Shown piece after piece: positions 1 to 64,000 of a stretch of DNA of 64,000 bases. Origin of the DNA: Stutzerimonas nosocomialis (GTDB taxonomy: Bacteria; Pseudomonadota; Gammaproteobacteria; Pseudomonadales; Pseudomonadaceae); assembly GCF_005876855.1 (NCBI RefSeq), contig NZ_QLAE01000003.1:62001-126000 (forward strand), in the 5' to 3' direction. Every line of letters starts with the position of its first letter. Position 1 is the first letter of the stretch. The notes beneath the pieces were generated by a model. It was given only the letters and a program-made list of their open reading frames with translations. It was not told the origin of the DNA and did not search any database. Made by a program: the position numbers and the translations under genes.

Positions 1-39
1 ACCCTGGAGGTCGAGGTCGGTCATCTTCAAAACGGTCAT
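1..39 (-). CDS. pgk: Phosphoglycerate kinase, N-terminal 13 codons only
   Basis: Only the first 13 codons lie in the window, read leftward from an ATG at 39. They spell MTVLKMTDLDLQG, the usual opening of Pseudomonas phosphoglycerate kinase, which transfers phosphate from 1,3-bisphosphoglycerate to ADP. A purine-rich AGGAAGAT sits just upstream of the ATG. The gene lies directly downstream of epd on the same strand, the classic epd-pgk order. The identification rests on a short peptide plus this synteny. Confidence 0.85.
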   Translation of the reverse strand, partial: MTVLKMTDLDLQG

Positions 40-78
40 AGGATCTTCCTTAAGAGTGGTCGAGTGGCGCGCTGCGGT

Positions 79-1125
79 TCAATCGTCATGGGCGACGCGC
101 AGATAGTGGTCGGCGACTTCGAGCATGCGGTTGGCGAACCCCCACTCGTTGTCGAACCAGGCCAGCAGATTCACCAGCCTGGGGCCGGAAACGCGGGTCT
201 GGCTGCCATCGACGATGGCCGAATGCGGGTCGTGGTTGAAGTCGCAGCTGGCATGGGGCAGTTCGGTGTAGGCCACGAGGCCCTTGAGCGGCCCGCCTTC
301 GGCGGCTTCGCGCAGGACCCGGTTGATCGTCTGCGCATCGGTGTCGCGGGCGGTCTGCAGGGTAATGTCCAGGCAGGACACGTTCACCGTCGGCACCCGA
401 ACCGCTTTGGCCTGAATCCGCCCCGAGAGTTCCGGCAACAGCCGTTCTATTCCGCGGGCGAGCCCGGTGGACACCGGAATCACCGACTGGAAGGCCGAGC
501 GGGTGCGGCGCAGGTCCTCGTGGTGGTAGGCGTCGATCACCGGCTGGTCGTTCATCGCCGAGTGGATCGTGGTGATCGAGGCGTACTCGATGCCCACCGC
601 CTCGTTGAGCAGCTTGAGCACCGGCACGCCGCAGTTGGTGGTGCAGGAGGCATTGGAAACCAGCCGTTCACGCCCCGTCAGGCAGCCCTGGTTCACCCCC
701 ATCACCACCGTGGCCTCGACGTCGGCGGCGCTGCCCATCGGCTGGGAGAACAGCACGCGCGGCACCCCCGCCTCGAGAAAACGCAGCCCATCGGCGCGGC
801 TGGTATAGGCACCGGAGCATTCGAGCACCAGGTCCACGCCCAGCGCGGCCCAGTCGATCGCTTCGGGGTCGGCCTGGCGCAGCACCTTCACGCAATGGCC
901 GTTGAGGTGCAGGCAGTCGCCCTCCACGCTCACGTCGCCGGGAAAGCGGCCGTGGGTGGAGTCGAAACGGGTGAGGTATTCCAGACTGGCCATGTCGGCC
1001 AGATCGTTGAGCGCAACGATCTCGAAGTTGAAGGCGGCGTCGCGCTCGTAGAAGGCGCGCAACACGCAACGACCGATGCGGCCGTAGCCGTTCAGGGCGA
1101 TGCGGTAGGGGGGAGTTCGGGACAT
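79..1125 (-). CDS. epd: D-erythrose-4-phosphate dehydrogenase
   Basis: This 348-residue protein belongs to the GAPDH family and oxidises erythrose 4-phosphate to 4-phosphoerythronate in the DXP-dependent pyridoxal phosphate pathway. The N-terminus has the NAD-binding GYGRIGR motif, and the catalytic cysteine sits in SNASCTTNC near residue 155. It lies between tkt upstream and pgk downstream, all on the minus strand. That context favours Epd over glycolytic GapA, although a GAPDH role cannot be fully excluded by reading alone. The intergenic space to tkt is filled by an inverted heptad repeat. Confidence 0.93.
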   Translation of the reverse strand: MSRTPPYRIALNGYGRIGRCVLRAFYERDAAFNFEIVALNDLADMASLEYLTRFDSTHGRFPGDVSVEGDCLHLNGHCVKVLRQADPEAIDWAALGVDLVLECSGAYTSRADGLRFLEAGVPRVLFSQPMGSAADVEATVVMGVNQGCLTGRERLVSNASCTTNCGVPVLKLLNEAVGIEYASITTIHSAMNDQPVIDAYHHEDLRRTRSAFQSVIPVSTGLARGIERLLPELSGRIQAKAVRVPTVNVSCLDITLQTARDTDAQTINRVLREAAEGGPLKGLVAYTELPHASCDFNHDPHSAIVDGSQTRVSGPRLVNLLAWFDNEWGFANRMLEVADHYLRVAHDD

Positions 1126-1131
1126 TGGCTC

Positions 1132-1231
1132 TGGAGCCCGAAGCCCGAAGCCGGAAGCCCGAAGCCCGAAGCAGGAGCGGCGCCTGGCACGTCCTGCTTC
1201 TGCTTCAAGCCTCAGGCTTCAAGCTTTAAGC
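1132..1231. repeat. Inverted heptad repeat array, copy 1 (tkt-epd gap)
   Basis: The left arm is about five 7-bp units of the form GAAGCCC. A spacer of roughly 15 bases follows, then a right arm of units close to GCTTCAA in the opposite orientation. The arms can fold into a long imperfect hairpin. The array fills almost all of the 106 bases between the tkt stop and the epd start. Related arrays occur at 17107-17198 and 63448-63525. Confidence 0.8.
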
Positions 1232-3229
1232 TCATTCCTCCAGCAGTTCTTCAGCCACGGCCAGGATGTTGTCGACCGTGAAGCCGAAGTGCTCGAACAG
1301 CTGGCCGGCCGGCGCGGATTCGCCGTAGGTGGTCATGCCGATGATGCGGCCTTCAAGGCCCACGTACTTGTACCAGTAGTCGGCATGGGCCGCTTCGATG
1401 GCGATCCGCGCGCTGACCTCGACCGGCAGCACTTGCTGCTTGTAAGCCGCATCCTGGGCGTCGAACACGCTGGTGCAGGGCATCGACACCACGCGCACCT
1501 GGCGGCCCTGCGCGGTGAGCTGGTCGTAGGCCTGCACGGCCAGGCCGACTTCGGAGCCGGTGGCGATGAGGATCAGCTCGGGCTCGCCCGCGCAGCTCTT
1601 GAGGATGTAGCCGCCGCGAGCGATGGCCGCTTCGGTCTCGTTGTCGCGGATGTGATACGGCAGGTTCTGGCGCGAGAAGACCAGCGCGCTCGGGCCGTCG
1701 TGGCGCTCGACCGCATGCTTCCAGGCCACCGCCGATTCGACGGTATCGGCCGGACGCCAGGTGTCCAGGTTCGGCGTGCAGCGCAGGCTGGCCAGTTGCT
1801 CGACCGGCTGGTGGGTCGGGCCGTCTTCGCCCAGGCCGATGGAGTCGTGGGTGAAGACGTACAGCACGCGCTGCTTCATCAGGGCCGACATGCGCACCGC
1901 GTTGCGGGCGTATTCCATGAACATCAGGAAGGTCGCGCCGTAGGGGATCAGGCCGCCGTGCAGGGCGACGCCGTTCATGATCGCGCTCATGCCGAACTCG
2001 CGCACGCCGTAGTACATGTAGTTGCCCGAGGCATCCTCGGCGACCACCGGCTTGCAGCCCTTCCACAGGGTCAGGTTGGAACCGGCCAGGTCCGCCGAGC
2101 CGCCGAGCAGTTCGGGCAGCAGCGGGCCGAAGGCGTTGAGGCAGTTCTGGCTGGCCTTGCGGCTGGCGATGGTCTCGCCCTTGGTCGCCACCTCACGGAT
2201 GAAGGCCGATGCCTTCTCGGCGAAGTCCGCCGGCAGCTCGCCGGCCATGCGGCGCTTGAACTCGCTGGCGAGGTCGGGGAATTCGGCCTGGTAGGCGGCA
2301 AAGCGCTGGTTCCACTCGTTCTCGGCGTTGACGCCGGCTTCCTTGGCGTCCCACTCGGCGTAGATGTCGGCCGGGATCTCGAACGGGGCGTGGTGCCAGC
2401 CGAGCGCCTCGCGGGTCGCGGCGACTTCGGCATCGCCCAGCGCGGCGCCGTGGGATTCTTCCTTGCCCTGCTTGTTCGGCGAGCCGAAGCCGATGATGGT
2501 CTTGCAGCAGATCAGGGTCGGCTGGTCGCTCTTGCGGGCGGTCTCGATGGCCATCTTGATCTCGTCGGCGTCATGGCCGTCGACGTTGCGGATCACCTGC
2601 CAGCCATAGGACTCGAAGCGCTTGGGCGTGTCGTCGGTGAACCAGCCGTGCACTTCGCCATCGATGGAGATGCCGTTGTCGTCGTAGAAGGCGATCAGCT
2701 TGGACAGGTTGAGGGTACCGGCCAGCGAGCAGACCTCGTGGGAGATGCCTTCCATCATGCAGCCGTCACCCATGAAGACGTAGGTGAAGTGGTCGACGAT
2801 GTTGTGGCCCGGGCGATTGAACTGCGCGGCCATGACCTTTTCGGCCAGCGCGAAGCCCACCGCGTTGGCGATGCCCTGCCCCAGCGGACCGGTGGTGGTC
2901 TCGACGCCCGGCGTGTAGCCGTACTCCGGATGGCCCGGGGTCTTGCTGTGCAGCTGGCGGAAGTTCTTCAGGTCGTCGATCGACAGGTCGTAGCCGGTCA
3001 GGTGCAGCAGCGAGTAGATCAGCATCGAGCCATGGCCGTTGGACAGCGCGAAGCGGTCGCGGTCGGCCCAGGTCGGGTTGGTCGGGCTGTGTTTGAGGTA
3101 GTCGCGCCAGAGCACCTCGGCGATGTCCGCCATGCCCATGGGGGCACCGGGGTGGCCGCTGTTGGCTTTCTGCACGGCATCCATGCTGAGGGCGCGGATG
3201 GCGTTGGCACGGTCACGACGGCTGGGCAT
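1232..3229 (-). CDS. tkt: Transketolase
   Basis: A 665-residue thiamine-diphosphate enzyme of the non-oxidative pentose phosphate pathway; it moves two-carbon units between sugar phosphates. The thiamine-binding GDG motif appears as GDGCMMEG, substrate-contact histidines lie in SGHPGAPMG and GPLGQG, and the C-terminal transketolase domain is complete. The start at 3229 ([14 protein letters not shown]) is chosen over an upstream in-frame start because a GCAGGAGA ribosome site sits a few bases before it and family proteins begin here. It is the first gene of the tkt-epd-pgk run and is divergent from sahR. Confidence 0.97.
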
Positions 3230-3456
3230 CGCTGAATCTCCTGCGGGGGTATGGCGAGAAAGACGCCCATTTTCCCCCACGGCGGGGCCCGGGGGCAATG
3301 CGCAGGGACCATATCGCCGCCATCATCTGACCACCCGCGCGGCGCACACCGCCCTGGCGCGCCGCCCAGACCCTCCCTGTGGCACTACGCCGCGCCCGAA
3401 ACACCCCGAAAGATCGCACCGACGCCGGCGGCGGCCCGGCGTCGCGGCCGCCCAGG

Positions 3457-3480
3457 CAATATCAAAAGATATTGATATTG
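3457..3480. promoter_or_regulatory. Putative SahR operator
   Basis: CAATATC, four A's and GATATTG form a perfect inverted repeat, and an extra ATATTG half-site follows. This AT-rich palindrome stands out in a GC-rich intergenic stretch (3230-3521), where nothing else notable was seen. It lies just upstream of the proposed -35 of the ArsR-methyltransferase gene. SahR repressors of the SAM cycle are known to bind AT-rich palindromes and release DNA when SAH binds. Autoregulation of the sahR-metK unit is the inference. Confidence 0.65.
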
Positions 3481-3483
3481 GCG

Positions 3484-3512
3484 TTGCCCCCTGCAAGGCC
3501 ACCGACTAGACT
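3484..3512 (+). promoter_or_regulatory. Putative sigma70 promoter of sahR-metK
   Basis: TTGCCC at 3484-3489 and TAGACT at 3507-3512 are separated by 17 bases. The start codon follows at 3522, so a transcript starting about 6-8 bases after the -10 would be nearly leaderless. No Shine-Dalgarno sequence is visible in that gap. The operator at 3457-3480 abuts the -35, a position suited to repression. Confidence 0.45.
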
Positions 3513-3521
3513 GCGCGACCT

Positions 3522-4520
3522 ATGAGCCTGCGCATCCCCCAGATCCGTTTCGACGCCAGCGACCAGCTCGCCGCCCTGTGCAAGGCCGGCGGCGACCCGC
3601 TGAGGCTGAACGTGCTGAGGGCGCTGGCCAGCGATTCGTTCGGCGTGCTGGAGCTGGCGCAGATCTTCGCCATCGGCCAGTCGGGCATGAGCCACCACCT
3701 GAAGGTGCTGGCCCAGGCCGGGCTGGTGGCCACCCGCCGCGAGGGCAACGCGATCTTCTACCGTCGCGCCCTGCCCGACGGCGAGAGCCTTGGCGGCGCG
3801 CTGCATGCCGCCCTGCTCGAGGAGGTCGACGGCCTCGAGCTGCCCGACGAGGTACGCGCGCGGATTGCCTCGGTGCATGCGCAGCGCAGTGCGGCGAGCG
3901 AGGATTTCTTCACCCGCATGGCCGGCAGCTTCCAGGCTCGACAGGACCTGATCGCCGGCCTGCCGCAGTATCGCGACAGCGTGCTGGCGCTGCTCGAGGC
4001 GCTGCACCTGCCGGCCGGGGCCTCGGCCCTGGAGGTCGGCCCGGGCGACGGCAGTTTTCTGCCGGAACTGGCGCGACGCTTCGCGCGGGTGCTGGCGGTC
4101 GACAACAGCCCGGCGATGCTGGAGCTGGCGCGACTGCGCTGTGAACAGGAAGGGCTCGGCAACGTCGAACTGAAACTTGCCGATGCCTTGCACGACGATT
4201 GCCCGGCCGCCGATTGCGTGGTGGTCAACATGGTGTTGCACCACCTGGCGGCGCCGGGCGAGGCACTCAGACAACTGGCGCGGCTGGTGAGCCCGGGCGG
4301 AAGCCTGCTGATCACCGAGCTGTGCAGCCACAACCAGGGGTGGGCCAGGGAGGCCTGCGGCGATCTCTGGCTCGGTTTCGAACAGGACGATCTGGCCCGT
4401 TGGGCCGATGCCGCGGGGCTCACGCCCGGCGAGAGCCTCTACATTGGCTTGAAAAACGGTTTTCAGATCCAGGCCCGGCAGTTCGCCCGCCCCGCTGACG
4501 ACCGACTCACCCACCGGTAA
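3522..4520 (+). CDS. sahR: ArsR-family regulator with SAM-methyltransferase-like domain (SahR type)
   Basis: The 332-residue protein has an N-terminal winged-helix ArsR domain (about residues 15-95, with LAQIFAIGQSGMSHHLKVL as the recognition region). The C-terminal Rossmann methyltransferase-like domain has the SAM-binding motif LEVGPGDGSF near residue 170. This architecture matches SahR, a repressor that senses S-adenosylhomocysteine through a methylase-like domain and controls metK, ahcY, metF and metE/H. It lies 14 bases upstream of metK in the same direction. The SahR assignment comes from architecture, context and the palindromic operator; a catalytic methyltransferase role is less likely. 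Confidence 0.8.
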   Translation: MSLRIPQIRFDASDQLAALCKAGGDPLRLNVLRALASDSFGVLELAQIFAIGQSGMSHHLKVLAQAGLVATRREGNAIFYRRALPDGESLGGALHAALLEEVDGLELPDEVRARIASVHAQRSAASEDFFTRMAGSFQARQDLIAGLPQYRDSVLALLEALHLPAGASALEVGPGDGSFLPELARRFARVLAVDNSPAMLELARLRCEQEGLGNVELKLADALHDDCPAADCVVVNMVLHHLAAPGEALRQLARLVSPGGSLLITELCSHNQGWAREACGDLWLGFEQDDLARWADAAGLTPGESLYIGLKNGFQIQARQFARPADDRLTHR

Positions 4521-4534
4521 CAGGAAACCGATAG

Positions 4535-5725
4535 ATGAGCGAATACTCGATTTTCACCTCCGAGTCCGTGTCCGAAGGACACCCGGACAAGATCGCCGAC
4601 CAGATTTCCGATGCGGTACTGGACGCCATCATCAGCGAAGACAAGCACGCCCGCGTCGCCTGCGAGACCCTGGTCAAGACCGGGGTGGCCATCGTCGCCG
4701 GTGAAGTGACCACCTCCGCCTGGGTCGACCTGGAACAGCTGGTGCGCGATGTGATCATCGACATCGGCTACAACAGCTCCGACGTCGGCTTCGACGGCGC
4801 CACCTGCGGCATCGTCAACATCATCGGCAAGCAGTCGGTGGACATCGCCCAGGGCGTCGACCGCTCCAAGCCGGAAGACCAGGGCGCCGGTGACCAGGGC
4901 CTGATGTTCGGCTATGCCAGCAACGAAACCGACGTGCTGATGCCGGCACCGATCCGCTTCTCCCACGCGCTGGTCGAGCGCCAGGCCGAAGCGCGCAAGA
5001 GCGGCCTGCTGCCCTGGCTGCGCCCGGACGCCAAGAGCCAGGTCACCTGCCGCTACGAAGGCGGCAAGGTGGTCGGCATCGACGCCATCGTGCTCTCCAC
5101 CCAGCACAACCCCGAGGTCAAGCATGCCGACCTCAAGGAAGCGGTGATGGAGCTGATCGTCAAGCACGTGATCCCCGCCGAACTGCTGCACAAGGGCACC
5201 CAGTTCCACATCAACCCGACCGGCCAGTTCGTCATCGGCGGCCCGGTGGGCGACTGTGGCCTGACCGGCCGCAAGATCATCGTCGACACCTACGGCGGCA
5301 TGGCCCGTCACGGCGGCGGCGCCTTCTCCGGCAAGGACCCGTCCAAGGTCGACCGTTCGGCCGCCTACGCCGGTCGCTACGTGGCCAAGAACATCGTCGC
5401 TGCGGGCCTGGCCGAGCGCTGCGAGATCCAGGTCTCCTACGCCATCGGCGTCGCCCAGCCGACCTCGATTTCGGTGAACACCTTCGGTACCGGCAAGATC
5501 GGCGACGACAAGATCATCGCCCTGGTGCGCGAGCACTTCGACCTGCGTCCCTACGCGATCACCACCATGCTCGACCTGCTGCACCCGATGTACAAGGCCA
5601 CCGCCGCCTATGGCCACTTCGGTCGCGAACCCTATGAGATGACGGTCGGTGGCGACACCTTCACCGCCTTCACCTGGGAGAAGACCGACAAGGCAGACGC
5701 CCTGCGCGCCGCCGCCGGCCTCTAA
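4535..5725 (+). CDS. metK: S-adenosylmethionine synthetase
   Basis: This 396-residue enzyme makes SAM from methionine and ATP. The N-terminal [19 protein letters not shown] segment, the central [12 protein letters not shown] motif and the [16 protein letters not shown] loop are all family signatures, and the length is normal. An ACAGGAAA ribosome site precedes the ATG. It follows sahR closely, so it is probably co-transcribed with it and subject to SAH-responsive repression. A strong hairpin terminator follows the stop codon. Confidence 0.98.
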
Positions 5726-5735
5726 GCCCGGCCGC

Positions 5736-5780
5736 AACGAAAAGCCCCGCCAGCTCGCGCTGCGCGGGGCTTTTTCGTTT
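5736..5780. terminator. Bidirectional intrinsic terminator
   Basis: An AAAAGCCCCGC / GCGGGGCTTTTT inverted repeat with T runs on both sides lies between the convergent metK and DUF2780 genes. It can terminate both transcripts. Confidence 0.85.
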
Positions 5781-5793
5781 CAGGGCGAACGGC

Positions 5794-6357
5794 TCAGTTG
5801 CCGCCCACGCCCCAGACGCCCGCCAGCCCCTGCAACAGCGAGCCCTCGACGCCCTGGTTGTCCAGGTACTGGAGCAGCAGCGGCGCGAACTGACCCACCA
5901 GGGCCGAATCCATGCCGAGCATGGCGAAGGCCTGCTGCGCCTGAGGCAGCGTCTGCACCTCGTCCAGCGCTTTCTGCGTCGCGCTGCCGACCTGATCGGA
6001 CTGGCCCGACTTGCCAAGCAGCCCACCAAGACCGGCGAGCTGCCCGAGCCCGTTGCTCCCGGCCAGGCGCTGCAGCTCGGGCATCTCGTTGACCAGGTGG
6101 CCATACTGGCTCACCGGCAGCTGATGGCGCGCCACGTTGAGCAGCGCGCCGGTGCCGCCGATGGCCTGCTGCGGCGTGATGCCCAGCTCGTCGAGCGTAC
6201 CGACCAGCTGGATCGCCTGCGCCGCCTGCCCCTGCTGGGTGCCGCCCATCATCGAAGCGCCGATGCGGGCCGCCTCGCCCAGGTCGAAGGCGGCGAGCGC
6301 CGGGCCGCTGAGCAGACCAAGTGCCGCCGTGATCACGACGGGCCGGAAAATCTTCAT
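5794..6357 (-). CDS. Exported DUF2780 (VcgC/VcgE-like) protein
   Basis: The 187-residue protein opens with a signal peptide (MKIFRPVVITAALGLLSGPALA). The rest is low-complexity, Ala/Gly/Gln/Leu-rich sequence that resembles the DUF2780 family of secreted proteins of unknown function. The start at 6357 is preferred over the upstream ATG at 6420 because it places the signal peptide at the terminus and has a CGAGG ribosome site. It is a single gene, convergent with metK and divergent from the glycosyltransferase gene. Function is unknown. Confidence 0.8.
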   Translation of the reverse strand: MKIFRPVVITAALGLLSGPALAAFDLGEAARIGASMMGGTQQGQAAQAIQLVGTLDELGITPQQAIGGTGALLNVARHQLPVSQYGHLVNEMPELQRLAGSNGLGQLAGLGGLLGKSGQSDQVGSATQKALDEVQTLPQAQQAFAMLGMDSALVGQFAPLLLQYLDNQGVEGSLLQGLAGVWGVGGN

Positions 6358-6578
6358 GCGAAACCTCGCGAGGTGAATGGACGGCCATGCTAATCCGCCG
6401 CCGCCCGCGTTGCTCGACAACCTGTCGAAAAGTCCGGCGCGCGCGCCCCGTGACAGCCGACGAGCGGAACGCCCGGCTCACTTGAAATCCTCGCCTCGAA
6501 CCCTAAATGCGAAGCCGATTCCCGACGAGGACCCTGACGATTTCTCGCTCTGTTCATCCCTGATCAAGGAGACCATTG

Positions 6579-7643
6579 ATGAAGATTGCGCAAATTGCCC
6601 CCCTCTACGAAGCCGTGCCGCCGCGCCTGTATGGCGGAACCGAGCGCGTCGTCGCCCACCTGACCGACGCGCTCGTCGAACTCGGACACGAGGTCACCCT
6701 GTTCGCCGCCGCCGATGCGCAGACCTCGGCCGAACTGGTACCGGTCCGCGATCGCGCCCTGCGGCTCGACCCGCAGCCGCTCAAGTCGGACCTGGCGAGC
6801 CACCTGCAGCTGATCGACGAGGTTCGCGGCCGCGCGCACGAGTTCGACGTCCTGCATTTCCATGTCGACCTGCTGCACTTCCCCTTCTTCGAGGACATGG
6901 CCGAGCGGACCCTGACGACCCTGCACGGACGCCTCGACCTGGCCGACCTGCCGCAGGTCTACCGCCGCTGGCACCGCTATCCGCTGATCTCGATTTCCCA
7001 CCACCAGCGCGCGCCGCTGGCGTTCGCCAACTGGGCCGGCACCATTCATCACGGCCTGCACGCCTCCAGCTACCGTTTCCATGAGCGGCCCGAAGGGGGC
7101 TACCTCGCCTTCCTCGGCCGCATCTCGCCGGAGAAACGACCGGACCGGGCCATCGCCATCGCGCGTCGGGCCGGCTTGCCGATCAAGATCGCGGCGAAGG
7201 TCGACAGCGCCGACACCGAGTACTACGACCAGGTCATCCGCCCGCTGCTGGACGACCCGCTGGTGGAATTCGTCGGCGAAATCAGCGATGCGCAGAAATC
7301 CGAATTCCTCGGCAACGCCCGCGCACTGCTGTTCCCCATCGACTGGCCCGAGCCGTTCGGCCTGGTGATGATCGAGGCCATGGCCTGCGGCACGCCGGTG
7401 ATCGCCTGGCGCTGCGGTTCGGTGCCGGAGGTCATCGATGATGGCGTAACCGGCTTCATCGTCGACGACGAGGTCGCCGCCGCCGATGCCGTTCACTGGG
7501 TCGGCACCCTCAGCAGGCGGCGCGTGCGCGAGGTGTTCGAGCAGCGCTTCTCCGCCCACGCCATGGCGCAGCGCTACCTCGAACAGTACTGGAAGCTGCT
7601 GGGCGATCACGGCCCCCATCAGCCACTGCAGAAGAGCGCCTGA
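6579..7643 (+). CDS. GT4-family glycosyltransferase
   Basis: The 354-residue protein has a GT-B fold. The N-terminal half carries the acceptor-side PPRLYGGTERVVAHL motif, and the C-terminal half has the donor-binding FLGRISPEKRPD strand and the EPFGLVMIEAMACGTPVIA block with the E-x7-E retaining signature. The ATG at 6579 is preferred to the in-frame TTG at 6576 because AAGGAGA lies at proper spacing. It ends two bases before the debranching-like enzyme gene, so the two are probably one operon. The acceptor sugar cannot be read from sequence. Confidence 0.88.
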   Translation: MKIAQIAPLYEAVPPRLYGGTERVVAHLTDALVELGHEVTLFAAADAQTSAELVPVRDRALRLDPQPLKSDLASHLQLIDEVRGRAHEFDVLHFHVDLLHFPFFEDMAERTLTTLHGRLDLADLPQVYRRWHRYPLISISHHQRAPLAFANWAGTIHHGLHASSYRFHERPEGGYLAFLGRISPEKRPDRAIAIARRAGLPIKIAAKVDSADTEYYDQVIRPLLDDPLVEFVGEISDAQKSEFLGNARALLFPIDWPEPFGLVMIEAMACGTPVIAWRCGSVPEVIDDGVTGFIVDDEVAAADAVHWVGTLSRRRVREVFEQRFSAHAMAQRYLEQYWKLLGDHGPHQPLQKSA

Positions 7644-7645
7644 CC

Positions 7646-9769
7646 ATGACCGGCCTACCACGAACCGAGCAACCGCGTGGACCCGAGCGGCTCTTCGTGC
7701 TCAAGGAGGGCGACAGCTTCCTGGTGGCCGATCACTTCGGCGACCTGGGCGGGCAGGAAGACGGCCTCTTTCGCAATGACACCCGCGTGCTGTCGCGCTG
7801 GCGCCTGCGCGTGGGCGGGCAGCGTCCCGCCCTGCTGTCGAGTGCGGTCAGCCAGGACAACGTGTTCTTCACCGCGCACCTGTCCAACCACCCCCTGTCC
7901 ATGCTGGGCGAGCCGGACACCCCGCAGGGCGTCATTCACATCGAGCGCAAGCGCCTGCTGTGGGAAGGCCGCCTGCTGGAACGGCTGTCGCTGGTCAACT
8001 TCGCCGACGAGCCGGCCAGCGTGCCGCTGGACGTCGAGTTCGCGGCGGACTTTCGCGACATGTTCGAGGTACGGGGGCAACGGCGCGCGCAGCGGGGCGA
8101 ACTGCTGGACGCCGAACTCGGACCGCAGAGCGTCACGCTGCGCTACCAGGGCCTCGATGCCCAGTTGCGCTGCGCGGCGATCAGCTTCTCGCAGCCGCCA
8201 GGGCAGCTGGACGAGCAGCACGCGACGTTCGTCGTCGACCTGGCGGCGCGCGCCGAATGGGAACTGTTCGTCGAGATCGGCCCGTCGCCGTGCGAACCGA
8301 ACCGGACGCGCTTTCGCCAGGCCGCGGCGCAGGCGCGGCGCAGCATGCGCCGGCGCCGTCGGCGGGGCGCCCAGATCAAGACCTCCGGCCGCCTGTTCCA
8401 GGCGTGGCTGGACAATTCCCGGGCCGACCTCGCCCTGCTGACGACCGAGCTGCCGACCGGGCCGTACCCCTACGCCGGGATTCCCTGGTTCTCGACGCCT
8501 TTCGGCCGCGACGCGATCATCACGGCGCTGCAGGTGCTGTGGCTCGACCCCGCGCTCGGGCGCGGCGTGCTCGCCTACCTGGCGCGCCACCAGGCCCGGG
8601 AGCATTCCAGCTTCCGCGACTCGGCGCCCGGAAAGATCATGCACGAGACCCGTCAGGGCGAGATGTCGGCGGTCAACGAGCTGCCGTTCGGCCGTTATTA
8701 CGGCGGCGTGGACACCACCCCGCTGTTCATCGTGCTGGCGGGCGCCTACGCCCGGCGTACCGCCGACCGGGCGTTCATCGAGTCGATCTGGCCGGCGCTC
8801 GAATCGGCCGCGCGCTGGATGGACGAGCAAGCCGCAAGGCACCCGAGCGGCCTGCTCGGCTATGCCCGCGGCGAGGACAGCGGGCTGATCAACCAGGGCT
8901 GGAAGGACAGCCACGACTCGGTCTTCCACGCCGATGGCAGCACGCCGGAAGGGCCGATCGCGCTGGTCGAGGTCCAGGGCTACGCCTATCGCGCCTACCG
9001 TGAAATGGCCGAAATGGCCGCCGAGCGCGGCCTGTCCGAACGCGCCGTCGAATGGCAAGCCAAGGCCGAGCGCCTGCGCGAGGCCGTGGAGCAGCACTTC
9101 TGGCTGGCGCAGGCAGGCTTCTACGCCCTGGCGCTCGACGGCACCGGTCGCGCCTGCCAGGTGCAGGCCTCCAACGCCGGACACCTGCTCTACTGCGGGC
9201 TGCCAGATGCCGAGCGCGGGCGCGCGACCGCGCAGAAGCTGCTGTCGCGGGCCTTCAATTCGGGCTGGGGGATTCGCACGCTGGTGCCGGACGCGGCCCG
9301 ATTCAACCCGATGTCCTACCACAACGGCTCGATCTGGCCCCATGACATGGCGCTCTGCGCCGCGGGCCTGGCGCGCTATGGCGAGCGTCAGGGCGTGGTC
9401 CGCCTGCTGGGCGGCCTGTTCGAGGCCGCCAGCCACTTCGGCATGCGCCTGCCGGAGCTGTTCTGCGGCTTCGAACGGGCGCCGGGCGAGGCGCCGATCG
9501 CCTACCCGGTGGCCTGCCTGCCCCAGGCCTGGGCGGCCGGCTCGGTGTTCATGCTGCTGCAGGCCTGCCTGGGCGTTTCGATCGACGCGCGGCAGGGGCA
9601 GGTCAGCGTCGAGCGCCCACACCTGCCCGCTGGCATCGATCAGCTGCAGCTGCGCGGGCTCAGGGTGGGCGATGGGCAGCTGGACCTCAGCTTCCAGCGA
9701 CTCGGGGCACGCACCCTGGTGTTCGGCGACCGGCGCGAGGGGCCGGTGCGCCTGATCATCGAGCAGTGA
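7646..9769 (+). CDS. Amylo-alpha-1,6-glucosidase / glycogen-debranching-like glycoside hydrolase
   Basis: The 707-residue protein has two parts. Residues about 10-220 match the N-terminal beta domain of bacterial debranching-type enzymes (FLVADHFGDLGGQEDGLFRNDTRVLSRW). The rest is an (alpha/alpha)6 barrel with acidic catalytic-region motifs such as STPFGRDAIITAL and HNGSIWPHDMALCA. Such enzymes hydrolyse alpha-glucosidic linkages. No glycogen synthase or branching enzyme is near, so a role with the neighbouring GT4 in a glucoside or compatible-solute pathway is as likely as glycogen metabolism. A GC hairpin follows the stop. Confidence 0.85.
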   Translation: MTGLPRTEQPRGPERLFVLKEGDSFLVADHFGDLGGQEDGLFRNDTRVLSRWRLRVGGQRPALLSSAVSQDNVFFTAHLSNHPLSMLGEPDTPQGVIHIERKRLLWEGRLLERLSLVNFADEPASVPLDVEFAADFRDMFEVRGQRRAQRGELLDAELGPQSVTLRYQGLDAQLRCAAISFSQPPGQLDEQHATFVVDLAARAEWELFVEIGPSPCEPNRTRFRQAAAQARRSMRRRRRRGAQIKTSGRLFQAWLDNSRADLALLTTELPTGPYPYAGIPWFSTPFGRDAIITALQVLWLDPALGRGVLAYLARHQAREHSSFRDSAPGKIMHETRQGEMSAVNELPFGRYYGGVDTTPLFIVLAGAYARRTADRAFIESIWPALESAARWMDEQAARHPSGLLGYARGEDSGLINQGWKDSHDSVFHADGSTPEGPIALVEVQGYAYRAYREMAEMAAERGLSERAVEWQAKAERLREAVEQHFWLAQAGFYALALDGTGRACQVQASNAGHLLYCGLPDAERGRATAQKLLSRAFNSGWGIRTLVPDAARFNPMSYHNGSIWPHDMALCAAGLARYGERQGVVRLLGGLFEAASHFGMRLPELFCGFERAPGEAPIAYPVACLPQAWAAGSVFMLLQACLGVSIDARQGQVSVERPHLPAGIDQLQLRGLRVGDGQLDLSFQRLGARTLVFGDRREGPVRLIIEQ

Positions 9770-9770
9770 C

Positions 9771-9793
9771 CGGCGGGGCCGGGCGCCCCGCCG
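9771..9793. terminator. GC-rich hairpin between convergent genes
   Basis: CGGCGGGGC pairs with GCCCCGCCG across a 5-base loop, between the hydrolase stop and the permease stop. There is no clear T tract, so termination is inferred from position. Confidence 0.45.
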
Positions 9794-10555
9794 TCAGTTC
9801 TTCAGCCGATAACCGGTCTTGAAGATCCACCAGACCAGCCCCAGGCAGACGGCCAGGAAGCCGAAGGTCATGCCCAGGCTGATCGCCGGATGCACGTCGG
9901 AAACGCCGTAGAAGCTCCAGCGGAAGCCGCTGATCAGGTACACCACCGGGTTGAGCAGAGCGATCTTCTGCCAGACGTCGGGCAGCATTTCGATCGAATA
10001 GAAGCTACCGCCGAGAAAGGCCAGCGGCGTGACGATCAGCGCGGGGACGATCTGCAGCTTTTCCCAGCCGTTGGCCCAGACCCCGATGATGAAGCCGAAC
10101 AGGCTGAAGGTCACCGCCGTGAGCACCAGGAACAGCGCCATCCACAGCGGATGCTCGATCCGATAGTCGACGAACACCCGCGCCGTCACCAGGATCAGCA
10201 GCCCGAGCACCACCGACTTGGTGGCGGCCGCGCCCACGTAGCCGATCAGGATCTCGACGTAGGACACCGGCGCCGACAGCACCTCGTAGATGGTTCCCGA
10301 ATAGCGCGGCATGTAGATGCCGAACGAGGCGTTGGAGATGCTCTCGCTGAGCAGCATCATCATGATCAGGCCGGGCACGATGAACGCCGCGTAGCTGACC
10401 CCGTGGATCTGGCTCATGTTGGAGCCGATCGCCGAGCCGAACACCACGAAATACAGCGAGGTGGAGATCACCGGCGTGGCGATGCTCTGCATCAGCGTGC
10501 GCCACGCCCGGGCGAGTTCGAACAGGTAGATGGCGCGTACCGCGTAGACGTTCAT
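9794..10555 (-). CDS. ABC-2 type transporter permease
   Basis: The 253-residue membrane protein has about six predicted hydrophobic helices and the ABC2_membrane pattern, with conserved [17 protein letters not shown] near the end. It resembles YadH-type exporter permeases. Its start overlaps the end of the ATPase gene by four bases (ATGA), which indicates translational coupling. The substrate is unknown. Confidence 0.9.
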
Positions 10556-11478
10556 GGACGAGCCCTCACCAGGCTGACGAAGATTTCCTCGAGCGAACTC
10601 TGCGAGGTCTGCAGGTCCTTGTAGTCGATGTCATGGGCGGCCAGGCTGCGCAGCAGCTCGGCGATCCCGGTGTGCTCGCGCTGCGTGTCGAAGGTGTACA
10701 CCAGCGCGTGACCGTCGTCGGTCAGCGCCAGCGGATAGCCGCCGAGCTCCGCCGGTATCGCCGCGAGAGGGCGCTGCAGCTGCAGGGTCAGCTGCTTCTT
10801 GCCCAGCTGGGTCATCAGCCGGTGCTTGTCCTCCACCAGGATGATCTCGCCCTTGCGGATCACCCCGATGCGGTCGGCCATTTCCTCGGCTTCCTCGATG
10901 TAGTGCGTGGTGAGGATGATGGTCACGCCACGCTCGCGAAGCTTGCGCACCATCTCCCACATGTCGCGGCGCAGCTCCACGTCGACGCCTGCGGTGGGCT
11001 CGTCGAGGAACAGGATGGTCGGCTCGTGGGACAGCGCCTTGGCGATCATCACCCGGCGCTTCATGCCGCCGGACAGCTCCATGATCCGGGCGCTTCGTTT
11101 TTCCCACAGCGAGAGGTCGCGCAGCAGCTGCTCGAGGTAGGCGTCGTTGGGCGCCTTGCCGAACAGCCCACGGGAAAAGCGCACGGTGGCCCAGACGCTT
11201 TCGAAGCCTTCGTTGAACAGTTCCTGGGGCACCAGCCCGATCTTCGAGCGGGCCGCCCGGTAGTCGTCGATGATGTCGTGGCCGTCGACCAGTACCTTGC
11301 CGGTGCCCGGGTTGACGATGCCGCAGATGATGCTGATCAGCGTGGTCTTGCCGGCGCCGTTGGGGCCCAGCAGCGCGAAGATCTCGCCCTTGCGGATCTC
11401 GAGATCGATGCGCTTGAGCGCCGGATGACCCGACGCGTAGGTCTTGGTGAGTGCCTCGATGGAGATTACGGATTGCAC
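10552..11478 (-). CDS. ABC transporter ATP-binding protein (YadG-like)
   Basis: This 308-residue ATPase energises the ABC-2 permease encoded next to it. Walker A is GPNGAGKTT near residue 40, the signature is LSGGMKRR, and Walker B is [12 protein letters not shown] followed by a switch histidine in TTHYIEEAE. The roughly 80-residue C-terminal extension is usual for this drug/polysaccharide exporter subfamily. Substrate cannot be stated. Confidence 0.92.
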
Positions 11479-11547
11479 GGGAGCGTTTCTCCGGATACAT
11501 AGAGGTGCGCGATTGTAGAGAAAAAGCCGGCAAGGCAGGCGGTGTAA

Positions 11548-13365
<1,818 letters not shown>

Positions 13366-13426
13366 ACGGGGCACTTCCAGGCCAAACGGGAGTCGACAGT
13401 CCTCGACTTCTATCGGGAACCCCTTC

Positions 13427-13816
13427 ATGCCATACCGGCGTCTGTCGACCCTGTTCGCCGCCAGCCTGTTCATCAGCGCCACGCTGCCGGCCAAGGCGCG
13501 TACCGAAAGCTGCAGTGCGCAGCGGCAAGGCATCAGCGAGCAGCTCCATCAGGCGCGTCTGCTGGGCGACCGGGTCACCCAGACCGAGCTGGAGGCGCGC
13601 CTGAAGGCGCTCAACGTCCGCTGTCGGGGCATGCAGCCGCTGCAGGCCAATCGCCTGGCGATCGAGCAGGCCAACCAGTTGGTCAGGCAGCGAGAGGCGC
13701 AACTGCGCGAAGCACTGGCCGACGGTGATGCAGGGCGTATCGAGCTGCGTCAGCGTCAGCTCGATACGGCGCGCCGCTGGCTGGAAGCGGCGCGCAAGGG
13801 GACCGTCAGTCAGTAG
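13427..13816 (+). CDS. Exported DUF1090-family protein
   Basis: The 129-residue protein has a signal peptide (cleavage likely after LPAKA) and then a charged, helical, coiled-coil-like body with two cysteines, as in the periplasmic DUF1090/YqjC family of unknown function. The start at 13427 gives the signal peptide at the terminus. Its stop overlaps the convergent cytochrome gene by seven bases. Confidence 0.8.
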   Translation: MPYRRLSTLFAASLFISATLPAKARTESCSAQRQGISEQLHQARLLGDRVTQTELEARLKALNVRCRGMQPLQANRLAIEQANQLVRQREAQLREALADGDAGRIELRQRQLDTARRWLEAARKGTVSQ

Positions 13817-14256
13817 GCGCGAAACTCGCGGTGACAGGCCTCGCAGCTGTCTTCGACCTGCTGCAGCGCGGGACGTACCTGCGCGGGCCTCAAGGGCGTC
13901 TGACCGCTCGCGGCAACCAGCGCGGCGGTGGCCGCCTCCATCTCACGCGCCAGTTCCTGAAACCGCTCCTGACGCGCCCAGACATCGTCGCGCGCGCTGC
14001 TGCGGCCATCGCGCTCATCGGGGAAGTATTGCCAAGGCTGGCGCGACAGGTTGTCCAGCTCGACCGCCCCTTCGGCGAAGCGCCCGGCATCGAACGGCAG
14101 GCGCCCGCGCAACATGCCGCCCAGATCCTCGCTGACCCGGAGCATCTCCTTGAAGAGTGCGCTGCGCCTGCCCTGGGGCGAATCGGGATCGACGCGATCG
14201 CAGCCCCCCAGGGCCAGGGTTCCCAGCAGTATCGCGGCCATCAGGGTGCGCTTCAT
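13810..14256 (-). CDS. Cytochrome c'/c556-like lipoprotein
   Basis: The 148-residue protein begins with a lipoprotein signal (lipobox LALGGC) and ends with a four-helix cytochrome c' pattern. The single haem site CEACH lies a few residues from the C-terminus, followed by REFRAY. It is expected to be a periplasmic, membrane-anchored haem protein; electron transfer or NO binding are family possibilities that the sequence does not settle. The start at 14256 was chosen because the lipobox then falls at the usual distance. The 3' end overlaps the DUF1090 gene. Confidence 0.85.
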   Translation of the reverse strand: MKRTLMAAILLGTLALGGCDRVDPDSPQGRRSALFKEMLRVSEDLGGMLRGRLPFDAGRFAEGAVELDNLSRQPWQYFPDERDGRSSARDDVWARQERFQELAREMEAATAALVAASGQTPLRPAQVRPALQQVEDSCEACHREFRAY

Positions 14257-14325
14257 CGGATACCTCGAGCCTGACAAAGCTCGCGATTATCCCCGCCCGG
14301 GCGACTCAAACCAAGCGCGCAACCG

Positions 14326-14760
14326 TTACTGCGTCCACTTGCCGCCGGCGCTTTCGCAGTCGACCTTGGCCTGCGCCTCGTCGGACACCTTGTAGTGGTG
14401 CGTCACGATCTGCGCCGTCTCCGGCACGGTGGTGGGCAGCGTCTGGCCTGAGGTCTGGCTGCCCGTGGCACGCTCGTTGGCCAGGGTCTCGGGGGTCAGC
14501 GCGGCGGTGCAGGTACCGATAGCACCGGCGGGACAACTGTCGCGAACCTCGTGACGGGCGTTGCGCACATCCTCGCGGTCGCGGCATGCCCAGTCGATCG
14601 AGTCGCTTTCGGTGCCCACGTGCTCGAAGCAGTATTCCTGGTTGACCGGAGCCGGAATGGCGCCGGAAGTATGGGCCGTGACGTAGCAGGAGTTGGCGGC
14701 GGCAGGCAGGGCGAACAGGCCACCAAGGGTCAACAGCAGGACGCGCAGAACAGGATTCAT
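14326..14760 (-). CDS. Small exported protein with six cysteines, unknown
   Basis: The 144-residue product starts at an ATG (14760) with a strong AGGAGA ribosome site and has a clear signal peptide ending AAAN. The mature part contains six cysteines, enough for three disulfides, and ends with a CESAGGKWTQ motif. It does not match a family I recognise with confidence. It is a single gene, with about 160 bases of upstream DNA (14761-14923) in which I saw nothing definite. Confidence 0.7.
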   Translation of the reverse strand: MNPVLRVLLLTLGGLFALPAAANSCYVTAHTSGAIPAPVNQEYCFEHVGTESDSIDWACRDREDVRNARHEVRDSCPAGAIGTCTAALTPETLANERATGSQTSGQTLPTTVPETAQIVTHHYKVSDEAQAKVDCESAGGKWTQ

Positions 14761-14923
14761 CGCAGATCTCCTGGGGTAGCGTTGTGCTCGGCGAACGCCG
14801 CCGACGCTGTCCTGATTCGACTGAACGCCGCCGGCCTGAGTTCGCTCCCGGCACCGACCCGCGAGCGGGCGGGCCTGAGCGGTTGCGGACACCGCCGAAA
14901 CATTCCGGCACAAAACGCCACGC

Positions 14924-15328
14924 TCAGGATGACGCCGCGTCGTCCTTGAACTGGTCCTGGATGTAGGTGATCTGCGTCTTGCCATGGGGCGCGGGCAGGC
15001 CATCCTCGCCGAGGTTGACGAAGACGATGCGGTCGATGGTCAGCAGGCTCTTGCGGGTGATCTTGTTGCGCACTTCGCAGCGCAGCGTGATCGAGGTGCG
15101 GCCGAAGGCGGTGGCGGTGATGCCCAGCTCGATGATGTCGCTCTGGCGCGCAGAGCTGACGAAATTGATCTCGGAGATGAACTTGGTCACCACCCGCTGG
15201 TTGCCGAGCTGGACGATGGCGTAGATGGCGGCTTCTTCGTCGACCCACTTGAGCAGGCTGCCGCCGAACAGCGTGCCGTTGGGATTGAGGTCCTCGGGCT
15301 TGACCCATTTGCGCGTATGGAAATTCAT
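14924..15328 (-). CDS. Acyl-CoA thioesterase, hotdog fold (YciA/BFIT type)
   Basis: The 134-residue protein is a single hotdog domain with the family motif NPNGTLFGGSLLKWVDEEAAIYA, in which the aspartate-containing helix carries the active site. It would hydrolyse short or medium acyl-CoAs in the cytoplasm. The start at 15328 has AGGAGAGG upstream; an earlier ATG at 15373 gives a non-conserved tail. It is divergent from ahcY. Confidence 0.88.
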   Translation of the reverse strand: MNFHTRKWVKPEDLNPNGTLFGGSLLKWVDEEAAIYAIVQLGNQRVVTKFISEINFVSSARQSDIIELGITATAFGRTSITLRCEVRNKITRKSLLTIDRIVFVNLGEDGLPAPHGKTQITYIQDQFKDDAASS

Positions 15329-15443
15329 CCGGCCTCTCCTCTTCTGGATTCGCCGACCAGCTTGCCAGAGCATCCGCCCACTGGCTCATGAAGCCTGGCT
15401 ATGGCCCGGATTTGGCGGATGAGCAGGCCATCGACGGAAAACC

Positions 15444-15472
15444 TTGGGCAGTTCCCGCCGGCCCGCTATAAT
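15444..15472 (+). promoter_or_regulatory. Sigma70 promoter of ahcY
   Basis: TTGGGC at 15444-15449 and a perfect TATAAT at 15467-15472 are spaced by 17 bases. Transcription would start near 15479, about 40 bases before the SAH riboswitch. This and the riboswitch account for the 367-base gap at 15329-15695. Confidence 0.75.
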
Positions 15473-15518
15473 CGCCGGTCATTACGCGCCGGCGCTGTCC
15501 GGCCGTACCCGCCACCTG

Positions 15519-15606
15519 TCCGAGGGGCGCTGCAGCAGGCACCCGCTTATGGTTGACCTGTCAGGCTCGGATGGGGCGTTTTCAAGAAACGCATCAACGG
15601 CGCCCA
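15519..15606 (+). promoter_or_regulatory. S-adenosylhomocysteine riboswitch
   Basis: The leader carries the SAH riboswitch consensus: CCGAGGGGCGCTGCAGC, later TCAGGCTCGG, and finally CAACGGCGCCCA. Pairing is visible: CCGAG (15520-15524) with CTCGG (15566-15570), CAGG (15536-15539) with CCTG (15557-15560), an optional GCGTTT/AAACGC hairpin (15576-15592), and GGGCGC with GCGCCC to close the fold. In known examples SAH binding turns the downstream gene on. It lies between the ahcY promoter and ahcY. Confidence 0.93.
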
Positions 15607-15614
15607 GCGGACAC

Positions 15615-15674
15615 ATGAGCAGAACGCACGAGCGACGCCAGTCGATCGAACGCTACTCGCACGTCCGTCCCTGA
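15615..15674 (+). CDS. Possible 19-codon leader ORF before ahcY
   Basis: An ATG at 15615 opens a 19-codon frame (MSRTHERRQSIERYSHVRP) ending in TGA at 15672-15674, 21 bases before ahcY. It starts right after the riboswitch. The ribosome site is poor (AGCGG), so translation is doubtful. It is listed because it occupies nearly all of the space between riboswitch and gene. Confidence 0.25.
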   Translation: MSRTHERRQSIERYSHVRP

Positions 15675-15695
15675 CCGAGAACGGAGAAGACATTC

Positions 15696-17105
15696 ATGAG
15701 CGCTGTACTCACGCCTGCAGGTTTCAACGACTACAAGGTCGCCGACATTTCCCTGGCCGACTGGGGCCGTCGCGAAATCATCATCGCCGAATCCGAGATG
15801 CCGGCCCTGATGGGCCTTCGCCACAAATACGCCGGCGAGCAGCCGCTCAAGGGCGCGAAGATCCTCGGCTGCATCCACATGACCATCCAGACCGCCGTGC
15901 TGATCGAGACGCTGACCGCCCTCGGCGCCGAAGTGCGCTGGTCCAGCTGCAACATCTTCTCCACCCAGGACCAGGCCGCCGCGGCGATCGCCGCCGCCGG
16001 CATCCCGGTGTTCGCCTGGAAGGGCGAGACCGAGCAAGAGTACGAATGGTGCATCGAGCAGACCATCCTCAAGGATGGCCAGCCGTGGGATGCCAACATG
16101 ATCCTCGACGATGGCGGTGACCTGACCCAGATCCTCCACGACAAGTACCCGCAGGTGCTCGAGCGCGTGCATGGCGTCACCGAGGAAACCACCACCGGCG
16201 TGCACCGCCTGCAGGACATGCTCAAGAAAGGCACCCTGAAGATCCCGGCGATCAACGTCAACGACTCGGTCACCAAGAGCAAGAACGACAACAAGTACGG
16301 CTGCCGCCACAGCCTCAACGACGCCATCAAGCGCGCCACCGACCACCTGCTGTCCGGCAAGCAGGCGCTGGTGATCGGCTATGGCGACGTGGGCAAGGGC
16401 TCGGCCGCCTCGCTGCGCCAGGAAGGCATGATCGTCAAGGTGTCGGAAGTCGACCCGATCTGCGCCATGCAGGCCTGCATGGACGGCTACGAAGTCGTCT
16501 CCCCCTACAAGGACGGCCTCAACGACGGCACCGATGCGTGCATCGACGCCGCGCTGCTGGGCAAGATCGACCTGATCGTCACCACCACCGGCAACGCCAA
16601 CGTCTGCGACGCCGGCATGCTCAAGGCGCTGAAGAAGCGCGCCGTGGTCTGCAACATCGGCCACTTCGACAACGAAATCGACACCGCCTTCATGCGCAAG
16701 AACTGGGCCTGGGAAGAGGTCAAGCCGCAGGTGCACAAGGTGCATCGCACCGGTAGCGGCAGCTTCGACGCGCACAACGACGATTACCTGATCCTGCTGG
16801 CCGAAGGCCGCCTGGTGAACCTGGGCAACGCCACCGGCCACCCGAGCCGGATCATGGACGGCTCCTTCGCCAACCAGGTGCTGGCGCAGATCCACCTCTA
16901 CAACGGGAAGTTCGCCGACCTGCCGGTGACCGAGAAGACCCAGAACGTGACCGTCATGGTCCTGCCGAAGAAGCTCGACGAAGAAGTCGCGCTGGAAATG
17001 GTCAAGGGCTTCGGCGGCGTGATCACTCGCCTCACGCCCAAGCAGGCCGAGTACATCGGCGTCGAGGTCGAAGGCCCGTTCAAGCCGGACAGCTATCGGT
17101 ATTAA
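15696..17105 (+). CDS. ahcY: S-adenosylhomocysteine hydrolase
   Basis: The 469-residue NAD-dependent enzyme splits SAH into adenosine and homocysteine, removing the product inhibitor of methyltransferases. Catalytic-region motifs include [13 protein letters not shown], the [11 protein letters not shown] block with the substrate lysine, the NAD-binding [10 protein letters not shown], and the C-terminal KPDSYRY. A GGAGAAGA ribosome site precedes the ATG. It is the first gene of a probable ahcY-metF operon under the SAH riboswitch. Confidence 0.98.
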
Positions 17106-17106
17106 T

Positions 17107-17198
17107 AGCTGGAAGCGGCAAGCTGGAAGCTGGAAGTGGCCCGGGACTCCCGCCGCTTTTGGCTTCAGGCTTCAAGCTTCGAGCTTCAAGCTTGGTAA
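17107..17198. repeat. Inverted heptad repeat array, copy 2 (ahcY-metF gap)
   Basis: Left-arm units resemble AGCTGGA (17107-17138) and right-arm units resemble TTCAAGC (about 17160-17194), in opposite orientation around a roughly 20-base spacer. The array fills the space between the ahcY stop and the metF start and ends about 10 bases before the metF ATG, where a ribosome site would be expected. Confidence 0.8.
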
Positions 17199-17204
17199 AA
17201 CTAA

Positions 17205-18059
17205 ATGACTTCTCCGAATCTCCCCACCATCAGCTTCGAGTTCTTCCCGACCAAGACCGACGCCGGGCATGAAAAACTGCTGGCCACCGCGCGCCAGCTG
17301 GCCGAATACCAGCCGGACTTCTTCTCCTGCACCTATGGTGCGGGCGGCTCCACCCGTGACCGTACGCTCGACACCGTGCTGCAGCTCGACGGCGAAGTGA
17401 AGGTGCCCACCGCGCCGCACCTCTCCTGCGTCGGCGACAGCAAGGCCGAACTGCGCGCCCTGCTCGAGCGCTACAAGAACGCCGGCATCCGTCGCATCGT
17501 CGCCCTGCGCGGCGACCTGCCCTCGGGCATGGGCATGTCCGGCGGTGGCGAGCTGCGCTACGCCAACGAGCTGGTCGAGTTCATCCGCGCCGAGACGGGC
17601 GATCACTTCCACATTGAAGTCGCCGCCTATCCGGAGATGCATCCGCAGGCGCGCAACCTCGAGGACGACCTGGCGAACTTCGTGCGCAAGGCGCGCGCCG
17701 GTGCCGACAGCGCCATCACCCAGTACTTCTTCAACGCCGACAGCTACTTCTACTTCGTCGAGCGGGTACGGCGCATGGGCGTGGAGCTGCCGATCATCCC
17801 GGGCATCATGCCGATCACCAACTACAGCAAGCTGGCGCGCTTCTCCGATGCCTGCGGCGCCGAGCTGCCGCGCTGGATGCGCAAGCAGCTCGAAGCCTAT
17901 GGCGACGATCTGCAGAGCATCCAGGCCTTCGGCGAGCAGGTCATCACGCAGATGTGCGAACGCCTGCTGGCGGGCGGCGCACCCGGCCTGCACTTCTACA
18001 CCCTGAACCAGGCCGAGCCGAGCCTGGCGATCCGCAACAACCTCGGCTTCGCTCGCTGA
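17205..18059 (+). CDS. metF: 5,10-methylenetetrahydrofolate reductase
   Basis: The 284-residue FAD-dependent TIM-barrel enzyme makes 5-methyl-THF for methionine synthase. Family motifs include SFEFFPTKT at the start (catalytic Glu), TYGAGGSTRDRT and the Arg-rich substrate segment ALRGDLP. No Shine-Dalgarno is visible upstream of the ATG; the preceding sequence is TTGGTAAAACTAA immediately after a repeat array. It probably shares the ahcY transcript and its SAH riboswitch. A GC hairpin (about 18070-18104) follows. Confidence 0.96.
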   Translation: MTSPNLPTISFEFFPTKTDAGHEKLLATARQLAEYQPDFFSCTYGAGGSTRDRTLDTVLQLDGEVKVPTAPHLSCVGDSKAELRALLERYKNAGIRRIVALRGDLPSGMGMSGGGELRYANELVEFIRAETGDHFHIEVAAYPEMHPQARNLEDDLANFVRKARAGADSAITQYFFNADSYFYFVERVRRMGVELPIIPGIMPITNYSKLARFSDACGAELPRWMRKQLEAYGDDLQSIQAFGEQVITQMCERLLAGGAPGLHFYTLNQAEPSLAIRNNLGFAR

Positions 18060-18069
18060 GCGACCCGTA

Positions 18070-18104
18070 GCCCGTCCGGCCACGAATTTTTCGTCGCCGG
18101 CGGG
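18070..18104 (+). terminator. Putative hairpin terminator after metF
   Basis: GCCCGTCCGGC and GCCGGCGGGC can pair around an AT-rich loop shortly after the metF stop. No T tract follows, so confidence is modest. Confidence 0.4.
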
Positions 18105-18229
18105 CCCTCTCCCGGCTACAGTGCTGCGCAGAGGCCGCGCCCTTGCGTGGCGAAGTCCGATGGCGCCTCGCGCCCCAGCAACCCGCGACGCTCGCGCCTG
18201 CGCTGACGTCGCCCCGATGGAATGCCGCA

Positions 18230-19603
18230 ATGGCCAAACGCAAAACGATCGACGTCTCCGTCAGCCCCAGGGGCAGCCTGGAAACCCTCTCCCAGCGCGA
18301 AGTGCAGCAGCTGCGCGAAACCGGCTCGGGCAGCGTCTACACGCTGTTTCGCCAGTGCGCGCTGGCCATTCTCAACACCGGTACCCACAGCGATAACGCC
18401 AAGACCATCCTCGAGGCCTACGAGGACTTCGAGGTGCGCATCCACCAGCAGGACCGCGGCATCCGCCTCGAACTGCTGAACGCACCGGCCGATGCCTTCG
18501 TCGACGGGCACATGATCGCCAGCACGCGGGAGATGCTGTTCAGCGCCCTGCGCGACATCGTCTACACCCAGAGCGAGCTCGACAACGCGCGCATCGACCT
18601 GGAAAGCTCTCAGGGCATCACCGACTACGTGTTCCACCTGCTGCGCAACGCCCGCACGCTGCGCGCCGGCGTGCCGCCGAAGATGGTGGTGTGCTGGGGC
18701 GGCCACTCGATCAGCACCGAGGAATACAAGTACACCAAGAAGGTCGGGCACGAACTCGGCCTGCGCGGCATGGACATCTGCACCGGCTGCGGGCCGGGCG
18801 TGATGAAGGGCCCGATGAAGGGCGCCACCATCGCCCACGCCAAGCAGCGCAACGTCGAAGGACGCTACCTGGGGCTCACCGAGCCCGGCATCATCGCCGC
18901 CGAAGCACCCAACCCGATCGTCAACGAGCTGGTGATCCTGCCGGACATCGAGAAGCGCCTGGAAGCCTTCGTCCGGGTCGGACACGGCATCGTGGTATTC
19001 CCGGGCGGCGCCGGTACCGCCGAGGAATTCCTCTACCTGCTCGGCATCCTGATGCACCCGGAGAATCGCGACCTGCCCTTCCCGCTGATCCTCACCGGCC
19101 CCCGCAGCGCGACCGCGTTTCTCGAGCAGCTGCACGCCTTCATCGGCGCCACCCTCGGCGAGCCGGCACAGCGCTGCTACACCATGATCATCGACGACCC
19201 GGCCGAGGTCGCCCGGCAGATGACCGCGGGCCTGGAGCAGGTCAAGCAGTTCCGCCGCGAGCGCAACGACGCCTTCCACTTCAACTGGCTGCTGAAGATC
19301 GAAGAGAGCTTCCAGCACCCCTTCGACCCGACCCACGCCAACATGGCCAGCCTGCGCCTGAGCCGCGACCTGCCACCCCACGAACTGGCGGCGAACCTGC
19401 GTCGCGCCTTCTCCGGCATCGTCGCCGGCAACGTGAAGGACAAGGGGATTCGCCTGATCGAACAGCACGGCCCCTACCTGATCTCCGGCGATCCGGCGAT
19501 CATGAAGCCGCTCGATGAATTGCTGCAGGCATTCGTCGAACAGCACCGCATGAAGCTGCCGGGCGGCGCGGCCTACGTGCCCTGCTACCGGGTGGTGAGC
19601 TGA
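18230..19603 (+). CDS. ppnN: Nucleotide 5'-monophosphate nucleosidase PpnN (YgdH), LOG family
   Basis: The 457-residue protein closely follows E. coli PpnN: an N-terminal segment (RGSLETLSQREVQQL), a central LOG-family Rossmann domain with CTGCGPGVMKGPMKG and the catalytic PGGAGTAEE motif, and a C-terminal domain ending RMKLPGGAAYVPCY. It cleaves purine and pyrimidine 5'-nucleotides to base plus ribose 5-phosphate, and in E. coli it is stimulated by (p)ppGpp. The start at 18230 is chosen by homology; the ribosome site is weak. Confidence 0.93.
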   Translation: MAKRKTIDVSVSPRGSLETLSQREVQQLRETGSGSVYTLFRQCALAILNTGTHSDNAKTILEAYEDFEVRIHQQDRGIRLELLNAPADAFVDGHMIASTREMLFSALRDIVYTQSELDNARIDLESSQGITDYVFHLLRNARTLRAGVPPKMVVCWGGHSISTEEYKYTKKVGHELGLRGMDICTGCGPGVMKGPMKGATIAHAKQRNVEGRYLGLTEPGIIAAEAPNPIVNELVILPDIEKRLEAFVRVGHGIVVFPGGAGTAEEFLYLLGILMHPENRDLPFPLILTGPRSATAFLEQLHAFIGATLGEPAQRCYTMIIDDPAEVARQMTAGLEQVKQFRRERNDAFHFNWLLKIEESFQHPFDPTHANMASLRLSRDLPPHELAANLRRAFSGIVAGNVKDKGIRLIEQHGPYLISGDPAIMKPLDELLQAFVEQHRMKLPGGAAYVPCYRVVS

Positions 19604-19649
19604 TGCCCATCGGGCCGGCTCGTTAACGAAGGCCCCCGTTCGCGCAACG

Positions 19650-19673
19650 CGGTGCGACAGGGCGGTGCGACAG
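19650..19673. repeat. Short tandem duplication CGGTGCGACAG
   Basis: Two identical 11-base copies start 13 bases apart (19650 and 19663) in the 303-base gap between ppnN and the helicase gene. No function is apparent. Confidence 0.5.
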
Positions 19674-19761
19674 CGCGCCGCCCGCCGCATCCCGCACGGG
19701 GTGCTGGCGGATGAACCAAGGAAGTGACACACTGTCGTACCAATGCGGGGTAAACAGCCTC

Positions 19762-19770
19762 TGTTATACT
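19762..19770 (+). promoter_or_regulatory. Extended -10 promoter of the RhlE-type helicase
   Basis: TGTTATACT is a good extended -10 element (TATACT at 19765-19770) with no convincing -35. It implies a leader of about 130 bases before the start at 19907. The rest of the 303-base gap (19604-19906) contains only a short tandem duplication that I can point to. Confidence 0.5.
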
Positions 19771-19906
19771 CCGCACTTCCCGCCAGGCTTACGCCCGGAT
19801 GCCAGCACTCTCGAATGCGGCACGACCGGACGGCATCGCACGCCAGTTGCGATTCGCGCCAGGCATGATCGTCCCGGGCCCCGCCCCCCTACAGACAGGG
19901 TTACTC

Positions 19907-21706
19907 ATGTCCTTTGCTTCCCTCGGTCTTTCCGAGGCTTTAGCTGGTGCCGTCGAGGCCGCCGGCTATACCCAGCCCACACCGGTGCAACAGCGGGCCA
20001 TCCCCGCCGTGTTGCAAGGCCGCGACCTGATGGTCGCCGCACAGACAGGAACTGGTAAGACTGGCGGCTTCGCCCTACCGGTACTCGAATTGCTTTTCCC
20101 GGGCGGCCACCCGGACCGCGAGCACCGTCATGGTCCTCGCCAGCCGCGCGTTCTGGTGCTGACGCCGACACGCGAACTCGCCGCCCAGGTACATGACAGC
20201 TTCAAGCTCTACGCCCGCGATCTGCCGCTCAAGAGCGCCTGCATCTTCGGCGGCGTAGGCATGAACCCGCAGGTCCAGGCCATCGCCAAGGGCCTGGACG
20301 TGCTGGTCGCCTGCCCGGGTCGACTGCTCGACCTGGCCAACCAGAAGGCCGTCGACCTCGGCCACGTCGAGATCCTCGTCCTCGATGAAGCCGACCGCAT
20401 GCTCGACATGGGCTTCATCCACGACGTCAAGAAGGTGCTGGCCAAACTGCCGGCCAAACGCCAGAACCTGCTGTTCTCGGCGACCTTCTCCAAGGACATC
20501 ACCGACCTCGCCGGCAAGCTGCTGCACAACCCCGAGCGCATCGAGGTCACGCCGCCGAACACCACGGTCGAGCGCATCGAACAGCGCCTGTTCCGCGTGC
20601 CGGCCAGCCACAAGCGCGCGCTGCTCGCGCACCTGATCACCCAGGGCGCCTGGGAGCAGGTGCTGGTCTTCACCCGTACCAAGCACGGCGCCAACCGCCT
20701 GGCCGAGTACCTCGACAAGCACGGCCTGCCCGCCGCGGCCATTCATGGCAACAAGAGCCAGAATGCCCGCACCAAGGCGCTGGCCGACTTCAAGGCCAAC
20801 GCCGTGCGCGTCCTGGTCGCGACCGACATCGCCGCCCGCGGCCTGGACATCGACCAGCTGCCCCACGTGGTCAACTTCGAGCTGCCCAACGTCGAGGAGG
20901 ACTATGTCCATCGCATCGGCCGTACCGGCCGGGCCGGACGCAGCGGGGAAGCGATCTCCCTGGTGTCGCCCGACGAAGAAAAGCTGCTCAAGGCCATCGA
21001 GCGCCTGACCAAGCAGAGAATCCCCGACGGCGACACCATGGGCTTCGACGCCAGCGCCATCGAAGCGGAAAAACCCGAAGTTCGCGAACCGCGCCAGCCG
21101 CGTCAGGCACGCGGCGAGCGCCCGGCCCGCGGTGAACGCAAGCCGGCCGCCGAGGGCACCGCCGAACCGAAGGAGCGCGCCAGCCGCAACCGCCGCGGCA
21201 AGGGCAAGGCCAAGGCGCCCGGCACCGCCCGCGCGCCTGCCGAACAGGGCGCGACAGCAGCCCGTCCGCCACGCCTGCCGGCCGATCGCGACCCGGAAGA
21301 GTTCCTGGACGACGAAGTGGACAACTTCGGCAACCGCGTCGACTACGTCAGCCCCTACCAGGGCAAGCCAGGCCGCGGTCGCCGCCCCGGTGCCAGCGGT
21401 CAGCCAGGCAACGACCAGCCGCGCGCCGCCGCGCCACGCAATGGCGGCGGCAAAGCCAAGCCTGCACGCAACGGCCAGCCCGCCGCCGCGCGTAACGGCC
21501 AGCCACGACGCAACAAGCAGGAAAGCCGCCGCTTCGAGCAGGATGCCCCACGCCAGGACGCCGCGCCGCGTCCGAGCGAGAAGCAGCCGCTGATCATCCG
21601 CAAGGAATCGCGCATCGATCGCCTGCCCAGCGCCGAGCAGCTCGATGAGCTGACCTCGAGCCGCCCGCGCGGTGAAAAGCCCGCCCTGCTGACCCGCAAC
21701 CGCTAA
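19907..21706 (+). CDS. rhlE: DEAD-box RNA helicase, RhlE type
   Basis: The 599-residue protein has a complete helicase core in residues 1-380: Q motif [14 protein letters not shown], Walker [13 protein letters not shown] in [16 protein letters not shown] in FSATFSKDI, and [11 protein letters not shown]. The last roughly 200 residues are a basic, Arg/Pro/Ala/Gly-rich disordered tail, as in the long RhlE proteins of Pseudomonas, probably for RNA binding. The start at 19907 matches the family N-terminus (MSFASLGLS). A strong terminator follows. Confidence 0.93.
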
Positions 21707-21723
21707 GCCGTTGCGCGTCATCC

Positions 21724-21749
21724 AAACGCCGCCGCAAGGCGGCGTTTTT
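21724..21749 (+). terminator. Intrinsic terminator of rhlE
   Basis: AAACGCCGCC pairs with GGCGGCGTTT around a GCAA loop, followed by a run of five T's 18 bases after the stop codon. Confidence 0.85.
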
Positions 21750-21787
21750 CATGGTGCGGCGGGCGCACACGGCGCCTATCCAGACAG

Positions 21788-21813
21788 CAAAACGCCGGCT
21801 CGAAGCCGGCGTT
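21788..21813 (-). terminator. Intrinsic terminator of the RND pump operon
   Basis: On the minus strand, AACGCCGGCTTCGAGCCGGCGTTTT is a perfect hairpin with a short T run, about 25 bases after the outer membrane gene stop. Confidence 0.75.
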
Positions 21814-21837
21814 CCGATGGTCGTCAGACAGTGCCCG

Positions 21838-23247
21838 TCACGGCGCGCTGGCTGCGGCCCGTTGCTCGTCCCAGCCGCCACCCAGCGCCTTGAACAGGTT
21901 GACCTCACTGGTCAGCTGCGCGAGGCGATCGTTGATCATCTGCTGCTGAACACTGAACAGCTGGCGCTGCGCATCCAGCAGGATCAGGTAGCTGTCGATC
22001 CCCGTGCGGTAACGGCGCTCGGCCAGGCGGTAGTACTGCTCGCTGGTCTCGAGCAGGTCACGCTGCGCCTGGAGCTGCTCGGTGTAGGTCGCCTGGGCCG
22101 CCAGGCCGTCGGCGACTTCCCGGAAGGCGACCTGAATGGCGCGCTCGTACTGGGCCACCTGGATGTTCTTGCTGATCTCGGCATAGTCGAGGTTGGCGCG
22201 CAGCTGCCCGGCGTTGAAGATCGGCAGGCTGATCTGCGGCGAGAACGTCCAGTAGCCCGAGCCTCCGTCGAACAGACCGGACAGTTCGCGGCTGGCCGTG
22301 CCCGCCGCGCCGGTCAGGCTGATGCTGGGAAAGAACGCGGCGCGGGCCGCCCCGATGCTGGCATTGGCGGCGCGCAGCTGATACTCGGCCTGGACGATGT
22401 CCGGGCGCTTGGTCAGCAGGTCCGAAGGCAGGCCGACCGGAAGCTCGGCCAGTTGCTGGTCGTTCAGCTCACGCTTGTGCAGCAGGTTCGCCGGAATGTT
22501 CTGCCCCAGCAGTTGCGCCAGGGCGTTGCGGTCCTGAGCGACGAGGCGGGTGTACTGCGCCAGGCTTACCCGCGCGGTCTCGACGGCGCTGCGCGCCTGA
22601 CGCAGCTCGAGCGCCGAGGCGACGCCCACGTCGAAGCTGCGCTGGGTCAGTGCCAGGCTCTCGTCGTAGGCCTTGAGCGTATCGGCGGTCAGCTCCAGCA
22701 GCGCCTGATCGGCCTGCCAGGTCAGCCAGGCGTTGGCCACACTGGCCACCAGGCTGATCTGCGCGCTGCGCTGCGCCGCTTCGGTGGCGAAGTACTGTTG
22801 CAGCGCCTCCTCACGCAGGCTGCCCAGACGCCCGAACAGGTCCAGTTCCCAGGCCACGCCCAACGTTGCGCTGTACTGCCCGCCCACCGTCGATTCGCCA
22901 GAGGGGCTCAGGTCGGCCGGTGTACGGCCGCGCGTGGCGGCGCCATCGGCGCTTACCAGCGGCAGCAGGTTGGCCCGCTGGACGCGGTAGAGCGCCCGGT
23001 AGGCCTCGACATTGAGCGCCGCGACGCGAAGGTCCCGGTTGTTCTGCAACGCAACGTCGATCAGTTGCTGCAGGTCCGGATCGCGGAAGAACTCGCGCCA
23101 GCCCAGATCCATGGCCTGCTGGTTGGCCGGCGCCTCGCCCTGGGGCCAGGCGGCGTCCACCGGCGCGACCGGGCGCTGGTACTCGGGAATCATCGAGCAG
23201 CCCCCGAGCGCCGCCAGCAGTGCCAGGCTCAATAAGGACTTTTTCAC
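21838..23247 (-). CDS. oprM: RND efflux outer membrane lipoprotein, OprM/TtgC family
   Basis: The 469-residue TolC-like channel has a lipoprotein signal with lipobox ALGGC, then two tandem outer-membrane efflux repeats with the expected coiled-coil periods. The start is a GTG at 23247: AAGGAGA precedes it, it overlaps the stop of the transporter gene (GTGA), and it puts the lipobox at the right place. It forms the outer membrane exit of the tripartite pump encoded upstream. MexAB-OprM and TtgABC are orthologous names; the operator here favours the Ttg naming. Confidence 0.92.
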
Positions 23248-26200
23248 AGGGTCTTCTCCTTCTCGCTTTCGACGCCAGGCTTGTCTCGATCGAACAGCGA
23301 ACCAATGACCACATAGAACAGCGGAATCCAGAAGATCGCCAGCACCGTCGCGGTGAGCATGCCGCCGATCACGCCGGTACCGATCGCATGCTTGCTGCCG
23401 GCGCCGGCGCCGCTGGCGATCGCCAGCGGAACCACCCCAAGGCCAAAGGCCAGCGAGGTCATGATGATCGGACGCAACCGCATGCGGCACGCTTCCAACG
23501 CGGCGTTGGCATAGCTCATGCCCTCTTCGCGCAGGGCCTTGGCGAACTCGACGATGAGGATCGCGTTACGCGCGGCCAGACCGATGGTGGTAATCAGGCC
23601 CACCTGGAAGAACACCTCGTTCGACAGGCCGCGCATCAGCGTGAAGGCCAGCGCCCCGACGATGCCCAGCGGCACCACCAGCATCACCGCGAACGGGATC
23701 GACCAGCTCTCGTAGAGGGCCGCCAGGCAGAGGAACACCACCAGCAGCGACAGCGCATAGAGGGCGAGGGTCTGCGACCCCGCCAGGCGCTCCTCGTAGG
23801 ACTGCCCGGTCCAGGAGTAACCCACGCCAGGCGGAAGCTGTGCGGCGATCTCCTCGACCGCGGCCATCGCTTCGCCCGAGCTGTAGCCCGGTGCCGGTTC
23901 GCCCAGCATCTCGATCGCACTGACGCCGTTGTAGCGCGACAGCTTGGGTGAACCATAGACCCACTTGCCGGTGGCGAACGCGCTGAACGGGACCATCTGT
24001 CCGGCATCGTTGCGCACGAACCACTTGGACAGGTCGTCCGGACTCATGCGGGAGCTCGGGATACCCTGCAGGTAGACGCGCTTGACGCGCCCCTTGTCGA
24101 TGAAGTCGTTGACGTAGCTGCTACCCCAGGCGATCGACAGCGTGCTGTTGACGTCCGAGAGCGCCACACCCAGGACCCGAGCCTTCTCATCGTCGATCAG
24201 CAACTGATATTGCGGCTCGTCCAGCAGGCTGTTGGCCCGAACGCCCATCAGCACCGGGTTCTGGCTGGCCAGCTGGAGGAACTGGTCCCGCGCCTGCTTG
24301 AGGACATCCTGCCCCACGCCAGCGCGATCCTGCAGATAGAAGTTGAAGCCCGTCGCGTTACCCAGCTCCATCACCGCTGGCGGGGCGAAGGCGATAACCG
24401 ACGCATCCCGGATGCTGGCGAAGTGCTGGCGGGCACGCTGCGCCAGCGCGAAGACGCTGTCTTCGGCGTTGGTACGCTCGCTCCAGGGCTTCAGGCCGAT
24501 GAAGGCGATACCCGAGCTCTGGCCACGCCCGGCGAAACTGAAACCGGTCACGGTGAAGACGGAGCGGACGATGTCGCCCTCCTCTTCGAGCAGGTATTCA
24601 CGCATCGCATCGATGCTGCGCTGGGTGCGCTCGGCGGTCGACCCCGTCGGCGCCTGGACCTGAGCGAACAGAACGCCCTGGTCCTCATCCGGCAGGAACG
24701 CGGTCGGGATGCGGTTGAAGAGCACGATCATCACGCCGACGATCAGCACGTACAGCAGCAGGAACGGCACCTTGCGCTTGAGCACGCCCTTCACGCCACG
24801 CTCGTAGCTTTCGACGCTGCGATCGAAGGTACGGTTGAACCAGCCGAAGAAACCACCCTTGGCATGGTGGTCGCCTTTTTCGATGGGCTTGAGCAGGGTG
24901 GCGCAGAGCGCCGGCGTGAAGATCAGCGCCATGACCACCGACAGCACCATCGCGGAGACCATCGTGATCGAGAACTGTCTATAGATGACCCCCGTCGAGC
25001 CTCCGAAGAAAGCCATCGGCAACAGTACGGCGGAGAGCACCACGCCGATGCCGATCAGCGCGCCCTGGATCTGGCCCATCGACTTGCGTGTCGCTTCCAG
25101 GGGAGAAAGCCCCTCCTCGCGCATCACCCGCTCGACGTTTTCCACGACCACGATGGCATCGTCCACCAGCAGGCCGATCGCGAGGATCATCGCGAACATC
25201 GTCAGGGTGTTGATGCTGTAGCCGAACACGGCGAGCACGCCGAAGGTACCGAGCAGCACCACGGGGACGGCCAGCGTCGGCACGAGGGTGGCGCGGAAGT
25301 TCTGCAGGAACAGGTACATCACCAGGAAGACCAGCACGAAGGCTTCCAGCAGGGTATGCATGACGCCGGTGATGGAGGCGGAAATGACCGGCGTGGTGTC
25401 GTAGGGGTACACCACTTCCATGCCCGGCGGGAAGAACGGCTCCAGCTGCTCGATGGTTTCGCGCACGCCCTGCACGGTATCGAGCGCGTTGGCACCGGTC
25501 GCCAGGCGCAGGGCCAGACCGGCTGCCGGCTTGCCATTGAAGTGGGCGCTTACCCCGTAGTTTTCGCCACCCAGCTCGACCGTCGCGACATCACCCAGAC
25601 GAACCTGGGAACCGTCGCTGTTGACCTTGAGCAGGATGTCGCGGAACTGTTCGGGCGTCTGGAAGCGTGTCTTGCCGATCACCGTCGCGTTGAGCTGTTG
25701 CCCCGCCACGGCCGGCAGGCCGCCGAACTGACCGGACGACACCTGGACGTTCTGTGCCTGGATGGCGCTGCGCACGTCGACCGGCGTCAGGTTGAAGTTG
25801 TTCAGCTTCGCGGGATCGAGCCAGATGCGCATCGCGTATTGCGAGCCGAACACCTGGAAGTCGCCGACGCCCTTGGTCCGGGAGATCGGGTCCTGCATGT
25901 TCGAGACGATGTAGTCGGCCAGGTCGCGCTGGTCCATGCTGCCGTCGGTCGACACCACGCCGATGACCACCAGGAAGTTGCGCACCGCCTTGGTCACCCG
26001 GATGCCCTGCTGCTGAACCTCCTGCGGCAGCAATGGCGTGGCCAGCTGCAGCTTGTTCTGCACCTGCACCTGGGCGATGTCCGGGTTGGTCCCCTGATCG
26101 AAGGTGACGGTGATGGACATGCTGCCGTCGGCGTTCGATTCCGACGAGATGTAGCGCAGGCCATCCAGACCATTGAGCTGTTGCTCGATGACCTGCACGA

Positions 26201-26381
26201 CGGTGTCCTGCACCGTCTGCGCCGAAGCGCCCGGGTAGTTCACGGCGATGCCGACCGCGGGCGCCGCGATGCTCGGATACTGGTTGACCGGCAGGGAGAG
26301 AATGGAAAGCCCCCCCGCCAGCATGATCACCAAGGCGATCACCCAGGCGAAAATCGGGCGATCGATAAAGAATCTGGACAT
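23244..26381 (-). CDS. mexB: RND multidrug efflux transporter, MexB/TtgB family
   Basis: The 1045-residue inner membrane proton-drug antiporter has the family length and shape. Twelve helices are expected, with two large periplasmic loops and proton-relay aspartates in the [16 protein letters not shown] helix. The N-terminus [27 protein letters not shown] is typical of the AcrB/MexB class. Its 3' end overlaps the oprM start, and mexA lies 13 bases upstream. It exports diverse drugs and solvents in this family. Confidence 0.96.
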
Positions 26382-26394
26382 GGATTAGCGATCC

Positions 26395-27534
26395 TCAGCC
26401 TTCTTGGGCCTGGGGCTGGACAGCCCCGGCCTCGGTGGCGACATTGCTGGCGGGAACGACCTTGACCTCGGCGCCCGGCCGCGCGAACTGCAGCCCTTCG
26501 GTGATCAGGCGGTCGCCCGGGTTCAACCCTTCGCTGACCAGCCAGCGATTGCCGACGGTGCGCTCGGTCTTCAACGTGCGCAGCTCGACCTTGTTCTCGG
26601 CGTTGACCACCATCGCGGTCGGCTCGCCACGCGCGTTGCGGGTCACGCCCTGCTGCGGCGCGAGGATCGCATCGTTGCGTACGCCGCCCACCAGGCGCGC
26701 ATGCACGAACATGCCGGGCAGCAGGACCTTGTCGGGGTTCGGGAAGACCGCGCGCAGGGTCACCGAGCCGGTGCCCGCGTCGACCGACACTTCGGCCACT
26801 TCGAGCTGCCCTTCATGGTCGTACTCGGAGCCGTCCTCAAGGGTCAGGGTCACCTTGGCGGCACCTTCGGCGGCGCGTTCCAGACGGCCTTCGGCGAGAT
26901 CACGACGCAGCTGGAGCAGGTCGCGAGCCGGCTGGGTGACGTCAACGTAGATCGGATCGAGCTGCTGGATGGTGGCCAGGGCCTGGGTCTGGCCGTTGCT
27001 CACCAGCGCCCCTTCGGTGACCGCCGAGCGCCCGATGCGACCGGAAATGGGGGCCAGCACCTTGGTGTAGCGCAAGTCGATTCGTGCCCGCTCCAGGTTC
27101 GCCTGCGCCTGCAGCGCTGCGGCGCGCGCCTCGTCGTAGGCCTGGCGGCTGACCGCCTGCTCCTTGACCAGCAAGCCATAGCGATCGGCAAGCGACTTGC
27201 TCGACGCCAGGCTGGCTTCGGCACTCTTGAAAGCCGCCTCGTAGACCGCCGCATCGATCTGATACAGCTGCTGCCCGGCCTTGACTTCGCTGCCTTCGTC
27301 GAACAGGCGCTTCTGGATGATGCCGTTGACCTGCGGGCGCACTTCGGCGATGCGGTACGCGGCCGTACGGCCTGGCAGGCTGGAGGTGACGGCAAAAGGC
27401 TCGGCCTCGAGGGTCACTACCCCGACCTGGGGCATCTGCTGAGGCGGAGGGGCGGACTCTTCTTGGCATCCGCTGAGCAACGATGCCGCAGCGACGATGG
27501 AAATCAGAGCAGCGCGAGCTGACTTGACTGGCAT
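26395..27534 (-). CDS. mexA: RND efflux periplasmic adaptor lipoprotein, MexA/TtgA family
   Basis: The 379-residue membrane fusion protein has a lipobox (SLLSGC), a biotinyl-lipoyl half-motif (VRPQVNGIIQKRLFDEGSEVKAG), a helical hairpin, a second lipoyl half (APISGRIGRSAVTEGALV) and a C-terminal membrane-proximal domain. It links MexB to OprM. It is the first gene of the pump operon, and its promoter carries a TtgR-like operator. No regulator gene lies next to it. Confidence 0.94.
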   Translation of the reverse strand: MPVKSARAALISIVAAASLLSGCQEESAPPPQQMPQVGVVTLEAEPFAVTSSLPGRTAAYRIAEVRPQVNGIIQKRLFDEGSEVKAGQQLYQIDAAVYEAAFKSAEASLASSKSLADRYGLLVKEQAVSRQAYDEARAAALQAQANLERARIDLRYTKVLAPISGRIGRSAVTEGALVSNGQTQALATIQQLDPIYVDVTQPARDLLQLRRDLAEGRLERAAEGAAKVTLTLEDGSEYDHEGQLEVAEVSVDAGTGSVTLRAVFPNPDKVLLPGMFVHARLVGGVRNDAILAPQQGVTRNARGEPTAMVVNAENKVELRTLKTERTVGNRWLVSEGLNPGDRLITEGLQFARPGAEVKVVPASNVATEAGAVQPQAQEG

Positions 27535-27603
27535 GGACGAACCTCTTGGAAACGGGCTAGCCGCAACGCTGGACAGCGCTGCGGCACGACTTCGGCAGAT
27601 GGC

Positions 27604-27636
27604 GGAATATACTTACATCCATAACTGTTTGTAAAC
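27604..27636 (-). promoter_or_regulatory. Pump promoter with TtgR-like operator
   Basis: On the minus strand, TTTACA (27635-27630) and TATATT (27611-27606) are spaced by 18 bases. A 22-base imperfect palindrome (TTACA...TGTAA, 27613-27634) lies between and over them. As I recall it, the sequence TTTACAAACA...GGATGTAAGTATATTC closely follows the TtgR-bound ttgA promoter of P. putida. Repression by a TetR-family protein that releases on drug binding is the inference. Confidence 0.7.
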
Positions 27637-27678
27637 CGCAAAAACCCAGCGGTGTGCTCTGGTAAAGGCTTCTCAACG

Positions 27679-27709
27679 CAAAACGCCGGCAAGGGCCGGC
27701 GTCGTTTTC
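27679..27709 (-). terminator. Intrinsic terminator of cytochrome b561-yceI
   Basis: On the minus strand, a GACGCCGGCC / GGCCGGCGTT-type hairpin with flanking T's lies about 15 bases after the yceI stop. Confidence 0.7.
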
Positions 27710-27724
27710 TTACACGGTTACCGA

Positions 27725-28300
27725 TTACTTGCGGATACCCTCGACCGACAGGATCAGCTCGACGGTTTCCGACGCCGGGCCCAGGTCCATCTTGATGTTG
27801 AAATCCTTCAGTTTCAGCGTGGTGGTCCCTTCGAAGCCGGCACGGTAGCCGCCCCATGGGTCCTCGCCCTCGCCGATGAACTTCGCCGCGATGACGACCG
27901 GCTTGGTCACACCGTTCAGGGTCAGGTTGCCGGTGATATCGGCGGTGCCTTCGCCGGTGGACTTGACCTGGGTGGATTCGAAGGTCGCGGTCGGGTGCTT
28001 GCCGACGCTGAGGAAATCATCACTGCGCAGGTGCTTGTCACGCTCGGCATGGTTGGAATCGACGCTGGCGGTCTGGATGGTCACGTTGACCTTGCTCTCT
28101 TCCGGCTTGTCGGCATCGAAGCTGAACGAGCCGTCGAAATCGCGGAAGGTGCCATACAGCCAAGAATAGCCGAGGTGGCTGATCTTGAAATTGATGAAGG
28201 CGTGCTGGCCTTTCTTGTCGATCGCGTAATCGGCCGCCATCGCCTGGCCCGCGAACAGCGCCGAGCCAAGGGCGAGCGCGGCAAGGGTTTTCTTCAGCAT
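27725..28300 (-). CDS. yceI: YceI-family periplasmic protein
   Basis: The 191-residue protein has a signal peptide (cleavage after GQAMA) and a YceI lipocalin-like beta barrel, with the N-terminal [29 protein letters not shown] segment and the usual [20 protein letters not shown] core. The fold binds isoprenoids such as octaprenyl-type quinone in relatives. It follows a cytochrome b561 gene by 26 bases, a recurrent pairing. Confidence 0.93.
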
Positions 28301-28326
28301 GAGTAGCGTCTCCTATCGTGGTTGAA

Positions 28327-28881
28327 TCATTCCGGGGCCCGACCGAGCATTCGCTGCAGGGTCGGGTCGCGGTCGATGAAATGGTGCTTGAGCGCGGCAA
28401 GGCCATGCAGGACCGAGAAAATCACCAGCCCCCAGGCGAGGTATTCGTGGACCACACCGGCCACATCCGCCTGGGCAGGAATCGAGGTGAGGGTCGCCGG
28501 CACATCGAACCAGCCGAACACGCTGATCGGTCGTCCGTCGGCGGTGGAGATCAGGTAACCGGAAAACATCAGCGCGAACAACCCCAGGTACAGCAGACCA
28601 TGCCCGCCTTTGGTCGCCAGGCGCACCCAGCGCCCGTGGCTGGCCAGCGGAGCGGGCCCGGTATTCAGGTACCGCCAGACCACCCTCAGCACCATCAGCA
28701 TGAACAACAGCAGGCCGACGCTCTTGTGGATGTCCGGCGCGGTGCGGTACCAGCTGCTGTAATAGGTGAGCCCGACCATCCACAGGCCGAGGCCGAACAA
28801 TCCGAAGACGGCCAGCGCGATCACCCAGTGCAGCAGGATACTGATGAAGCCATAGTTGTTAGCCGTGTTGCGCCAGCGCAT
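28327..28881 (-). CDS. Cytochrome b561 family membrane protein
   Basis: The 184-residue protein has four transmembrane helices, with haem-ligand candidates in LLHWVIAL, DIHKSVGLLL, VHEYLAWG and SVLHGLAALKHH. It belongs to the bacterial b561 (CybB-like) group that moves electrons between quinones and periplasmic acceptors. It is the upstream member of the b561-yceI pair, and the gene is divergent from bioA. Confidence 0.9.
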   Translation of the reverse strand: MRWRNTANNYGFISILLHWVIALAVFGLFGLGLWMVGLTYYSSWYRTAPDIHKSVGLLLFMLMVLRVVWRYLNTGPAPLASHGRWVRLATKGGHGLLYLGLFALMFSGYLISTADGRPISVFGWFDVPATLTSIPAQADVAGVVHEYLAWGLVIFSVLHGLAALKHHFIDRDPTLQRMLGRAPE

Positions 28882-29047
28882 TGCGTATCAATTCCATTTC
28901 AGACGAGTGCGACAAGCCTAGCGATAAACGTATCGGCGTGAAGCGGATTTTTTCGCTGCGATCTATCGAAATGCCAGATAGGTACGCATCCGCATCCGGC
29001 TCTCGCTCTGCTAGTCTGCCCGGCCCACCCGTCAGCAGGAGTTTGTG

Positions 29048-30454
29048 ATGAGCCAAAACGACGCCTGGATGCAGCGCGACCTCGCCGTGCTCTGGCATCC
29101 CTGTACCCAGATGAAGGATCACGAAAGCCTGCCGATGATCCCGATCCGGCGCGCAGAGGGGGTATGGCTTGAGGATTTCGACGGCAAGCGCTACCTCGAT
29201 GCGGTCAGCTCCTGGTGGGTTAACGTGTTCGGCCACGCCAATCCGCGCATCAATGCACGGATCAAGGAACAGGTCGACCAGCTCGAGCACGTCATCCTGG
29301 CCGGTTTCAGCCACCAGCCGGTGATCGAGCTGTCCGAACGCCTGGTCGTGATGACGCCCGCCGGACTGGACCGGGTGTTCTATGCCGACAACGGCTCCTC
29401 GTGCATCGAGGTGGCGCTGAAGATGAGCTTTCACTACTGGCTCAACCGGGGGCAGCCCGGAAAGCGGCGCTTCGTCACCCTGACCAACAGCTATCACGGC
29501 GAGACGGTCGCGGCGATGTCGGTGGGTGACGTCGCCCTCTTCACCGACACCTACCGCCCGCTGCTGCTCGATACGATCAAGGTACCCAGCCCCGACTGCT
29601 TCCTGCGACCGGACGGGGTGAGCTGGGAGGAGCATTCGCGCACGCTCTTCGCGGCCATGGAGCAGACCCTGGCCGAGCACCATCAGGAGGTCGCGGCGGT
29701 CATCGTCGAGCCGCTGATCCAGGGCGCCGGCGGCATGCGCATGTACCACCCGGTGTACCTCAAGCTGCTGCGCGAGGCGTGCGATCGCTATGGCGTGCAC
29801 CTGATCCACGATGAGATCGCGGTCGGCTTCGGCCGTACCGGAACGATGTTCGCCTGCGAGCAGGCCGGTATCCGCCCCGACTTCCTGTGCCTGTCCAAGG
29901 CACTGACGGGCGGCTACCTGCCCCTGGCCGCCTGCCTCACCACAGATGACGTCTATCAGGCCTTCTACGACGACTACTCCACCCTTCGCGCCTTTCTCCA
30001 TTCGCACAGCTATACCGGCAACCCGCTGGCCTGCGCGGCGGCGCTGGCCACCCTGGACATCTTCGAGAGCGACCGTGTGATCGAGGCGAACCGCGCACTG
30101 GCCGCCAGGATGGGACAGGCCACGGCGCACCTAGCCGATCACCCCAACGTCGGCGAGGTCCGTCAGACCGGCATGGCGCTGGCCATCGAAATGGTCAGGG
30201 ACAAACCGAGCAGGGCCGGCTACCCCTGGCAGGAGCGGCGCGGGCTGAAGGTCTACCAGCACGCGCTGGAGAGGGGCGCCCTGCTCCGCCCGCTGGGCAG
30301 CGTGGTGTACTTCCTGCCGCCCTACACCATCACGCCCGAGCAGATCGACTTCCTGGCCGAGGTGGCCAGCGAAGGCATCGACCTGGCTACCCGCGACAGC
30401 CTGAGCGTCGCGGTGGCTGTCGACCTGCACCCGGGCTTTCGCGATCCGGGTTGA
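29048..30454 (+). CDS. bioA: Adenosylmethionine-8-amino-7-oxononanoate aminotransferase
   Basis: The 468-residue class III PLP aminotransferase uses SAM as amino donor to make 7,8-diaminopelargonate for biotin. The substrate motif LWHPCTQMKDHE, the SSWWVNVFGH block, the HDEIAVGFGRTG segment and the PLP lysine in LSKALTGGYLPLA are present. The ATG at 29048 is preferred to the GTG at 29045 because AGGAG is spaced six bases from it. It stands apart from other bio genes, as in P. aeruginosa. Confidence 0.95.
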   Translation: MSQNDAWMQRDLAVLWHPCTQMKDHESLPMIPIRRAEGVWLEDFDGKRYLDAVSSWWVNVFGHANPRINARIKEQVDQLEHVILAGFSHQPVIELSERLVVMTPAGLDRVFYADNGSSCIEVALKMSFHYWLNRGQPGKRRFVTLTNSYHGETVAAMSVGDVALFTDTYRPLLLDTIKVPSPDCFLRPDGVSWEEHSRTLFAAMEQTLAEHHQEVAAVIVEPLIQGAGGMRMYHPVYLKLLREACDRYGVHLIHDEIAVGFGRTGTMFACEQAGIRPDFLCLSKALTGGYLPLAACLTTDDVYQAFYDDYSTLRAFLHSHSYTGNPLACAAALATLDIFESDRVIEANRALAARMGQATAHLADHPNVGEVRQTGMALAIEMVRDKPSRAGYPWQERRGLKVYQHALERGALLRPLGSVVYFLPPYTITPEQIDFLAEVASEGIDLATRDSLSVAVAVDLHPGFRDPG

Positions 30455-30475
30455 CGCGCACGGCTTCAGGCCGAC

Positions 30476-30507
30476 GATGACAGGCCTTACACTGCCGGCC
30501 TGTCGTC
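30476..30507 (+). terminator. Inverted repeat between bioA and rsmE
   Basis: GATGACAGGCC and GGCCTGTCGTC pair around a 10-base spacer, 22 bases after bioA. It may be a terminator, but there is no T tract and the rsmE start follows at 30527. Confidence 0.35.
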
Positions 30508-30526
30508 AGCCAGCGAAGTCCCGTTC

Positions 30527-31246
30527 ATGCGCCTGTCCCGCTTTTTCATCGATGCCCCCCTCGCCCTCGGCCAGCATGAGTTGCCCGAGGCCCAGGCTCA
30601 CTACATCGGTCGCGTGCTGCGCCTGAGCGCCGGCCACGCGGTCCAACTGTTCGACGGCAGCGGCACCGAGTACCTGGGGCAGCTCATGGAGGTCGGCAAG
30701 AAACGGGTGTCGGTGGAGCTGGTCGAGCGCCAGCCAGGTCTCGCCGAGTCGCCGCTGCGCGTGCACCTGGGCCAGGGGCTTTCCCGCGGGGAGCGCATGG
30801 ACTGGGCGATCCAGAAGGCCACGGAGCTTGGGGTCACCGAGATCACGCCCCTGCTCAGCGAACGCTGCGAGGTGCGGCTGAACGACGAGCGAGCCGACAA
30901 GCGCCTCCAGCACTGGCGGCAGATTGCGATCAGCGCCTGCGAGCAATGCGGACGTTCCGTGCTGCCACGGATCCAAGCGCCGGTCTCCCTGGAGGACTGG
31001 CTGCAACGCACCGAGGCCGATCTGAAACTGCTGCTGCACCCGGTTGCCGAACCGCTGGACAGTCATCCGAAGCCCGGCACCCTGGCCCTGCTGATAGGCC
31101 CGGAAGGTGGCATCACCGACGGGGAAATCGAAAGCGCACGCGCCCGTGGCTTCCAGCCGGCGCGTCTGGGGCCACGCGTGCTGCGAACGGAAACCGCACC
31201 GGTGGTCGCGCTGAGCGTGGCCCAGCATTTGTGGGGCGACTTCTAG
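30527..31246 (+). CDS. rsmE: 16S rRNA (uracil1498-N3)-methyltransferase
   Basis: The 239-residue SPOUT-fold methyltransferase has an N-terminal PUA-like region (HYIGRVLRLSAGHAVQLFDG) and the C-terminal knot motifs LLIGPEGGITDGEIE and LGPRVLRTETAP, which bind SAM. It modifies U1498 in the 30S subunit. In P. aeruginosa the gene also lies between bioA and the Chp cluster, but the chpD and chpE genes found there are not present here. Confidence 0.94.
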   Translation: MRLSRFFIDAPLALGQHELPEAQAHYIGRVLRLSAGHAVQLFDGSGTEYLGQLMEVGKKRVSVELVERQPGLAESPLRVHLGQGLSRGERMDWAIQKATELGVTEITPLLSERCEVRLNDERADKRLQHWRQIAISACEQCGRSVLPRIQAPVSLEDWLQRTEADLKLLLHPVAEPLDSHPKPGTLALLIGPEGGITDGEIESARARGFQPARLGPRVLRTETAPVVALSVAQHLWGDF

Positions 31247-31274
31247 CCGCCCTGGGCGGGCAAACGACGAGGGA

Positions 31275-31751
31275 TTACTCGATCAACCCGGCATCGGCGA
31301 GCTTTTGCTCGAGGCCGACCAGATCGGGGATACGGGCGATCACATCGCCCAGGTTCACCGCATCGAGTTCGAGCGGCGCAAGCTCGGTCTCGGCGCGCGC
31401 CAGGCTGGCGTCCACCTTGACCGAACGGGGAATGCCCTGCACCAGCAAGGCGATGAACTTGACCCGCTCCCGGCCGCCCAGGGCGTTGAGGATCGCCACC
31501 CGCGCCCCCTGTCCCACTTTCGGCTCGCCTCCGGAGGCGGCCTCGAACGACAGCAGCGGCAGGCTCAGGTCGCGCCAGGCGACCTGCCCCAGCAGCCAGG
31601 CCGGCATGCCCTGGGAAACCTGCGGTGCGCGATAGGGAATCAGTTCGGCCACCGCCACGTTGGGCAGCAGCAGGGTGCGATCGGTCAGAGGCACCAGCAG
31701 GCCGGTAAGGCTGCCCTGGCCTTCCTGGGCGGCAACGACGGATTGGCTCAT
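31275..31751 (-). CDS. chpC: CheW-like adaptor ChpC
   Basis: The 158-residue CheW-domain protein is the last gene of the Pil-Chp operon. The start at 31751 overlaps the chpB stop (ATGA). A CheW core is visible in LLVPLTDRTLLLPNVAVAELIPYR and VKFIALLVQG. It is thought to couple additional receptors to ChpA. The gene is convergent with rsmE. Confidence 0.88.
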   Translation of the reverse strand: MSQSVVAAQEGQGSLTGLLVPLTDRTLLLPNVAVAELIPYRAPQVSQGMPAWLLGQVAWRDLSLPLLSFEAASGGEPKVGQGARVAILNALGGRERVKFIALLVQGIPRSVKVDASLARAETELAPLELDAVNLGDVIARIPDLVGLEQKLADAGLIE

Positions 31752-32803
31752 GGGATGTCCTGGGGTGTAGTGGAAAGAGAGTCTGCGGCCTGCTCGGCCA
31801 GATGATCGACCAGTGCCTGGGCCAGTTCGCGCGGGTCGCCGCTGAGTACGCTGTAACCGCCATCGCGCAAGCTGTCGGGCATGCTCGAACACACGCATGA
31901 ATCCGCACGCTGGGTCCAGATCCTGCCGCCCTGACGACGGACGTAGGCCGCCGCGGCACTGCCGTCGCTGCCCATGCCGCTGAAGGCGATGACGCCACAG
32001 CGGCTGGCGAAATGCTGGGCCAGGTTGAGCATCATCTGATCGATGGACGGGCTGTAGGGCTCGGGCCAACCACGGTTGGCGACCTGCATGAGGCCTCCGG
32101 CGGCAAAGCCGAGCTCATGCTGGATCGGCGCGATCACCACCTCGCCGCAGCGAATCGGCTCGCCGTGGCGCGCCTGACCGACCGGCCACTGGCTGTGACG
32201 CCCGACCGCCTGCGGCAGGCTGGTTTCGAAACTGGCCTCGATGTGCTGCGCATAGACGAAGCCCACCGGAAGACCGCCCGGCAGTGCGTCGAGAAACGCC
32301 TTGACCGCCTCCGGCCCGCCCATGGAAGCGGCGAGCAACCAGACCTGCCTGGCAGGCTCGCCCGGAGAGAGTGACGTTTTCTCGGCCAGCATCCGCGGCA
32401 GTTCGAGCCGCCCCGGGTGCTGCGCCTCGCCGAGCAGGGCCTGCAGACGGGGCCCGACCGCGGTCGAGGGGTCGCCGATCAACCGCTTGAGCTTGCCGAA
32501 CAGGCGCCGCTCCCAACGCGGGTAGTTCTCCGAGAGACGCTCCGGCGCGTGCCCTTCGCCGAACAGGACCGGTGCGCTGGACCACTCAAGCAGCGCGTCC
32601 ACCAGCGGGCAATCCTCCGATTGCGCCAGATCGACGAGCCACAGGTCAGTGCCAACCCCCTCGAGATCCGCTACTTCCAGACGGGCCGGGTCGGTATTGA
32701 GCACCACCCGGTAGCCGCTTGCACTCAGAGCCTGCTGCAGCACATGGCGCTGCAGCGAAGTGTCCGCCAGCACGGCGATCCGTGCCGAACCCGTCTCATT
32801 CAT
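31748..32803 (-). CDS. chpB: CheB-type methylesterase ChpB
   Basis: The 351-residue protein has a poorly conserved N-terminal receiver-like domain and a C-terminal CheB esterase. The catalytic serine lies in LLAASMGGPEAVKAFL, the histidine in GFVYAQHIEASF and the aspartate in AFSGMGSDGSAAA. It is expected to remove methyl groups from the PilJ receptor, opposing PilK. The gene overlaps both chpA and chpC. Confidence 0.92.
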   Translation of the reverse strand: MNETGSARIAVLADTSLQRHVLQQALSASGYRVVLNTDPARLEVADLEGVGTDLWLVDLAQSEDCPLVDALLEWSSAPVLFGEGHAPERLSENYPRWERRLFGKLKRLIGDPSTAVGPRLQALLGEAQHPGRLELPRMLAEKTSLSPGEPARQVWLLAASMGGPEAVKAFLDALPGGLPVGFVYAQHIEASFETSLPQAVGRHSQWPVGQARHGEPIRCGEVVIAPIQHELGFAAGGLMQVANRGWPEPYSPSIDQMMLNLAQHFASRCGVIAFSGMGSDGSAAAAYVRRQGGRIWTQRADSCVCSSMPDSLRDGGYSVLSGDPRELAQALVDHLAEQAADSLSTTPQDIP

Positions 32804-35800
32804 GAACCTGGACCAGGCGCTGTATGGTTTCGAGCAGCAGGGACTCTTGGTAAGGCTTGCCGAGGTATTCGTTGACCCCGATGGACATCGCCCGATCGCG
32901 GTGCTTCTCGCCGGTACGCGAGGTGATCATGATGATCGGCAGGTCCTGCAGCCGCTCATCGTGACGCACCAGGCTGGCAACCTCGAAGCCGTCCATGCGC
33001 GGCATCTCGATGTCCAGCAGCATGATGTCGGGCTTGCGTTCCTGCAGTTGGGTGATGGCGTCGACCCCGTCCTTGGCGGTCATCACGTTCATCCCGTTCC
33101 GCTCGAGCAGACGGCTGGTGACCTTGCGCACGGTGACCGAGTCGTCCACCACCATGACCAGCGTCGGACGGTCGGCCTCGACATCCGCGGCCACCGCCGG
33201 CGCCTGGCTGAGCTGACGCGGCTGCAGGCTGAGCAGCTGGACGTGCAGCGCACGGATGGTCGCCAGCAGATCGAGAATCACCACCACGCGACCATCCCCG
33301 AGGATGGTTGCCCCGGAAATCCCATGGACGCCGGAGAACTGCGGACCGAGGCTCTTCACCACGATTTCGCGCGAACCGGCGAGGCTGTCTACCTGGACCG
33401 CAACCGCATGCTCGCTGGAACGGACCAGGATCACCGGCAGCGGCAGGCTCTGGCCCACCAGTTTCGGATGCTGCCCGTTGTTGAGCAGATCGCCCAGGTA
33501 ACGCAGCTCGTAGGCCTGACCGGCGTACTCGAAGCGTGGCGCGTTGGGCTGGTAATAGGCCTCCAGCTCGTAGGGCGAAACCCGCACGATACCTTCGATG
33601 GTGTTCAACGGGATCGCATACAGATCCTCGCCCGAGTAGACCATCAGCGCGCGGTTGACCGAGACGGTGAACGGCAAGCGGATCAGGAAGCACGTGCCCT
33701 CGCCGAGCGTGGACTCGATGCTCATCGAGCCGCCGAGCTGCTTGACCTCCGAGTGCACCACGTCCATGCCGACGCCGCGGCCGGAAATCTGGGTAACCCG
33801 TTCGGCCGTGGAGAAGCCGGCCTCGAGGATGAACTGCAGCACCTCGTGATCGGTGAGCGAGGCATCGGCTTTCATCATGCCGCGCTCGATCGCCTTGCGA
33901 CGCACCGCCTGCAGGTTGATGCCGCCGCCGTCGTCGGACAGCGAAAGAACGATGTCGCCGCCTTCCCGGCCGAGCTCCAGGCGAATGGTGCCCTGCGCCG
34001 ACTTGCCGGCCGCAAGGCGCTTGTCCTGGGGTTCGATCCCGTGGTCGACCGCGTTGCGCAGCATGTGCTCGAGCGGCGCGACGATCCGTTCGAGAACGGT
34101 ACGGTCCATTTCGCCTTCGGCGTTGCCGACGACGAACTCGACCTGCTTGCCCAGTTCACCGGCCACCTGGCGGACGATACGACGCAGCCGCGGAACGAGG
34201 CGATCGAAGGGCACCATGCGGGTGCGCATGAGGCCTTCCTGCAGCTCGGTGTTGACCCGCGCCTGCTGCAACAGCAGGGTTTCGGCGTCGCGGTTTCGCG
34301 CCGCCAGGGTTTCCTTCAGATCCAGCAAGTCGGACGCCGACTCGAACAGGGCCCGCGAGAGCTGCTGCAACTGGGAATGGCGGTCCATTTCCAGCGGGTC
34401 GAAGTCCTCGTAGCCGACACGTTCGGCCTCGGCCTGGTAGCGGCTGAGAATCTGCGCCTGGGTTTCGGTGTCCAGGCGGCGCAGCTGGTCGCGCACCCGC
34501 TCGATGGTCGCTTCCATTTCACCCAGGGTGAAGCCGACGTCGCTCACCTGCTGCTCGACGCGCCCCCGGAAGATCGAAGTTTCACCAGCCAGGTTGACCA
34601 GCCCTTCGAGCAGTTCGGCAGGGACCTTCACGAGTTCCTGCGGGGCACGACGCGCTGCCGCATCCAGGGCCGCCTCCTGCGCCTTGCGTACGAACGGCAG
34701 CACCTTGGCCGGCGCAACGACCGCCTTCTGCGCCTGCGGGCTCACCGCGACGATGGGCTTGTCCAGCGCGACCGGTGCCGGCTGGGGAGCCGCGACGGGC
34801 TCAGGCTGAGCGCTGGCTTCCAGCGCGTCGTTGCCCAGACGCTCACGCAGCAGTTCGACTTCCTTGAGCAGCCCCTCGTAACCGGTCTGCACATCCAGGA
34901 ACAGGTTTTCAGGCCAGGGCGCCCCCGCCTGCTGCGCCTCGCTCAGGTGCTGTTCGAGGCCGTGGGCCATGTCGCCCAGGCGCTTCTGCCCGGCCAGCCG
35001 GGCACCACCTTTGAGGGTGTGCAGCACGCGCATCATCTCGCCCAGCGCCGCAGCATCGTCGCGAGCCGCGTCCCAATGGGCCATGGCCGCTTCCATGTCC
35101 TCGAGCAGGTCGCCGGCTTCCTCGACGAAAATGTCGAGAATTTCCGCCTCGGCGTCGGCGTCCACCTCTTCTTCCGCGGCTTTGAGCTCCACCGTGTTGG
35201 GGACGCTGAGCTGCTCGCTGGGATTGGCGCGGAAACGACGGATGCGCTCGATCAGGGCGACGCCATCGGGCAAGGCGCGGCGCGCACGCACGCCATCGAG
35301 CATCGCCGACAGCCGGTCGTGGCACGCCTGGAGCAGGCCGAAGAGATCGGCGCTGGCGCGCAGACGTCCCTGGCACAGACCTTCGTACAGGAACTCCAGC
35401 TCATGGGCCAGATCACCGATCTCGCGGATCTCGGCCATGCGCGCACCCCCTTTGAGGGTGTGCAGATCGCGTTGCAGGGCTTCGATTTCGAGGCTGTTGT
35501 TGACGTCATCCATCCAGCGCTGCAACGAGGCGTTGGCGCTGTCCATGATGTCGAAACCTTCCTCGAGGAAGATTTCCACCAGTTCCGGATCACGGTCGTC
35601 CCAGTTCGTCGTCGACGCGGCTTCCTCGAGCGGCTCGACCAGCGGCTCGCTTGGCTGCTCAATCTCGGCCGGCTCGCTCACAGGCACTTCTTCGGGCAGC
35701 GCCAGCTCCTCGTCAACGACGAGCGATGGCATGTCGTCCAGGGACGGCCACGACAGGGTTTCATCGAGCGCCGGAACGTCCGTCTCCGGCTCGGCCGGTA

Positions 35801-38800
35801 CGTCCACGGGCTGCAGCTCGACCTCGAAAGGCTCGCCGTCGGACTCGGGCTGTTCGATCAGCGGCGCCGGAACGTCCTCGATTTCTGCCACGTCGGCAAC
35901 GGGCGGCCAAAGTGCCTCGTCGGTGTCGATGGCGTCGAACCCGGCAGGACCTTCTGCTTCGGATTCAGGTTGGGCAGGCTCGGCGGTTTCGTATCCGACT
36001 TCCTTCAGAGACGAAACCGCCGACTCAAAAGTTGGAGTGATGCCCTGGCGGTAAGCGTCGATCGCGTCGATCAGGCGAACCGGATTGCTCATCGGACGCC
36101 CGGCCTGGAGCTGTTCGAGCTGCGTCGCGAGCATGTCGTGACTCTGTTGCAGCAGCGAGGCGAGCTCCGGCGAGTAGGTGTAACGACGATCCACCAGGCC
36201 TTCGTAAAGGAACTCCAGCTCGTGGGCCAGATCGCCGACCGGGCTGATCTCCGCCATCCGCGCACCACCCTTGAGGGTGTGCAGATCCCGCTGCAGCGCC
36301 GAGAGCGCAAGCTGGCTGGACGGATCGGCGAGCCAGCGCTCGAACGCCTGGCTGGCACTGTCGAGCAGATCCACGGCTTCGTCCAGGAAGATCTCGACCA
36401 TTTCCTCGTCGAGATCCTCGCACACCACAACGCTCGGCTCCTGCAAGCGCGAGGGCTGCACGGGTGGCGTTTCGGCGGGCTCGGAGGCCGGCCAGGCTTC
36501 GGCTTCGGCTTCGGCTTCGGCTTCGGCTTCGGCTTCGGCTTCGGCTTCGGCTTCGGCTTCGGCTTCGAAAGTTGGCGGCAGCTCGAGCGCCAGGTCAACC
36601 GGCTCCAGAGCCTCCGGCACCGACGATTTCGGCTCACCCAGCAGCAGGGACGCAGGGTCCAACGCCTCGCCCAGCAGGGCTTCGAGCTTGGCGACCAACT
36701 CGGGATGCGCGCTGACCTGCAGGCCGGCGGCCACCTGATCCATCATTGCCACGAGCGCTTCGTGGCCCTCTTCGACGTCCTCGAAGAACCGCTCGCTGAC
36801 CGCCAGGCGACCTTCCTGAGCGACGGCGTAAAGGCTCAGCAGTGCCTGGCACAGGGAATCGATCTGCGGCAGCTCGGCCATCTGGGCGCCCAGCCCAAGC
36901 GTGGTCAGTTCTTCCAGCAGTGCGGTCAGCTCCTGGCGTTCGGCCGGATGCTCACGCCAGCTGCGCAGCAGGTCCTCGGCATCGAGCAGGATGTTCATAC
37001 CTTCCGACAGGAACAGCGAGATCATCCGCGGGTCACGCGTGTCCCCCTGCTCGCTGTCATGCCGTGCGTTGCTCTCGGCCAAGCGCTCCTGATGCAGCGC
37101 CTGTACCCGCGCAAGGAACTCCGGCGCGCCTTCGATGGGCGCCAGCGGATCGCTCTCGAGCTTCTCCAGCCCGGCACGGAACAGTTGTTCGGCGCTGTGC
37201 ATGAGCTCGGCTTCGGCCAGATTCATCTGGATCAAGTTGGTCTTGAACTCCTTGACCAGCTTTTCCAGAGGCGTGGCGATTTCGGCGATCGGCAGGATGC
37301 CGGCCATGTGCGCGCTGCCCTTGAGCGTATGCAGCGCACGCTGCAGGGAATCGGTTACCGGTTGCGGCAGTTGCTGAGCGCAGTCGGCGAGAAACCCAAC
37401 CAGGGTATCGAGATGGGTCTCGGCTTCGTTGCGGAAGATTTCCAGCAGTTGCGGATCGAGCTCTTCGGCACCCGCAGAGGTGGACGCAGGGGCAGCGACC
37501 CGCGCGTCACCGACGGGTGCGGTATCGAGCGGTGCAGCGTCGGCTGCCACCGGCGCCCTGGCGGCCGCGCTCTGCGTGGAAATCGACTCGCCCTTGGCCA
37601 GCGCATGCGCGTTGGCCGCGAGGCGATCGACATCGTCGCGCTGACGCTGCGCCTTGGCGGCAAACTCCTGAACCAGCTCTGGCATCAGGTCGACCACCCG
37701 GCCGATCAGGGTCTTCACCGAGTCGCTGGCTTCGATGCTGCGATCCAGGACGCGGTTGAGCAGGTTCTCGACGGCCCAACCCAGCTCGCCGATGATCAAT
37801 GCCCGGACCATACGCCCGCTACCCTTGAGGGTATGGAAGGCGCGCCGTACTTCCGTCAGCGCTTCCTTGTCGTCGGTATTGGCCACCCAGCGCGGCAGGT
37901 ATTCGGCGATGGTCTCAATAACCTCGCCAACTTCCTCGACGAACACTTCGAGCAGCTCTTCGTCGACCGGTTCCTCGTCCACCGAAGGCGGCAACAGGCT
38001 AGGCGGCACGTCCTGGGCAGGCGGATTGATCGCCTGTACGGGCGCGGCCATCACATCGGCCATCGAGATCGCAGGCTCGGCCGGTGCAACCTCGGGCGCA
38101 GGACGGGCTTCAGGCAGGGAAACTTCGGGCAGATCCAGTTCGGCCATCTCGGCCGCGCTGATGGATGCCGGAAGCGGCGATTGCTCGGCGAACGCAGGTT
38201 CGAGTTCGACCTCCTCCACCGGAGCGGCGAACACTTCCTCAGCCTCGGGCTCGTCGAGCATCAGCGGCGCGAACTCGATTTCCTCGGTCGCTTCGACCGG
38301 CAGATCCACGTCGAACGCAGGTGCTTCGAGCGCCGGCTCGACGGTATCGAGCGGCAAGTCGGCCAGGATTTCGGGTTCAGCCTCGAACACCGGCGCAGGA
38401 GCGACAGGCAGCTCAGGCTCCACAGGCTCGGCAGGCAGCACTTCCATCTCGTCGAGCGGGTCGGCCAACGCGCCATCGCCAGCGACGACCGGGTCTTCAC
38501 GGTCGAGGATCGACGGCTTCTCGGTCAACGGATAGCCCAGCGCTTCCAAGCTCTCTTCGGCAACGTCGAGAATCGCGTCACCCTGGGTCGCGTGGTCTTC
38601 GCTCAGGCGTTCGAGGTAATACTCGACGCCGGTGATCGCGTCGGCGAGGGTATCGAGGCTCTGCCAGTCGGGTATCGCCTTGCAGGCCAGCAACTGCTCC
38701 TGGATGTAACGGTTGCAGGCTTCGAGCAGCGCAGCGGCGCGAGGCAGCGGGATCATCGACAGGCCGCCACGGGCTTGCGTCAGCAGCTCGGGCACCCGCG

Positions 38801-40208
38801 CCAGATGATCGTGGTTCCACTGGGAAGCGATGAACTCGATGATCGCGTCCTTGGCCTGCTCCAGGCCATTGCGCGCTTCCTTGATGACCAACTGATGGAT
38901 CTGCGCCACGTCAGTAGTGGGCAGATGGTTTTCTTCGCTGCGTCCGCCCTCGGTTTGGCTGCCGACCATACCGGCCAGAGTCGCCTCGACGTACAGCAGA
39001 GCGCCTGCGACATCCATCAGGATCGCGTCGTTGGGGTCGCGCTGGCCGCTGGCCAACGCCTGGATGACGGTGTGCTGGTCGAGAATGATCTTGCGCGGCT
39101 GACCGAAACCCAGCACGGCGAGGGTGTCGGAAATCTGCTTGAGCGGAACCAGCAGACCGCCAAGTTCGCCGAGAGCCTTGCGATCGCTGCGCACGAACAG
39201 GTCGAGGCTGTCCTTGACCCGCACCAGCTCCTCGCAGAGTGCCGCAACCACCGAGCGCATGGCACCGCGGTCCGGACCGGCCAGCTGGGCGCGCTCCTGG
39301 TTGACCACTTCGGTATCCGGCAGCGCCTCATCGAGCCTGTAGCGCTCCTTGAGCGCCTGGATGCGCGGCGAGTCGGTTTCCGCCTTGGCCACGTAGAACA
39401 GCAGGTTCTTGGTCAGCTCTTCGGATGCCGGCTGGTTGATGCCGTCGGCGCCCTGCTCGACCAGTCGCTTGAGTTCCTTGTCTACCTGGCGCAGCAGAGT
39501 ACGCACCGAGGTGCCGTTGCTGACGCTGCCGCTGGCCAGGCCTTCGACCATGCCGGAGGCGATCTGCCAGAGCGCGCCGAGCGGAGCATCCTTGCACAGG
39601 GTTTCCAGGCGCGCGAAGACGCGAGCCATGTAATTGAGATTCGCCGGCAGGTCCTGATTACGGATGACGCCGACCAGGGCCATCTGCAGCATCTGCCGCA
39701 GCTTGCGCAGGAGCGCAGGAAGCTCGGCAGTACGCAGAGGCGCCAGGGATTCGGCTGGCAGCGCAGGGACCTTGCCACTGAGGTCAGGCGAGAACAGGCT
39801 GGTTTCCGAAAGCAGCTTCTCGCCCCGCGCGGCGCGCAGGTCGTTGAGCAGCGGCAGAACGACCATGGGCAGGTCGCGGCGGGCGCTCTGGATCCGGTCC
39901 AGGTAGACCGGCATCTGCAGAACGGCCTGCATCATCACTTCCAGCGCTTCGCCCTGGTTGGTGACGCGTCCCTCCATCAGCGCACGGGCGAGCTGTTCCA
40001 TTTCTTCGGCAAGCATCGCCGCGCCGTAGAACTCGACCATTTGCAGGGTACCGTGCACCTGGTGCACGTACGTCAGGCAGAAACGCATGCGCGTCGAGTC
40101 CTGCGGGTTCTCGACGAACGCTTCCAGCGCCTGGCGCGCCTGCCTCAGCGTCTCGGCAATTTCGCCTTTCACCCACTCCAGGGCGACATAATCGTGCCGA
40201 TCACCCAT
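32796..40208 (-). CDS. chpA: Giant chemosensory hybrid kinase ChpA
   Basis: The roughly 2470-residue kinase phosphorylates PilG and PilH and controls type IV pilus extension and retraction. Phosphotransfer-type modules occur near residues 49 (HQVHGT), 792, 960, 1310, 1583 and 1730 (HTLKG). Two more, near 478 and 1101, have no histidine at the usual position, like the Ser/Thr modules of P. aeruginosa ChpA. Then follow a CheA dimer domain, a HATPase (HMLRNAVDHGIE, GRGVGMDVV), CheW and a C-terminal receiver (VVDDSVTVRK, LLDIEMPRMDG). The start at 40208 has GGAG upstream; an ATG at 40223 overlapping pilK is the alternative. A 12-unit Glu-Ala repeat lies near residues 1215-1238. Confidence 0.96.
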   Translation of the reverse strand: MGDRHDYVALEWVKGEIAETLRQARQALEAFVENPQDSTRMRFCLTYVHQVHGTLQMVEFYGAAMLAEEMEQLARALMEGRVTNQGEALEVMMQAVLQMPVYLDRIQSARRDLPMVVLPLLNDLRAARGEKLLSETSLFSPDLSGKVPALPAESLAPLRTAELPALLRKLRQMLQMALVGVIRNQDLPANLNYMARVFARLETLCKDAPLGALWQIASGMVEGLASGSVSNGTSVRTLLRQVDKELKRLVEQGADGINQPASEELTKNLLFYVAKAETDSPRIQALKERYRLDEALPDTEVVNQERAQLAGPDRGAMRSVVAALCEELVRVKDSLDLFVRSDRKALGELGGLLVPLKQISDTLAVLGFGQPRKIILDQHTVIQALASGQRDPNDAILMDVAGALLYVEATLAGMVGSQTEGGRSEENHLPTTDVAQIHQLVIKEARNGLEQAKDAIIEFIASQWNHDHLARVPELLTQARGGLSMIPLPRAAALLEACNRYIQEQLLACKAIPDWQSLDTLADAITGVEYYLERLSEDHATQGDAILDVAEESLEALGYPLTEKPSILDREDPVVAGDGALADPLDEMEVLPAEPVEPELPVAPAPVFEAEPEILADLPLDTVEPALEAPAFDVDLPVEATEEIEFAPLMLDEPEAEEVFAAPVEEVELEPAFAEQSPLPASISAAEMAELDLPEVSLPEARPAPEVAPAEPAISMADVMAAPVQAINPPAQDVPPSLLPPSVDEEPVDEELLEVFVEEVGEVIETIAEYLPRWVANTDDKEALTEVRRAFHTLKGSGRMVRALIIGELGWAVENLLNRVLDRSIEASDSVKTLIGRVVDLMPELVQEFAAKAQRQRDDVDRLAANAHALAKGESISTQSAAARAPVAADAAPLDTAPVGDARVAAPASTSAGAEELDPQLLEIFRNEAETHLDTLVGFLADCAQQLPQPVTDSLQRALHTLKGSAHMAGILPIAEIATPLEKLVKEFKTNLIQMNLAEAELMHSAEQLFRAGLEKLESDPLAPIEGAPEFLARVQALHQERLAESNARHDSEQGDTRDPRMISLFLSEGMNILLDAEDLLRSWREHPAERQELTALLEELTTLGLGAQMAELPQIDSLCQALLSLYAVAQEGRLAVSERFFEDVEEGHEALVAMMDQVAAGLQVSAHPELVAKLEALLGEALDPASLLLGEPKSSVPEALEPVDLALELPPTFEAEAEAEAEAEAEAEAEAEAEAEAWPASEPAETPPVQPSRLQEPSVVVCEDLDEEMVEIFLDEAVDLLDSASQAFERWLADPSSQLALSALQRDLHTLKGGARMAEISPVGDLAHELEFLYEGLVDRRYTYSPELASLLQQSHDMLATQLEQLQAGRPMSNPVRLIDAIDAYRQGITPTFESAVSSLKEVGYETAEPAQPESEAEGPAGFDAIDTDEALWPPVADVAEIEDVPAPLIEQPESDGEPFEVELQPVDVPAEPETDVPALDETLSWPSLDDMPSLVVDEELALPEEVPVSEPAEIEQPSEPLVEPLEEAASTTNWDDRDPELVEIFLEEGFDIMDSANASLQRWMDDVNNSLEIEALQRDLHTLKGGARMAEIREIGDLAHELEFLYEGLCQGRLRASADLFGLLQACHDRLSAMLDGVRARRALPDGVALIERIRRFRANPSEQLSVPNTVELKAAEEEVDADAEAEILDIFVEEAGDLLEDMEAAMAHWDAARDDAAALGEMMRVLHTLKGGARLAGQKRLGDMAHGLEQHLSEAQQAGAPWPENLFLDVQTGYEGLLKEVELLRERLGNDALEASAQPEPVAAPQPAPVALDKPIVAVSPQAQKAVVAPAKVLPFVRKAQEAALDAAARRAPQELVKVPAELLEGLVNLAGETSIFRGRVEQQVSDVGFTLGEMEATIERVRDQLRRLDTETQAQILSRYQAEAERVGYEDFDPLEMDRHSQLQQLSRALFESASDLLDLKETLAARNRDAETLLLQQARVNTELQEGLMRTRMVPFDRLVPRLRRIVRQVAGELGKQVEFVVGNAEGEMDRTVLERIVAPLEHMLRNAVDHGIEPQDKRLAAGKSAQGTIRLELGREGGDIVLSLSDDGGGINLQAVRRKAIERGMMKADASLTDHEVLQFILEAGFSTAERVTQISGRGVGMDVVHSEVKQLGGSMSIESTLGEGTCFLIRLPFTVSVNRALMVYSGEDLYAIPLNTIEGIVRVSPYELEAYYQPNAPRFEYAGQAYELRYLGDLLNNGQHPKLVGQSLPLPVILVRSSEHAVAVQVDSLAGSREIVVKSLGPQFSGVHGISGATILGDGRVVVILDLLATIRALHVQLLSLQPRQLSQAPAVAADVEADRPTLVMVVDDSVTVRKVTSRLLERNGMNVMTAKDGVDAITQLQERKPDIMLLDIEMPRMDGFEVASLVRHDERLQDLPIIMITSRTGEKHRDRAMSIGVNEYLGKPYQESLLLETIQRLVQVHE
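36495..36566. repeat. Hexanucleotide tandem repeat (GGCTTC)12 in chpA
   Basis: Twelve perfect GGCTTC units encode (Glu-Ala)12 on the minus strand in the linker before a phosphotransfer domain. Because the unit is six bases, gain or loss changes linker length without a frameshift. Confidence 0.97.
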
Positions 40209-40219
40209 AGCGACTCCGC

Positions 40220-41083
40220 TCATAAACTTTTCCGGGTAAAGGCCAGAACCTGGTCATTGGCCACCGGAACCAGCTCCGGATGCCGCCAATCGACTACCTC
40301 TCCGACACCCACCACCAGCAGCCCCCCCGGTGCCAGGCGCTCGGCCAGGCGGTTGAGGATTTCGCGGCGACGCCAGCGACGGAAGTAGATCAGCAAGTTC
40401 TGGCAGAAAATAACGTCCATGTCGGATATCGGCGCTGAAGCCAGATCCAACACGTTGAGCCTGGCGTAGCACACACGCGATGCCAGGCTCGGCAGTATTT
40501 GAAAACGTCCAGCAGCCAGCGGCTGGAAATACGCGTCTTGTAACGTCTCGCTCACCTGGCTCAGACGCGCAGCGGCGTATACCCCTTCGCGAGCCCTGGC
40601 CAAGGCACTCAGACTGATGTCCGTTCCGGTGACGCCGAAGCGCCCTTCGTGAGCGGAGCCTTTCAGCACCTCGACCGCGCAGATAGCCAGCGAAAAGGCC
40701 TCCTCGCCACTGGAGCATCCTACGCTCCACAAGGCCAGCGGCTGCGACAGCCCGCTCGTCAGCCGCGTGGAAAGGTACTCACTGAGCACATCGAAAGAGG
40801 GAGGGTGGCGAAAGAACCGGGTTTCCTGAACCGTCAGACGGTCCATCAGCGTGGCCCACTCCACCGCGCCACGCGGGCCTTCGGTGACCTGCCGATAGTA
40901 ACTGGCGTAATCGGTCATACCGATTTCCCGCATCCGCGCCGTCAGGCTTGTCTGCAGAAACGCACGGCGCTGTTCGGAGAGGACCATTCCGGTACGCTCT
41001 TCGAGCAAGGCCTGCCAATTCTGGAATTCCGCCGACGACATCTCGGCCAAGGGCTTCAATGTCCAGGCACCGCCCGCCTGCAT
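40220..41083 (-). CDS. pilK: CheR-type methyltransferase PilK
   Basis: The 287-residue protein has a CheR N-terminal helical domain (TGMVLSEQRRAFLQTSLTARMREIG) and a SAM-binding domain (LWSVGCSSGEEAFSLAI, TGTDISLSALARAREGVY, IFCQNLLIYF). It would methylate PilJ glutamates. I chose the ATG at 41083 because GAGGGG lies six bases before it; the ATG at 41101 would add six residues. It lies between pilJ and chpA. Confidence 0.93.
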   Translation of the reverse strand: MQAGGAWTLKPLAEMSSAEFQNWQALLEERTGMVLSEQRRAFLQTSLTARMREIGMTDYASYYRQVTEGPRGAVEWATLMDRLTVQETRFFRHPPSFDVLSEYLSTRLTSGLSQPLALWSVGCSSGEEAFSLAICAVEVLKGSAHEGRFGVTGTDISLSALARAREGVYAAARLSQVSETLQDAYFQPLAAGRFQILPSLASRVCYARLNVLDLASAPISDMDVIFCQNLLIYFRRWRRREILNRLAERLAPGGLLVVGVGEVVDWRHPELVPVANDQVLAFTRKSL

Positions 41084-41142
41084 ACGTTGCCCCTCACTCA
41101 TGCTCTTCGGCGACAACGATCGCTGCCGCCGGGCTCGTCAAG

Positions 41143-43191
41143 TCAGGCCTTGTCCGGCGCATCCGGCAAGGTAAAGCCGGAGACGGAGCGACGCATCTCG
41201 CTCGCCATCTTCGCCAGGTTACCAATGCTCCGTGCGGTGGCAGTGGTACCGGACGACGTCTGCGAGGTGATCTCCTGAATGACGTTCATGGTGTTGGAAA
41301 TATGGCCGGCCGAAGATGCCTGCTGGCGGGCGGCGTTGGAGATGTTCTGAATCAGGGCAGCGAGGGTCTTCGATACCTTCTCGATCTCTTCCAGTGCCAC
41401 ACCGGCGTCCTGCGCCAGACGGGCACCGCGAACCACTTCGGAGGTGGTCTGTTCCATCGAGATAACCGCTTCGTTGGTGTCGGTCTGAATCGTCTTTACC
41501 AGTGCCTCGATCTGCTTGGTCGCAGCAGAGGAACGTTCTGCAAGGCGCTGTACTTCGTCCGCTACCACCGCGAAGCCTCGGCCCGCGTCACCCGCCATCG
41601 ACGCCTGGATGGCGGCGTTGAGTGCGAGGATGTTGGTCTGGTCGGCAATGTCGTTAATCAGGCTTACGATGTCACCGATCTCCTGGGACGACTCACCGAG
41701 GCGCTTGATTCGCTTGGAGGTGTCCTGGATCTGCTCACGGATGTTATCCATGCCGGTGATGGTGTTGTGCACCACCTCGTTGCCCTTGTTCGCGATCGCT
41801 ACCGACCGCTCCGCTACCGCCGACGACTCGGAGGCGTTGGCCGATACCTGGTCAATGGAGACCGCCATTTCGTTGATTGCCGCGGAGGCTCCGGCGATTT
41901 CCTGGGCCTGGTGCTCGGACGCTTCGGCCAGGTGCATTGCCGTGGCCTGCGTTTCCTGGGCAGCGCCCGCCACCTGTACGGCGGTCTGGTTGATGGTCTC
42001 TACCAGGTCGCGCAGCTGGTCGATGGAGTAGTTGATGGAGTCCGCGATCGCACCGGTGAAGTCCTCGGTTACGGTCGCCGTTACCGTCAGGTCACCGTCC
42101 GCGAGGTCGGCGATTTCGTCGAGCAGACGCAGAATCGCGGCCTGGTTACGCTCGTTCTTTTCAGCGGTCTCGCTGAGGCGACGACGGGTTTCCTGAACCA
42201 TGACCAGACCGATCAGGATGATCGAGGCCAGGGCCAGAGCGCCCAGCAGGTAACCGACCAGGGTATTGATATAACGTCCAGAGGCACGCTCTTCGAACTT
42301 GACGTTCAGGACGGAGGCCTTGGCCAGCAGGCTCTGGGACACGTCGAAGATGGTGTTAGCCGATTCGCGCACCTGGAACAGCTCGGGAGAGGTTTCGAGA
42401 ATCTCGTCCACCGAGCCGGACACGAACTGGAACAGTTCGGAAATTTCGCGCAGACGCTCAAGCGCTTCTTCGTCGGCGACGCGGCTGATGCCCATCGCAG
42501 CGTTGCCTTCCAGCATCGCGGTCAATACGCGACCGAACAGACTGGCGTCACGGCCGAACATGTCCGCGGCCTGTACCGAAGCCTGGTCACCGGCCAGCAC
42601 CTTGTTCACCGAACCCAGGATACGTTCGGCGAGAAGCGACTGACGCTGAGCAACGGAAACCTGCGAGGCCGGCGCGCCGGTCTCCAGCAGAATATCGACC
42701 ACTTCTTCGTATTCGACCTGCAGCTGCGGAACGGTCTCCGCCAGTGTGGTGGCTACCTGGTGCAGCGAAAGTACGGTCTGCTCACTGGCCAGAATGGCGT
42801 CCGCGTTCTGGCGCAGGGTATCCCAGTCCAGTTGCACCGCGGCCACTTCGGCCTGAAGCGATTCCGGAGCTGGAGGCAGGCCGATGCTTGGATCACCTTG
42901 AACCAAATAGGCCCAGCGTTGTTCAAAGTCGTTACGCGCGTCTTTCAACGAGGCGAAGGCCTCGGGAGTACCGGTAGCGGCTTCCACGGCGTTGGTTGCG
43001 ATGCGCTGGGACAGAACCCGAAGCTCGCCGGCGTGACTGATGTATTCGTTGTCGTAGTTTGCCTGGGTGTTGACGTAGGCGAAGTTCGCGAACAACAACA
43101 CGATGGAAGCGATCAGGGCGATGAAGAGCCCTGCGACCAGCGTATTGCTACGCAGCCCAGCCAAAAGCGCACTTGCATTAAATTTAGTCAT
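41143..43191 (-). CDS. pilJ: Type IV pilus chemoreceptor PilJ
   Basis: The 682-residue methyl-accepting protein has TM1 at about residues 15-38, a periplasmic region with two PilJ-type helical sensor modules, TM2 at about 310-332, a HAMP region, and a cytoplasmic signalling domain whose hairpin tip reads [38 protein letters not shown]. It senses pilus-derived or surface signals and regulates ChpA through PilI. The operon position after pilI is as in P. aeruginosa. Confidence 0.96.
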
Positions 43192-43262
43192 TACCTGGCC
43201 CCCGCCTGGACCACCCTACGTTTCCAGCAAAACCAAAAGGCCGACTACGCCGACCCACCTAA

Positions 43263-43799
43263 TCAAAAAGCGACGTCCAGGAATTCCTGGTGCAGCGCCA
43301 ACGCATGAGGACTGAACACCAGCCAAGGCTGTTCGCGCTGAAAGACACCATGGATGAAGGGTTGAATCGTGGCTTCCACCGGAGGCAACTGCTCCGAGAA
43401 AGTATCGACAGGGAAGTGCTGCATGCCGTAGACCTCGTCAACGGTCAAACCGGCAAAGACTTCCTGATGATCCACCACCAACACTCGCCGCTGCTTGCGC
43501 AGCGGCGACAATTCCAGGCCGAAGTAGCCGCACAGGTCCATCACCGGCAACAGCCTGCCACGAACGTTCGCTACACCCTTTACCCAGGCCTTTACGCCTG
43601 GCAGCAGTGCGTAGCGCGGCTCATGCAGGACTTCACCGATCTCCCCCATCGGCGCCACGAACAACCGCCCGCCCATGCGGAAACCGATCCCCCCCCAGGT
43701 TTGAACGGCTTCCTGCTGCGAAGGCAGGCCGGCCGCTAGCGCGCGGCAACGGTTGTCGATTTCCAGAAGACGCTGGAAAGGCGTTTGCTTGTCCGACAT
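43263..43799 (-). CDS. pilI: CheW-like adaptor PilI
   Basis: The 178-residue CheW-domain protein links PilJ to ChpA. Core motifs are GFRMGGRLFVAPMGEIGEVL, WVKGVANVRGRLLPVMDL and the C-terminal helix. It lies between pilH and pilJ. Confidence 0.94.
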   Translation of the reverse strand: MSDKQTPFQRLLEIDNRCRALAAGLPSQQEAVQTWGGIGFRMGGRLFVAPMGEIGEVLHEPRYALLPGVKAWVKGVANVRGRLLPVMDLCGYFGLELSPLRKQRRVLVVDHQEVFAGLTVDEVYGMQHFPVDTFSEQLPPVEATIQPFIHGVFQREQPWLVFSPHALALHQEFLDVAF

Positions 43800-43844
43800 G
43801 TACGGCCCAGTTTCCCTTGTCCGAGTGTTAGCTGATCCCTGATA

Positions 43845-44207
43845 TCAGCCCAGCACGGACTTGAGGGTTTGCAGCAGCGTCGCCTCGTCCACCGGCTTGG
43901 TCAGGTAATCCTTGGCACCTTGGCGCTTGCCCCAGACCTTATCGGTTTCCTGATCCTTCGTGGTCACGATGATCACTGGAATGTGACTGGTTTCAGAATC
44001 TTTCGTCAGTTGGCGTGTGGCCTGGAAGCCATTCAAGCCTGGCATGACGATGTCCATCAGAACCACGTCGGGTTTTTCCTGACGGGCGATTGCCACACCG
44101 TCAGCACCATTTTCCGCCTTGAGCACCTGATAGCCGTGCTTTTCCAGCATGGCGGTCAGCTTGTACATCTCGGTCGGGGAATCATCAACAATCAGAACGC
44201 GAGCCAT
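43845..44207 (-). CDS. pilH: CheY-like response regulator PilH
   Basis: The 120-residue single receiver domain has the acidic pocket VDDSPTE, the phosphoacceptor aspartate in VVLMDIVMPGLNG, and the conserved T and K (VTTKDQE, YLTKPVDE). The start at 44207 has AAGGGAGA upstream. In P. aeruginosa PilH favours retraction control through PilT and opposes PilG. Confidence 0.95.
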   Translation of the reverse strand: MARVLIVDDSPTEMYKLTAMLEKHGYQVLKAENGADGVAIARQEKPDVVLMDIVMPGLNGFQATRQLTKDSETSHIPVIIVTTKDQETDKVWGKRQGAKDYLTKPVDEATLLQTLKSVLG

Positions 44208-44247
44208 TTTTTCTCCCTTGGAAGGCGTCAGCGGCTTAGGCTGTACT

Positions 44248-44655
44248 TCAGGATGCTTGCTCCACCGGGGCAAAATCAGGCACATGTGCCTTGATGGCGC
44301 CGAGCAACTCTTCTTTACTGAAAGGTTTGGTCAAATACTGGTCAGAACCCACGATGCGCCCCTTGGCCTTGTCGAACAGACCATCCTTGGAGGACAGCAT
44401 GATGACAGGGGTGGATTTGAACGCACTGTTGTTCTTGATCAGGGCACAGGTCTGATAACCATCCAGCCTGGGCATCATGATATCGACAAAGATGATGCCC
44501 GGATGAGTGTCGGCGATCTTTGCGAGCGCGTCGAAGCCATCCACTGCCGTTATGACATCACAACCTACTTTTTTCAGCAGAGTTTCCGCGGTGCGACGAA
44601 TCGTTTTCGAATCGTCGATCACCATGACCTTCAAGCCCTCGGAGTGCTGTTCCAT
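44248..44655 (-). CDS. pilG: CheY-like response regulator PilG
   Basis: The 135-residue receiver has VIDDSKTIRR, the phosphoacceptor region IIFVDIMMPRLDGYQTC, and YLTKPFSKEEL. It is the first gene of the pilGHIJK-chpABC operon. It promotes pilus extension, PilB activity and cAMP signalling in P. aeruginosa. The 235-base divergent spacer to gshB (44656-44890) holds a minus-strand TATAGT near 44760, but no promoter pair I would defend. Confidence 0.95.
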   Translation of the reverse strand: MEQHSEGLKVMVIDDSKTIRRTAETLLKKVGCDVITAVDGFDALAKIADTHPGIIFVDIMMPRLDGYQTCALIKNNSAFKSTPVIMLSSKDGLFDKAKGRIVGSDQYLTKPFSKEELLGAIKAHVPDFAPVEQAS

Positions 44656-44890
44656 TTCGCCCTACCATCGCCTCGGTGAGTCGTTGTTTATCGTTATGCC
44701 AGTGCGCTAGAGGCCCTGCCACCGATGGGCTGCACCCATTCGACGGACCTTTTTAGCACACTATACAAGCGCAAGCTATCGAGCCTGACAGCTCAAGGTT
44801 TATCCTTGACCCGACCCGTAGCCAACGCCAACCTGCGTAGCCATTCTAAGCCCGCGACAGACACTCTGCCGCACAGCCGGAGATTACTTC

Positions 44891-45847
44891 ATGACCATTC
44901 GCGTCGGGATCATCATGGACCCTATCGCGCAGATCGCCTTCAAGAAGGACAGCTCACTGGCGATGCTCCTGGCTGCCCAGGAACGCGACTGGTCGCTGCT
45001 CTACATGGAGCAACGCGATCTTTATCAACTGGGCGGCGAAGCCCGGGCCAGAATGCGCCCGCTGAAGGTGTTCAACGACTCACAACGTTGGCATGAGCTA
45101 GGCGAAGAGGCAGACATGGGCCTTGCGGAGCTCGATGTCATCCTCATGCGCAAGGATCCCCCTTTCAACAGCGAGTATGTCTATGCGACCTACTTGCTGG
45201 AGCTGGCCGAGAAGGCCGGCACGCTGGTGATCAATCGGCCGCAAAGCCTGAGAGACTGCAACGAGAAATTCTTCGCCACCCAGTTTCCACAATGCACTCC
45301 GCCGACTCTGGTAAGCCGACGTGCAGACATTCTGCGCGACTTTGCAAGAGAGCAGCGTGACATCATTCTCAAACCCTTGGATGAAATGGGCGGCGCGTCG
45401 ATCTTCCGCCATCGCGAAGGCGACCCGAACCTGTCGGTCATCCTCGAGACCCTGACGCTTCACGGGGCGCGCCAGATCATGGCGCAGCGCTACATCCCGG
45501 AAATCAAGGATGGCGACAAGCGCATCCTGATGGTCGACGGCGAGCCGATCCCTTACTGCCTGGCCCGCATTCCGGCCGTCGGGGAGACCCGCGGGAACCT
45601 GGCCGCCGGGGGCCGGGGCGTTGCCCAACCGCTGTCGGACCGCGACCGCGAGATCGCGGCCATCGTAGGCCCCGAGCTGCGCAAGCGCGGCCTGGTCTTC
45701 GTCGGCCTCGACGTCATCGGCAACTATCTCACCGAAATCAACGTCACCAGCCCGACCTGCATCCGCGAAATCGACAACGCGTTCGACACCCGCATCGGAA
45801 GCCTCCTGATGGATGCGATCGCCAGGAAGCTCGCCGCGCGCGACTAG
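44891..45847 (+). CDS. gshB: Glutathione synthetase
   Basis: The 318-residue ATP-grasp enzyme joins gamma-glutamylcysteine and glycine. Typical blocks include GIIMDPIAQIAFKKDSSLAML at the start, RPQSLRDCNEKF, ILKPLDEMGGASIF and VGLDVIGNYLTEINVTSPTCIREID. A GGAG ribosome site lies eight bases before the ATG. It is followed by tonB3 in the same direction. Confidence 0.97.
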   Translation: MTIRVGIIMDPIAQIAFKKDSSLAMLLAAQERDWSLLYMEQRDLYQLGGEARARMRPLKVFNDSQRWHELGEEADMGLAELDVILMRKDPPFNSEYVYATYLLELAEKAGTLVINRPQSLRDCNEKFFATQFPQCTPPTLVSRRADILRDFAREQRDIILKPLDEMGGASIFRHREGDPNLSVILETLTLHGARQIMAQRYIPEIKDGDKRILMVDGEPIPYCLARIPAVGETRGNLAAGGRGVAQPLSDRDREIAAIVGPELRKRGLVFVGLDVIGNYLTEINVTSPTCIREIDNAFDTRIGSLLMDAIARKLAARD

Positions 45848-45859
45848 GGTGCGCTCCAT

Positions 45860-45883
45860 TCGCGCGTCGCCACCGACGCGCGA
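45860..45883 (+). terminator. Perfect 10-bp hairpin after gshB
   Basis: TCGCGCGTCG, a CCAC loop and CGACGCGCGA form a perfect stem-loop 13 bases after gshB. There is no T run, so it may terminate weakly or stabilise the 3' end. Confidence 0.45.
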
Positions 45884-45991
45884 CCTCGCCCGGACCATCC
45901 GGCGCACATGTGCGAAGCTGCCGCCTGGTTCATAGACTTTTGGTTTTCCCGTCGGCAGACTGCGCGGCATCCGAACCGACCCTGATACGCG

Positions 45992-46888
45992 ATGAACGCA
46001 GCCATACGTCAACCTGCCCCCCAAGCCACCGGCATTCGCCCGGCGGATCGGCTCGGCTTTACGCTTTTCCTGGCGGGCGTGGTGCACGCCGCCCTGATTC
46101 TCGGCCTCGGTTTCGGCCTGAACGAACCGAACCAGATCAGCAAGACGCTCGAGATCACCCTGTCAACCTTCAAGAGCGAGGAAAAGCCCAAGGAAGCCGA
46201 TTTCCTGGCGCAGGACAACCAGCAGGGCAGCGGCACCCTCGAGCACAAGGCCTCGCCGAAGACCACCGAGCAGGCCCCCTTCCAGGACAACGAGATCCGC
46301 AAGGTCACGCCTGCCGCCGCGCCACCCAAGACCACCCGCGCCGAGGCACCGAAGGCCGCGGTGACCACCCGCTCGCCCCAGCCGGAACGTGCCCCGGTCA
46401 AACAGGAACAGACCAAGCCTCAACCGGAGAGCCGGCCAGCCCCCGTGTTCGACAGCTCCCAGTTGAGCGCCGACATCGCGACCCTCGAAGCCGAGCTGGC
46501 CCGCGACCGCGAACAGTACGCCAAGCGCCCGCGTGTGAGCCGGCAGAACAGCGCGGCCACCATGCGCGACATCAGCGCCTGGTACCGCGATGAATGGCGC
46601 AAGAAGGTCGAGCGCATCGGCAATCTCAACTACCCGGACGAAGCCCGCCGCCAACATATATATGGCAGCCTGCGCATGCTGGTGACGATCAACCGTGACG
46701 GCACGGTGCATGAGCTGCAGGTTCTCGAATCCTCCGGACAGGCGGTCCTCGACGAGGCCGCCATGCGCATCGTGCGCCTGGCCGCGCCTTTCGCGCCGTT
46801 CACTGGTGAGCTCGCGCAGAGCTTCGACCAGGTCGAGATCATTCGCACCTGGCGCTTCGAGCGCGGCGATCGCCTGTCCAGCCAGTGA
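45992..46888 (+). CDS. tonB3: TonB-family energy transducer (TonB3 type)
   Basis: The 298-residue protein has one N-terminal transmembrane anchor (FTLFLAGVVHAALILGLGFGL), a Pro/Lys/Gln/Glu-rich periplasmic spacer, a helical segment and a C-terminal TonB domain (YPDEARRQHIYGSLRMLVTINRDGTVHELQVLESSG). In P. aeruginosa the gene in this place, tonB3, is needed for twitching motility and pilus assembly rather than iron uptake. No exbB or exbD lies nearby. Confidence 0.88.
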   Translation: MNAAIRQPAPQATGIRPADRLGFTLFLAGVVHAALILGLGFGLNEPNQISKTLEITLSTFKSEEKPKEADFLAQDNQQGSGTLEHKASPKTTEQAPFQDNEIRKVTPAAAPPKTTRAEAPKAAVTTRSPQPERAPVKQEQTKPQPESRPAPVFDSSQLSADIATLEAELARDREQYAKRPRVSRQNSAATMRDISAWYRDEWRKKVERIGNLNYPDEARRQHIYGSLRMLVTINRDGTVHELQVLESSGQAVLDEAAMRIVRLAAPFAPFTGELAQSFDQVEIIRTWRFERGDRLSSQ

Positions 46889-46896
46889 TCGGACTC

Positions 46897-46917
46897 GGGC
46901 CTGCCCGAGGCAGGCCC
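46897..46917 (+). terminator. Perfect hairpin after tonB3
   Basis: GGGCCTGCC pairs with GGCAGGCCC around a three-base loop, eight bases after the tonB3 stop. It lacks a T tract. Confidence 0.45.
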
Positions 46918-46969
46918 CGATCGACCTCCCGGCTTGCCGCCTGCCGCGCGAAGGTCGAAACTACGCGTC

Positions 46970-47539
46970 ATGAAGACGTTCTCGCCCAGCTCCCTCAAGC
47001 ATCATTTTCTGATCGCCATGCCTCACATGGGCGATCCGAATTTCGCCCAGACCCTCATCTACCTGATCCAGCACGGCGCAGACGGCGCGATGGGCCTGAT
47101 CGCCAACCGGCCCAGCGGACTGAGCCTCGCCGACGTGCTCGAGCAGCTGCGACCCGACGAACCGCCCGCCGCACTGTGCCATAGCCTGCCGATTTTCAGC
47201 GGCGGCCCGGTGCAGACCGATCGAGGCTTCGTCCTGCATCCGAACGATCGGCGGTTCCAGGCGACCCTGTCACTGGGCGAGCTGTCGATGTCCACCTCCC
47301 AGGATGTGCTGTTCTCGATCGCCGACGGCCAGGGTCCGGAGCGTCACTTCATCGCGCTCGGTTACGCCGGCTGGGAAGCCGGGCAGCTCGAAGCGGAGCT
47401 CGCCGACAACGCCTGGCTGACCTGCCCGGCCGACGAGGGCATTCTGTTCGATCTGCCCTACGATCAACGATTGCAGGCCGCCGCCGCGCGCCTGGGCGTG
47501 AATCTCAGCCTGCTGACCGCACAGGCGGGCCACGCATGA
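46970..47539 (+). CDS. algH: UPF0301 protein AlgH/YqgE
   Basis: The 189-residue protein matches the YqgE/AlgH family (HHFLIAMPHMGDPNFAQTLIYLIQH, FSGGPVQTDRGFVLH). AlgH was linked to alginate regulation in Pseudomonas, but its biochemistry is unclear. The start at 46970 matches the family N-terminus. The stop overlaps the ruvX start (ATGA), the first of a chain of overlaps through pyrC'. Confidence 0.94.
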   Translation: MKTFSPSSLKHHFLIAMPHMGDPNFAQTLIYLIQHGADGAMGLIANRPSGLSLADVLEQLRPDEPPAALCHSLPIFSGGPVQTDRGFVLHPNDRRFQATLSLGELSMSTSQDVLFSIADGQGPERHFIALGYAGWEAGQLEAELADNAWLTCPADEGILFDLPYDQRLQAAAARLGVNLSLLTAQAGHA

Positions 47540-47985
47540 GCGCGCTGCGCCTGCTGCTCGGCTTCGACTACGGAACCCGCCAGATCGGCGTCGCCATAGG
47601 CCAGCCGATCACCGGACAGGCCCGCGAGCTGTGCGTACTCAAGGCCCGTGACGGCATCCCCGACTGGAACCAGATCGAAGCGCTGATCCGCGAGTGGCAG
47701 CCCGACGCCCTGGTCGTGGGCCTGCCGTTGAACATGGACGGCTCACCCAGCGCCATGAGCGCCCGTGCAGAAAAGTTCGCAAGACGCCTCAACGGCCGCT
47801 TCAACCTGCCGGTGCACACCCACGACGAGCGCCTGACCACTTTCGAGGCCAAGGGCGAGCGGCTTCGCCAGGGCCAGTCGGGCAACTATCGCGAGCGGCC
47901 GGTCGATGCGCTGGCCGCCGCCCTGCTGCTCGAAGGCTGGCTCGCCGCGCAGCCAGCCCCCTCCGCCAACAAGGAGCACCCATGA
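47536..47985 (+). CDS. ruvX: Putative Holliday junction resolvase / pre-16S rRNA nuclease
   Basis: The 149-residue RNase H-like protein has [28 protein letters not shown] and [13 protein letters not shown], the family's acidic catalytic positions. YqgF is best supported as the nuclease that matures the 16S rRNA 5' end. It overlaps algH by four bases and pyrR by four bases. Confidence 0.94.
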
Positions 47986-48497
47986 ACCTTCCCCGTCCCG
48001 AGCAGCTTCTTCCGGAGATGGCCGCCGCCCTCGACCGCCACCTGGCCAGCCGCGGGATTCTCCAACCCCACTTCATAGGCATCCGCACCGGAGGCGTCTG
48101 GGTCGCCCAGGCGCTCATGGAGGCCGGCGGCCGCGATCAGCCGCTCGGCATTCTCGACGTTTCGTTCTACCGCGACGACTTCACCCAGAACGGACTGCAT
48201 CCGCAGGTGCAGCCCTCGGAGCTGCCGTTCGAGATCGAGGGCCAGCACCTGGTGCTGATCGACGACGTCCTGATGACCGGACGCACCATCCGCGCCGCGC
48301 TCAACGAACTGTTCGACTACGGTCGCCCCGCCAGCGTGACCCTGGTGTGCCTGCTCGACCTCAACGCGCGCGAATTGCCGGTCCGCCCGGACGTGGTCGG
48401 CGCGACCCTGTCCCTGGCGCCGGAGCAACGGGTAAAATTGCTCGGCCCGACGCCGCTTGCCCTCGAGCTTCAGGCCCTCGCCCCCGCTTCCAACTGA
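47982..48497 (+). CDS. pyrR: Pyrimidine regulator / uracil phosphoribosyltransferase PyrR
   Basis: The 171-residue PRTase-fold protein carries the PRPP-binding motif [18 protein letters not shown] and the family segment [11 protein letters not shown]. In Pseudomonas PyrR takes part in pyrimidine-responsive control of pyr genes. An AAGGAG ribosome site precedes the start, which overlaps ruvX. No attenuator was identified upstream of pyrB, only nine bases away. Confidence 0.94.
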
Positions 48498-48506
48498 GAC
48501 CCCGCG

Positions 48507-49511
48507 ATGACGCCCACCGACGCCAAGCGCCCGCTGCAACTCAACGACCTCGGTCAGCTGCGCCATTTCCTGTCGCTCGACGGGCTGCCGCGCGAGCTGC
48601 TGACCGAAATCCTCGACACCGCCGACTCCTTCCTCGAAGTCGGCAACCGCTCGGTGAAGAAGGTCCCGCTGCTGCGCGGCAAGACCGTCTGCAACGTGTT
48701 CTTCGAGAACTCGACGCGCACCCGCACCACCTTCGAGCTCGCGGCCAAGCGTCTGTCGGCCGACGTCATCACGCTCAACGTGTCGACCTCCTCGACGAGC
48801 AAGGGCGAGACGCTCACCGATACCCTGCGCAACCTCGAGGCCATGGCGGCGGACATGTTCGTGGTCCGCCACGCCGAATCGGGCGCCGCGCATTTCATCG
48901 CCGAGCACGTCTGCCCGGACGTCGCCGTGATCAACGGTGGCGACGGCCGCCACGCGCACCCGACCCAGGGCATGCTCGACATGCTCACCATTCGCCGCCA
49001 CAAGGGCAGTTTCGAGAACCTCTCGGTGGCCATCGTCGGCGACATCCTTCATTCACGCGTCGCCCGCTCCAACATGCTCGCGCTCAGGACCCTGGGTTGC
49101 CCGGACATCCGCGTCATCGGCCCGAAGACGCTCCTGCCGATCGGCCTGGAGCAGTACGGCGTGCGAGTTTTCAACGACATGAGCGAGGGCCTGCGCGACG
49201 TCGACGTGGTGATCATGCTGCGCCTGCAGCGCGAACGCATGCAGGGCGGGATGCTGCCGAGCGAGAGCGAGTTCTACCGGCTCTACGGCCTCAGCACGCA
49301 GCGCCTGACCCAGGCGCGGCCCGACGCCATCGTCATGCATCCGGGGCCGATCAACCGCGGCGTGGAAATCGAATCGGCGGTGGCCGACGGCGCGCAATCG
49401 GTCATTCTCAATCAGGTTACCTACGGCATCGCCATCCGCATGGCCGTGCTGTCCATGGCCATGAGCGGACAGACCGCGCAGCGCCAACTCGACTCCGAGG
49501 AGCAGAAGTGA
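48507..49511 (+). CDS. pyrB: Aspartate carbamoyltransferase catalytic chain
   Basis: The 334-residue enzyme makes carbamoyl aspartate. The carbamoyl phosphate motif [19 protein letters not shown], the aspartate loop and the [15 protein letters not shown] block are clear. The N-terminal extension of about 15-20 residues before the catalytic core is typical of Pseudomonas ATCase, where it binds nucleotide effectors. The stop overlaps the pyrC' start. Confidence 0.97.
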
Positions 49512-50782
49512 TGCCCGTTCAGATCCTCGGCGCCCGCCTGATCGACCCCGCCAGCGGACGGGACGAAGTCACCGATATCTTCCTGCAGGACGGCAAGGTG
49601 GTCGCCATCGGCCAAGCGCCCGACGGCTACGAGGCCGCCACCTCGATCGACGCCCGGGGACTGGTGGCAGCCCCGGGCCTGGTCGACCTCAGCGTTGCCC
49701 TGCGCGAGCCCGGCTACAGCCGCAAGGGCAGCATCGCCAGCGAGACGCTGGCCGCCACCGCCGGCGGCGTCACCAGCCTCTGCTGCCCGCCCCAGACGCG
49801 CCCGGTGCTGGACACCCCGGCGGTGGCCGAACTGATCCTCGACCGCGCTCGCGAGTCAGGGCATGCCAAGGTCTACCCGATCGGCGCCCTGACCCGTGAG
49901 CTGGCCGGCGAGCAACTGGCCGAACTGGTCTCGCTACGCGATGCGGGCTGCGTCGCCTTCGGCAACGGGCTGCGCGAGTTCGCCAACAGCCGTAACCTGC
50001 GCCGCGCCCTGGAATATGCCGCCACCTTCGACCTCACCGTGGTCTTCCATTCCCAGGATGCCGACCTTGCCGAGGGCGGGCTAGCCCACGAAGGCCCGGT
50101 CGCCAGCTTCCTCGGCCTGGCCGGCATTCCGGAAACGGCGGAAACCCTGGCGCTGGCGCGAAACCTCCTGCTGGTGGAGCAGGCGGGCGTATGCGCGCAC
50201 TTCACCCAGCTGACCAGCGCCCGTGGCGTGCAGATGATTGCCGATGCCCAGGCGCGCGGCCTGCCGGTGACCGCCGATGTCGCGATGTACCAGCTGATCC
50301 TCACCGAAGACGCCCTGCAGGGCTTCTCCAGCCTCTATCACGTGCAGCCGCCGCTGCGCAGCCATGCGGACCGCGAAGCGCTGCGCGAGGCGGTCAGGCA
50401 GGGCGTCGTCTCGGCCATCTCCAGCCACCACCAGCCCCACGAAGCAGATGCCAAGGATGCTCCCTTCGGTGCCACCGAGCCCGGCATCAGCAGCGTGGAA
50501 ATCCTCTTGCCGCTGGCCCTGACGCTGGTCCAGGACGGCCTGCTCGACCTGCCGACCCTGCTCGCGCGCCTGGGCAGCGGCCCGGCCGCCGCCCTGAACC
50601 TGCCCGCGGGGCGACTGGCCGAGGGCATGCCGGCCGACCTGGTACTGTTCGACCCGGCCAGCTCCACGCTGGTGGGCGAGTCGTGGCTGTCGAAGGGCCG
50701 CAACTGCCCGTTCCTCGGTCACTGCCTGCCGGGCGCGGTCCGCTACACCCTGGTGGACGGCCGCATCAGCTACCGTCGCTGA
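49511..50782 (+). CDS. pyrC': Dihydroorotase-like, probably inactive ATCase partner PyrC'
   Basis: The 423-residue amidohydrolase-fold protein lacks the zinc-binding HxH: after beta strand 1 it reads GLVDLSVALREPGY where active enzymes have GLVDxHxHLR. This is the pseudo-dihydroorotase of Pseudomonas, which forms a dodecamer with PyrB and is needed for ATCase assembly; a separate active PyrC is expected elsewhere. The start ATG shares one base with the pyrB TGA, indicating coupling. Confidence 0.92.
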   Translation: MPVQILGARLIDPASGRDEVTDIFLQDGKVVAIGQAPDGYEAATSIDARGLVAAPGLVDLSVALREPGYSRKGSIASETLAATAGGVTSLCCPPQTRPVLDTPAVAELILDRARESGHAKVYPIGALTRELAGEQLAELVSLRDAGCVAFGNGLREFANSRNLRRALEYAATFDLTVVFHSQDADLAEGGLAHEGPVASFLGLAGIPETAETLALARNLLLVEQAGVCAHFTQLTSARGVQMIADAQARGLPVTADVAMYQLILTEDALQGFSSLYHVQPPLRSHADREALREAVRQGVVSAISSHHQPHEADAKDAPFGATEPGISSVEILLPLALTLVQDGLLDLPTLLARLGSGPAAALNLPAGRLAEGMPADLVLFDPASSTLVGESWLSKGRNCPFLGHCLPGAVRYTLVDGRISYRR

Positions 50783-50799
50783 TCGGTAGAGCCCTGCCC

Positions 50800-50820
50800 C
50801 GGAGCGCGCAATGCGCTCCG
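50800..50820. terminator. Hairpin between pyrC' and the TM2 gene
   Basis: CGGAGCGC and GCGCTCCG pair around GCAAT, between convergent stops. It may serve both strands, but T tracts are absent. Confidence 0.5.
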
Positions 50821-50825
50821 CGCGT

Positions 50826-51224
50826 TCAGATGCGCTGGGCGTTGCGAACCGAGATCTGCGTGTTGAGCGTCCAGAAGTCGTAGAGCACGCCGAGGAAGAA
50901 CAGCCCACCGGTGCACAGGTAGAGGATGCCGGTGATCCACTTGCCCTGGTACATCCGGTGTACCCCGAAAATCCCGAGGAAGGTCAGCAGGATCCAGCCG
51001 ATGTTGTAGTCCAGAGGCCCGGCGGTGAACCGCAGGTCCGCCTCGCGATCCATCGCCGGGATCAGGAACAGGTCGATGATCCAGCCGATGAACAGCAACC
51101 CCAGCGTGAAGAACCAGATGGTCCCGGTAACGGGCTTGCCGTAGTAGAACCGGTGCGCGCCGAGAAAGCCGAAGATCCAGAGCAGATAGCCAATGACCTT
51201 GCTGTGGGTATCCTGTCGTTGCAT
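50826..51224 (-). CDS. TM2-domain membrane protein with two TM2 repeats
   Basis: The 132-residue protein has two tandem TM2 units, each with a loop motif (FLGAHRFYYGK and IFGVHRMYQGK) between transmembrane helices, giving about four helices. TM2 proteins are widespread but of unclear function. The start at 51224 has a perfect AGGAGG ribosome site. It is divergent from the LexA-box cassette. Confidence 0.88.
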   Translation of the reverse strand: MQRQDTHSKVIGYLLWIFGFLGAHRFYYGKPVTGTIWFFTLGLLFIGWIIDLFLIPAMDREADLRFTAGPLDYNIGWILLTFLGIFGVHRMYQGKWITGILYLCTGGLFFLGVLYDFWTLNTQISVRNAQRI

Positions 51225-51305
51225 GTGACCTCCTGGAAAAAGGGAAAAGCGCCAGATCAGACCCTGCACGACCGCTATCGATCCGACACACGGAGCCGAG
51301 CAGGC

Positions 51306-51334
51306 TTGCCTGAATACGAGCCAGACAAGATACT
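51306..51334 (+). promoter_or_regulatory. Promoter of the radical SAM/UdgX cassette
   Basis: TTGCCT at 51306-51311 and GATACT at 51329-51334 are 17 bases apart, about 30 bases before the ATG at 51364. The LexA box begins inside the -10. Confidence 0.6.
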
Positions 51335-51348
51335 GTATATAAACACAG
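51333..51348 (+). promoter_or_regulatory. LexA (SOS) box
   Basis: CTGT, eight AT-rich bases (ATATAAAC) and ACAG form a perfect match to the CTGT-N8-ACAG core of gammaproteobacterial LexA boxes. It overlaps the -10 of the cassette promoter and ends 15 bases before the start codon, a classical repressing position. Confidence 0.85.
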
Positions 51349-51363
51349 CTAACGGTCTCCGTC

Positions 51364-52575
51364 ATGGAACTCATCGACAAGCTCACGGTGCTCGCCGACG
51401 CAGCCAAGTATGACGCGTCCTGCGCCAGCAGCGGAGCGCCACGGCGCAGCTCGAAAGGCCGCAACGGCCTCGGCGCCACCGATGGTACGGGAATCTGCCA
51501 CAGCTTCACGCCCGACGGTCGCTGCGTCTCGCTGCTCAAGGTCCTGCTGACCAACTTCTGCCTGTACGACTGCCAGTACTGCGTCAATCGCCGCTCCAGC
51601 AACGTGCCGCGTGCCCGCTTCACGCCGGAGGAGGTGGTACGCCTGACGCTGGATTTCTACCGGCGCAACCTCATCAGTGGCCTGTTCCTGAGTTCGGGCA
51701 TCATCCGCTCGGCCGACTACACCATGGAGCAGCTGACCCGCGTCGCCAGGCTGCTGCGCGAAACGCACGAATTTCGCGGCTACATCCATCTCAAGACGAT
51801 CCCCGACGCCGACCCGCTGCTGATCGCCGAAGCCGGGCGCTACGCGGATCGGTTGAGCGTGAACGTGGAGTTGCCCACCGAGGATGGGCTGACACGCCTG
51901 GCCCCGGAAAAAAGCGGAAGGACCATCCGCCAGGCCATGGGCCAGATCCGCCTGGGCGTCGAAGCGACCGAGGGGGAACCCCGCGCGCCCTCGTTCGCCC
52001 CCGCCGGGCAGAGCACGCAGATGATCATCGGCGCCGACGCCACCGACGACAGCGCCATCCTGCGCACCGCCCAGCGCCTCTACGGCGCCTATGGCCTCAA
52101 GCGCGTCTACTACTCGGCATTCAGCCCGATCCCGCAAAGCCCGAACTCAGTACCGCTGCAACCGCCGCCGCTGTTGCGCGAGCACCGCCTCTACCAGGCG
52201 GACTTCCTGTTGCGTGGCTATGGCTTCCGGGTCGACGAGCTGCTCGGCGGCCCAGGCAACCTGCCCCTGGACATCGACCCGAAGCTGGCCTGGGCGCTGA
52301 GCCACCGCGAGCAGTTCCCCCTCGACCTGAACCGAGCCGAGCCGATGCTGATCGCGCGGGTGCCCGGCATCGGCGTGCGCAATGCCAAACGGCTGGTCGA
52401 GCTGCGTCGTGAACGACGGATTCGCTATGCCGACCTGATTCGCCTGCGCTGCGCCATGGACAAGGCCAGGCCCTTCATCGTCACCCAGGACTACCGCCCC
52501 CGGGAGGCGACGCTGGAGTCGTCCGCGCTGCGCCGCCAGCTCAGCGATCAGCCGGCGCAGATGGCGCTGTGGTGA
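51364..52575 (+). CDS. Putative DNA modification/repair radical SAM protein (UdgX-linked)
   Basis: The 403-residue protein has the radical SAM cluster motif CLYDCQYC (CX3CX2C) near residue 63, preceded by GTGICHSFTPDGRCVSLLKVL. A C-terminal helix-hairpin-helix (ARVPGIGVRNAKRLVELR) suggests DNA binding. It matches the spore photoproduct lyase-related group that is linked to UdgX genes. Its stop overlaps the next gene (GTGGTGA). The LexA box in front suggests DNA-damage induction. The substrate lesion is unknown. Confidence 0.88.
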   Translation: MELIDKLTVLADAAKYDASCASSGAPRRSSKGRNGLGATDGTGICHSFTPDGRCVSLLKVLLTNFCLYDCQYCVNRRSSNVPRARFTPEEVVRLTLDFYRRNLISGLFLSSGIIRSADYTMEQLTRVARLLRETHEFRGYIHLKTIPDADPLLIAEAGRYADRLSVNVELPTEDGLTRLAPEKSGRTIRQAMGQIRLGVEATEGEPRAPSFAPAGQSTQMIIGADATDDSAILRTAQRLYGAYGLKRVYYSAFSPIPQSPNSVPLQPPPLLREHRLYQADFLLRGYGFRVDELLGGPGNLPLDIDPKLAWALSHREQFPLDLNRAEPMLIARVPGIGVRNAKRLVELRRERRIRYADLIRLRCAMDKARPFIVTQDYRPREATLESSALRRQLSDQPAQMALW

Positions 52576-53990
52576 TCCACTCCTTCGAAGACTGGCGCCA
52601 GGAGGCCAAACGCCTGGTGCTGGCCGGCGTCGCGCCACACGAGGTGGACTGGCAGGGTCATGCCGGGCTGCTCGGCGGCCTGTTCGATGCGACGTGCAAT
52701 GGTGAACCACCGAGAGCACTGCGTATTCCGCGCGCCCTTCCGGAACTGCTGGCCAGCGCCGCGCGCTTTCGCGCCGAGGATCGCTGGGCCCTGCTGTACC
52801 GGGTGCTCTGGCGCGTCGCGGCGGGTGACCGAAGCGCGATGCTGGCCGGCGACATCGATGGCAGCGAGCTGCACCGGCGCATCAGGGCGGTACGTCGCGA
52901 AGCCCACCACATGCACGCCTTTCTGCGTTTTCGCCCCTGCCAGGCGAGCGACGTCGAATTCATCGCCTGGCACGAGCCGGCCCACGAGGTACTGGACCTG
53001 GGGGCTGAGCATTTCATCGGCCGCATGGGCCGGACGCGCTGGGCGATCGCGACGCCCGACGGGGCGGCCTGCTTCGATGGCCGGGCGCTGCGCTATAGCC
53101 ACCCCTGCCCGCCGGCCCTGATGCGGCTGGCCAGGGAGGGCGACGAGCGCGACGATGCCTTGTGGCAGACCTACTACCAGAGCACCTTCAACCCGGCGCG
53201 GCTGAACGAGAAGGCCATGCGCGGCCATATGCCGGTGCGCTTCTGGCAGCACCTGCCGGAGGCCCGCCTGATCCCGCAGATGGTCAGCGAAGCCCGGGCC
53301 GGGCAGCAGCGCCTGGCGCAGGCCGCGGATGTCGGCGAACGCGGCGGCAAGGCGGTATTGATTGCCCGTGAGCGGGCCCAGCCCGCGCGCCCGGCCACCA
53401 GCGCCCTGCAGGACTGCCAGGCCTGTGCGATCTGGCGCAACGCCACCTGCGCCGTGCCCGGCGAAGGTCCGCAGCAGGCATCGATCATGCTGGTCGGCGA
53501 ACAGCCCGGCGATCTCGAGGACCTGGCGGGCCGCCCCTTCGTCGGGCCGGCCGGACAGGTGCTGAACGACGCGCTGCGCGCGGCAGGGCTCGGGCGCGAC
53601 GGACTTTACCTGACCAATGCGGTCAAGCATTTCAAATGGGAGCCCCGCGGCGGCCCCACCAGTCGAGGCGCCACGCGCCTGCACGCCAGCCCCAAGCCCG
53701 CCGAGATCCAGGCCTGCCGTCCCTGGCTGGATGAAGAGTTGAATCGGGTACGTCCGCAGGTCGTGGTTGCGCTCGGCCGCACGGCACTGGCGTCATTGCT
53801 CGAGGTGCACGACCCGCAGCGCATTCGCCTGGCCGATTTCAGCGGCCAGCCGATGCGCCATAAAGACTTCTGGTTGCTGGTGGCGCCTCACCCGGCGGCG
53901 ATTCTGCGAAGCCGGGAAGGCGGAGAGATGCGGCGCGCCGAGCTGGTTGCCGCACTGAAGCAGGCGAACCAGCTGGCGAAGGAGGCTTAG
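52569..53990 (+). CDS. DUF4130-UdgX fusion, uracil-DNA binding/crosslinking protein
   Basis: Residues about 1-240 are the DUF4130-type domain found with this cassette (FIAWHEPAHEVLDLGAEHFIGRMGRTRWAIATP). Residues about 270-473 are a UdgX-type family 4 uracil-DNA glycosylase with cluster cysteines (CQACAIW, CRPWL), GEQPGDLEDLAGRPFVGPAG and VAPHPAAILR. The UdgX loop histidine that bonds covalently to DNA is retained in ATRLHASP. The start is GTG at 52569 (or 52572), overlapping the radical SAM gene. The stop overlaps that of convergent pilU. Confidence 0.9.
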   Translation: MVIHSFEDWRQEAKRLVLAGVAPHEVDWQGHAGLLGGLFDATCNGEPPRALRIPRALPELLASAARFRAEDRWALLYRVLWRVAAGDRSAMLAGDIDGSELHRRIRAVRREAHHMHAFLRFRPCQASDVEFIAWHEPAHEVLDLGAEHFIGRMGRTRWAIATPDGAACFDGRALRYSHPCPPALMRLAREGDERDDALWQTYYQSTFNPARLNEKAMRGHMPVRFWQHLPEARLIPQMVSEARAGQQRLAQAADVGERGGKAVLIARERAQPARPATSALQDCQACAIWRNATCAVPGEGPQQASIMLVGEQPGDLEDLAGRPFVGPAGQVLNDALRAAGLGRDGLYLTNAVKHFKWEPRGGPTSRGATRLHASPKPAEIQACRPWLDEELNRVRPQVVVALGRTALASLLEVHDPQRIRLADFSGQPMRHKDFWLLVAPHPAAILRSREGGEMRRAELVAALKQANQLAKEA

Positions 53991-55132
53991 CGGAAGCTGC
54001 GGCCCGGATCGTCGTCGCTGACTTCCAGGCTCAGCCCCTGGGAGACGCTGGTCAGGTGCTCGCCGTCGGTTTCCGAACCGAGCTTGATCATCAGACGCAG
54101 GTCGTTTGCCGAGTCGGCGTAGAGCAGCGCGTCCTCGTAGGTGATTTCGCCCTGCACGTAGAGGTTGTACAGCGCCTGGTCGAAGGTCTGCATGCCAAGT
54201 TCCGTGGAGCGCTTCATCAGGGACTTGAGCTCGTGGACTTCGCCCTTGCGGATCAGATCGGCGGCCAGCGGGGTGTTGATCAGTACTTCGATCACCGCGC
54301 GGCGGCCCTTGCCGTCCGGGGTCGGAACCAGCTGCTGGGCGACGATCGCCTTGAGGTTCAGCGACAGGTCCATCCAGACCTGGTTCTGCCGGTCGGCGGG
54401 GAAGAAGTTGATGATCCGGTCCAGCGCCTGGTTGGCGTTGTTGGCGTGCAGGGTGGCCAGGCACAGGTGGCCGGTCTCGGCGAAGGCCACGGCGTGGTCC
54501 ATGGTCTCGCGGGTACGCACCTCGCCGATCAGGATCACGTCCGGCGCCTGGCGCAGGGTGTTCTTCAGCGCCACCTCGAACGACTCGGTGTCGATGCCCA
54601 CTTCACGCTGGGTGACGATGCAGCTCTGGTGCTGGTGGATGTATTCGATCGGGTCCTCGATGGAGATGATGTGCCCGCTCGAATGCTTGTTGCGGTAGCC
54701 GATCATGGCCGCCAGCGAGGTCGACTTGCCGGTACCGGTGGCGCCCACGAAGAGCACCAGCCCGCGCTTGGTCATCGCCAGTTTCTTCAGTACGTCGGGC
54801 AGCTTGAGGTCGTCGATGGTCGGGATGTTGGTCTCGATGCGACGCAGCACCATGCCGGCGAGGTTACGCTGGTAGAACGCGCTGACGCGGAAACGACCGA
54901 TGCCCCGTGCGCTGATGGCGAAGTTGCACTCGTGGTTCTCGGTGAAATCCCGACGCTGCGCCTCGTTCATCACACCGTGCACGGTCTCACGGGTCTGCTC
55001 AGGCGACATCGCGTTCTTGGTCACGGGCATGATCTTGCCGTTGACCTTCATCGACGGCGGAACGCCAGCGGTGATGAACAGGTCGGAGCCGCCCTTTTCC
55101 ACCATCAGGCGCAACAGTTTTTCGAATTCCAT
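53987..55132 (-). CDS. pilU: Type IV pilus retraction ATPase accessory PilU
   Basis: The 381-residue hexameric ATPase has Walker A GATGTGKSTS, an Asp box, Walker B region ILIGEVRTRETM, His box ATLHANNA, and a C-terminal extension. It works with PilT in retraction and twitching. The start at 55132 (MEFEKLLRLMVEKGGSDLF) matches the family. It is downstream of pilT by 72 bases. Confidence 0.96.
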   Translation of the reverse strand: MEFEKLLRLMVEKGGSDLFITAGVPPSMKVNGKIMPVTKNAMSPEQTRETVHGVMNEAQRRDFTENHECNFAISARGIGRFRVSAFYQRNLAGMVLRRIETNIPTIDDLKLPDVLKKLAMTKRGLVLFVGATGTGKSTSLAAMIGYRNKHSSGHIISIEDPIEYIHQHQSCIVTQREVGIDTESFEVALKNTLRQAPDVILIGEVRTRETMDHAVAFAETGHLCLATLHANNANQALDRIINFFPADRQNQVWMDLSLNLKAIVAQQLVPTPDGKGRRAVIEVLINTPLAADLIRKGEVHELKSLMKRSTELGMQTFDQALYNLYVQGEITYEDALLYADSANDLRLMIKLGSETDGEHLTSVSQGLSLEVSDDDPGRSFR

Positions 55133-55204
55133 CGGTGTACTCGCAATCGTCTGGCGAAACCGCCGCCGCAGCGGCAAGCCCTGCCGCCCGTAGGCGCGCA
55201 GGGG

Positions 55205-56239
55205 TTAGAAATTTTCCGGTGTCTTGGCCTTTTCCTTGGCGCTGTCGCGGCTGATCAGCCCCTTGGACAGGAGGTTTTTCAGGCAGGCGTCGAGGGTCTG
55301 CATGCCGATCGAGCCGCCGGTCTGGATCGCCGAATACATCTGCGCGACCTTGTCCTCGCGGATCAGGTTCCGGATGGCCGGGGTGCCGATCATGATCTCA
55401 TGGGCCGCGACGCGTCCGCCGCCGACCTTCTTGAGCAGGGTCTGGGAAATCACCGCCTGCAACGATTCGGAGAGCATGGAGCGGACCATGGATTTTTCTT
55501 CGGCGGGGAAGACGTCGACCACCCGGTCGATGGTCTTGGCGGCCGAGGTGGTGTGCAGGGTGCCGAATACCAGGTGACCGGTTTCCGCCGCGGTCAACGC
55601 CAGGCGGATGGTTTCCAGGTCGCGCATCTCGCCGACGAGGATGATGTCCGGGTCTTCCCGCAGGGCCGAGCGCAGGGCTTCGGAGAAGCCGAGGGTGTCG
55701 CGGTGGACTTCACGCTGGTTGACCAGGCACTTCTTGGACTCGTGAACGAATTCGATCGGGTCTTCGATGGTCAGGATGTGGTGGTACTTGGTGCTGTTGA
55801 GGTAGTCGAGCATCGCCGCCAGGGTGGTCGACTTGCCCGAACCGGTCGGGCCGGTCACCAGGACCAGGCCTCGCGGCACGTCGGTGATCTTGCGGAACAC
55901 TTCGCCCATCCCCAGGTCTTCCATGGTCAGCACCTTGGAGGGAATGGTCCGGAATACCGCGCCCGCGCCGCGGTTCTGGTTGAACGCGTTGACGCGGAAA
56001 CGCGCCACGCCGGGCACTTCGAAGGAGAAGTCGGTCTCGAGGAACTCTTCGTAGTCCTTGCGCTGCTTGTCGTTCATGATGTCGTAGATCAGCGCGTGCA
56101 CCTGCTTGTGATCCAGCGGCGGCAGGTTGATCCGGCGCACATCGCCGTCGACGCGGATCATCGGCGGCAAGCCAGCGGAAAGGTGCAGGTCCGACGCACC
56201 CTGCTTGGCGCTGAACGCCAGCAGCTCAGTGATATCCAT
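55205..56239 (-). CDS. pilT: Type IV pilus retraction ATPase PilT
   Basis: The 344-residue motor depolymerises the pilus. Walker A is GPTGSGKSTT, Walker B ILVGEMRDLETIR, the His box GTLHTTSA, and the retraction-specific AIRNLIRE motif is intact. The start at 56239 gives the usual MDITELLAFSAKQGASDLHLS, with GGGGAG upstream. It is divergent from yggS across a 66-base spacer. Confidence 0.97.
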   Translation of the reverse strand: MDITELLAFSAKQGASDLHLSAGLPPMIRVDGDVRRINLPPLDHKQVHALIYDIMNDKQRKDYEEFLETDFSFEVPGVARFRVNAFNQNRGAGAVFRTIPSKVLTMEDLGMGEVFRKITDVPRGLVLVTGPTGSGKSTTLAAMLDYLNSTKYHHILTIEDPIEFVHESKKCLVNQREVHRDTLGFSEALRSALREDPDIILVGEMRDLETIRLALTAAETGHLVFGTLHTTSAAKTIDRVVDVFPAEEKSMVRSMLSESLQAVISQTLLKKVGGGRVAAHEIMIGTPAIRNLIREDKVAQMYSAIQTGGSIGMQTLDACLKNLLSKGLISRDSAKEKAKTPENF

Positions 56240-56305
56240 GGGACTCCCCAATTACAAGCAAGCAGGTAGAATGCCGCGCAGACCACGAGGCGGCGGGCGC
56301 AGGTA

Positions 56306-56992
56306 ATGTCCACGATAGCGACGAATATTGCAAAGGTCGGAGCGCGCATCCGTGAGGCGGCGCAAGCATCGGCGCGGGATGCCGAATCGGTGGGCCTGCT
56401 GGCGGTCAGCAAGACCCAGCCGGCCGAGGCGATCCGCGAGGCCTTCGGCGCCGGCGTGAGGGACTTCGGCGAGAATTACCTGCAGGAAGCGCTGGACAAG
56501 CAGACCGCTCTGACCGACCTTGCGCTGCACTGGCATTTCATCGGCCCGATCCAGTCGAACAAGACCAAGGCCATCGCGGAGCATTTCGACTGGGTGCATT
56601 CGGTCGATCGCCTGAAGATCGCCCAGCGGTTGTCCGAACAGCGCCCCGACGCCCTCGGCCCGCTGAACATCTGCCTGCAGGTCAACGTCAGCGGCGAAGC
56701 GAGCAAGTCGGGCTGCGCGCCCGAAGCGGTCGCCGGGCTGGCCGAGGCGATCGCCGAACTGCCCCGCCTGCGCCTGCGCGGCCTGATGACCATCCCCGCA
56801 CCAACCGAGGACCCCACCGAGCAACGCCGGGCCTTCGCCCGCCTGCGCCAGCTCAAGGAAGCCCTCGGGCCCGACCTCGACACACTCTCCATGGGCATGA
56901 GCCAGGATCTGGAAGCCGCCATCGCCGAGGGCGCGACCTGGGTCCGCATCGGCACCGCCCTGTTCGGCGCCCGGGACTACGGGCGCCCATGA
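56306..56992 (+). CDS. yggS: PLP homeostasis protein YggS
   Basis: The 228-residue alanine-racemase-fold protein binds PLP through the lysine in LLAVSKTQPAEAIREAF; the phosphate site is near WVRIGTALFGARDYG. It buffers PLP and affects amino-acid pools rather than having a known catalytic role. It begins a yggS-proC-yggT run. Confidence 0.95.
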   Translation: MSTIATNIAKVGARIREAAQASARDAESVGLLAVSKTQPAEAIREAFGAGVRDFGENYLQEALDKQTALTDLALHWHFIGPIQSNKTKAIAEHFDWVHSVDRLKIAQRLSEQRPDALGPLNICLQVNVSGEASKSGCAPEAVAGLAEAIAELPRLRLRGLMTIPAPTEDPTEQRRAFARLRQLKEALGPDLDTLSMGMSQDLEAAIAEGATWVRIGTALFGARDYGRP

Positions 56993-57008
56993 ATAAAGGA
57001 AACCATCG

Positions 57009-57830
57009 ATGACTCAACCCCGCATCGCCTTCGTCGGCGCCGGCAACATGGCCGCGAGCCTGATCGGCGGCCTGCGTGCCCAGGGCGTTCCGGCCGATGC
57101 CATCCGCGCCAGCGACCCGGGCGCCGACAAGCGTGACGCCATGAGCCGCGAACACGGCATCGAAACCTTCGCCGAGAATCGCGAGGCCGTCGCCGGTGCC
57201 GACATCGTCGTGCTGGCGGTCAAGCCCCAGGTGATGCAGGACGTCTGTCGCGCGCTGGCCGAGCACCTGGAAGCCCGCACGCTGGTGGTATCGATCGCCG
57301 CCGGTATCAGTTGCGCAAGCCTGCAGCGCTGGCTCGGCGAAGGCCGGCCGATCGTCCGCTGCATGCCCAACACGCCGTCGCTGCTGCGCCAGGGCGTCAG
57401 CGGCCTGTTCGCCAACGCGCAGACCAGCGAGGCGCAGCGCCAGCAGGCCGAACAGCTGCTTTGCGCCGTGGGTCTGGCCCTGTGGCTGGACGACGAACAG
57501 CTGATCGACGCGGTGACCGCCGTGTCGGGCAGCGGGCCGGCGTATTTCTTCCTGATGATCGAGGCCATGACCGCGGCCGGCGAGTCCCTCGGCCTGCCCC
57601 GCCAGACCGCCGAACGACTGAGCCAGCACACGGCCCTGGGCGCTGCGCGGATGGCCTGCGAGAGCGAGGTCGATGCGGCAGAACTGCGACGTCGCGTCAC
57701 CTCGCCGAACGGCACCACCGAAGCGGCGATCAAAGCCTTCCAGGCTGGCGGTTTCGAAACCCTGGTACAACAGGCCCTGAACGCCGCCGCACGGCGCTCG
57801 GCCGAACTGGCCGAGCAGCTGGGCCGCTAA
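57009..57830 (+). CDS. proC: Pyrroline-5-carboxylate reductase
   Basis: The 273-residue NAD(P)H enzyme completes proline synthesis. The N-terminal FVGAGNMAASLIGGL dinucleotide motif and the C-terminal signature region RRRVTSPNGTTEAAIKAF are present. AAAGGAAA precedes the start. Confidence 0.97.
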   Translation: MTQPRIAFVGAGNMAASLIGGLRAQGVPADAIRASDPGADKRDAMSREHGIETFAENREAVAGADIVVLAVKPQVMQDVCRALAEHLEARTLVVSIAAGISCASLQRWLGEGRPIVRCMPNTPSLLRQGVSGLFANAQTSEAQRQQAEQLLCAVGLALWLDDEQLIDAVTAVSGSGPAYFFLMIEAMTAAGESLGLPRQTAERLSQHTALGAARMACESEVDAAELRRRVTSPNGTTEAAIKAFQAGGFETLVQQALNAAARRSAELAEQLGR

Positions 57831-57843
57831 CAAGGAGTCATTG

Positions 57844-58434
57844 ATGATTGGACTGAACACCGCGGCTATCTACGTCCTGCAGACGCTGGGTAGCCTCTAT
57901 CTGTTGATCGTGCTGCTGCGCTTCATCCTGCAACTGGTACGTGCCGACTTCTACAACCCACTGAGCCAGTTCATCGTGCGCGCGACCCACCCGTTACTGC
58001 GCCCGCTGCGCCGGATCATCCCCAGCATGGGCGGGCTCGACCTGGCGTCGCTGGTGCTCGCCGTCCTGCTGCAGATGGCGCTGATGGCGCTGACTCTGCT
58101 GCTGGCCTACGGCACGACGGGCAATCCGATGCAGCTGCTGGTCTGGGCGATCATCGGGGTGACCGGACTGTTCCTGAAGATCTTCTTCTTCGCGCTGATC
58201 ATCAGCGTGATCCTGTCCTGGGTCGCCCCGGGCAGCCACAACCCCGGCGCGCAACTGGTCAACCAGCTGTGCGAGCCGCTGCTGAGCCCGATCCGGCGCA
58301 TCCTGCCGAGCCTCGGCGGACTCGACCTGTCGCCGATCTTCGCCTTCCTGGCCCTGCGCCTGCTGGACATGATGGTGATCAACAACCTGGCCGCCATGAC
58401 CCACATGCCCGATACCCTGCGCCTGCTGATGTGA
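57844..58434 (+). CDS. yggT: YggT-family membrane protein
   Basis: The 196-residue inner membrane protein has two YggT repeats, each with RFILQL-type helices and an NPL...HPLLRPLRRIIPSMGGLDL / NPG...EPLLSPIRRILPSLGGLDL motif. The role is unclear; osmotic and envelope links have been reported for the family. The ATG at 57844 has AAGGAG upstream (an in-frame TTG at 57841 is unlikely). A 10-bp inverted repeat (58441-58450 with 58474-58483) follows. Confidence 0.93.
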   Translation: MIGLNTAAIYVLQTLGSLYLLIVLLRFILQLVRADFYNPLSQFIVRATHPLLRPLRRIIPSMGGLDLASLVLAVLLQMALMALTLLLAYGTTGNPMQLLVWAIIGVTGLFLKIFFFALIISVILSWVAPGSHNPGAQLVNQLCEPLLSPIRRILPSLGGLDLSPIFAFLALRLLDMMVINNLAAMTHMPDTLRLLM

Positions 58435-58440
58435 GATGAC

Positions 58441-58483
58441 CGCCCGGCCGGCCGATTTGCCCTTTGGGTGCCGCGGCCGGGCG
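58441..58483 (+). terminator. Inverted repeat after yggT
   Basis: CGCCCGGCCG and CGGCCGGGCG are perfect complements 23 bases apart, starting six bases after the yggT stop. They are GC-only, without a T tract. Confidence 0.4.
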
Positions 58484-58489
58484 CCCCGA

Positions 58490-58517
58490 TTGACCTGGCA
58501 GCGATTCACCGCATAAT
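58490..58517 (+). promoter_or_regulatory. Promoter of the dynamin-like gene
   Basis: TTGACC (58490-58495) and CATAAT (58512-58517), 16 bases apart, lie 35 bases before the ATG at 58552. This suggests transcription independent of the yggS-proC-yggT unit. Confidence 0.55.
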
Positions 58518-58551
58518 CGCCGCATCATCAATTCGTCGGGCCCAGGTGAGC

Positions 58552-60516
58552 ATGGAACGTCTCAATCAACAGGTGGATGCCTACGTAACCTGGAAGCGCG
58601 ACCTGATCCGCGAGGTCACCCGCTACCGCAGCTGGCTGGCCCACAACCGGCTCAATTCCGAGGGTGTCGAAGCCCGCCTGGAACGCGCACTCAAGCTGCT
58701 GCGCACCGACCACATCACCCTCGCCTTCGTCGGCGAGTTCTCCCGCGGCAAGACCGAACTGATCAACGCCCTGTTCTTCTCCGGATTCGGCCAGCGCATG
58801 CTGCCCTCCCGGGCCGGGCGCACCACCATGTGTCCGACCGAGCTGTTCTTCGATCCCCGCTCGGAGCGCTCCTACATCCGCCTGCTGCCGATCGAGACGC
58901 GTCTTGGCGAGACCAGCATCGCCCAGTTCAAGCGCACACCGGAGCAGTGGACCCACATCGCCCTCGACCCCACCGATGCCGACAACATGGCCGAGGCGTT
59001 CGGCCAGGTGGCACAGGTCAAGCCGATGCCGGCGGAGCAGGCGATCCAGCTGGGCTTCGATCCGGCCATGCTGGAAAGCGCCGGCATCGAAGGCAAGGTG
59101 CTGGTGCCGGCCTGGCGCCACGCCCTGGTCAACTTCGACCATCCCCTGCTGCGTCAGGGCCTGCGCATCCTCGACACGCCGGGGCTCAACGCCCTGGGCA
59201 GCGAGCCGGAACTGACGCTCTCGATGCTGCCCAGCGCCCAGGGCATCATCTTCCTGCTGTCGGCCGACACCGGCGTCACCGCGAGCGACATGGAAATCTG
59301 GCAGCAGCACATTCGCCGCCTCGACGAGAGCACCCAGGGCGCCCTGTTCGCCGTACTGAACAAGATCGACGTGCTCTGGGACGACCTGGCGGGCGAGGTG
59401 TTCATGCAGAACGCCATCTACCGGCTGCGCGGTCACACCGCCAGGCAGCTGGGCCTGGAGGACGAGGACGTGCTGCCGCTGTCGGCCAAGCAGGCCCTGC
59501 TGGCCAAGGTTCGCGGCGACAAGGCGCTTCTCGAACGCAGCCAGCTGGCCGAACTGGAACAGCTGCTCTGCGAGCGCATCATCGCGCAGAAGGAACGTCT
59601 GCTCGAAGAGCGCGTCATCCGGCAGGTCCTTTCCCTGCTGCAGAACAGCCAGCACGTGCTCAGCCAGCGCCTGGAGAAGGTCTGCGAGCAGCGCGACCTG
59701 CTGGCCAGCCATCAGCAGGACAACGGGCAGATGCTGCTCGAGCTCACCGCCCGCACCCGTGAGGATCACGACCTGCACCACAAGCAGCTGCTCGGCCTGA
59801 AGACCAACCAGCGGCTGATCAAGCGCCAGGGCGACCTGCTGTGCGCCGCCATCCGCACCGAGCGTCTCGACCAGAACCTGGAAAAGCTGCGCCAGCGCCT
59901 GACCGGCAGCCTGACCACCATTGGCATCAACCTCGGCATCCTGCAGTTCTTCCGCTCCGTGGAGCTGGACCTGGGACTGCTGGAGCAGGAAGCGGAGCTG
60001 GCCAACAAGATGGTCTCGGCCGTCTACCGCCGGCACAACGAGGAAAACCCGCTGCGCGCGGTCGATGCGCCACTGTTCAATCTCAAGCCCTACCAGCGCG
60101 AGCTGAAAAAGCTGCAGGACAAGGCCGACCAGTTCCGGCTCCAGCTCAAGACCCTGCTGACCGAACAGCAGATCCTCACCCGGCGCTTCTTCGCCACCCT
60201 GGTACTCGAAGTGGTCGCCCTGCACCGCCGGCTGCGCCAGGAAGCCGAGCAATGGGCCAACGAAGCGCTGGCGCCGCTGCTGCAGCATTCGCTCGAGCAC
60301 AAGCAGCAGCTCGAAACCCACATGTTCAAGCTCAAGGCGCTGGCGCAGGAAACCCAGCAGGCCAGCCAGCGCGGCCAACTGCTGACCCGCTACAGCGGCG
60401 AGCTCGAAGAGCAGCTGGCGGTCGCCAACGACATCCAGCGCGCGTTGCGCCGTCCCGCGCCGCAACAGCGCCAGGCCAAGGTGGTGAACCTGAACGCCCA
60501 CTTCGCCGCCCACTGA
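58552..60516 (+). CDS. Bacterial dynamin-like GTPase
   Basis: The 654-residue protein has an N-terminal dynamin-type GTPase domain: G1 GEFSRGKTEL near residue 64, G2-region threonines in RTTMCPTEL, G3 DTPG in RILDTPGLN, and G4 NKID. Long helical, coiled-coil-rich segments with many Glu, Gln and Leu follow (about residues 350-654). No paddle or transmembrane helix is obvious. Bacterial dynamins remodel or protect membranes; the role of this one is unknown. The start at 58552 begins MERLNQQVDAYV. Confidence 0.87.
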   Translation: MERLNQQVDAYVTWKRDLIREVTRYRSWLAHNRLNSEGVEARLERALKLLRTDHITLAFVGEFSRGKTELINALFFSGFGQRMLPSRAGRTTMCPTELFFDPRSERSYIRLLPIETRLGETSIAQFKRTPEQWTHIALDPTDADNMAEAFGQVAQVKPMPAEQAIQLGFDPAMLESAGIEGKVLVPAWRHALVNFDHPLLRQGLRILDTPGLNALGSEPELTLSMLPSAQGIIFLLSADTGVTASDMEIWQQHIRRLDESTQGALFAVLNKIDVLWDDLAGEVFMQNAIYRLRGHTARQLGLEDEDVLPLSAKQALLAKVRGDKALLERSQLAELEQLLCERIIAQKERLLEERVIRQVLSLLQNSQHVLSQRLEKVCEQRDLLASHQQDNGQMLLELTARTREDHDLHHKQLLGLKTNQRLIKRQGDLLCAAIRTERLDQNLEKLRQRLTGSLTTIGINLGILQFFRSVELDLGLLEQEAELANKMVSAVYRRHNEENPLRAVDAPLFNLKPYQRELKKLQDKADQFRLQLKTLLTEQQILTRRFFATLVLEVVALHRRLRQEAEQWANEALAPLLQHSLEHKQQLETHMFKLKALAQETQQASQRGQLLTRYSGELEEQLAVANDIQRALRRPAPQQRQAKVVNLNAHFAAH

Positions 60517-60543
60517 ACCGGCTGCCCCGCGCCGTCCCGACCC

Positions 60544-60565
60544 GCCCCGTGGCGCACCACGGGGC
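60544..60565 (+). terminator. Perfect hairpin after the dynamin-like gene
   Basis: GCCCCGTGG, a CGCA loop and CCACGGGGC form a perfect 9-bp stem 28 bases after the stop. No T tract follows. Confidence 0.45.
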
Positions 60566-60649
60566 ACGGCGGCACTGCCAGCGATACTGGATGAATTGAA
60601 GCGCGCTTACCTTTAGACTTTGGCGCCTTCTTCTTGCGAGACAGGGTCG

Positions 60650-61789
60650 ATGCCCACTGCCATTCCAGACGACTCCGTCGGTCTGGTGAGCCCGAAGGTC
60701 GAGCGCTTCGCCGATCCTCTGGCGCTCGCCTGCGGCCGCACACTTGCCGATTACCAGCTGATCTACGAAACCTACGGCACGCTCAACGCCGAGCGCAGCA
60801 ACGCCGTGCTGATCTGCCACGCCCTGTCCGGACACCATCACGCTGCCGGCTACCACAGCCCGGACGATCGCAAGCCCGGCTGGTGGGACAGCTGCATCGG
60901 TCCTGGCAAGCCGATCGACACCGAGCGCTTCTTCGTGGTGAGCCTGAACAACCTGGGCGGTTGCAACGGCTCGACCGGCCCCTGCAGCCTCAATCCGGCC
61001 ACCGGCAAGCCCTACGGCGCCGATTTCCCGGTGATCACCGTGGAAGACTGGGTGCACAGCCAGGCGCGCCTGGCCGATGCCCTGGGCATCGGCCAGTGGG
61101 CCGCGGTGGTGGGCGGCAGCCTCGGCGGCATGCAGGCGCTGCAGTGGACCATCAGCTACCCCGAGCGCGTGCGGCACTGCCTGGCGATCGCCTCGGCGCC
61201 CAAGCTCTCGGCGCAGAACATCGCGTTCAACGAAGTGGCGCGCCAGGCGATCCTGTCCGACCCGGAATTCCACGGCGGGCATTTCCACGAACAGGGCGTG
61301 ATCCCCAAGCGCGGCCTGATGCTGGCGCGCATGGTCGGCCACATCACCTACCTGTCCGATGACGCGATGGGCGCCAAGTTCGGTCGCGGGCTCAAGAGCG
61401 ACAAGCTCAACTACGACTTCAACAGCGTCGAATTCCAGGTCGAGAGCTACCTGCGCTACCAGGGCGAGGAGTTTTCCGGGCGCTTCGACGCCAACACCTA
61501 CCTGCTGATGACCAAGGCGCTGGACTACTTCGACCCGGCCGCCACCCACGATGACGACCTGGCGGCCACCCTGGCCGTGGCCAAGGCCGACTTCTGCGTG
61601 ATGTCCTTCACCACCGACTGGCGCTTCTCGCCGGAGCGCTCCCGCGAGCTGGTCGAGGCCCTGATCGCCGCCGGCAAGAACGTCAGCTACCTGGAGATCG
61701 ATGCGCCGCAGGGCCACGACGCCTTCCTGATGCCGATCCCGCGCTACCTGCAAGCCTTCCGCGGTTACATGAACCGCATCGCCGTATAA
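60650..61789 (+). CDS. metX: Homoserine O-acyltransferase (MetX; succinyl type expected)
   Basis: The 379-residue alpha/beta hydrolase activates homoserine for methionine synthesis. The nucleophile elbow is [14 protein letters not shown], with the Asp and His supplied near [13 protein letters not shown] and GHDAFL. Pseudomonas MetX paired with MetW uses succinyl-CoA, so MetXS is the likely activity, but sequence reading alone does not fix the acyl donor. The start at 60650 matches the family. metW follows nine bases later. Confidence 0.94.
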
Positions 61790-61798
61790 GGACCTCAC

Positions 61799-62398
61799 AT
61801 GCGAGCCGATCTGGACATCATCCAAGACTGGATACCGGCGGGCAGCCGCGTGCTCGACCTCGGCTGCGGCAGCGGCGAGCTGCTGGCCTGGCTGCGCGAC
61901 CACAAGAACGTCAGCGGCTACGGGCTGGAAATCGATCCGGACAACATCGCCGCCTGCGTGGAGAAGGGCGTCAACGTGATCGAGCAGGACCTGGACAAGC
62001 TGCTCGGCAACTTCGCCAGCGACAGCTTCGACGTGGTGGTCATGACCCAGGCGCTGCAGGCGGTGCACTACCCCGACAAGCTGCTCGAGGAAATGCTGCG
62101 CGTCGGCCGCGAATGCATCATCACCTTCCCCAACTTCGGCCACTGGCGCTGCCGCTGGTACCTGGCGAGCAAGGGACGCATGCCGGTTTCGGAATTTCTT
62201 CCTTACACCTGGTACAACACGCCGAACATCCATTTCTGTACCTTCGAGGACTTCGAAAACCTGTGCCGCCAGCTGAAGATCACCGTCAAGGAACGCCTTG
62301 CGGTCGATCGCGAACATCGCCACGGCTGGGCCAGCAAAGCCTGGCCCAACCTGCTCGGCGAGATCGGCATCTACCGCGTCAGCCGGCCACAGCCATGA
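61799..62398 (+). CDS. metW: MetW, methyltransferase-like partner of MetX
   Basis: The 199-residue protein has a class I methyltransferase fold (RVLDLGCGSGELLAWL) and the MetW signature QALQAVHYPDKLLEEMLRVGRECIITFPNFGHWRCRW. It is required with MetX for methionine synthesis in Pseudomonas. AAGGACC precedes the start. Confidence 0.95.
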   Translation: MRADLDIIQDWIPAGSRVLDLGCGSGELLAWLRDHKNVSGYGLEIDPDNIAACVEKGVNVIEQDLDKLLGNFASDSFDVVVMTQALQAVHYPDKLLEEMLRVGRECIITFPNFGHWRCRWYLASKGRMPVSEFLPYTWYNTPNIHFCTFEDFENLCRQLKITVKERLAVDREHRHGWASKAWPNLLGEIGIYRVSRPQP

Positions 62399-62426
62399 TT
62401 GACCCTCATACCGCTGGAGGTAACTG

Positions 62427-62846
62427 ATGAGACGGAGCCTGACCCTCCTGTTCGCCCTGCTGCTCGCCGTGCCGGCCCTGGCCGAACGCAAGCAGAGCTT
62501 TGGCGAGTACGACGTGCATTACATCACCTTCAATTCCGGCTTCCTGCAGCCGGACGTCGCCGCCGCCACCGGCCTGGTGCGCAGCAGGACCCAGGGCGTG
62601 GTCAACGTCTCGGTGCTCAAGCACGGCGAGCCGGTGCCCTCGCTGGTCAACGGCTCGGTGAGGAATCTTCTCGGCCAGGATCGTCCCCTGGCCTTCCGGC
62701 AGATCAAGGAAGGCCAGGCGATCTACTACCTGGCCCAGTTCCCGTTCGACTCGCGCGAGACCCTGCGCTTCACCCTCAACGTCCAGCCGCTGGGCGGCGA
62801 GCCGATGAGTTTCAACTTCAACCAGGAAGTGTTCCCCGACCCATGA
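62427..62846 (+). CDS. Exported DUF4426 protein
   Basis: The 139-residue protein has a signal peptide (LLAVPALA) followed by [31 protein letters not shown], the DUF4426 signature. It is consistently found between metW and rdgB in Pseudomonas. Function is unknown; a periplasmic location is inferred. GGAGG lies before the start, and the stop overlaps rdgB (ATGA). Confidence 0.9.
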
Positions 62847-63442
62847 TGATGCCTTTCAATGAACTGGTGCTGGCCAGCCACAACGCCGGCAAGCTCAAGG
62901 AACTGCAGGCCATGCTCGGCGACGCGGTCCGCGTGCGCTCGGTGGGCGAATTCAGCGACGTCGAGCCCGAGGAAACCGGCCTCTCGTTCGTCGAGAACGC
63001 CATCCTCAAGGCACGCAACGCCGCGCGGCTGTCCGGCCTTCCGGCACTGGCCGACGATTCGGGCCTGGCGGTCGACGCCCTCGGCGGCGCGCCGGGCATC
63101 TACTCGGCGCGCTACGCCGACGGCCAGGGCGATGCCGCCAACAACGCCAAGCTGCTCGATGCCCTGCGCGAGGTGCCCGACGCCGAGCGCGGCGCCCAGT
63201 TCGTCTGCGCGCTGGCGCTGGTGCGGCACGCCGACGATCCGCTGCCGATCATCTGCGAAGGGCTCTGGCCCGGCAGCATCCTGCATGCGGCCCGGGGTGA
63301 CCAGGGGTTCGGTTACGACCCGCTGTTCTGGGTGCCCGAGCGTGGATGCTCGAGTGCCGAGCTGCCTTCGGCCGAAAAGAACCGGATCAGCCACAGGGCA
63401 CGGGCGATGGCGATCCTCAAGCAGCGGCTGGGCATCGCATGA
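62843..63442 (+). CDS. rdgB: dITP/XTP pyrophosphatase
   Basis: The 199-residue Ham1/ITPase-family enzyme removes non-canonical purine NTPs. Motifs are [53 protein letters not shown] and [11 protein letters not shown]. Three in-frame ATGs occur at 62843, 62846 and 62849; the first overlaps the preceding stop. The end overlaps hemW. Confidence 0.96.
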
Positions 63443-64000
63443 GCGGCGCCGGAAGCCGGAAGCTGGAAGCTGAAAGCAACAGGCACACGGACAGCTTCGA
63501 GCTCCTGACTTCCGGCATCGAGCTGCCGCCCCTGGCAGCTTATGTCCATATCCCCTGGTGCGTGCGCAAATGCCCGTACTGCGATTTCAATTCCCACGCG
63601 GCGGGCCCCTCGCTGCCCGAGGATGCCTATGTCGAGGCGCTGCTGAGCGACCTCGACCAGGACCTCGAGCACGTCCATGGGCGCAGGCTGGTTTCGATCT
63701 TCTTCGGCGGCGGCACCCCCAGCCTGTTTTCGGCCCAGGCGCTGGGCAGGATTCTCGAAGGGCTGGAGCGGCGGGTCGGGTTCGCCGACGACATCGAGAT
63801 CACCCTGGAAGCCAATCCAGGCACCTTCGAGCAGGAAAAATTCCGCAGCTACCGCGCCCTGGGCATCAATCGCCTGTCGATCGGCGTGCAGAGCTTCCAG
63901 GCCGAGAAGCTCAAGGCGCTGGGCCGCATTCACGACGGCGACGAAGCGATTCGCGCGGCCGACATGGCCCGCGCGGCCGGTTTCGACAACTTCAACCTGG
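63439..64000 (+). CDS. hemW: Radical SAM haem chaperone HemW, 5' part (runs off the window)
   Basis: The ATG at 63439 overlaps the rdgB stop, and the frame stays open to the window end (187 codons). The radical SAM motif CVRKCPYC follows YVHIPW, then [18 protein letters not shown] and [10 protein letters not shown]. HemW binds haem and is related to HemN but lacks coproporphyrinogen oxidase activity. The first roughly 30 residues ([15 protein letters not shown]...) are unlike the family and are encoded by an inverted heptad repeat array. No other in-frame ATG, GTG or TTG lies before the conserved core. Confidence 0.92.
63448..63525. repeat. Inverted heptad repeat array, copy 3 (inside hemW start)
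   Basis: Left-arm units resemble CGGAAGC/TGGAAGC (63448-63479). Right-arm units resemble AGCTTCG/GACTTCC (about 63492-63523), inverted around a short spacer. It lies within the translated 5' end of hemW. Confidence 0.7.

What the first reader, a model, noticed from the sequence alone, without database searches (positions are those of the whole stretch)
51306..53990. SOS-controlled radical SAM + DUF4130-UdgX repair cassette
The sequence shows a perfect CTGT-N8-ACAG LexA box overlapping the -10 of a two-gene unit with overlapping reading frames. The genes encode a radical SAM protein with a DNA-binding helix-hairpin-helix and a DUF4130-UdgX fusion. UdgX is known to bind uracil in DNA covalently. 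What the radical SAM partner repairs or modifies is not established, and LexA control would place both in the damage response. The cassette sits where P. aeruginosa carries other genes, consistent with an accessory insert.
Basis: partly seen in the sequence, partly recalled or inferred. Interest (0 to 1): 0.75.

Follow-up and report, generated by a model that had tools for sequence, protein, structure and literature searches.

The report
SOS-controlled radical enzyme DNA repair operon
This looks like a DNA-damage-controlled two-gene bacterial operon for a radical-chemistry enzyme and a partner with an optional uracil-trapping domain; its kind is already known, and what it repairs is still unknown.

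Summary
A perfect CTGT-N8-ACAG box (51333-51348) ends 15 nt before a radical SAM gene (TIGR03916) that overlaps a DUF4130-UdgX gene. About 0.6 such boxes per window arise by chance, so conservation is the evidence: with ACAG, CCAG or TCAG ends it lies within 60 nt of the start in 102 of 104 gamma/beta loci, and 25 of 29 alphaproteobacterial loci carry the alpha LexA motif instead.

LexA control of this gene pair is already predicted in print: the radical SAM gene plus an unknown gene in Clostridium (PMC3828012), and a UDG operon in Bacteroidetes and others (PMC8565304). It is a new member of a known kind.

The cassette is near-core here: 47 of 56 genomes of the genus, own included, have it, with the same flanking genes. 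And UdgX is optional: over cut-off in 3 of those 56 and decayed in two, while the box, the radical SAM gene and DUF4130 persist. The conserved unit is radical SAM + DUF4130.

Unexplained: Xanthomonadaceae cassettes carry GTCTCA-N5-TGAGAC, shared with uvrA and a helicase gene, unlike both lexA autoregulatory boxes.

The parts
51306..51334 (+). putative promoter TTGCCT-N17-GATACT; -10 overlaps the LexA box
   Evidence: by eye; NATACTGT in 92 of 97 distinct upstream sequences; strict scan found none
51333..51348 (+). LexA box CTGTATATAAACACAG, 15 nt before the start codon
51364..52575 (+). radical SAM protein, 403 aa (TIGR03916, rSAM_link_UDG), with C-terminal helix-hairpin-helix-like motif
51421..51525 (+). 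N-terminal segment with three further invariant cysteines C20, C45, C54 (possible second metal site; inference)
   Evidence: invariant in the 35 rows and the 3; pLDDT under 50 there
51559..51582 (+). radical SAM CxxxCxxC motif (C66, C70, C73)
   Evidence: invariant
52321..52413 (+). helix-hairpin-helix-like segment
   Evidence: Pfam HHH_3 21.1 bits, below its 27-bit cut-off; RuvA/ComEA sequence hits at E 0.3-0.6
52569..53990 (+). DUF4130-UdgX fusion protein, 473 aa; start overlaps the radical SAM stop by 7 nt
52569..53264 (+). DUF4130 domain (TIGR03915), the conserved partner
   Evidence: model pLDDT 85
53397..53957 (+). UdgX domain (TIGR03914), optional module
   Evidence: absent from most genus cassettes
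53682..53684 (+). codon of His372, equivalent of M. smegmatis UdgX His109 (covalent residue)
   Evidence: role of His109 from PMC10359453 (passages)

Best explanation
A LexA-repressed repair operon. In undamaged cells LexA sits on 51333-51348 and blocks the promoter whose -10 it overlaps; RecA-stimulated LexA cleavage frees it (control inferred from sequence; RecA/LexA chemistry established). The operon makes two coupled products. The radical SAM protein binds DNA through its C-terminal helix-hairpin-helix and uses a 5'-deoxyadenosyl radical on a damaged nucleotide (inferred). DUF4130 is its conserved partner, probably helping to bind the lesion or the enzyme (inferred). The UdgX domain, intact by motif here, is a detachable module that would excise uracil and bond covalently to the resulting abasic site, holding the complex at, or shielding, deaminated sites (inferred from M. 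smegmatis UdgX). The core function is radical SAM + DUF4130, since pseudomonads repeatedly lack UdgX but keep the other two parts and the box. The lesion is unknown; my guess is a damaged pyrimidine.
For: Box at the same place in 102 of 104 gamma/beta loci, NATACTGT in 92 of 97. Among 80 named loci, within 150 nt of the start: beta 17 of 18 and gamma 14 of 24 exact CTGT-N8-ACAG, alpha 25 of 29 with the GAAC/GTTC-N7 repeat, Verrucomicrobia 1 of 2; no gamma or beta locus had the alpha motif and no alpha locus the CTGT one; tiles elsewhere 5 (CTGT), 9 (alpha) and 2 (Verrucomicrobia motif) of 4302. Nine of the ten gamma misses have one mismatch. A divergent second type in the family has the exact box in 3 of 5. 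Own genome: 11 distinct CTGTAT-N6-ACAG sites, reversed-pattern control 0; six have nearby genes I could name by eye, among them recA, umuD, yebG, a dnaE2-like gene and this cassette; the main lexA has two one-mismatch boxes. UdgX over cut-off in 3 of 56 genus genomes, two more at 141 and 108 bits. Of 147 loci 57 are fused (three of them decayed), 86 have DUF4130 without UdgX, 1 has UDG in a separate frame, 2 are cut by the locus end, 1 (L072) ends before DUF4130. The covalent His is missing only in L003, L033, L065 of 58 UDG domains. The window's UdgX is under purifying selection, dN/dS 0.145 to its nearest fused relative. Independent prediction: radical SAM + unknown gene under LexA in C. acetobutylicum (PMC3828012, passages).
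Against: No expression or LexA-binding data for this operon. The 80 named loci are the best 80 of 590 confirmed, so distant members are under-sampled. Xanthomonadales loci lack the Xanthomonas LexA1 motif, 0 of 7. Five of the 11 own-genome boxes have neighbours I did not name, and neither lexA gene is among the 11 exact sites. Most genus genomes show weak TIGR03914 hits (25-36 bits) to some other protein, so another uracil glycosylase may act in trans. No activity is known for DUF4130 or this radical SAM family. The HhH hit is below its cut-off. The partnership rests on adjacency, not on shown contact.
Confidence: 0.65

Rival explanations
1. UdgX is the business end: the operon is a uracil base-excision system that cleans up after SOS error-prone polymerases, and the radical SAM protein assists it.
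For: PMC8565304 (passages) calls the COG1573-COG4277 operon a putative UDG-based base excision repair system serving SOS. The catalytic His is kept in 55 of 58 UDG domains.
Against: 86 of 147 loci have DUF4130 shown without UdgX, and such loci in the genus still carry the LexA box. Among 56 genus genomes no UdgX over cut-off lies outside the cassette, though weak hits do.
Confidence: 0.15
2. The radical SAM protein modifies normal DNA (a marking or hypermodification system) rather than repairing lesions.
For: NCBIfam calls it 'modification/repair'; no substrate is known.
Against: Damage-type operators in several clades; stable chromosomal site in the genus.
Confidence: 0.1
3. The box is a chance match and the operon is not under LexA.
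For: 0.6 exact boxes expected per window of this size; strict promoter scan negative.
Against: Conservation of place and sequence in 102 of 104 loci and replacement by the alpha motif in 25 of 29 alpha loci.
Confidence: 0.03

Closest known systems
CAC3343-CAC3344 of Clostridium acetobutylicum, predicted LexA target (PMC3828012, passages)
   Different: Clostridial LexA box; no UdgX is mentioned; that CAC3344 is DUF4130 is my guess, not tested.
SOS-regulated COG1573-COG4277 operon of Bacteroidetes, reported earlier for Verrucomicrobia and Alphaproteobacteria (PMC8565304, passages)
   Same: A UDG-family gene paired with a second gene, under the host's LexA. I take COG4277 to be this helix-hairpin-helix radical SAM family; that equation is recalled, not tested.
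   Different: Here in Pseudomonadaceae with CTGT-N8-ACAG; UDG fused to DUF4130; UdgX missing in most relatives in the genus.
NCBIfam TIGR03916 / TIGR03915 / TIGR03914 linked families
   Same: All three models match over their cut-offs.
   Different: Nothing seen; a plain member.
Mycobacterium smegmatis UdgX (PDB 6iod, 6ajo, 6ail and others)
   Same: GEQPG motif, R-loop Arg and His, HP....R motif; best E 4.4e-41.
   Different: Fused behind DUF4130; R-loop has a short insertion and reads ATRLH instead of KRRIH.
SplB-like radical SAM gene of the SOS regulon (PA0069-like, by recall)
   Same: Also a radical SAM gene behind a LexA box in this genome (L200; named by eye).
   Different: Separate gene; the window's protein matches TIGR03916 alone in NCBIfam.
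Lipoyl synthase
   Different: 12% identity; cysteine spacing differs; this segment is low-confidence in the model.

Membership tests
LexA/SOS regulon | LexA box at the promoter | tested here: met
LexA/SOS regulon | box conserved in orthologues | tested here: met
   102 of 104 gamma/beta loci; alpha motif in 25 of 29 alpha loci; not met for Xanthomonadales with the LexA1 motif, 0 of 7
LexA/SOS regulon | LexA binding and damage induction | not testable with these tools
   needs bench work
TIGR03916 radical SAM | score over curated cut-off | tested here: met
   542.8 against 343.5 bits
TIGR03916 radical SAM | CxxxCxxC cluster motif | tested here: met
   C66, C70, C73 invariant
UdgX (TIGR03914) | score over curated cut-off | tested here: met
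   209.1 against 189.95 bits
UdgX (TIGR03914) | GEQPG, R-loop R and H, motif B | tested here: met
   GEQPGD 310-315, R370, H372, HPAAILR 441-447
UdgX (TIGR03914) | covalent bond to the abasic site | not testable with these tools
   needs purified protein
Family-4 UDG | score over curated cut-offs | tested here: not met
   NF040953 127.2 against 250; TIGR00758 124.7 against 125.3
SOS COG1573-COG4277 operon | gene pair identity | tested here: inconclusive
   COG4277 as this radical SAM family is recalled; no COG search run
SplB spore photoproduct lyase | match to SplB family or fold | tested here: inconclusive
   the one NCBIfam hit is TIGR03916; a fold row for SplB was not among the 50 shown, which does not exclude it
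DHH/RecJ phosphoesterase (for DUF4130) | fold similarity | tested here: inconclusive
DHH/RecJ phosphoesterase (for DUF4130) | profile similarity to RecJ | tested here: not met
   hhalign probability 0.1% against 15 RecJ, taken from 20 loci
Lipoyl synthase-like auxiliary cluster | three N-terminal cysteines binding a second Fe-S cluster | tested here: inconclusive
   cysteines invariant but segment 20-54 has pLDDT under 50

The most novel reading that the evidence does not exclude
The radical SAM protein is a lipoyl-synthase-like enzyme with a second, N-terminal iron-sulphur cluster (C20, C45, C54) that carries out radical chemistry new to DNA repair on a lesion held by DUF4130; UdgX is an add-on that pins the complex covalently at deaminated sites. 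In Xanthomonadaceae the operon has moved to a third, LexA-independent damage regulator that reads GTCTCA-N5-TGAGAC and also controls uvrA and a COG1205-type helicase.
Probability: 0.12. Interest if true: 0.8.

Novelty: new member of a known kind. Interest (0 to 1): 0.4.

Why it matters
It narrows an open question. I found no reported activity for DUF4130 or this radical SAM family, yet the pair sits behind LexA-type boxes in several bacterial classes with different LexA motifs. Because pseudomonads carry versions with intact, decayed and absent UdgX, in Stutzerimonas at one chromosomal site, the part played by UdgX, whose physiological role PMC10359453 (passages) calls largely unknown, can be separated from the core by comparing close relatives.

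Tried and rejected
Recent accessory insert: rejected for this genus. UdgX as the essential partner: disfavoured. DUF4130-only pseudomonads as one clade (36 of 43 pseudomonad rows): rejected, p-AU 4e-5, with the two decayed UdgX rows L033 and L065 counted as fused; this test uses 61 of the 147 loci. Losses rather than gains is my reading, since the 18 beta and most alpha and Xanthomonadales rows are fused. In one search's tree (127 rows) L052 and L124 were labelled DUF4130-only although the locus end cuts them.

DUF4130 as a RecJ/DHH enzyme: weak fold similarity, no profile support (unrelated control pair 0.3%). Pfam scan of 33 DUF4130 members: only PF13566 matched more than one member. SplB was not among the 50 fold rows shown, which proves nothing.

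Xanthomonadaceae operator as a lexA1 or lexA2 site: 4 lexA genes carry TTAG-N6-TACTA boxes and 5 carry GTACAAATGTAC; of 11 lexA genes one (L240, Rhodanobacter) has a GTCTCA-type site, one mismatch, 153 nt upstream, and one (L237) none of the three. Against its being a pure damage operator: a one-mismatch version recurs near an mraZ-like gene in four genomes (L184, L186, L187, L188; named by eye), and one genome gave 2 matches to the reversed control at one mismatch.

Scripts that failed and were redone: regex, no rows; offset error, redone in 41; TM2 in a wrong frame, redone in 47; its pilT result stands; R-loop regex undercounted, replaced by 90; its dN/dS stands. The Verrucomicrobia and Caulobacter papers are not held and are known only through PMC8565304.

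Full report
What is there. The window shows a radical SAM gene at 51364-52575 and a DUF4130-UdgX gene at 52569-53990, overlapping by 7 nt. The first matches TIGR03916 at 543 bits and the second TIGR03915 and TIGR03914, all over curated cut-offs. The box CTGTATATAAACACAG at 51333-51348 ends 15 nt before the first start codon. A box of this form is expected 0.6 times per shuffled window, so the match alone proves nothing.

Is the box real? In 47 loci of the genus 42 have an exact box at the same place; the other five have CCAG in place of ACAG (read). Over 104 gamma and beta loci (L001-L047, L053-L109) 102 have the box with ACAG, CCAG or TCAG within 60 nt of the start, and 92 of 97 distinct upstream sequences read NATACTGT, so a -10 hexamer overlaps the box. 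Two loci (L071, L073) repeat genomes already present as L038 and L011. Among 80 named loci, the best 80 of 590 confirmed, sorted into clades by me from the record titles, the exact motif counts within 150 nt are: beta 17 of 18, gamma 14 of 24, alpha 25 of 29 with the GAAC/GTTC-N7 repeat, Verrucomicrobia 1 of 2 (that site also reads CTGT-N8-ACAG), Xanthomonadales 0 of 7 with the LexA1 motif. No gamma or beta locus had the alpha motif and no alpha locus the CTGT motif. Control tiles elsewhere in the same loci gave 5 (CTGT), 9 (alpha), 2 (Verrucomicrobia) and 0 (LexA1) of 4302. Of the ten gamma misses nine have the box with one mismatch at the same place. The clade motifs are recalled, not from a call. 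The window's genome holds 11 distinct CTGTAT-N6-ACAG sites against 0 for the reversed pattern. Six have nearby genes that I could name by eye: this cassette, recA, umuD, yebG, a dnaE2-like gene and a SplB-like radical SAM gene; I did not place the other five. Two lexA genes score over the family cut-off; neither is among the 11 exact sites, but the main one has two one-mismatch boxes upstream.

Where it sits. 47 of 56 genomes of the genus, own included, have the radical SAM gene. All 47 loci hold the TM2 gene and 44 hold pilT; three loci are too short to reach it. The nine genomes without the cassette have TM2 and pilT some 80-480 nt apart, with no hit to either cassette protein. In the family 174 of 298 genomes have a match, 171 over the cut-off, in 10 of 19 genera. 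Elsewhere, 158 of 72,556 plasmid records (E 1e-30) and 10 of 50,697 phage records (E 1e-10) have a match; the one phage record I opened looks like bacterial chromosome.

UdgX is optional. In 147 loci, 57 have a UDG domain fused to DUF4130, 86 have DUF4130 and a stop with no UDG, one (L121) has a UDG hit in a separate frame, two (L052, L124) are cut by the locus end, and one (L072) ends before DUF4130. In the genus 5 of 47 are fused: 3 of 56 genomes have UdgX over cut-off, all in the cassette, and two have remnants of 141 and 108 bits; most genomes also show weak hits of 25-36 bits elsewhere, to some other protein. The remnants L003, L033 and L065 (the last from another genus of the family) lack the covalent histidine that the other 55 of 58 UDG domains keep. 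The window's UdgX has all motifs and, against its nearest fused relative, dN/dS 0.145, close to DUF4130's 0.135 and above the radical SAM gene's 0.076. On a radical SAM tree of 61 loci the DUF4130-only pseudomonads are not one clade (p-AU 4e-5, remnants counted as fused). DUF4130-only cassettes in the genus keep the LexA box, so the conserved SOS unit is radical SAM + DUF4130.

Xanthomonadaceae. All five loci have GTCTCA-N5-TGAGAC starting 39-45 nt before the radical SAM start; the two other Xanthomonadales loci, L110 and L112, do not. In three genomes searched exactly there are 7 sites: three at the cassette, three before a helicase gene (best NCBIfam hit TIGR03817, below cut-off on partial proteins for L169 and L173; L174 by eye), one before uvrA; reversed control 0. 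With one mismatch, seven genomes hold 42 places, of which I read part: helicase genes again (L180, L197), imuA (L193), an AlkB-like gene (L192), a lexA gene in Rhodanobacter (L183), but also a place near an mraZ-like gene in four genomes and several without a clear neighbour. Nine of 11 lexA genes there carry other boxes. The regulator is unknown.

Prior work. [quoted passage not shown] PMC8565304 (passages) predicts SOS control of a COG1573-COG4277 operon in Bacteroidetes and cites earlier reports in Verrucomicrobia and Alphaproteobacteria. PMC13130816 (passage) reports a radical SAM protein of this name up-regulated on desiccation in Acinetobacter; PMC9848294 lists one in its Fusobacterium co-culture expression table, in rows near uvrC; PMC9611098 only lists one. 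PMC3765255 (passages) calls DUF4130 a predicted mutagenesis-related enzyme. PMC10359453 (passages) gives the UdgX motifs. PMC10776899 and PMC3323433 were seen in passages. PMC3910556, the fifth paper, was not opened. I found no paper on this cassette in Pseudomonas or Stutzerimonas from searches, in an open-licence library only.

Noticed in passing
L113, L115, L116, L126, L129 (39-45 nt before the radical SAM start); L169, L172, L173, L174: Inverted repeat GTCTCA-N5-TGAGAC shared by the cassette, a COG1205-type helicase gene and uvrA in Xanthomonadaceae, unlike the lexA1 and lexA2 boxes; regulator unknown.
   Followed up: partly
L184, L186, L187, L188: A one-mismatch version of that repeat recurs near an mraZ-like gene in four Xanthomonadaceae genomes (named by eye).
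   Followed up: no
L200, own genome G000 contig C10 near 26175: A second, SplB-like radical SAM gene lies behind a LexA box in the same genome (named by eye), so two radical SAM genes may be in its SOS set.
   Followed up: no
L048-L052: A more divergent radical SAM + DUF4130 pair in other Pseudomonadaceae genera, no UdgX seen (L052 is cut by the locus end); three of five have an exact LexA box.
   Followed up: partly
L243 (CAKLQH020000003.1): Record named Acinetobacter phage MD-2021a carries glyS, glyQ and the radical SAM gene; looks like bacterial chromosome.
   Followed up: no
plasmid records, e.g. L244 (Phaeobacter inhibens pP72_a): 58 of 158 plasmid records with the radical SAM gene are Phaeobacter; the one opened has it next to a UdgX-family gene.
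   Followed up: no
own genome G000 contig C8:8062-8664: A second lexA gene (186 bits) besides the main one (256 bits).
   Followed up: no
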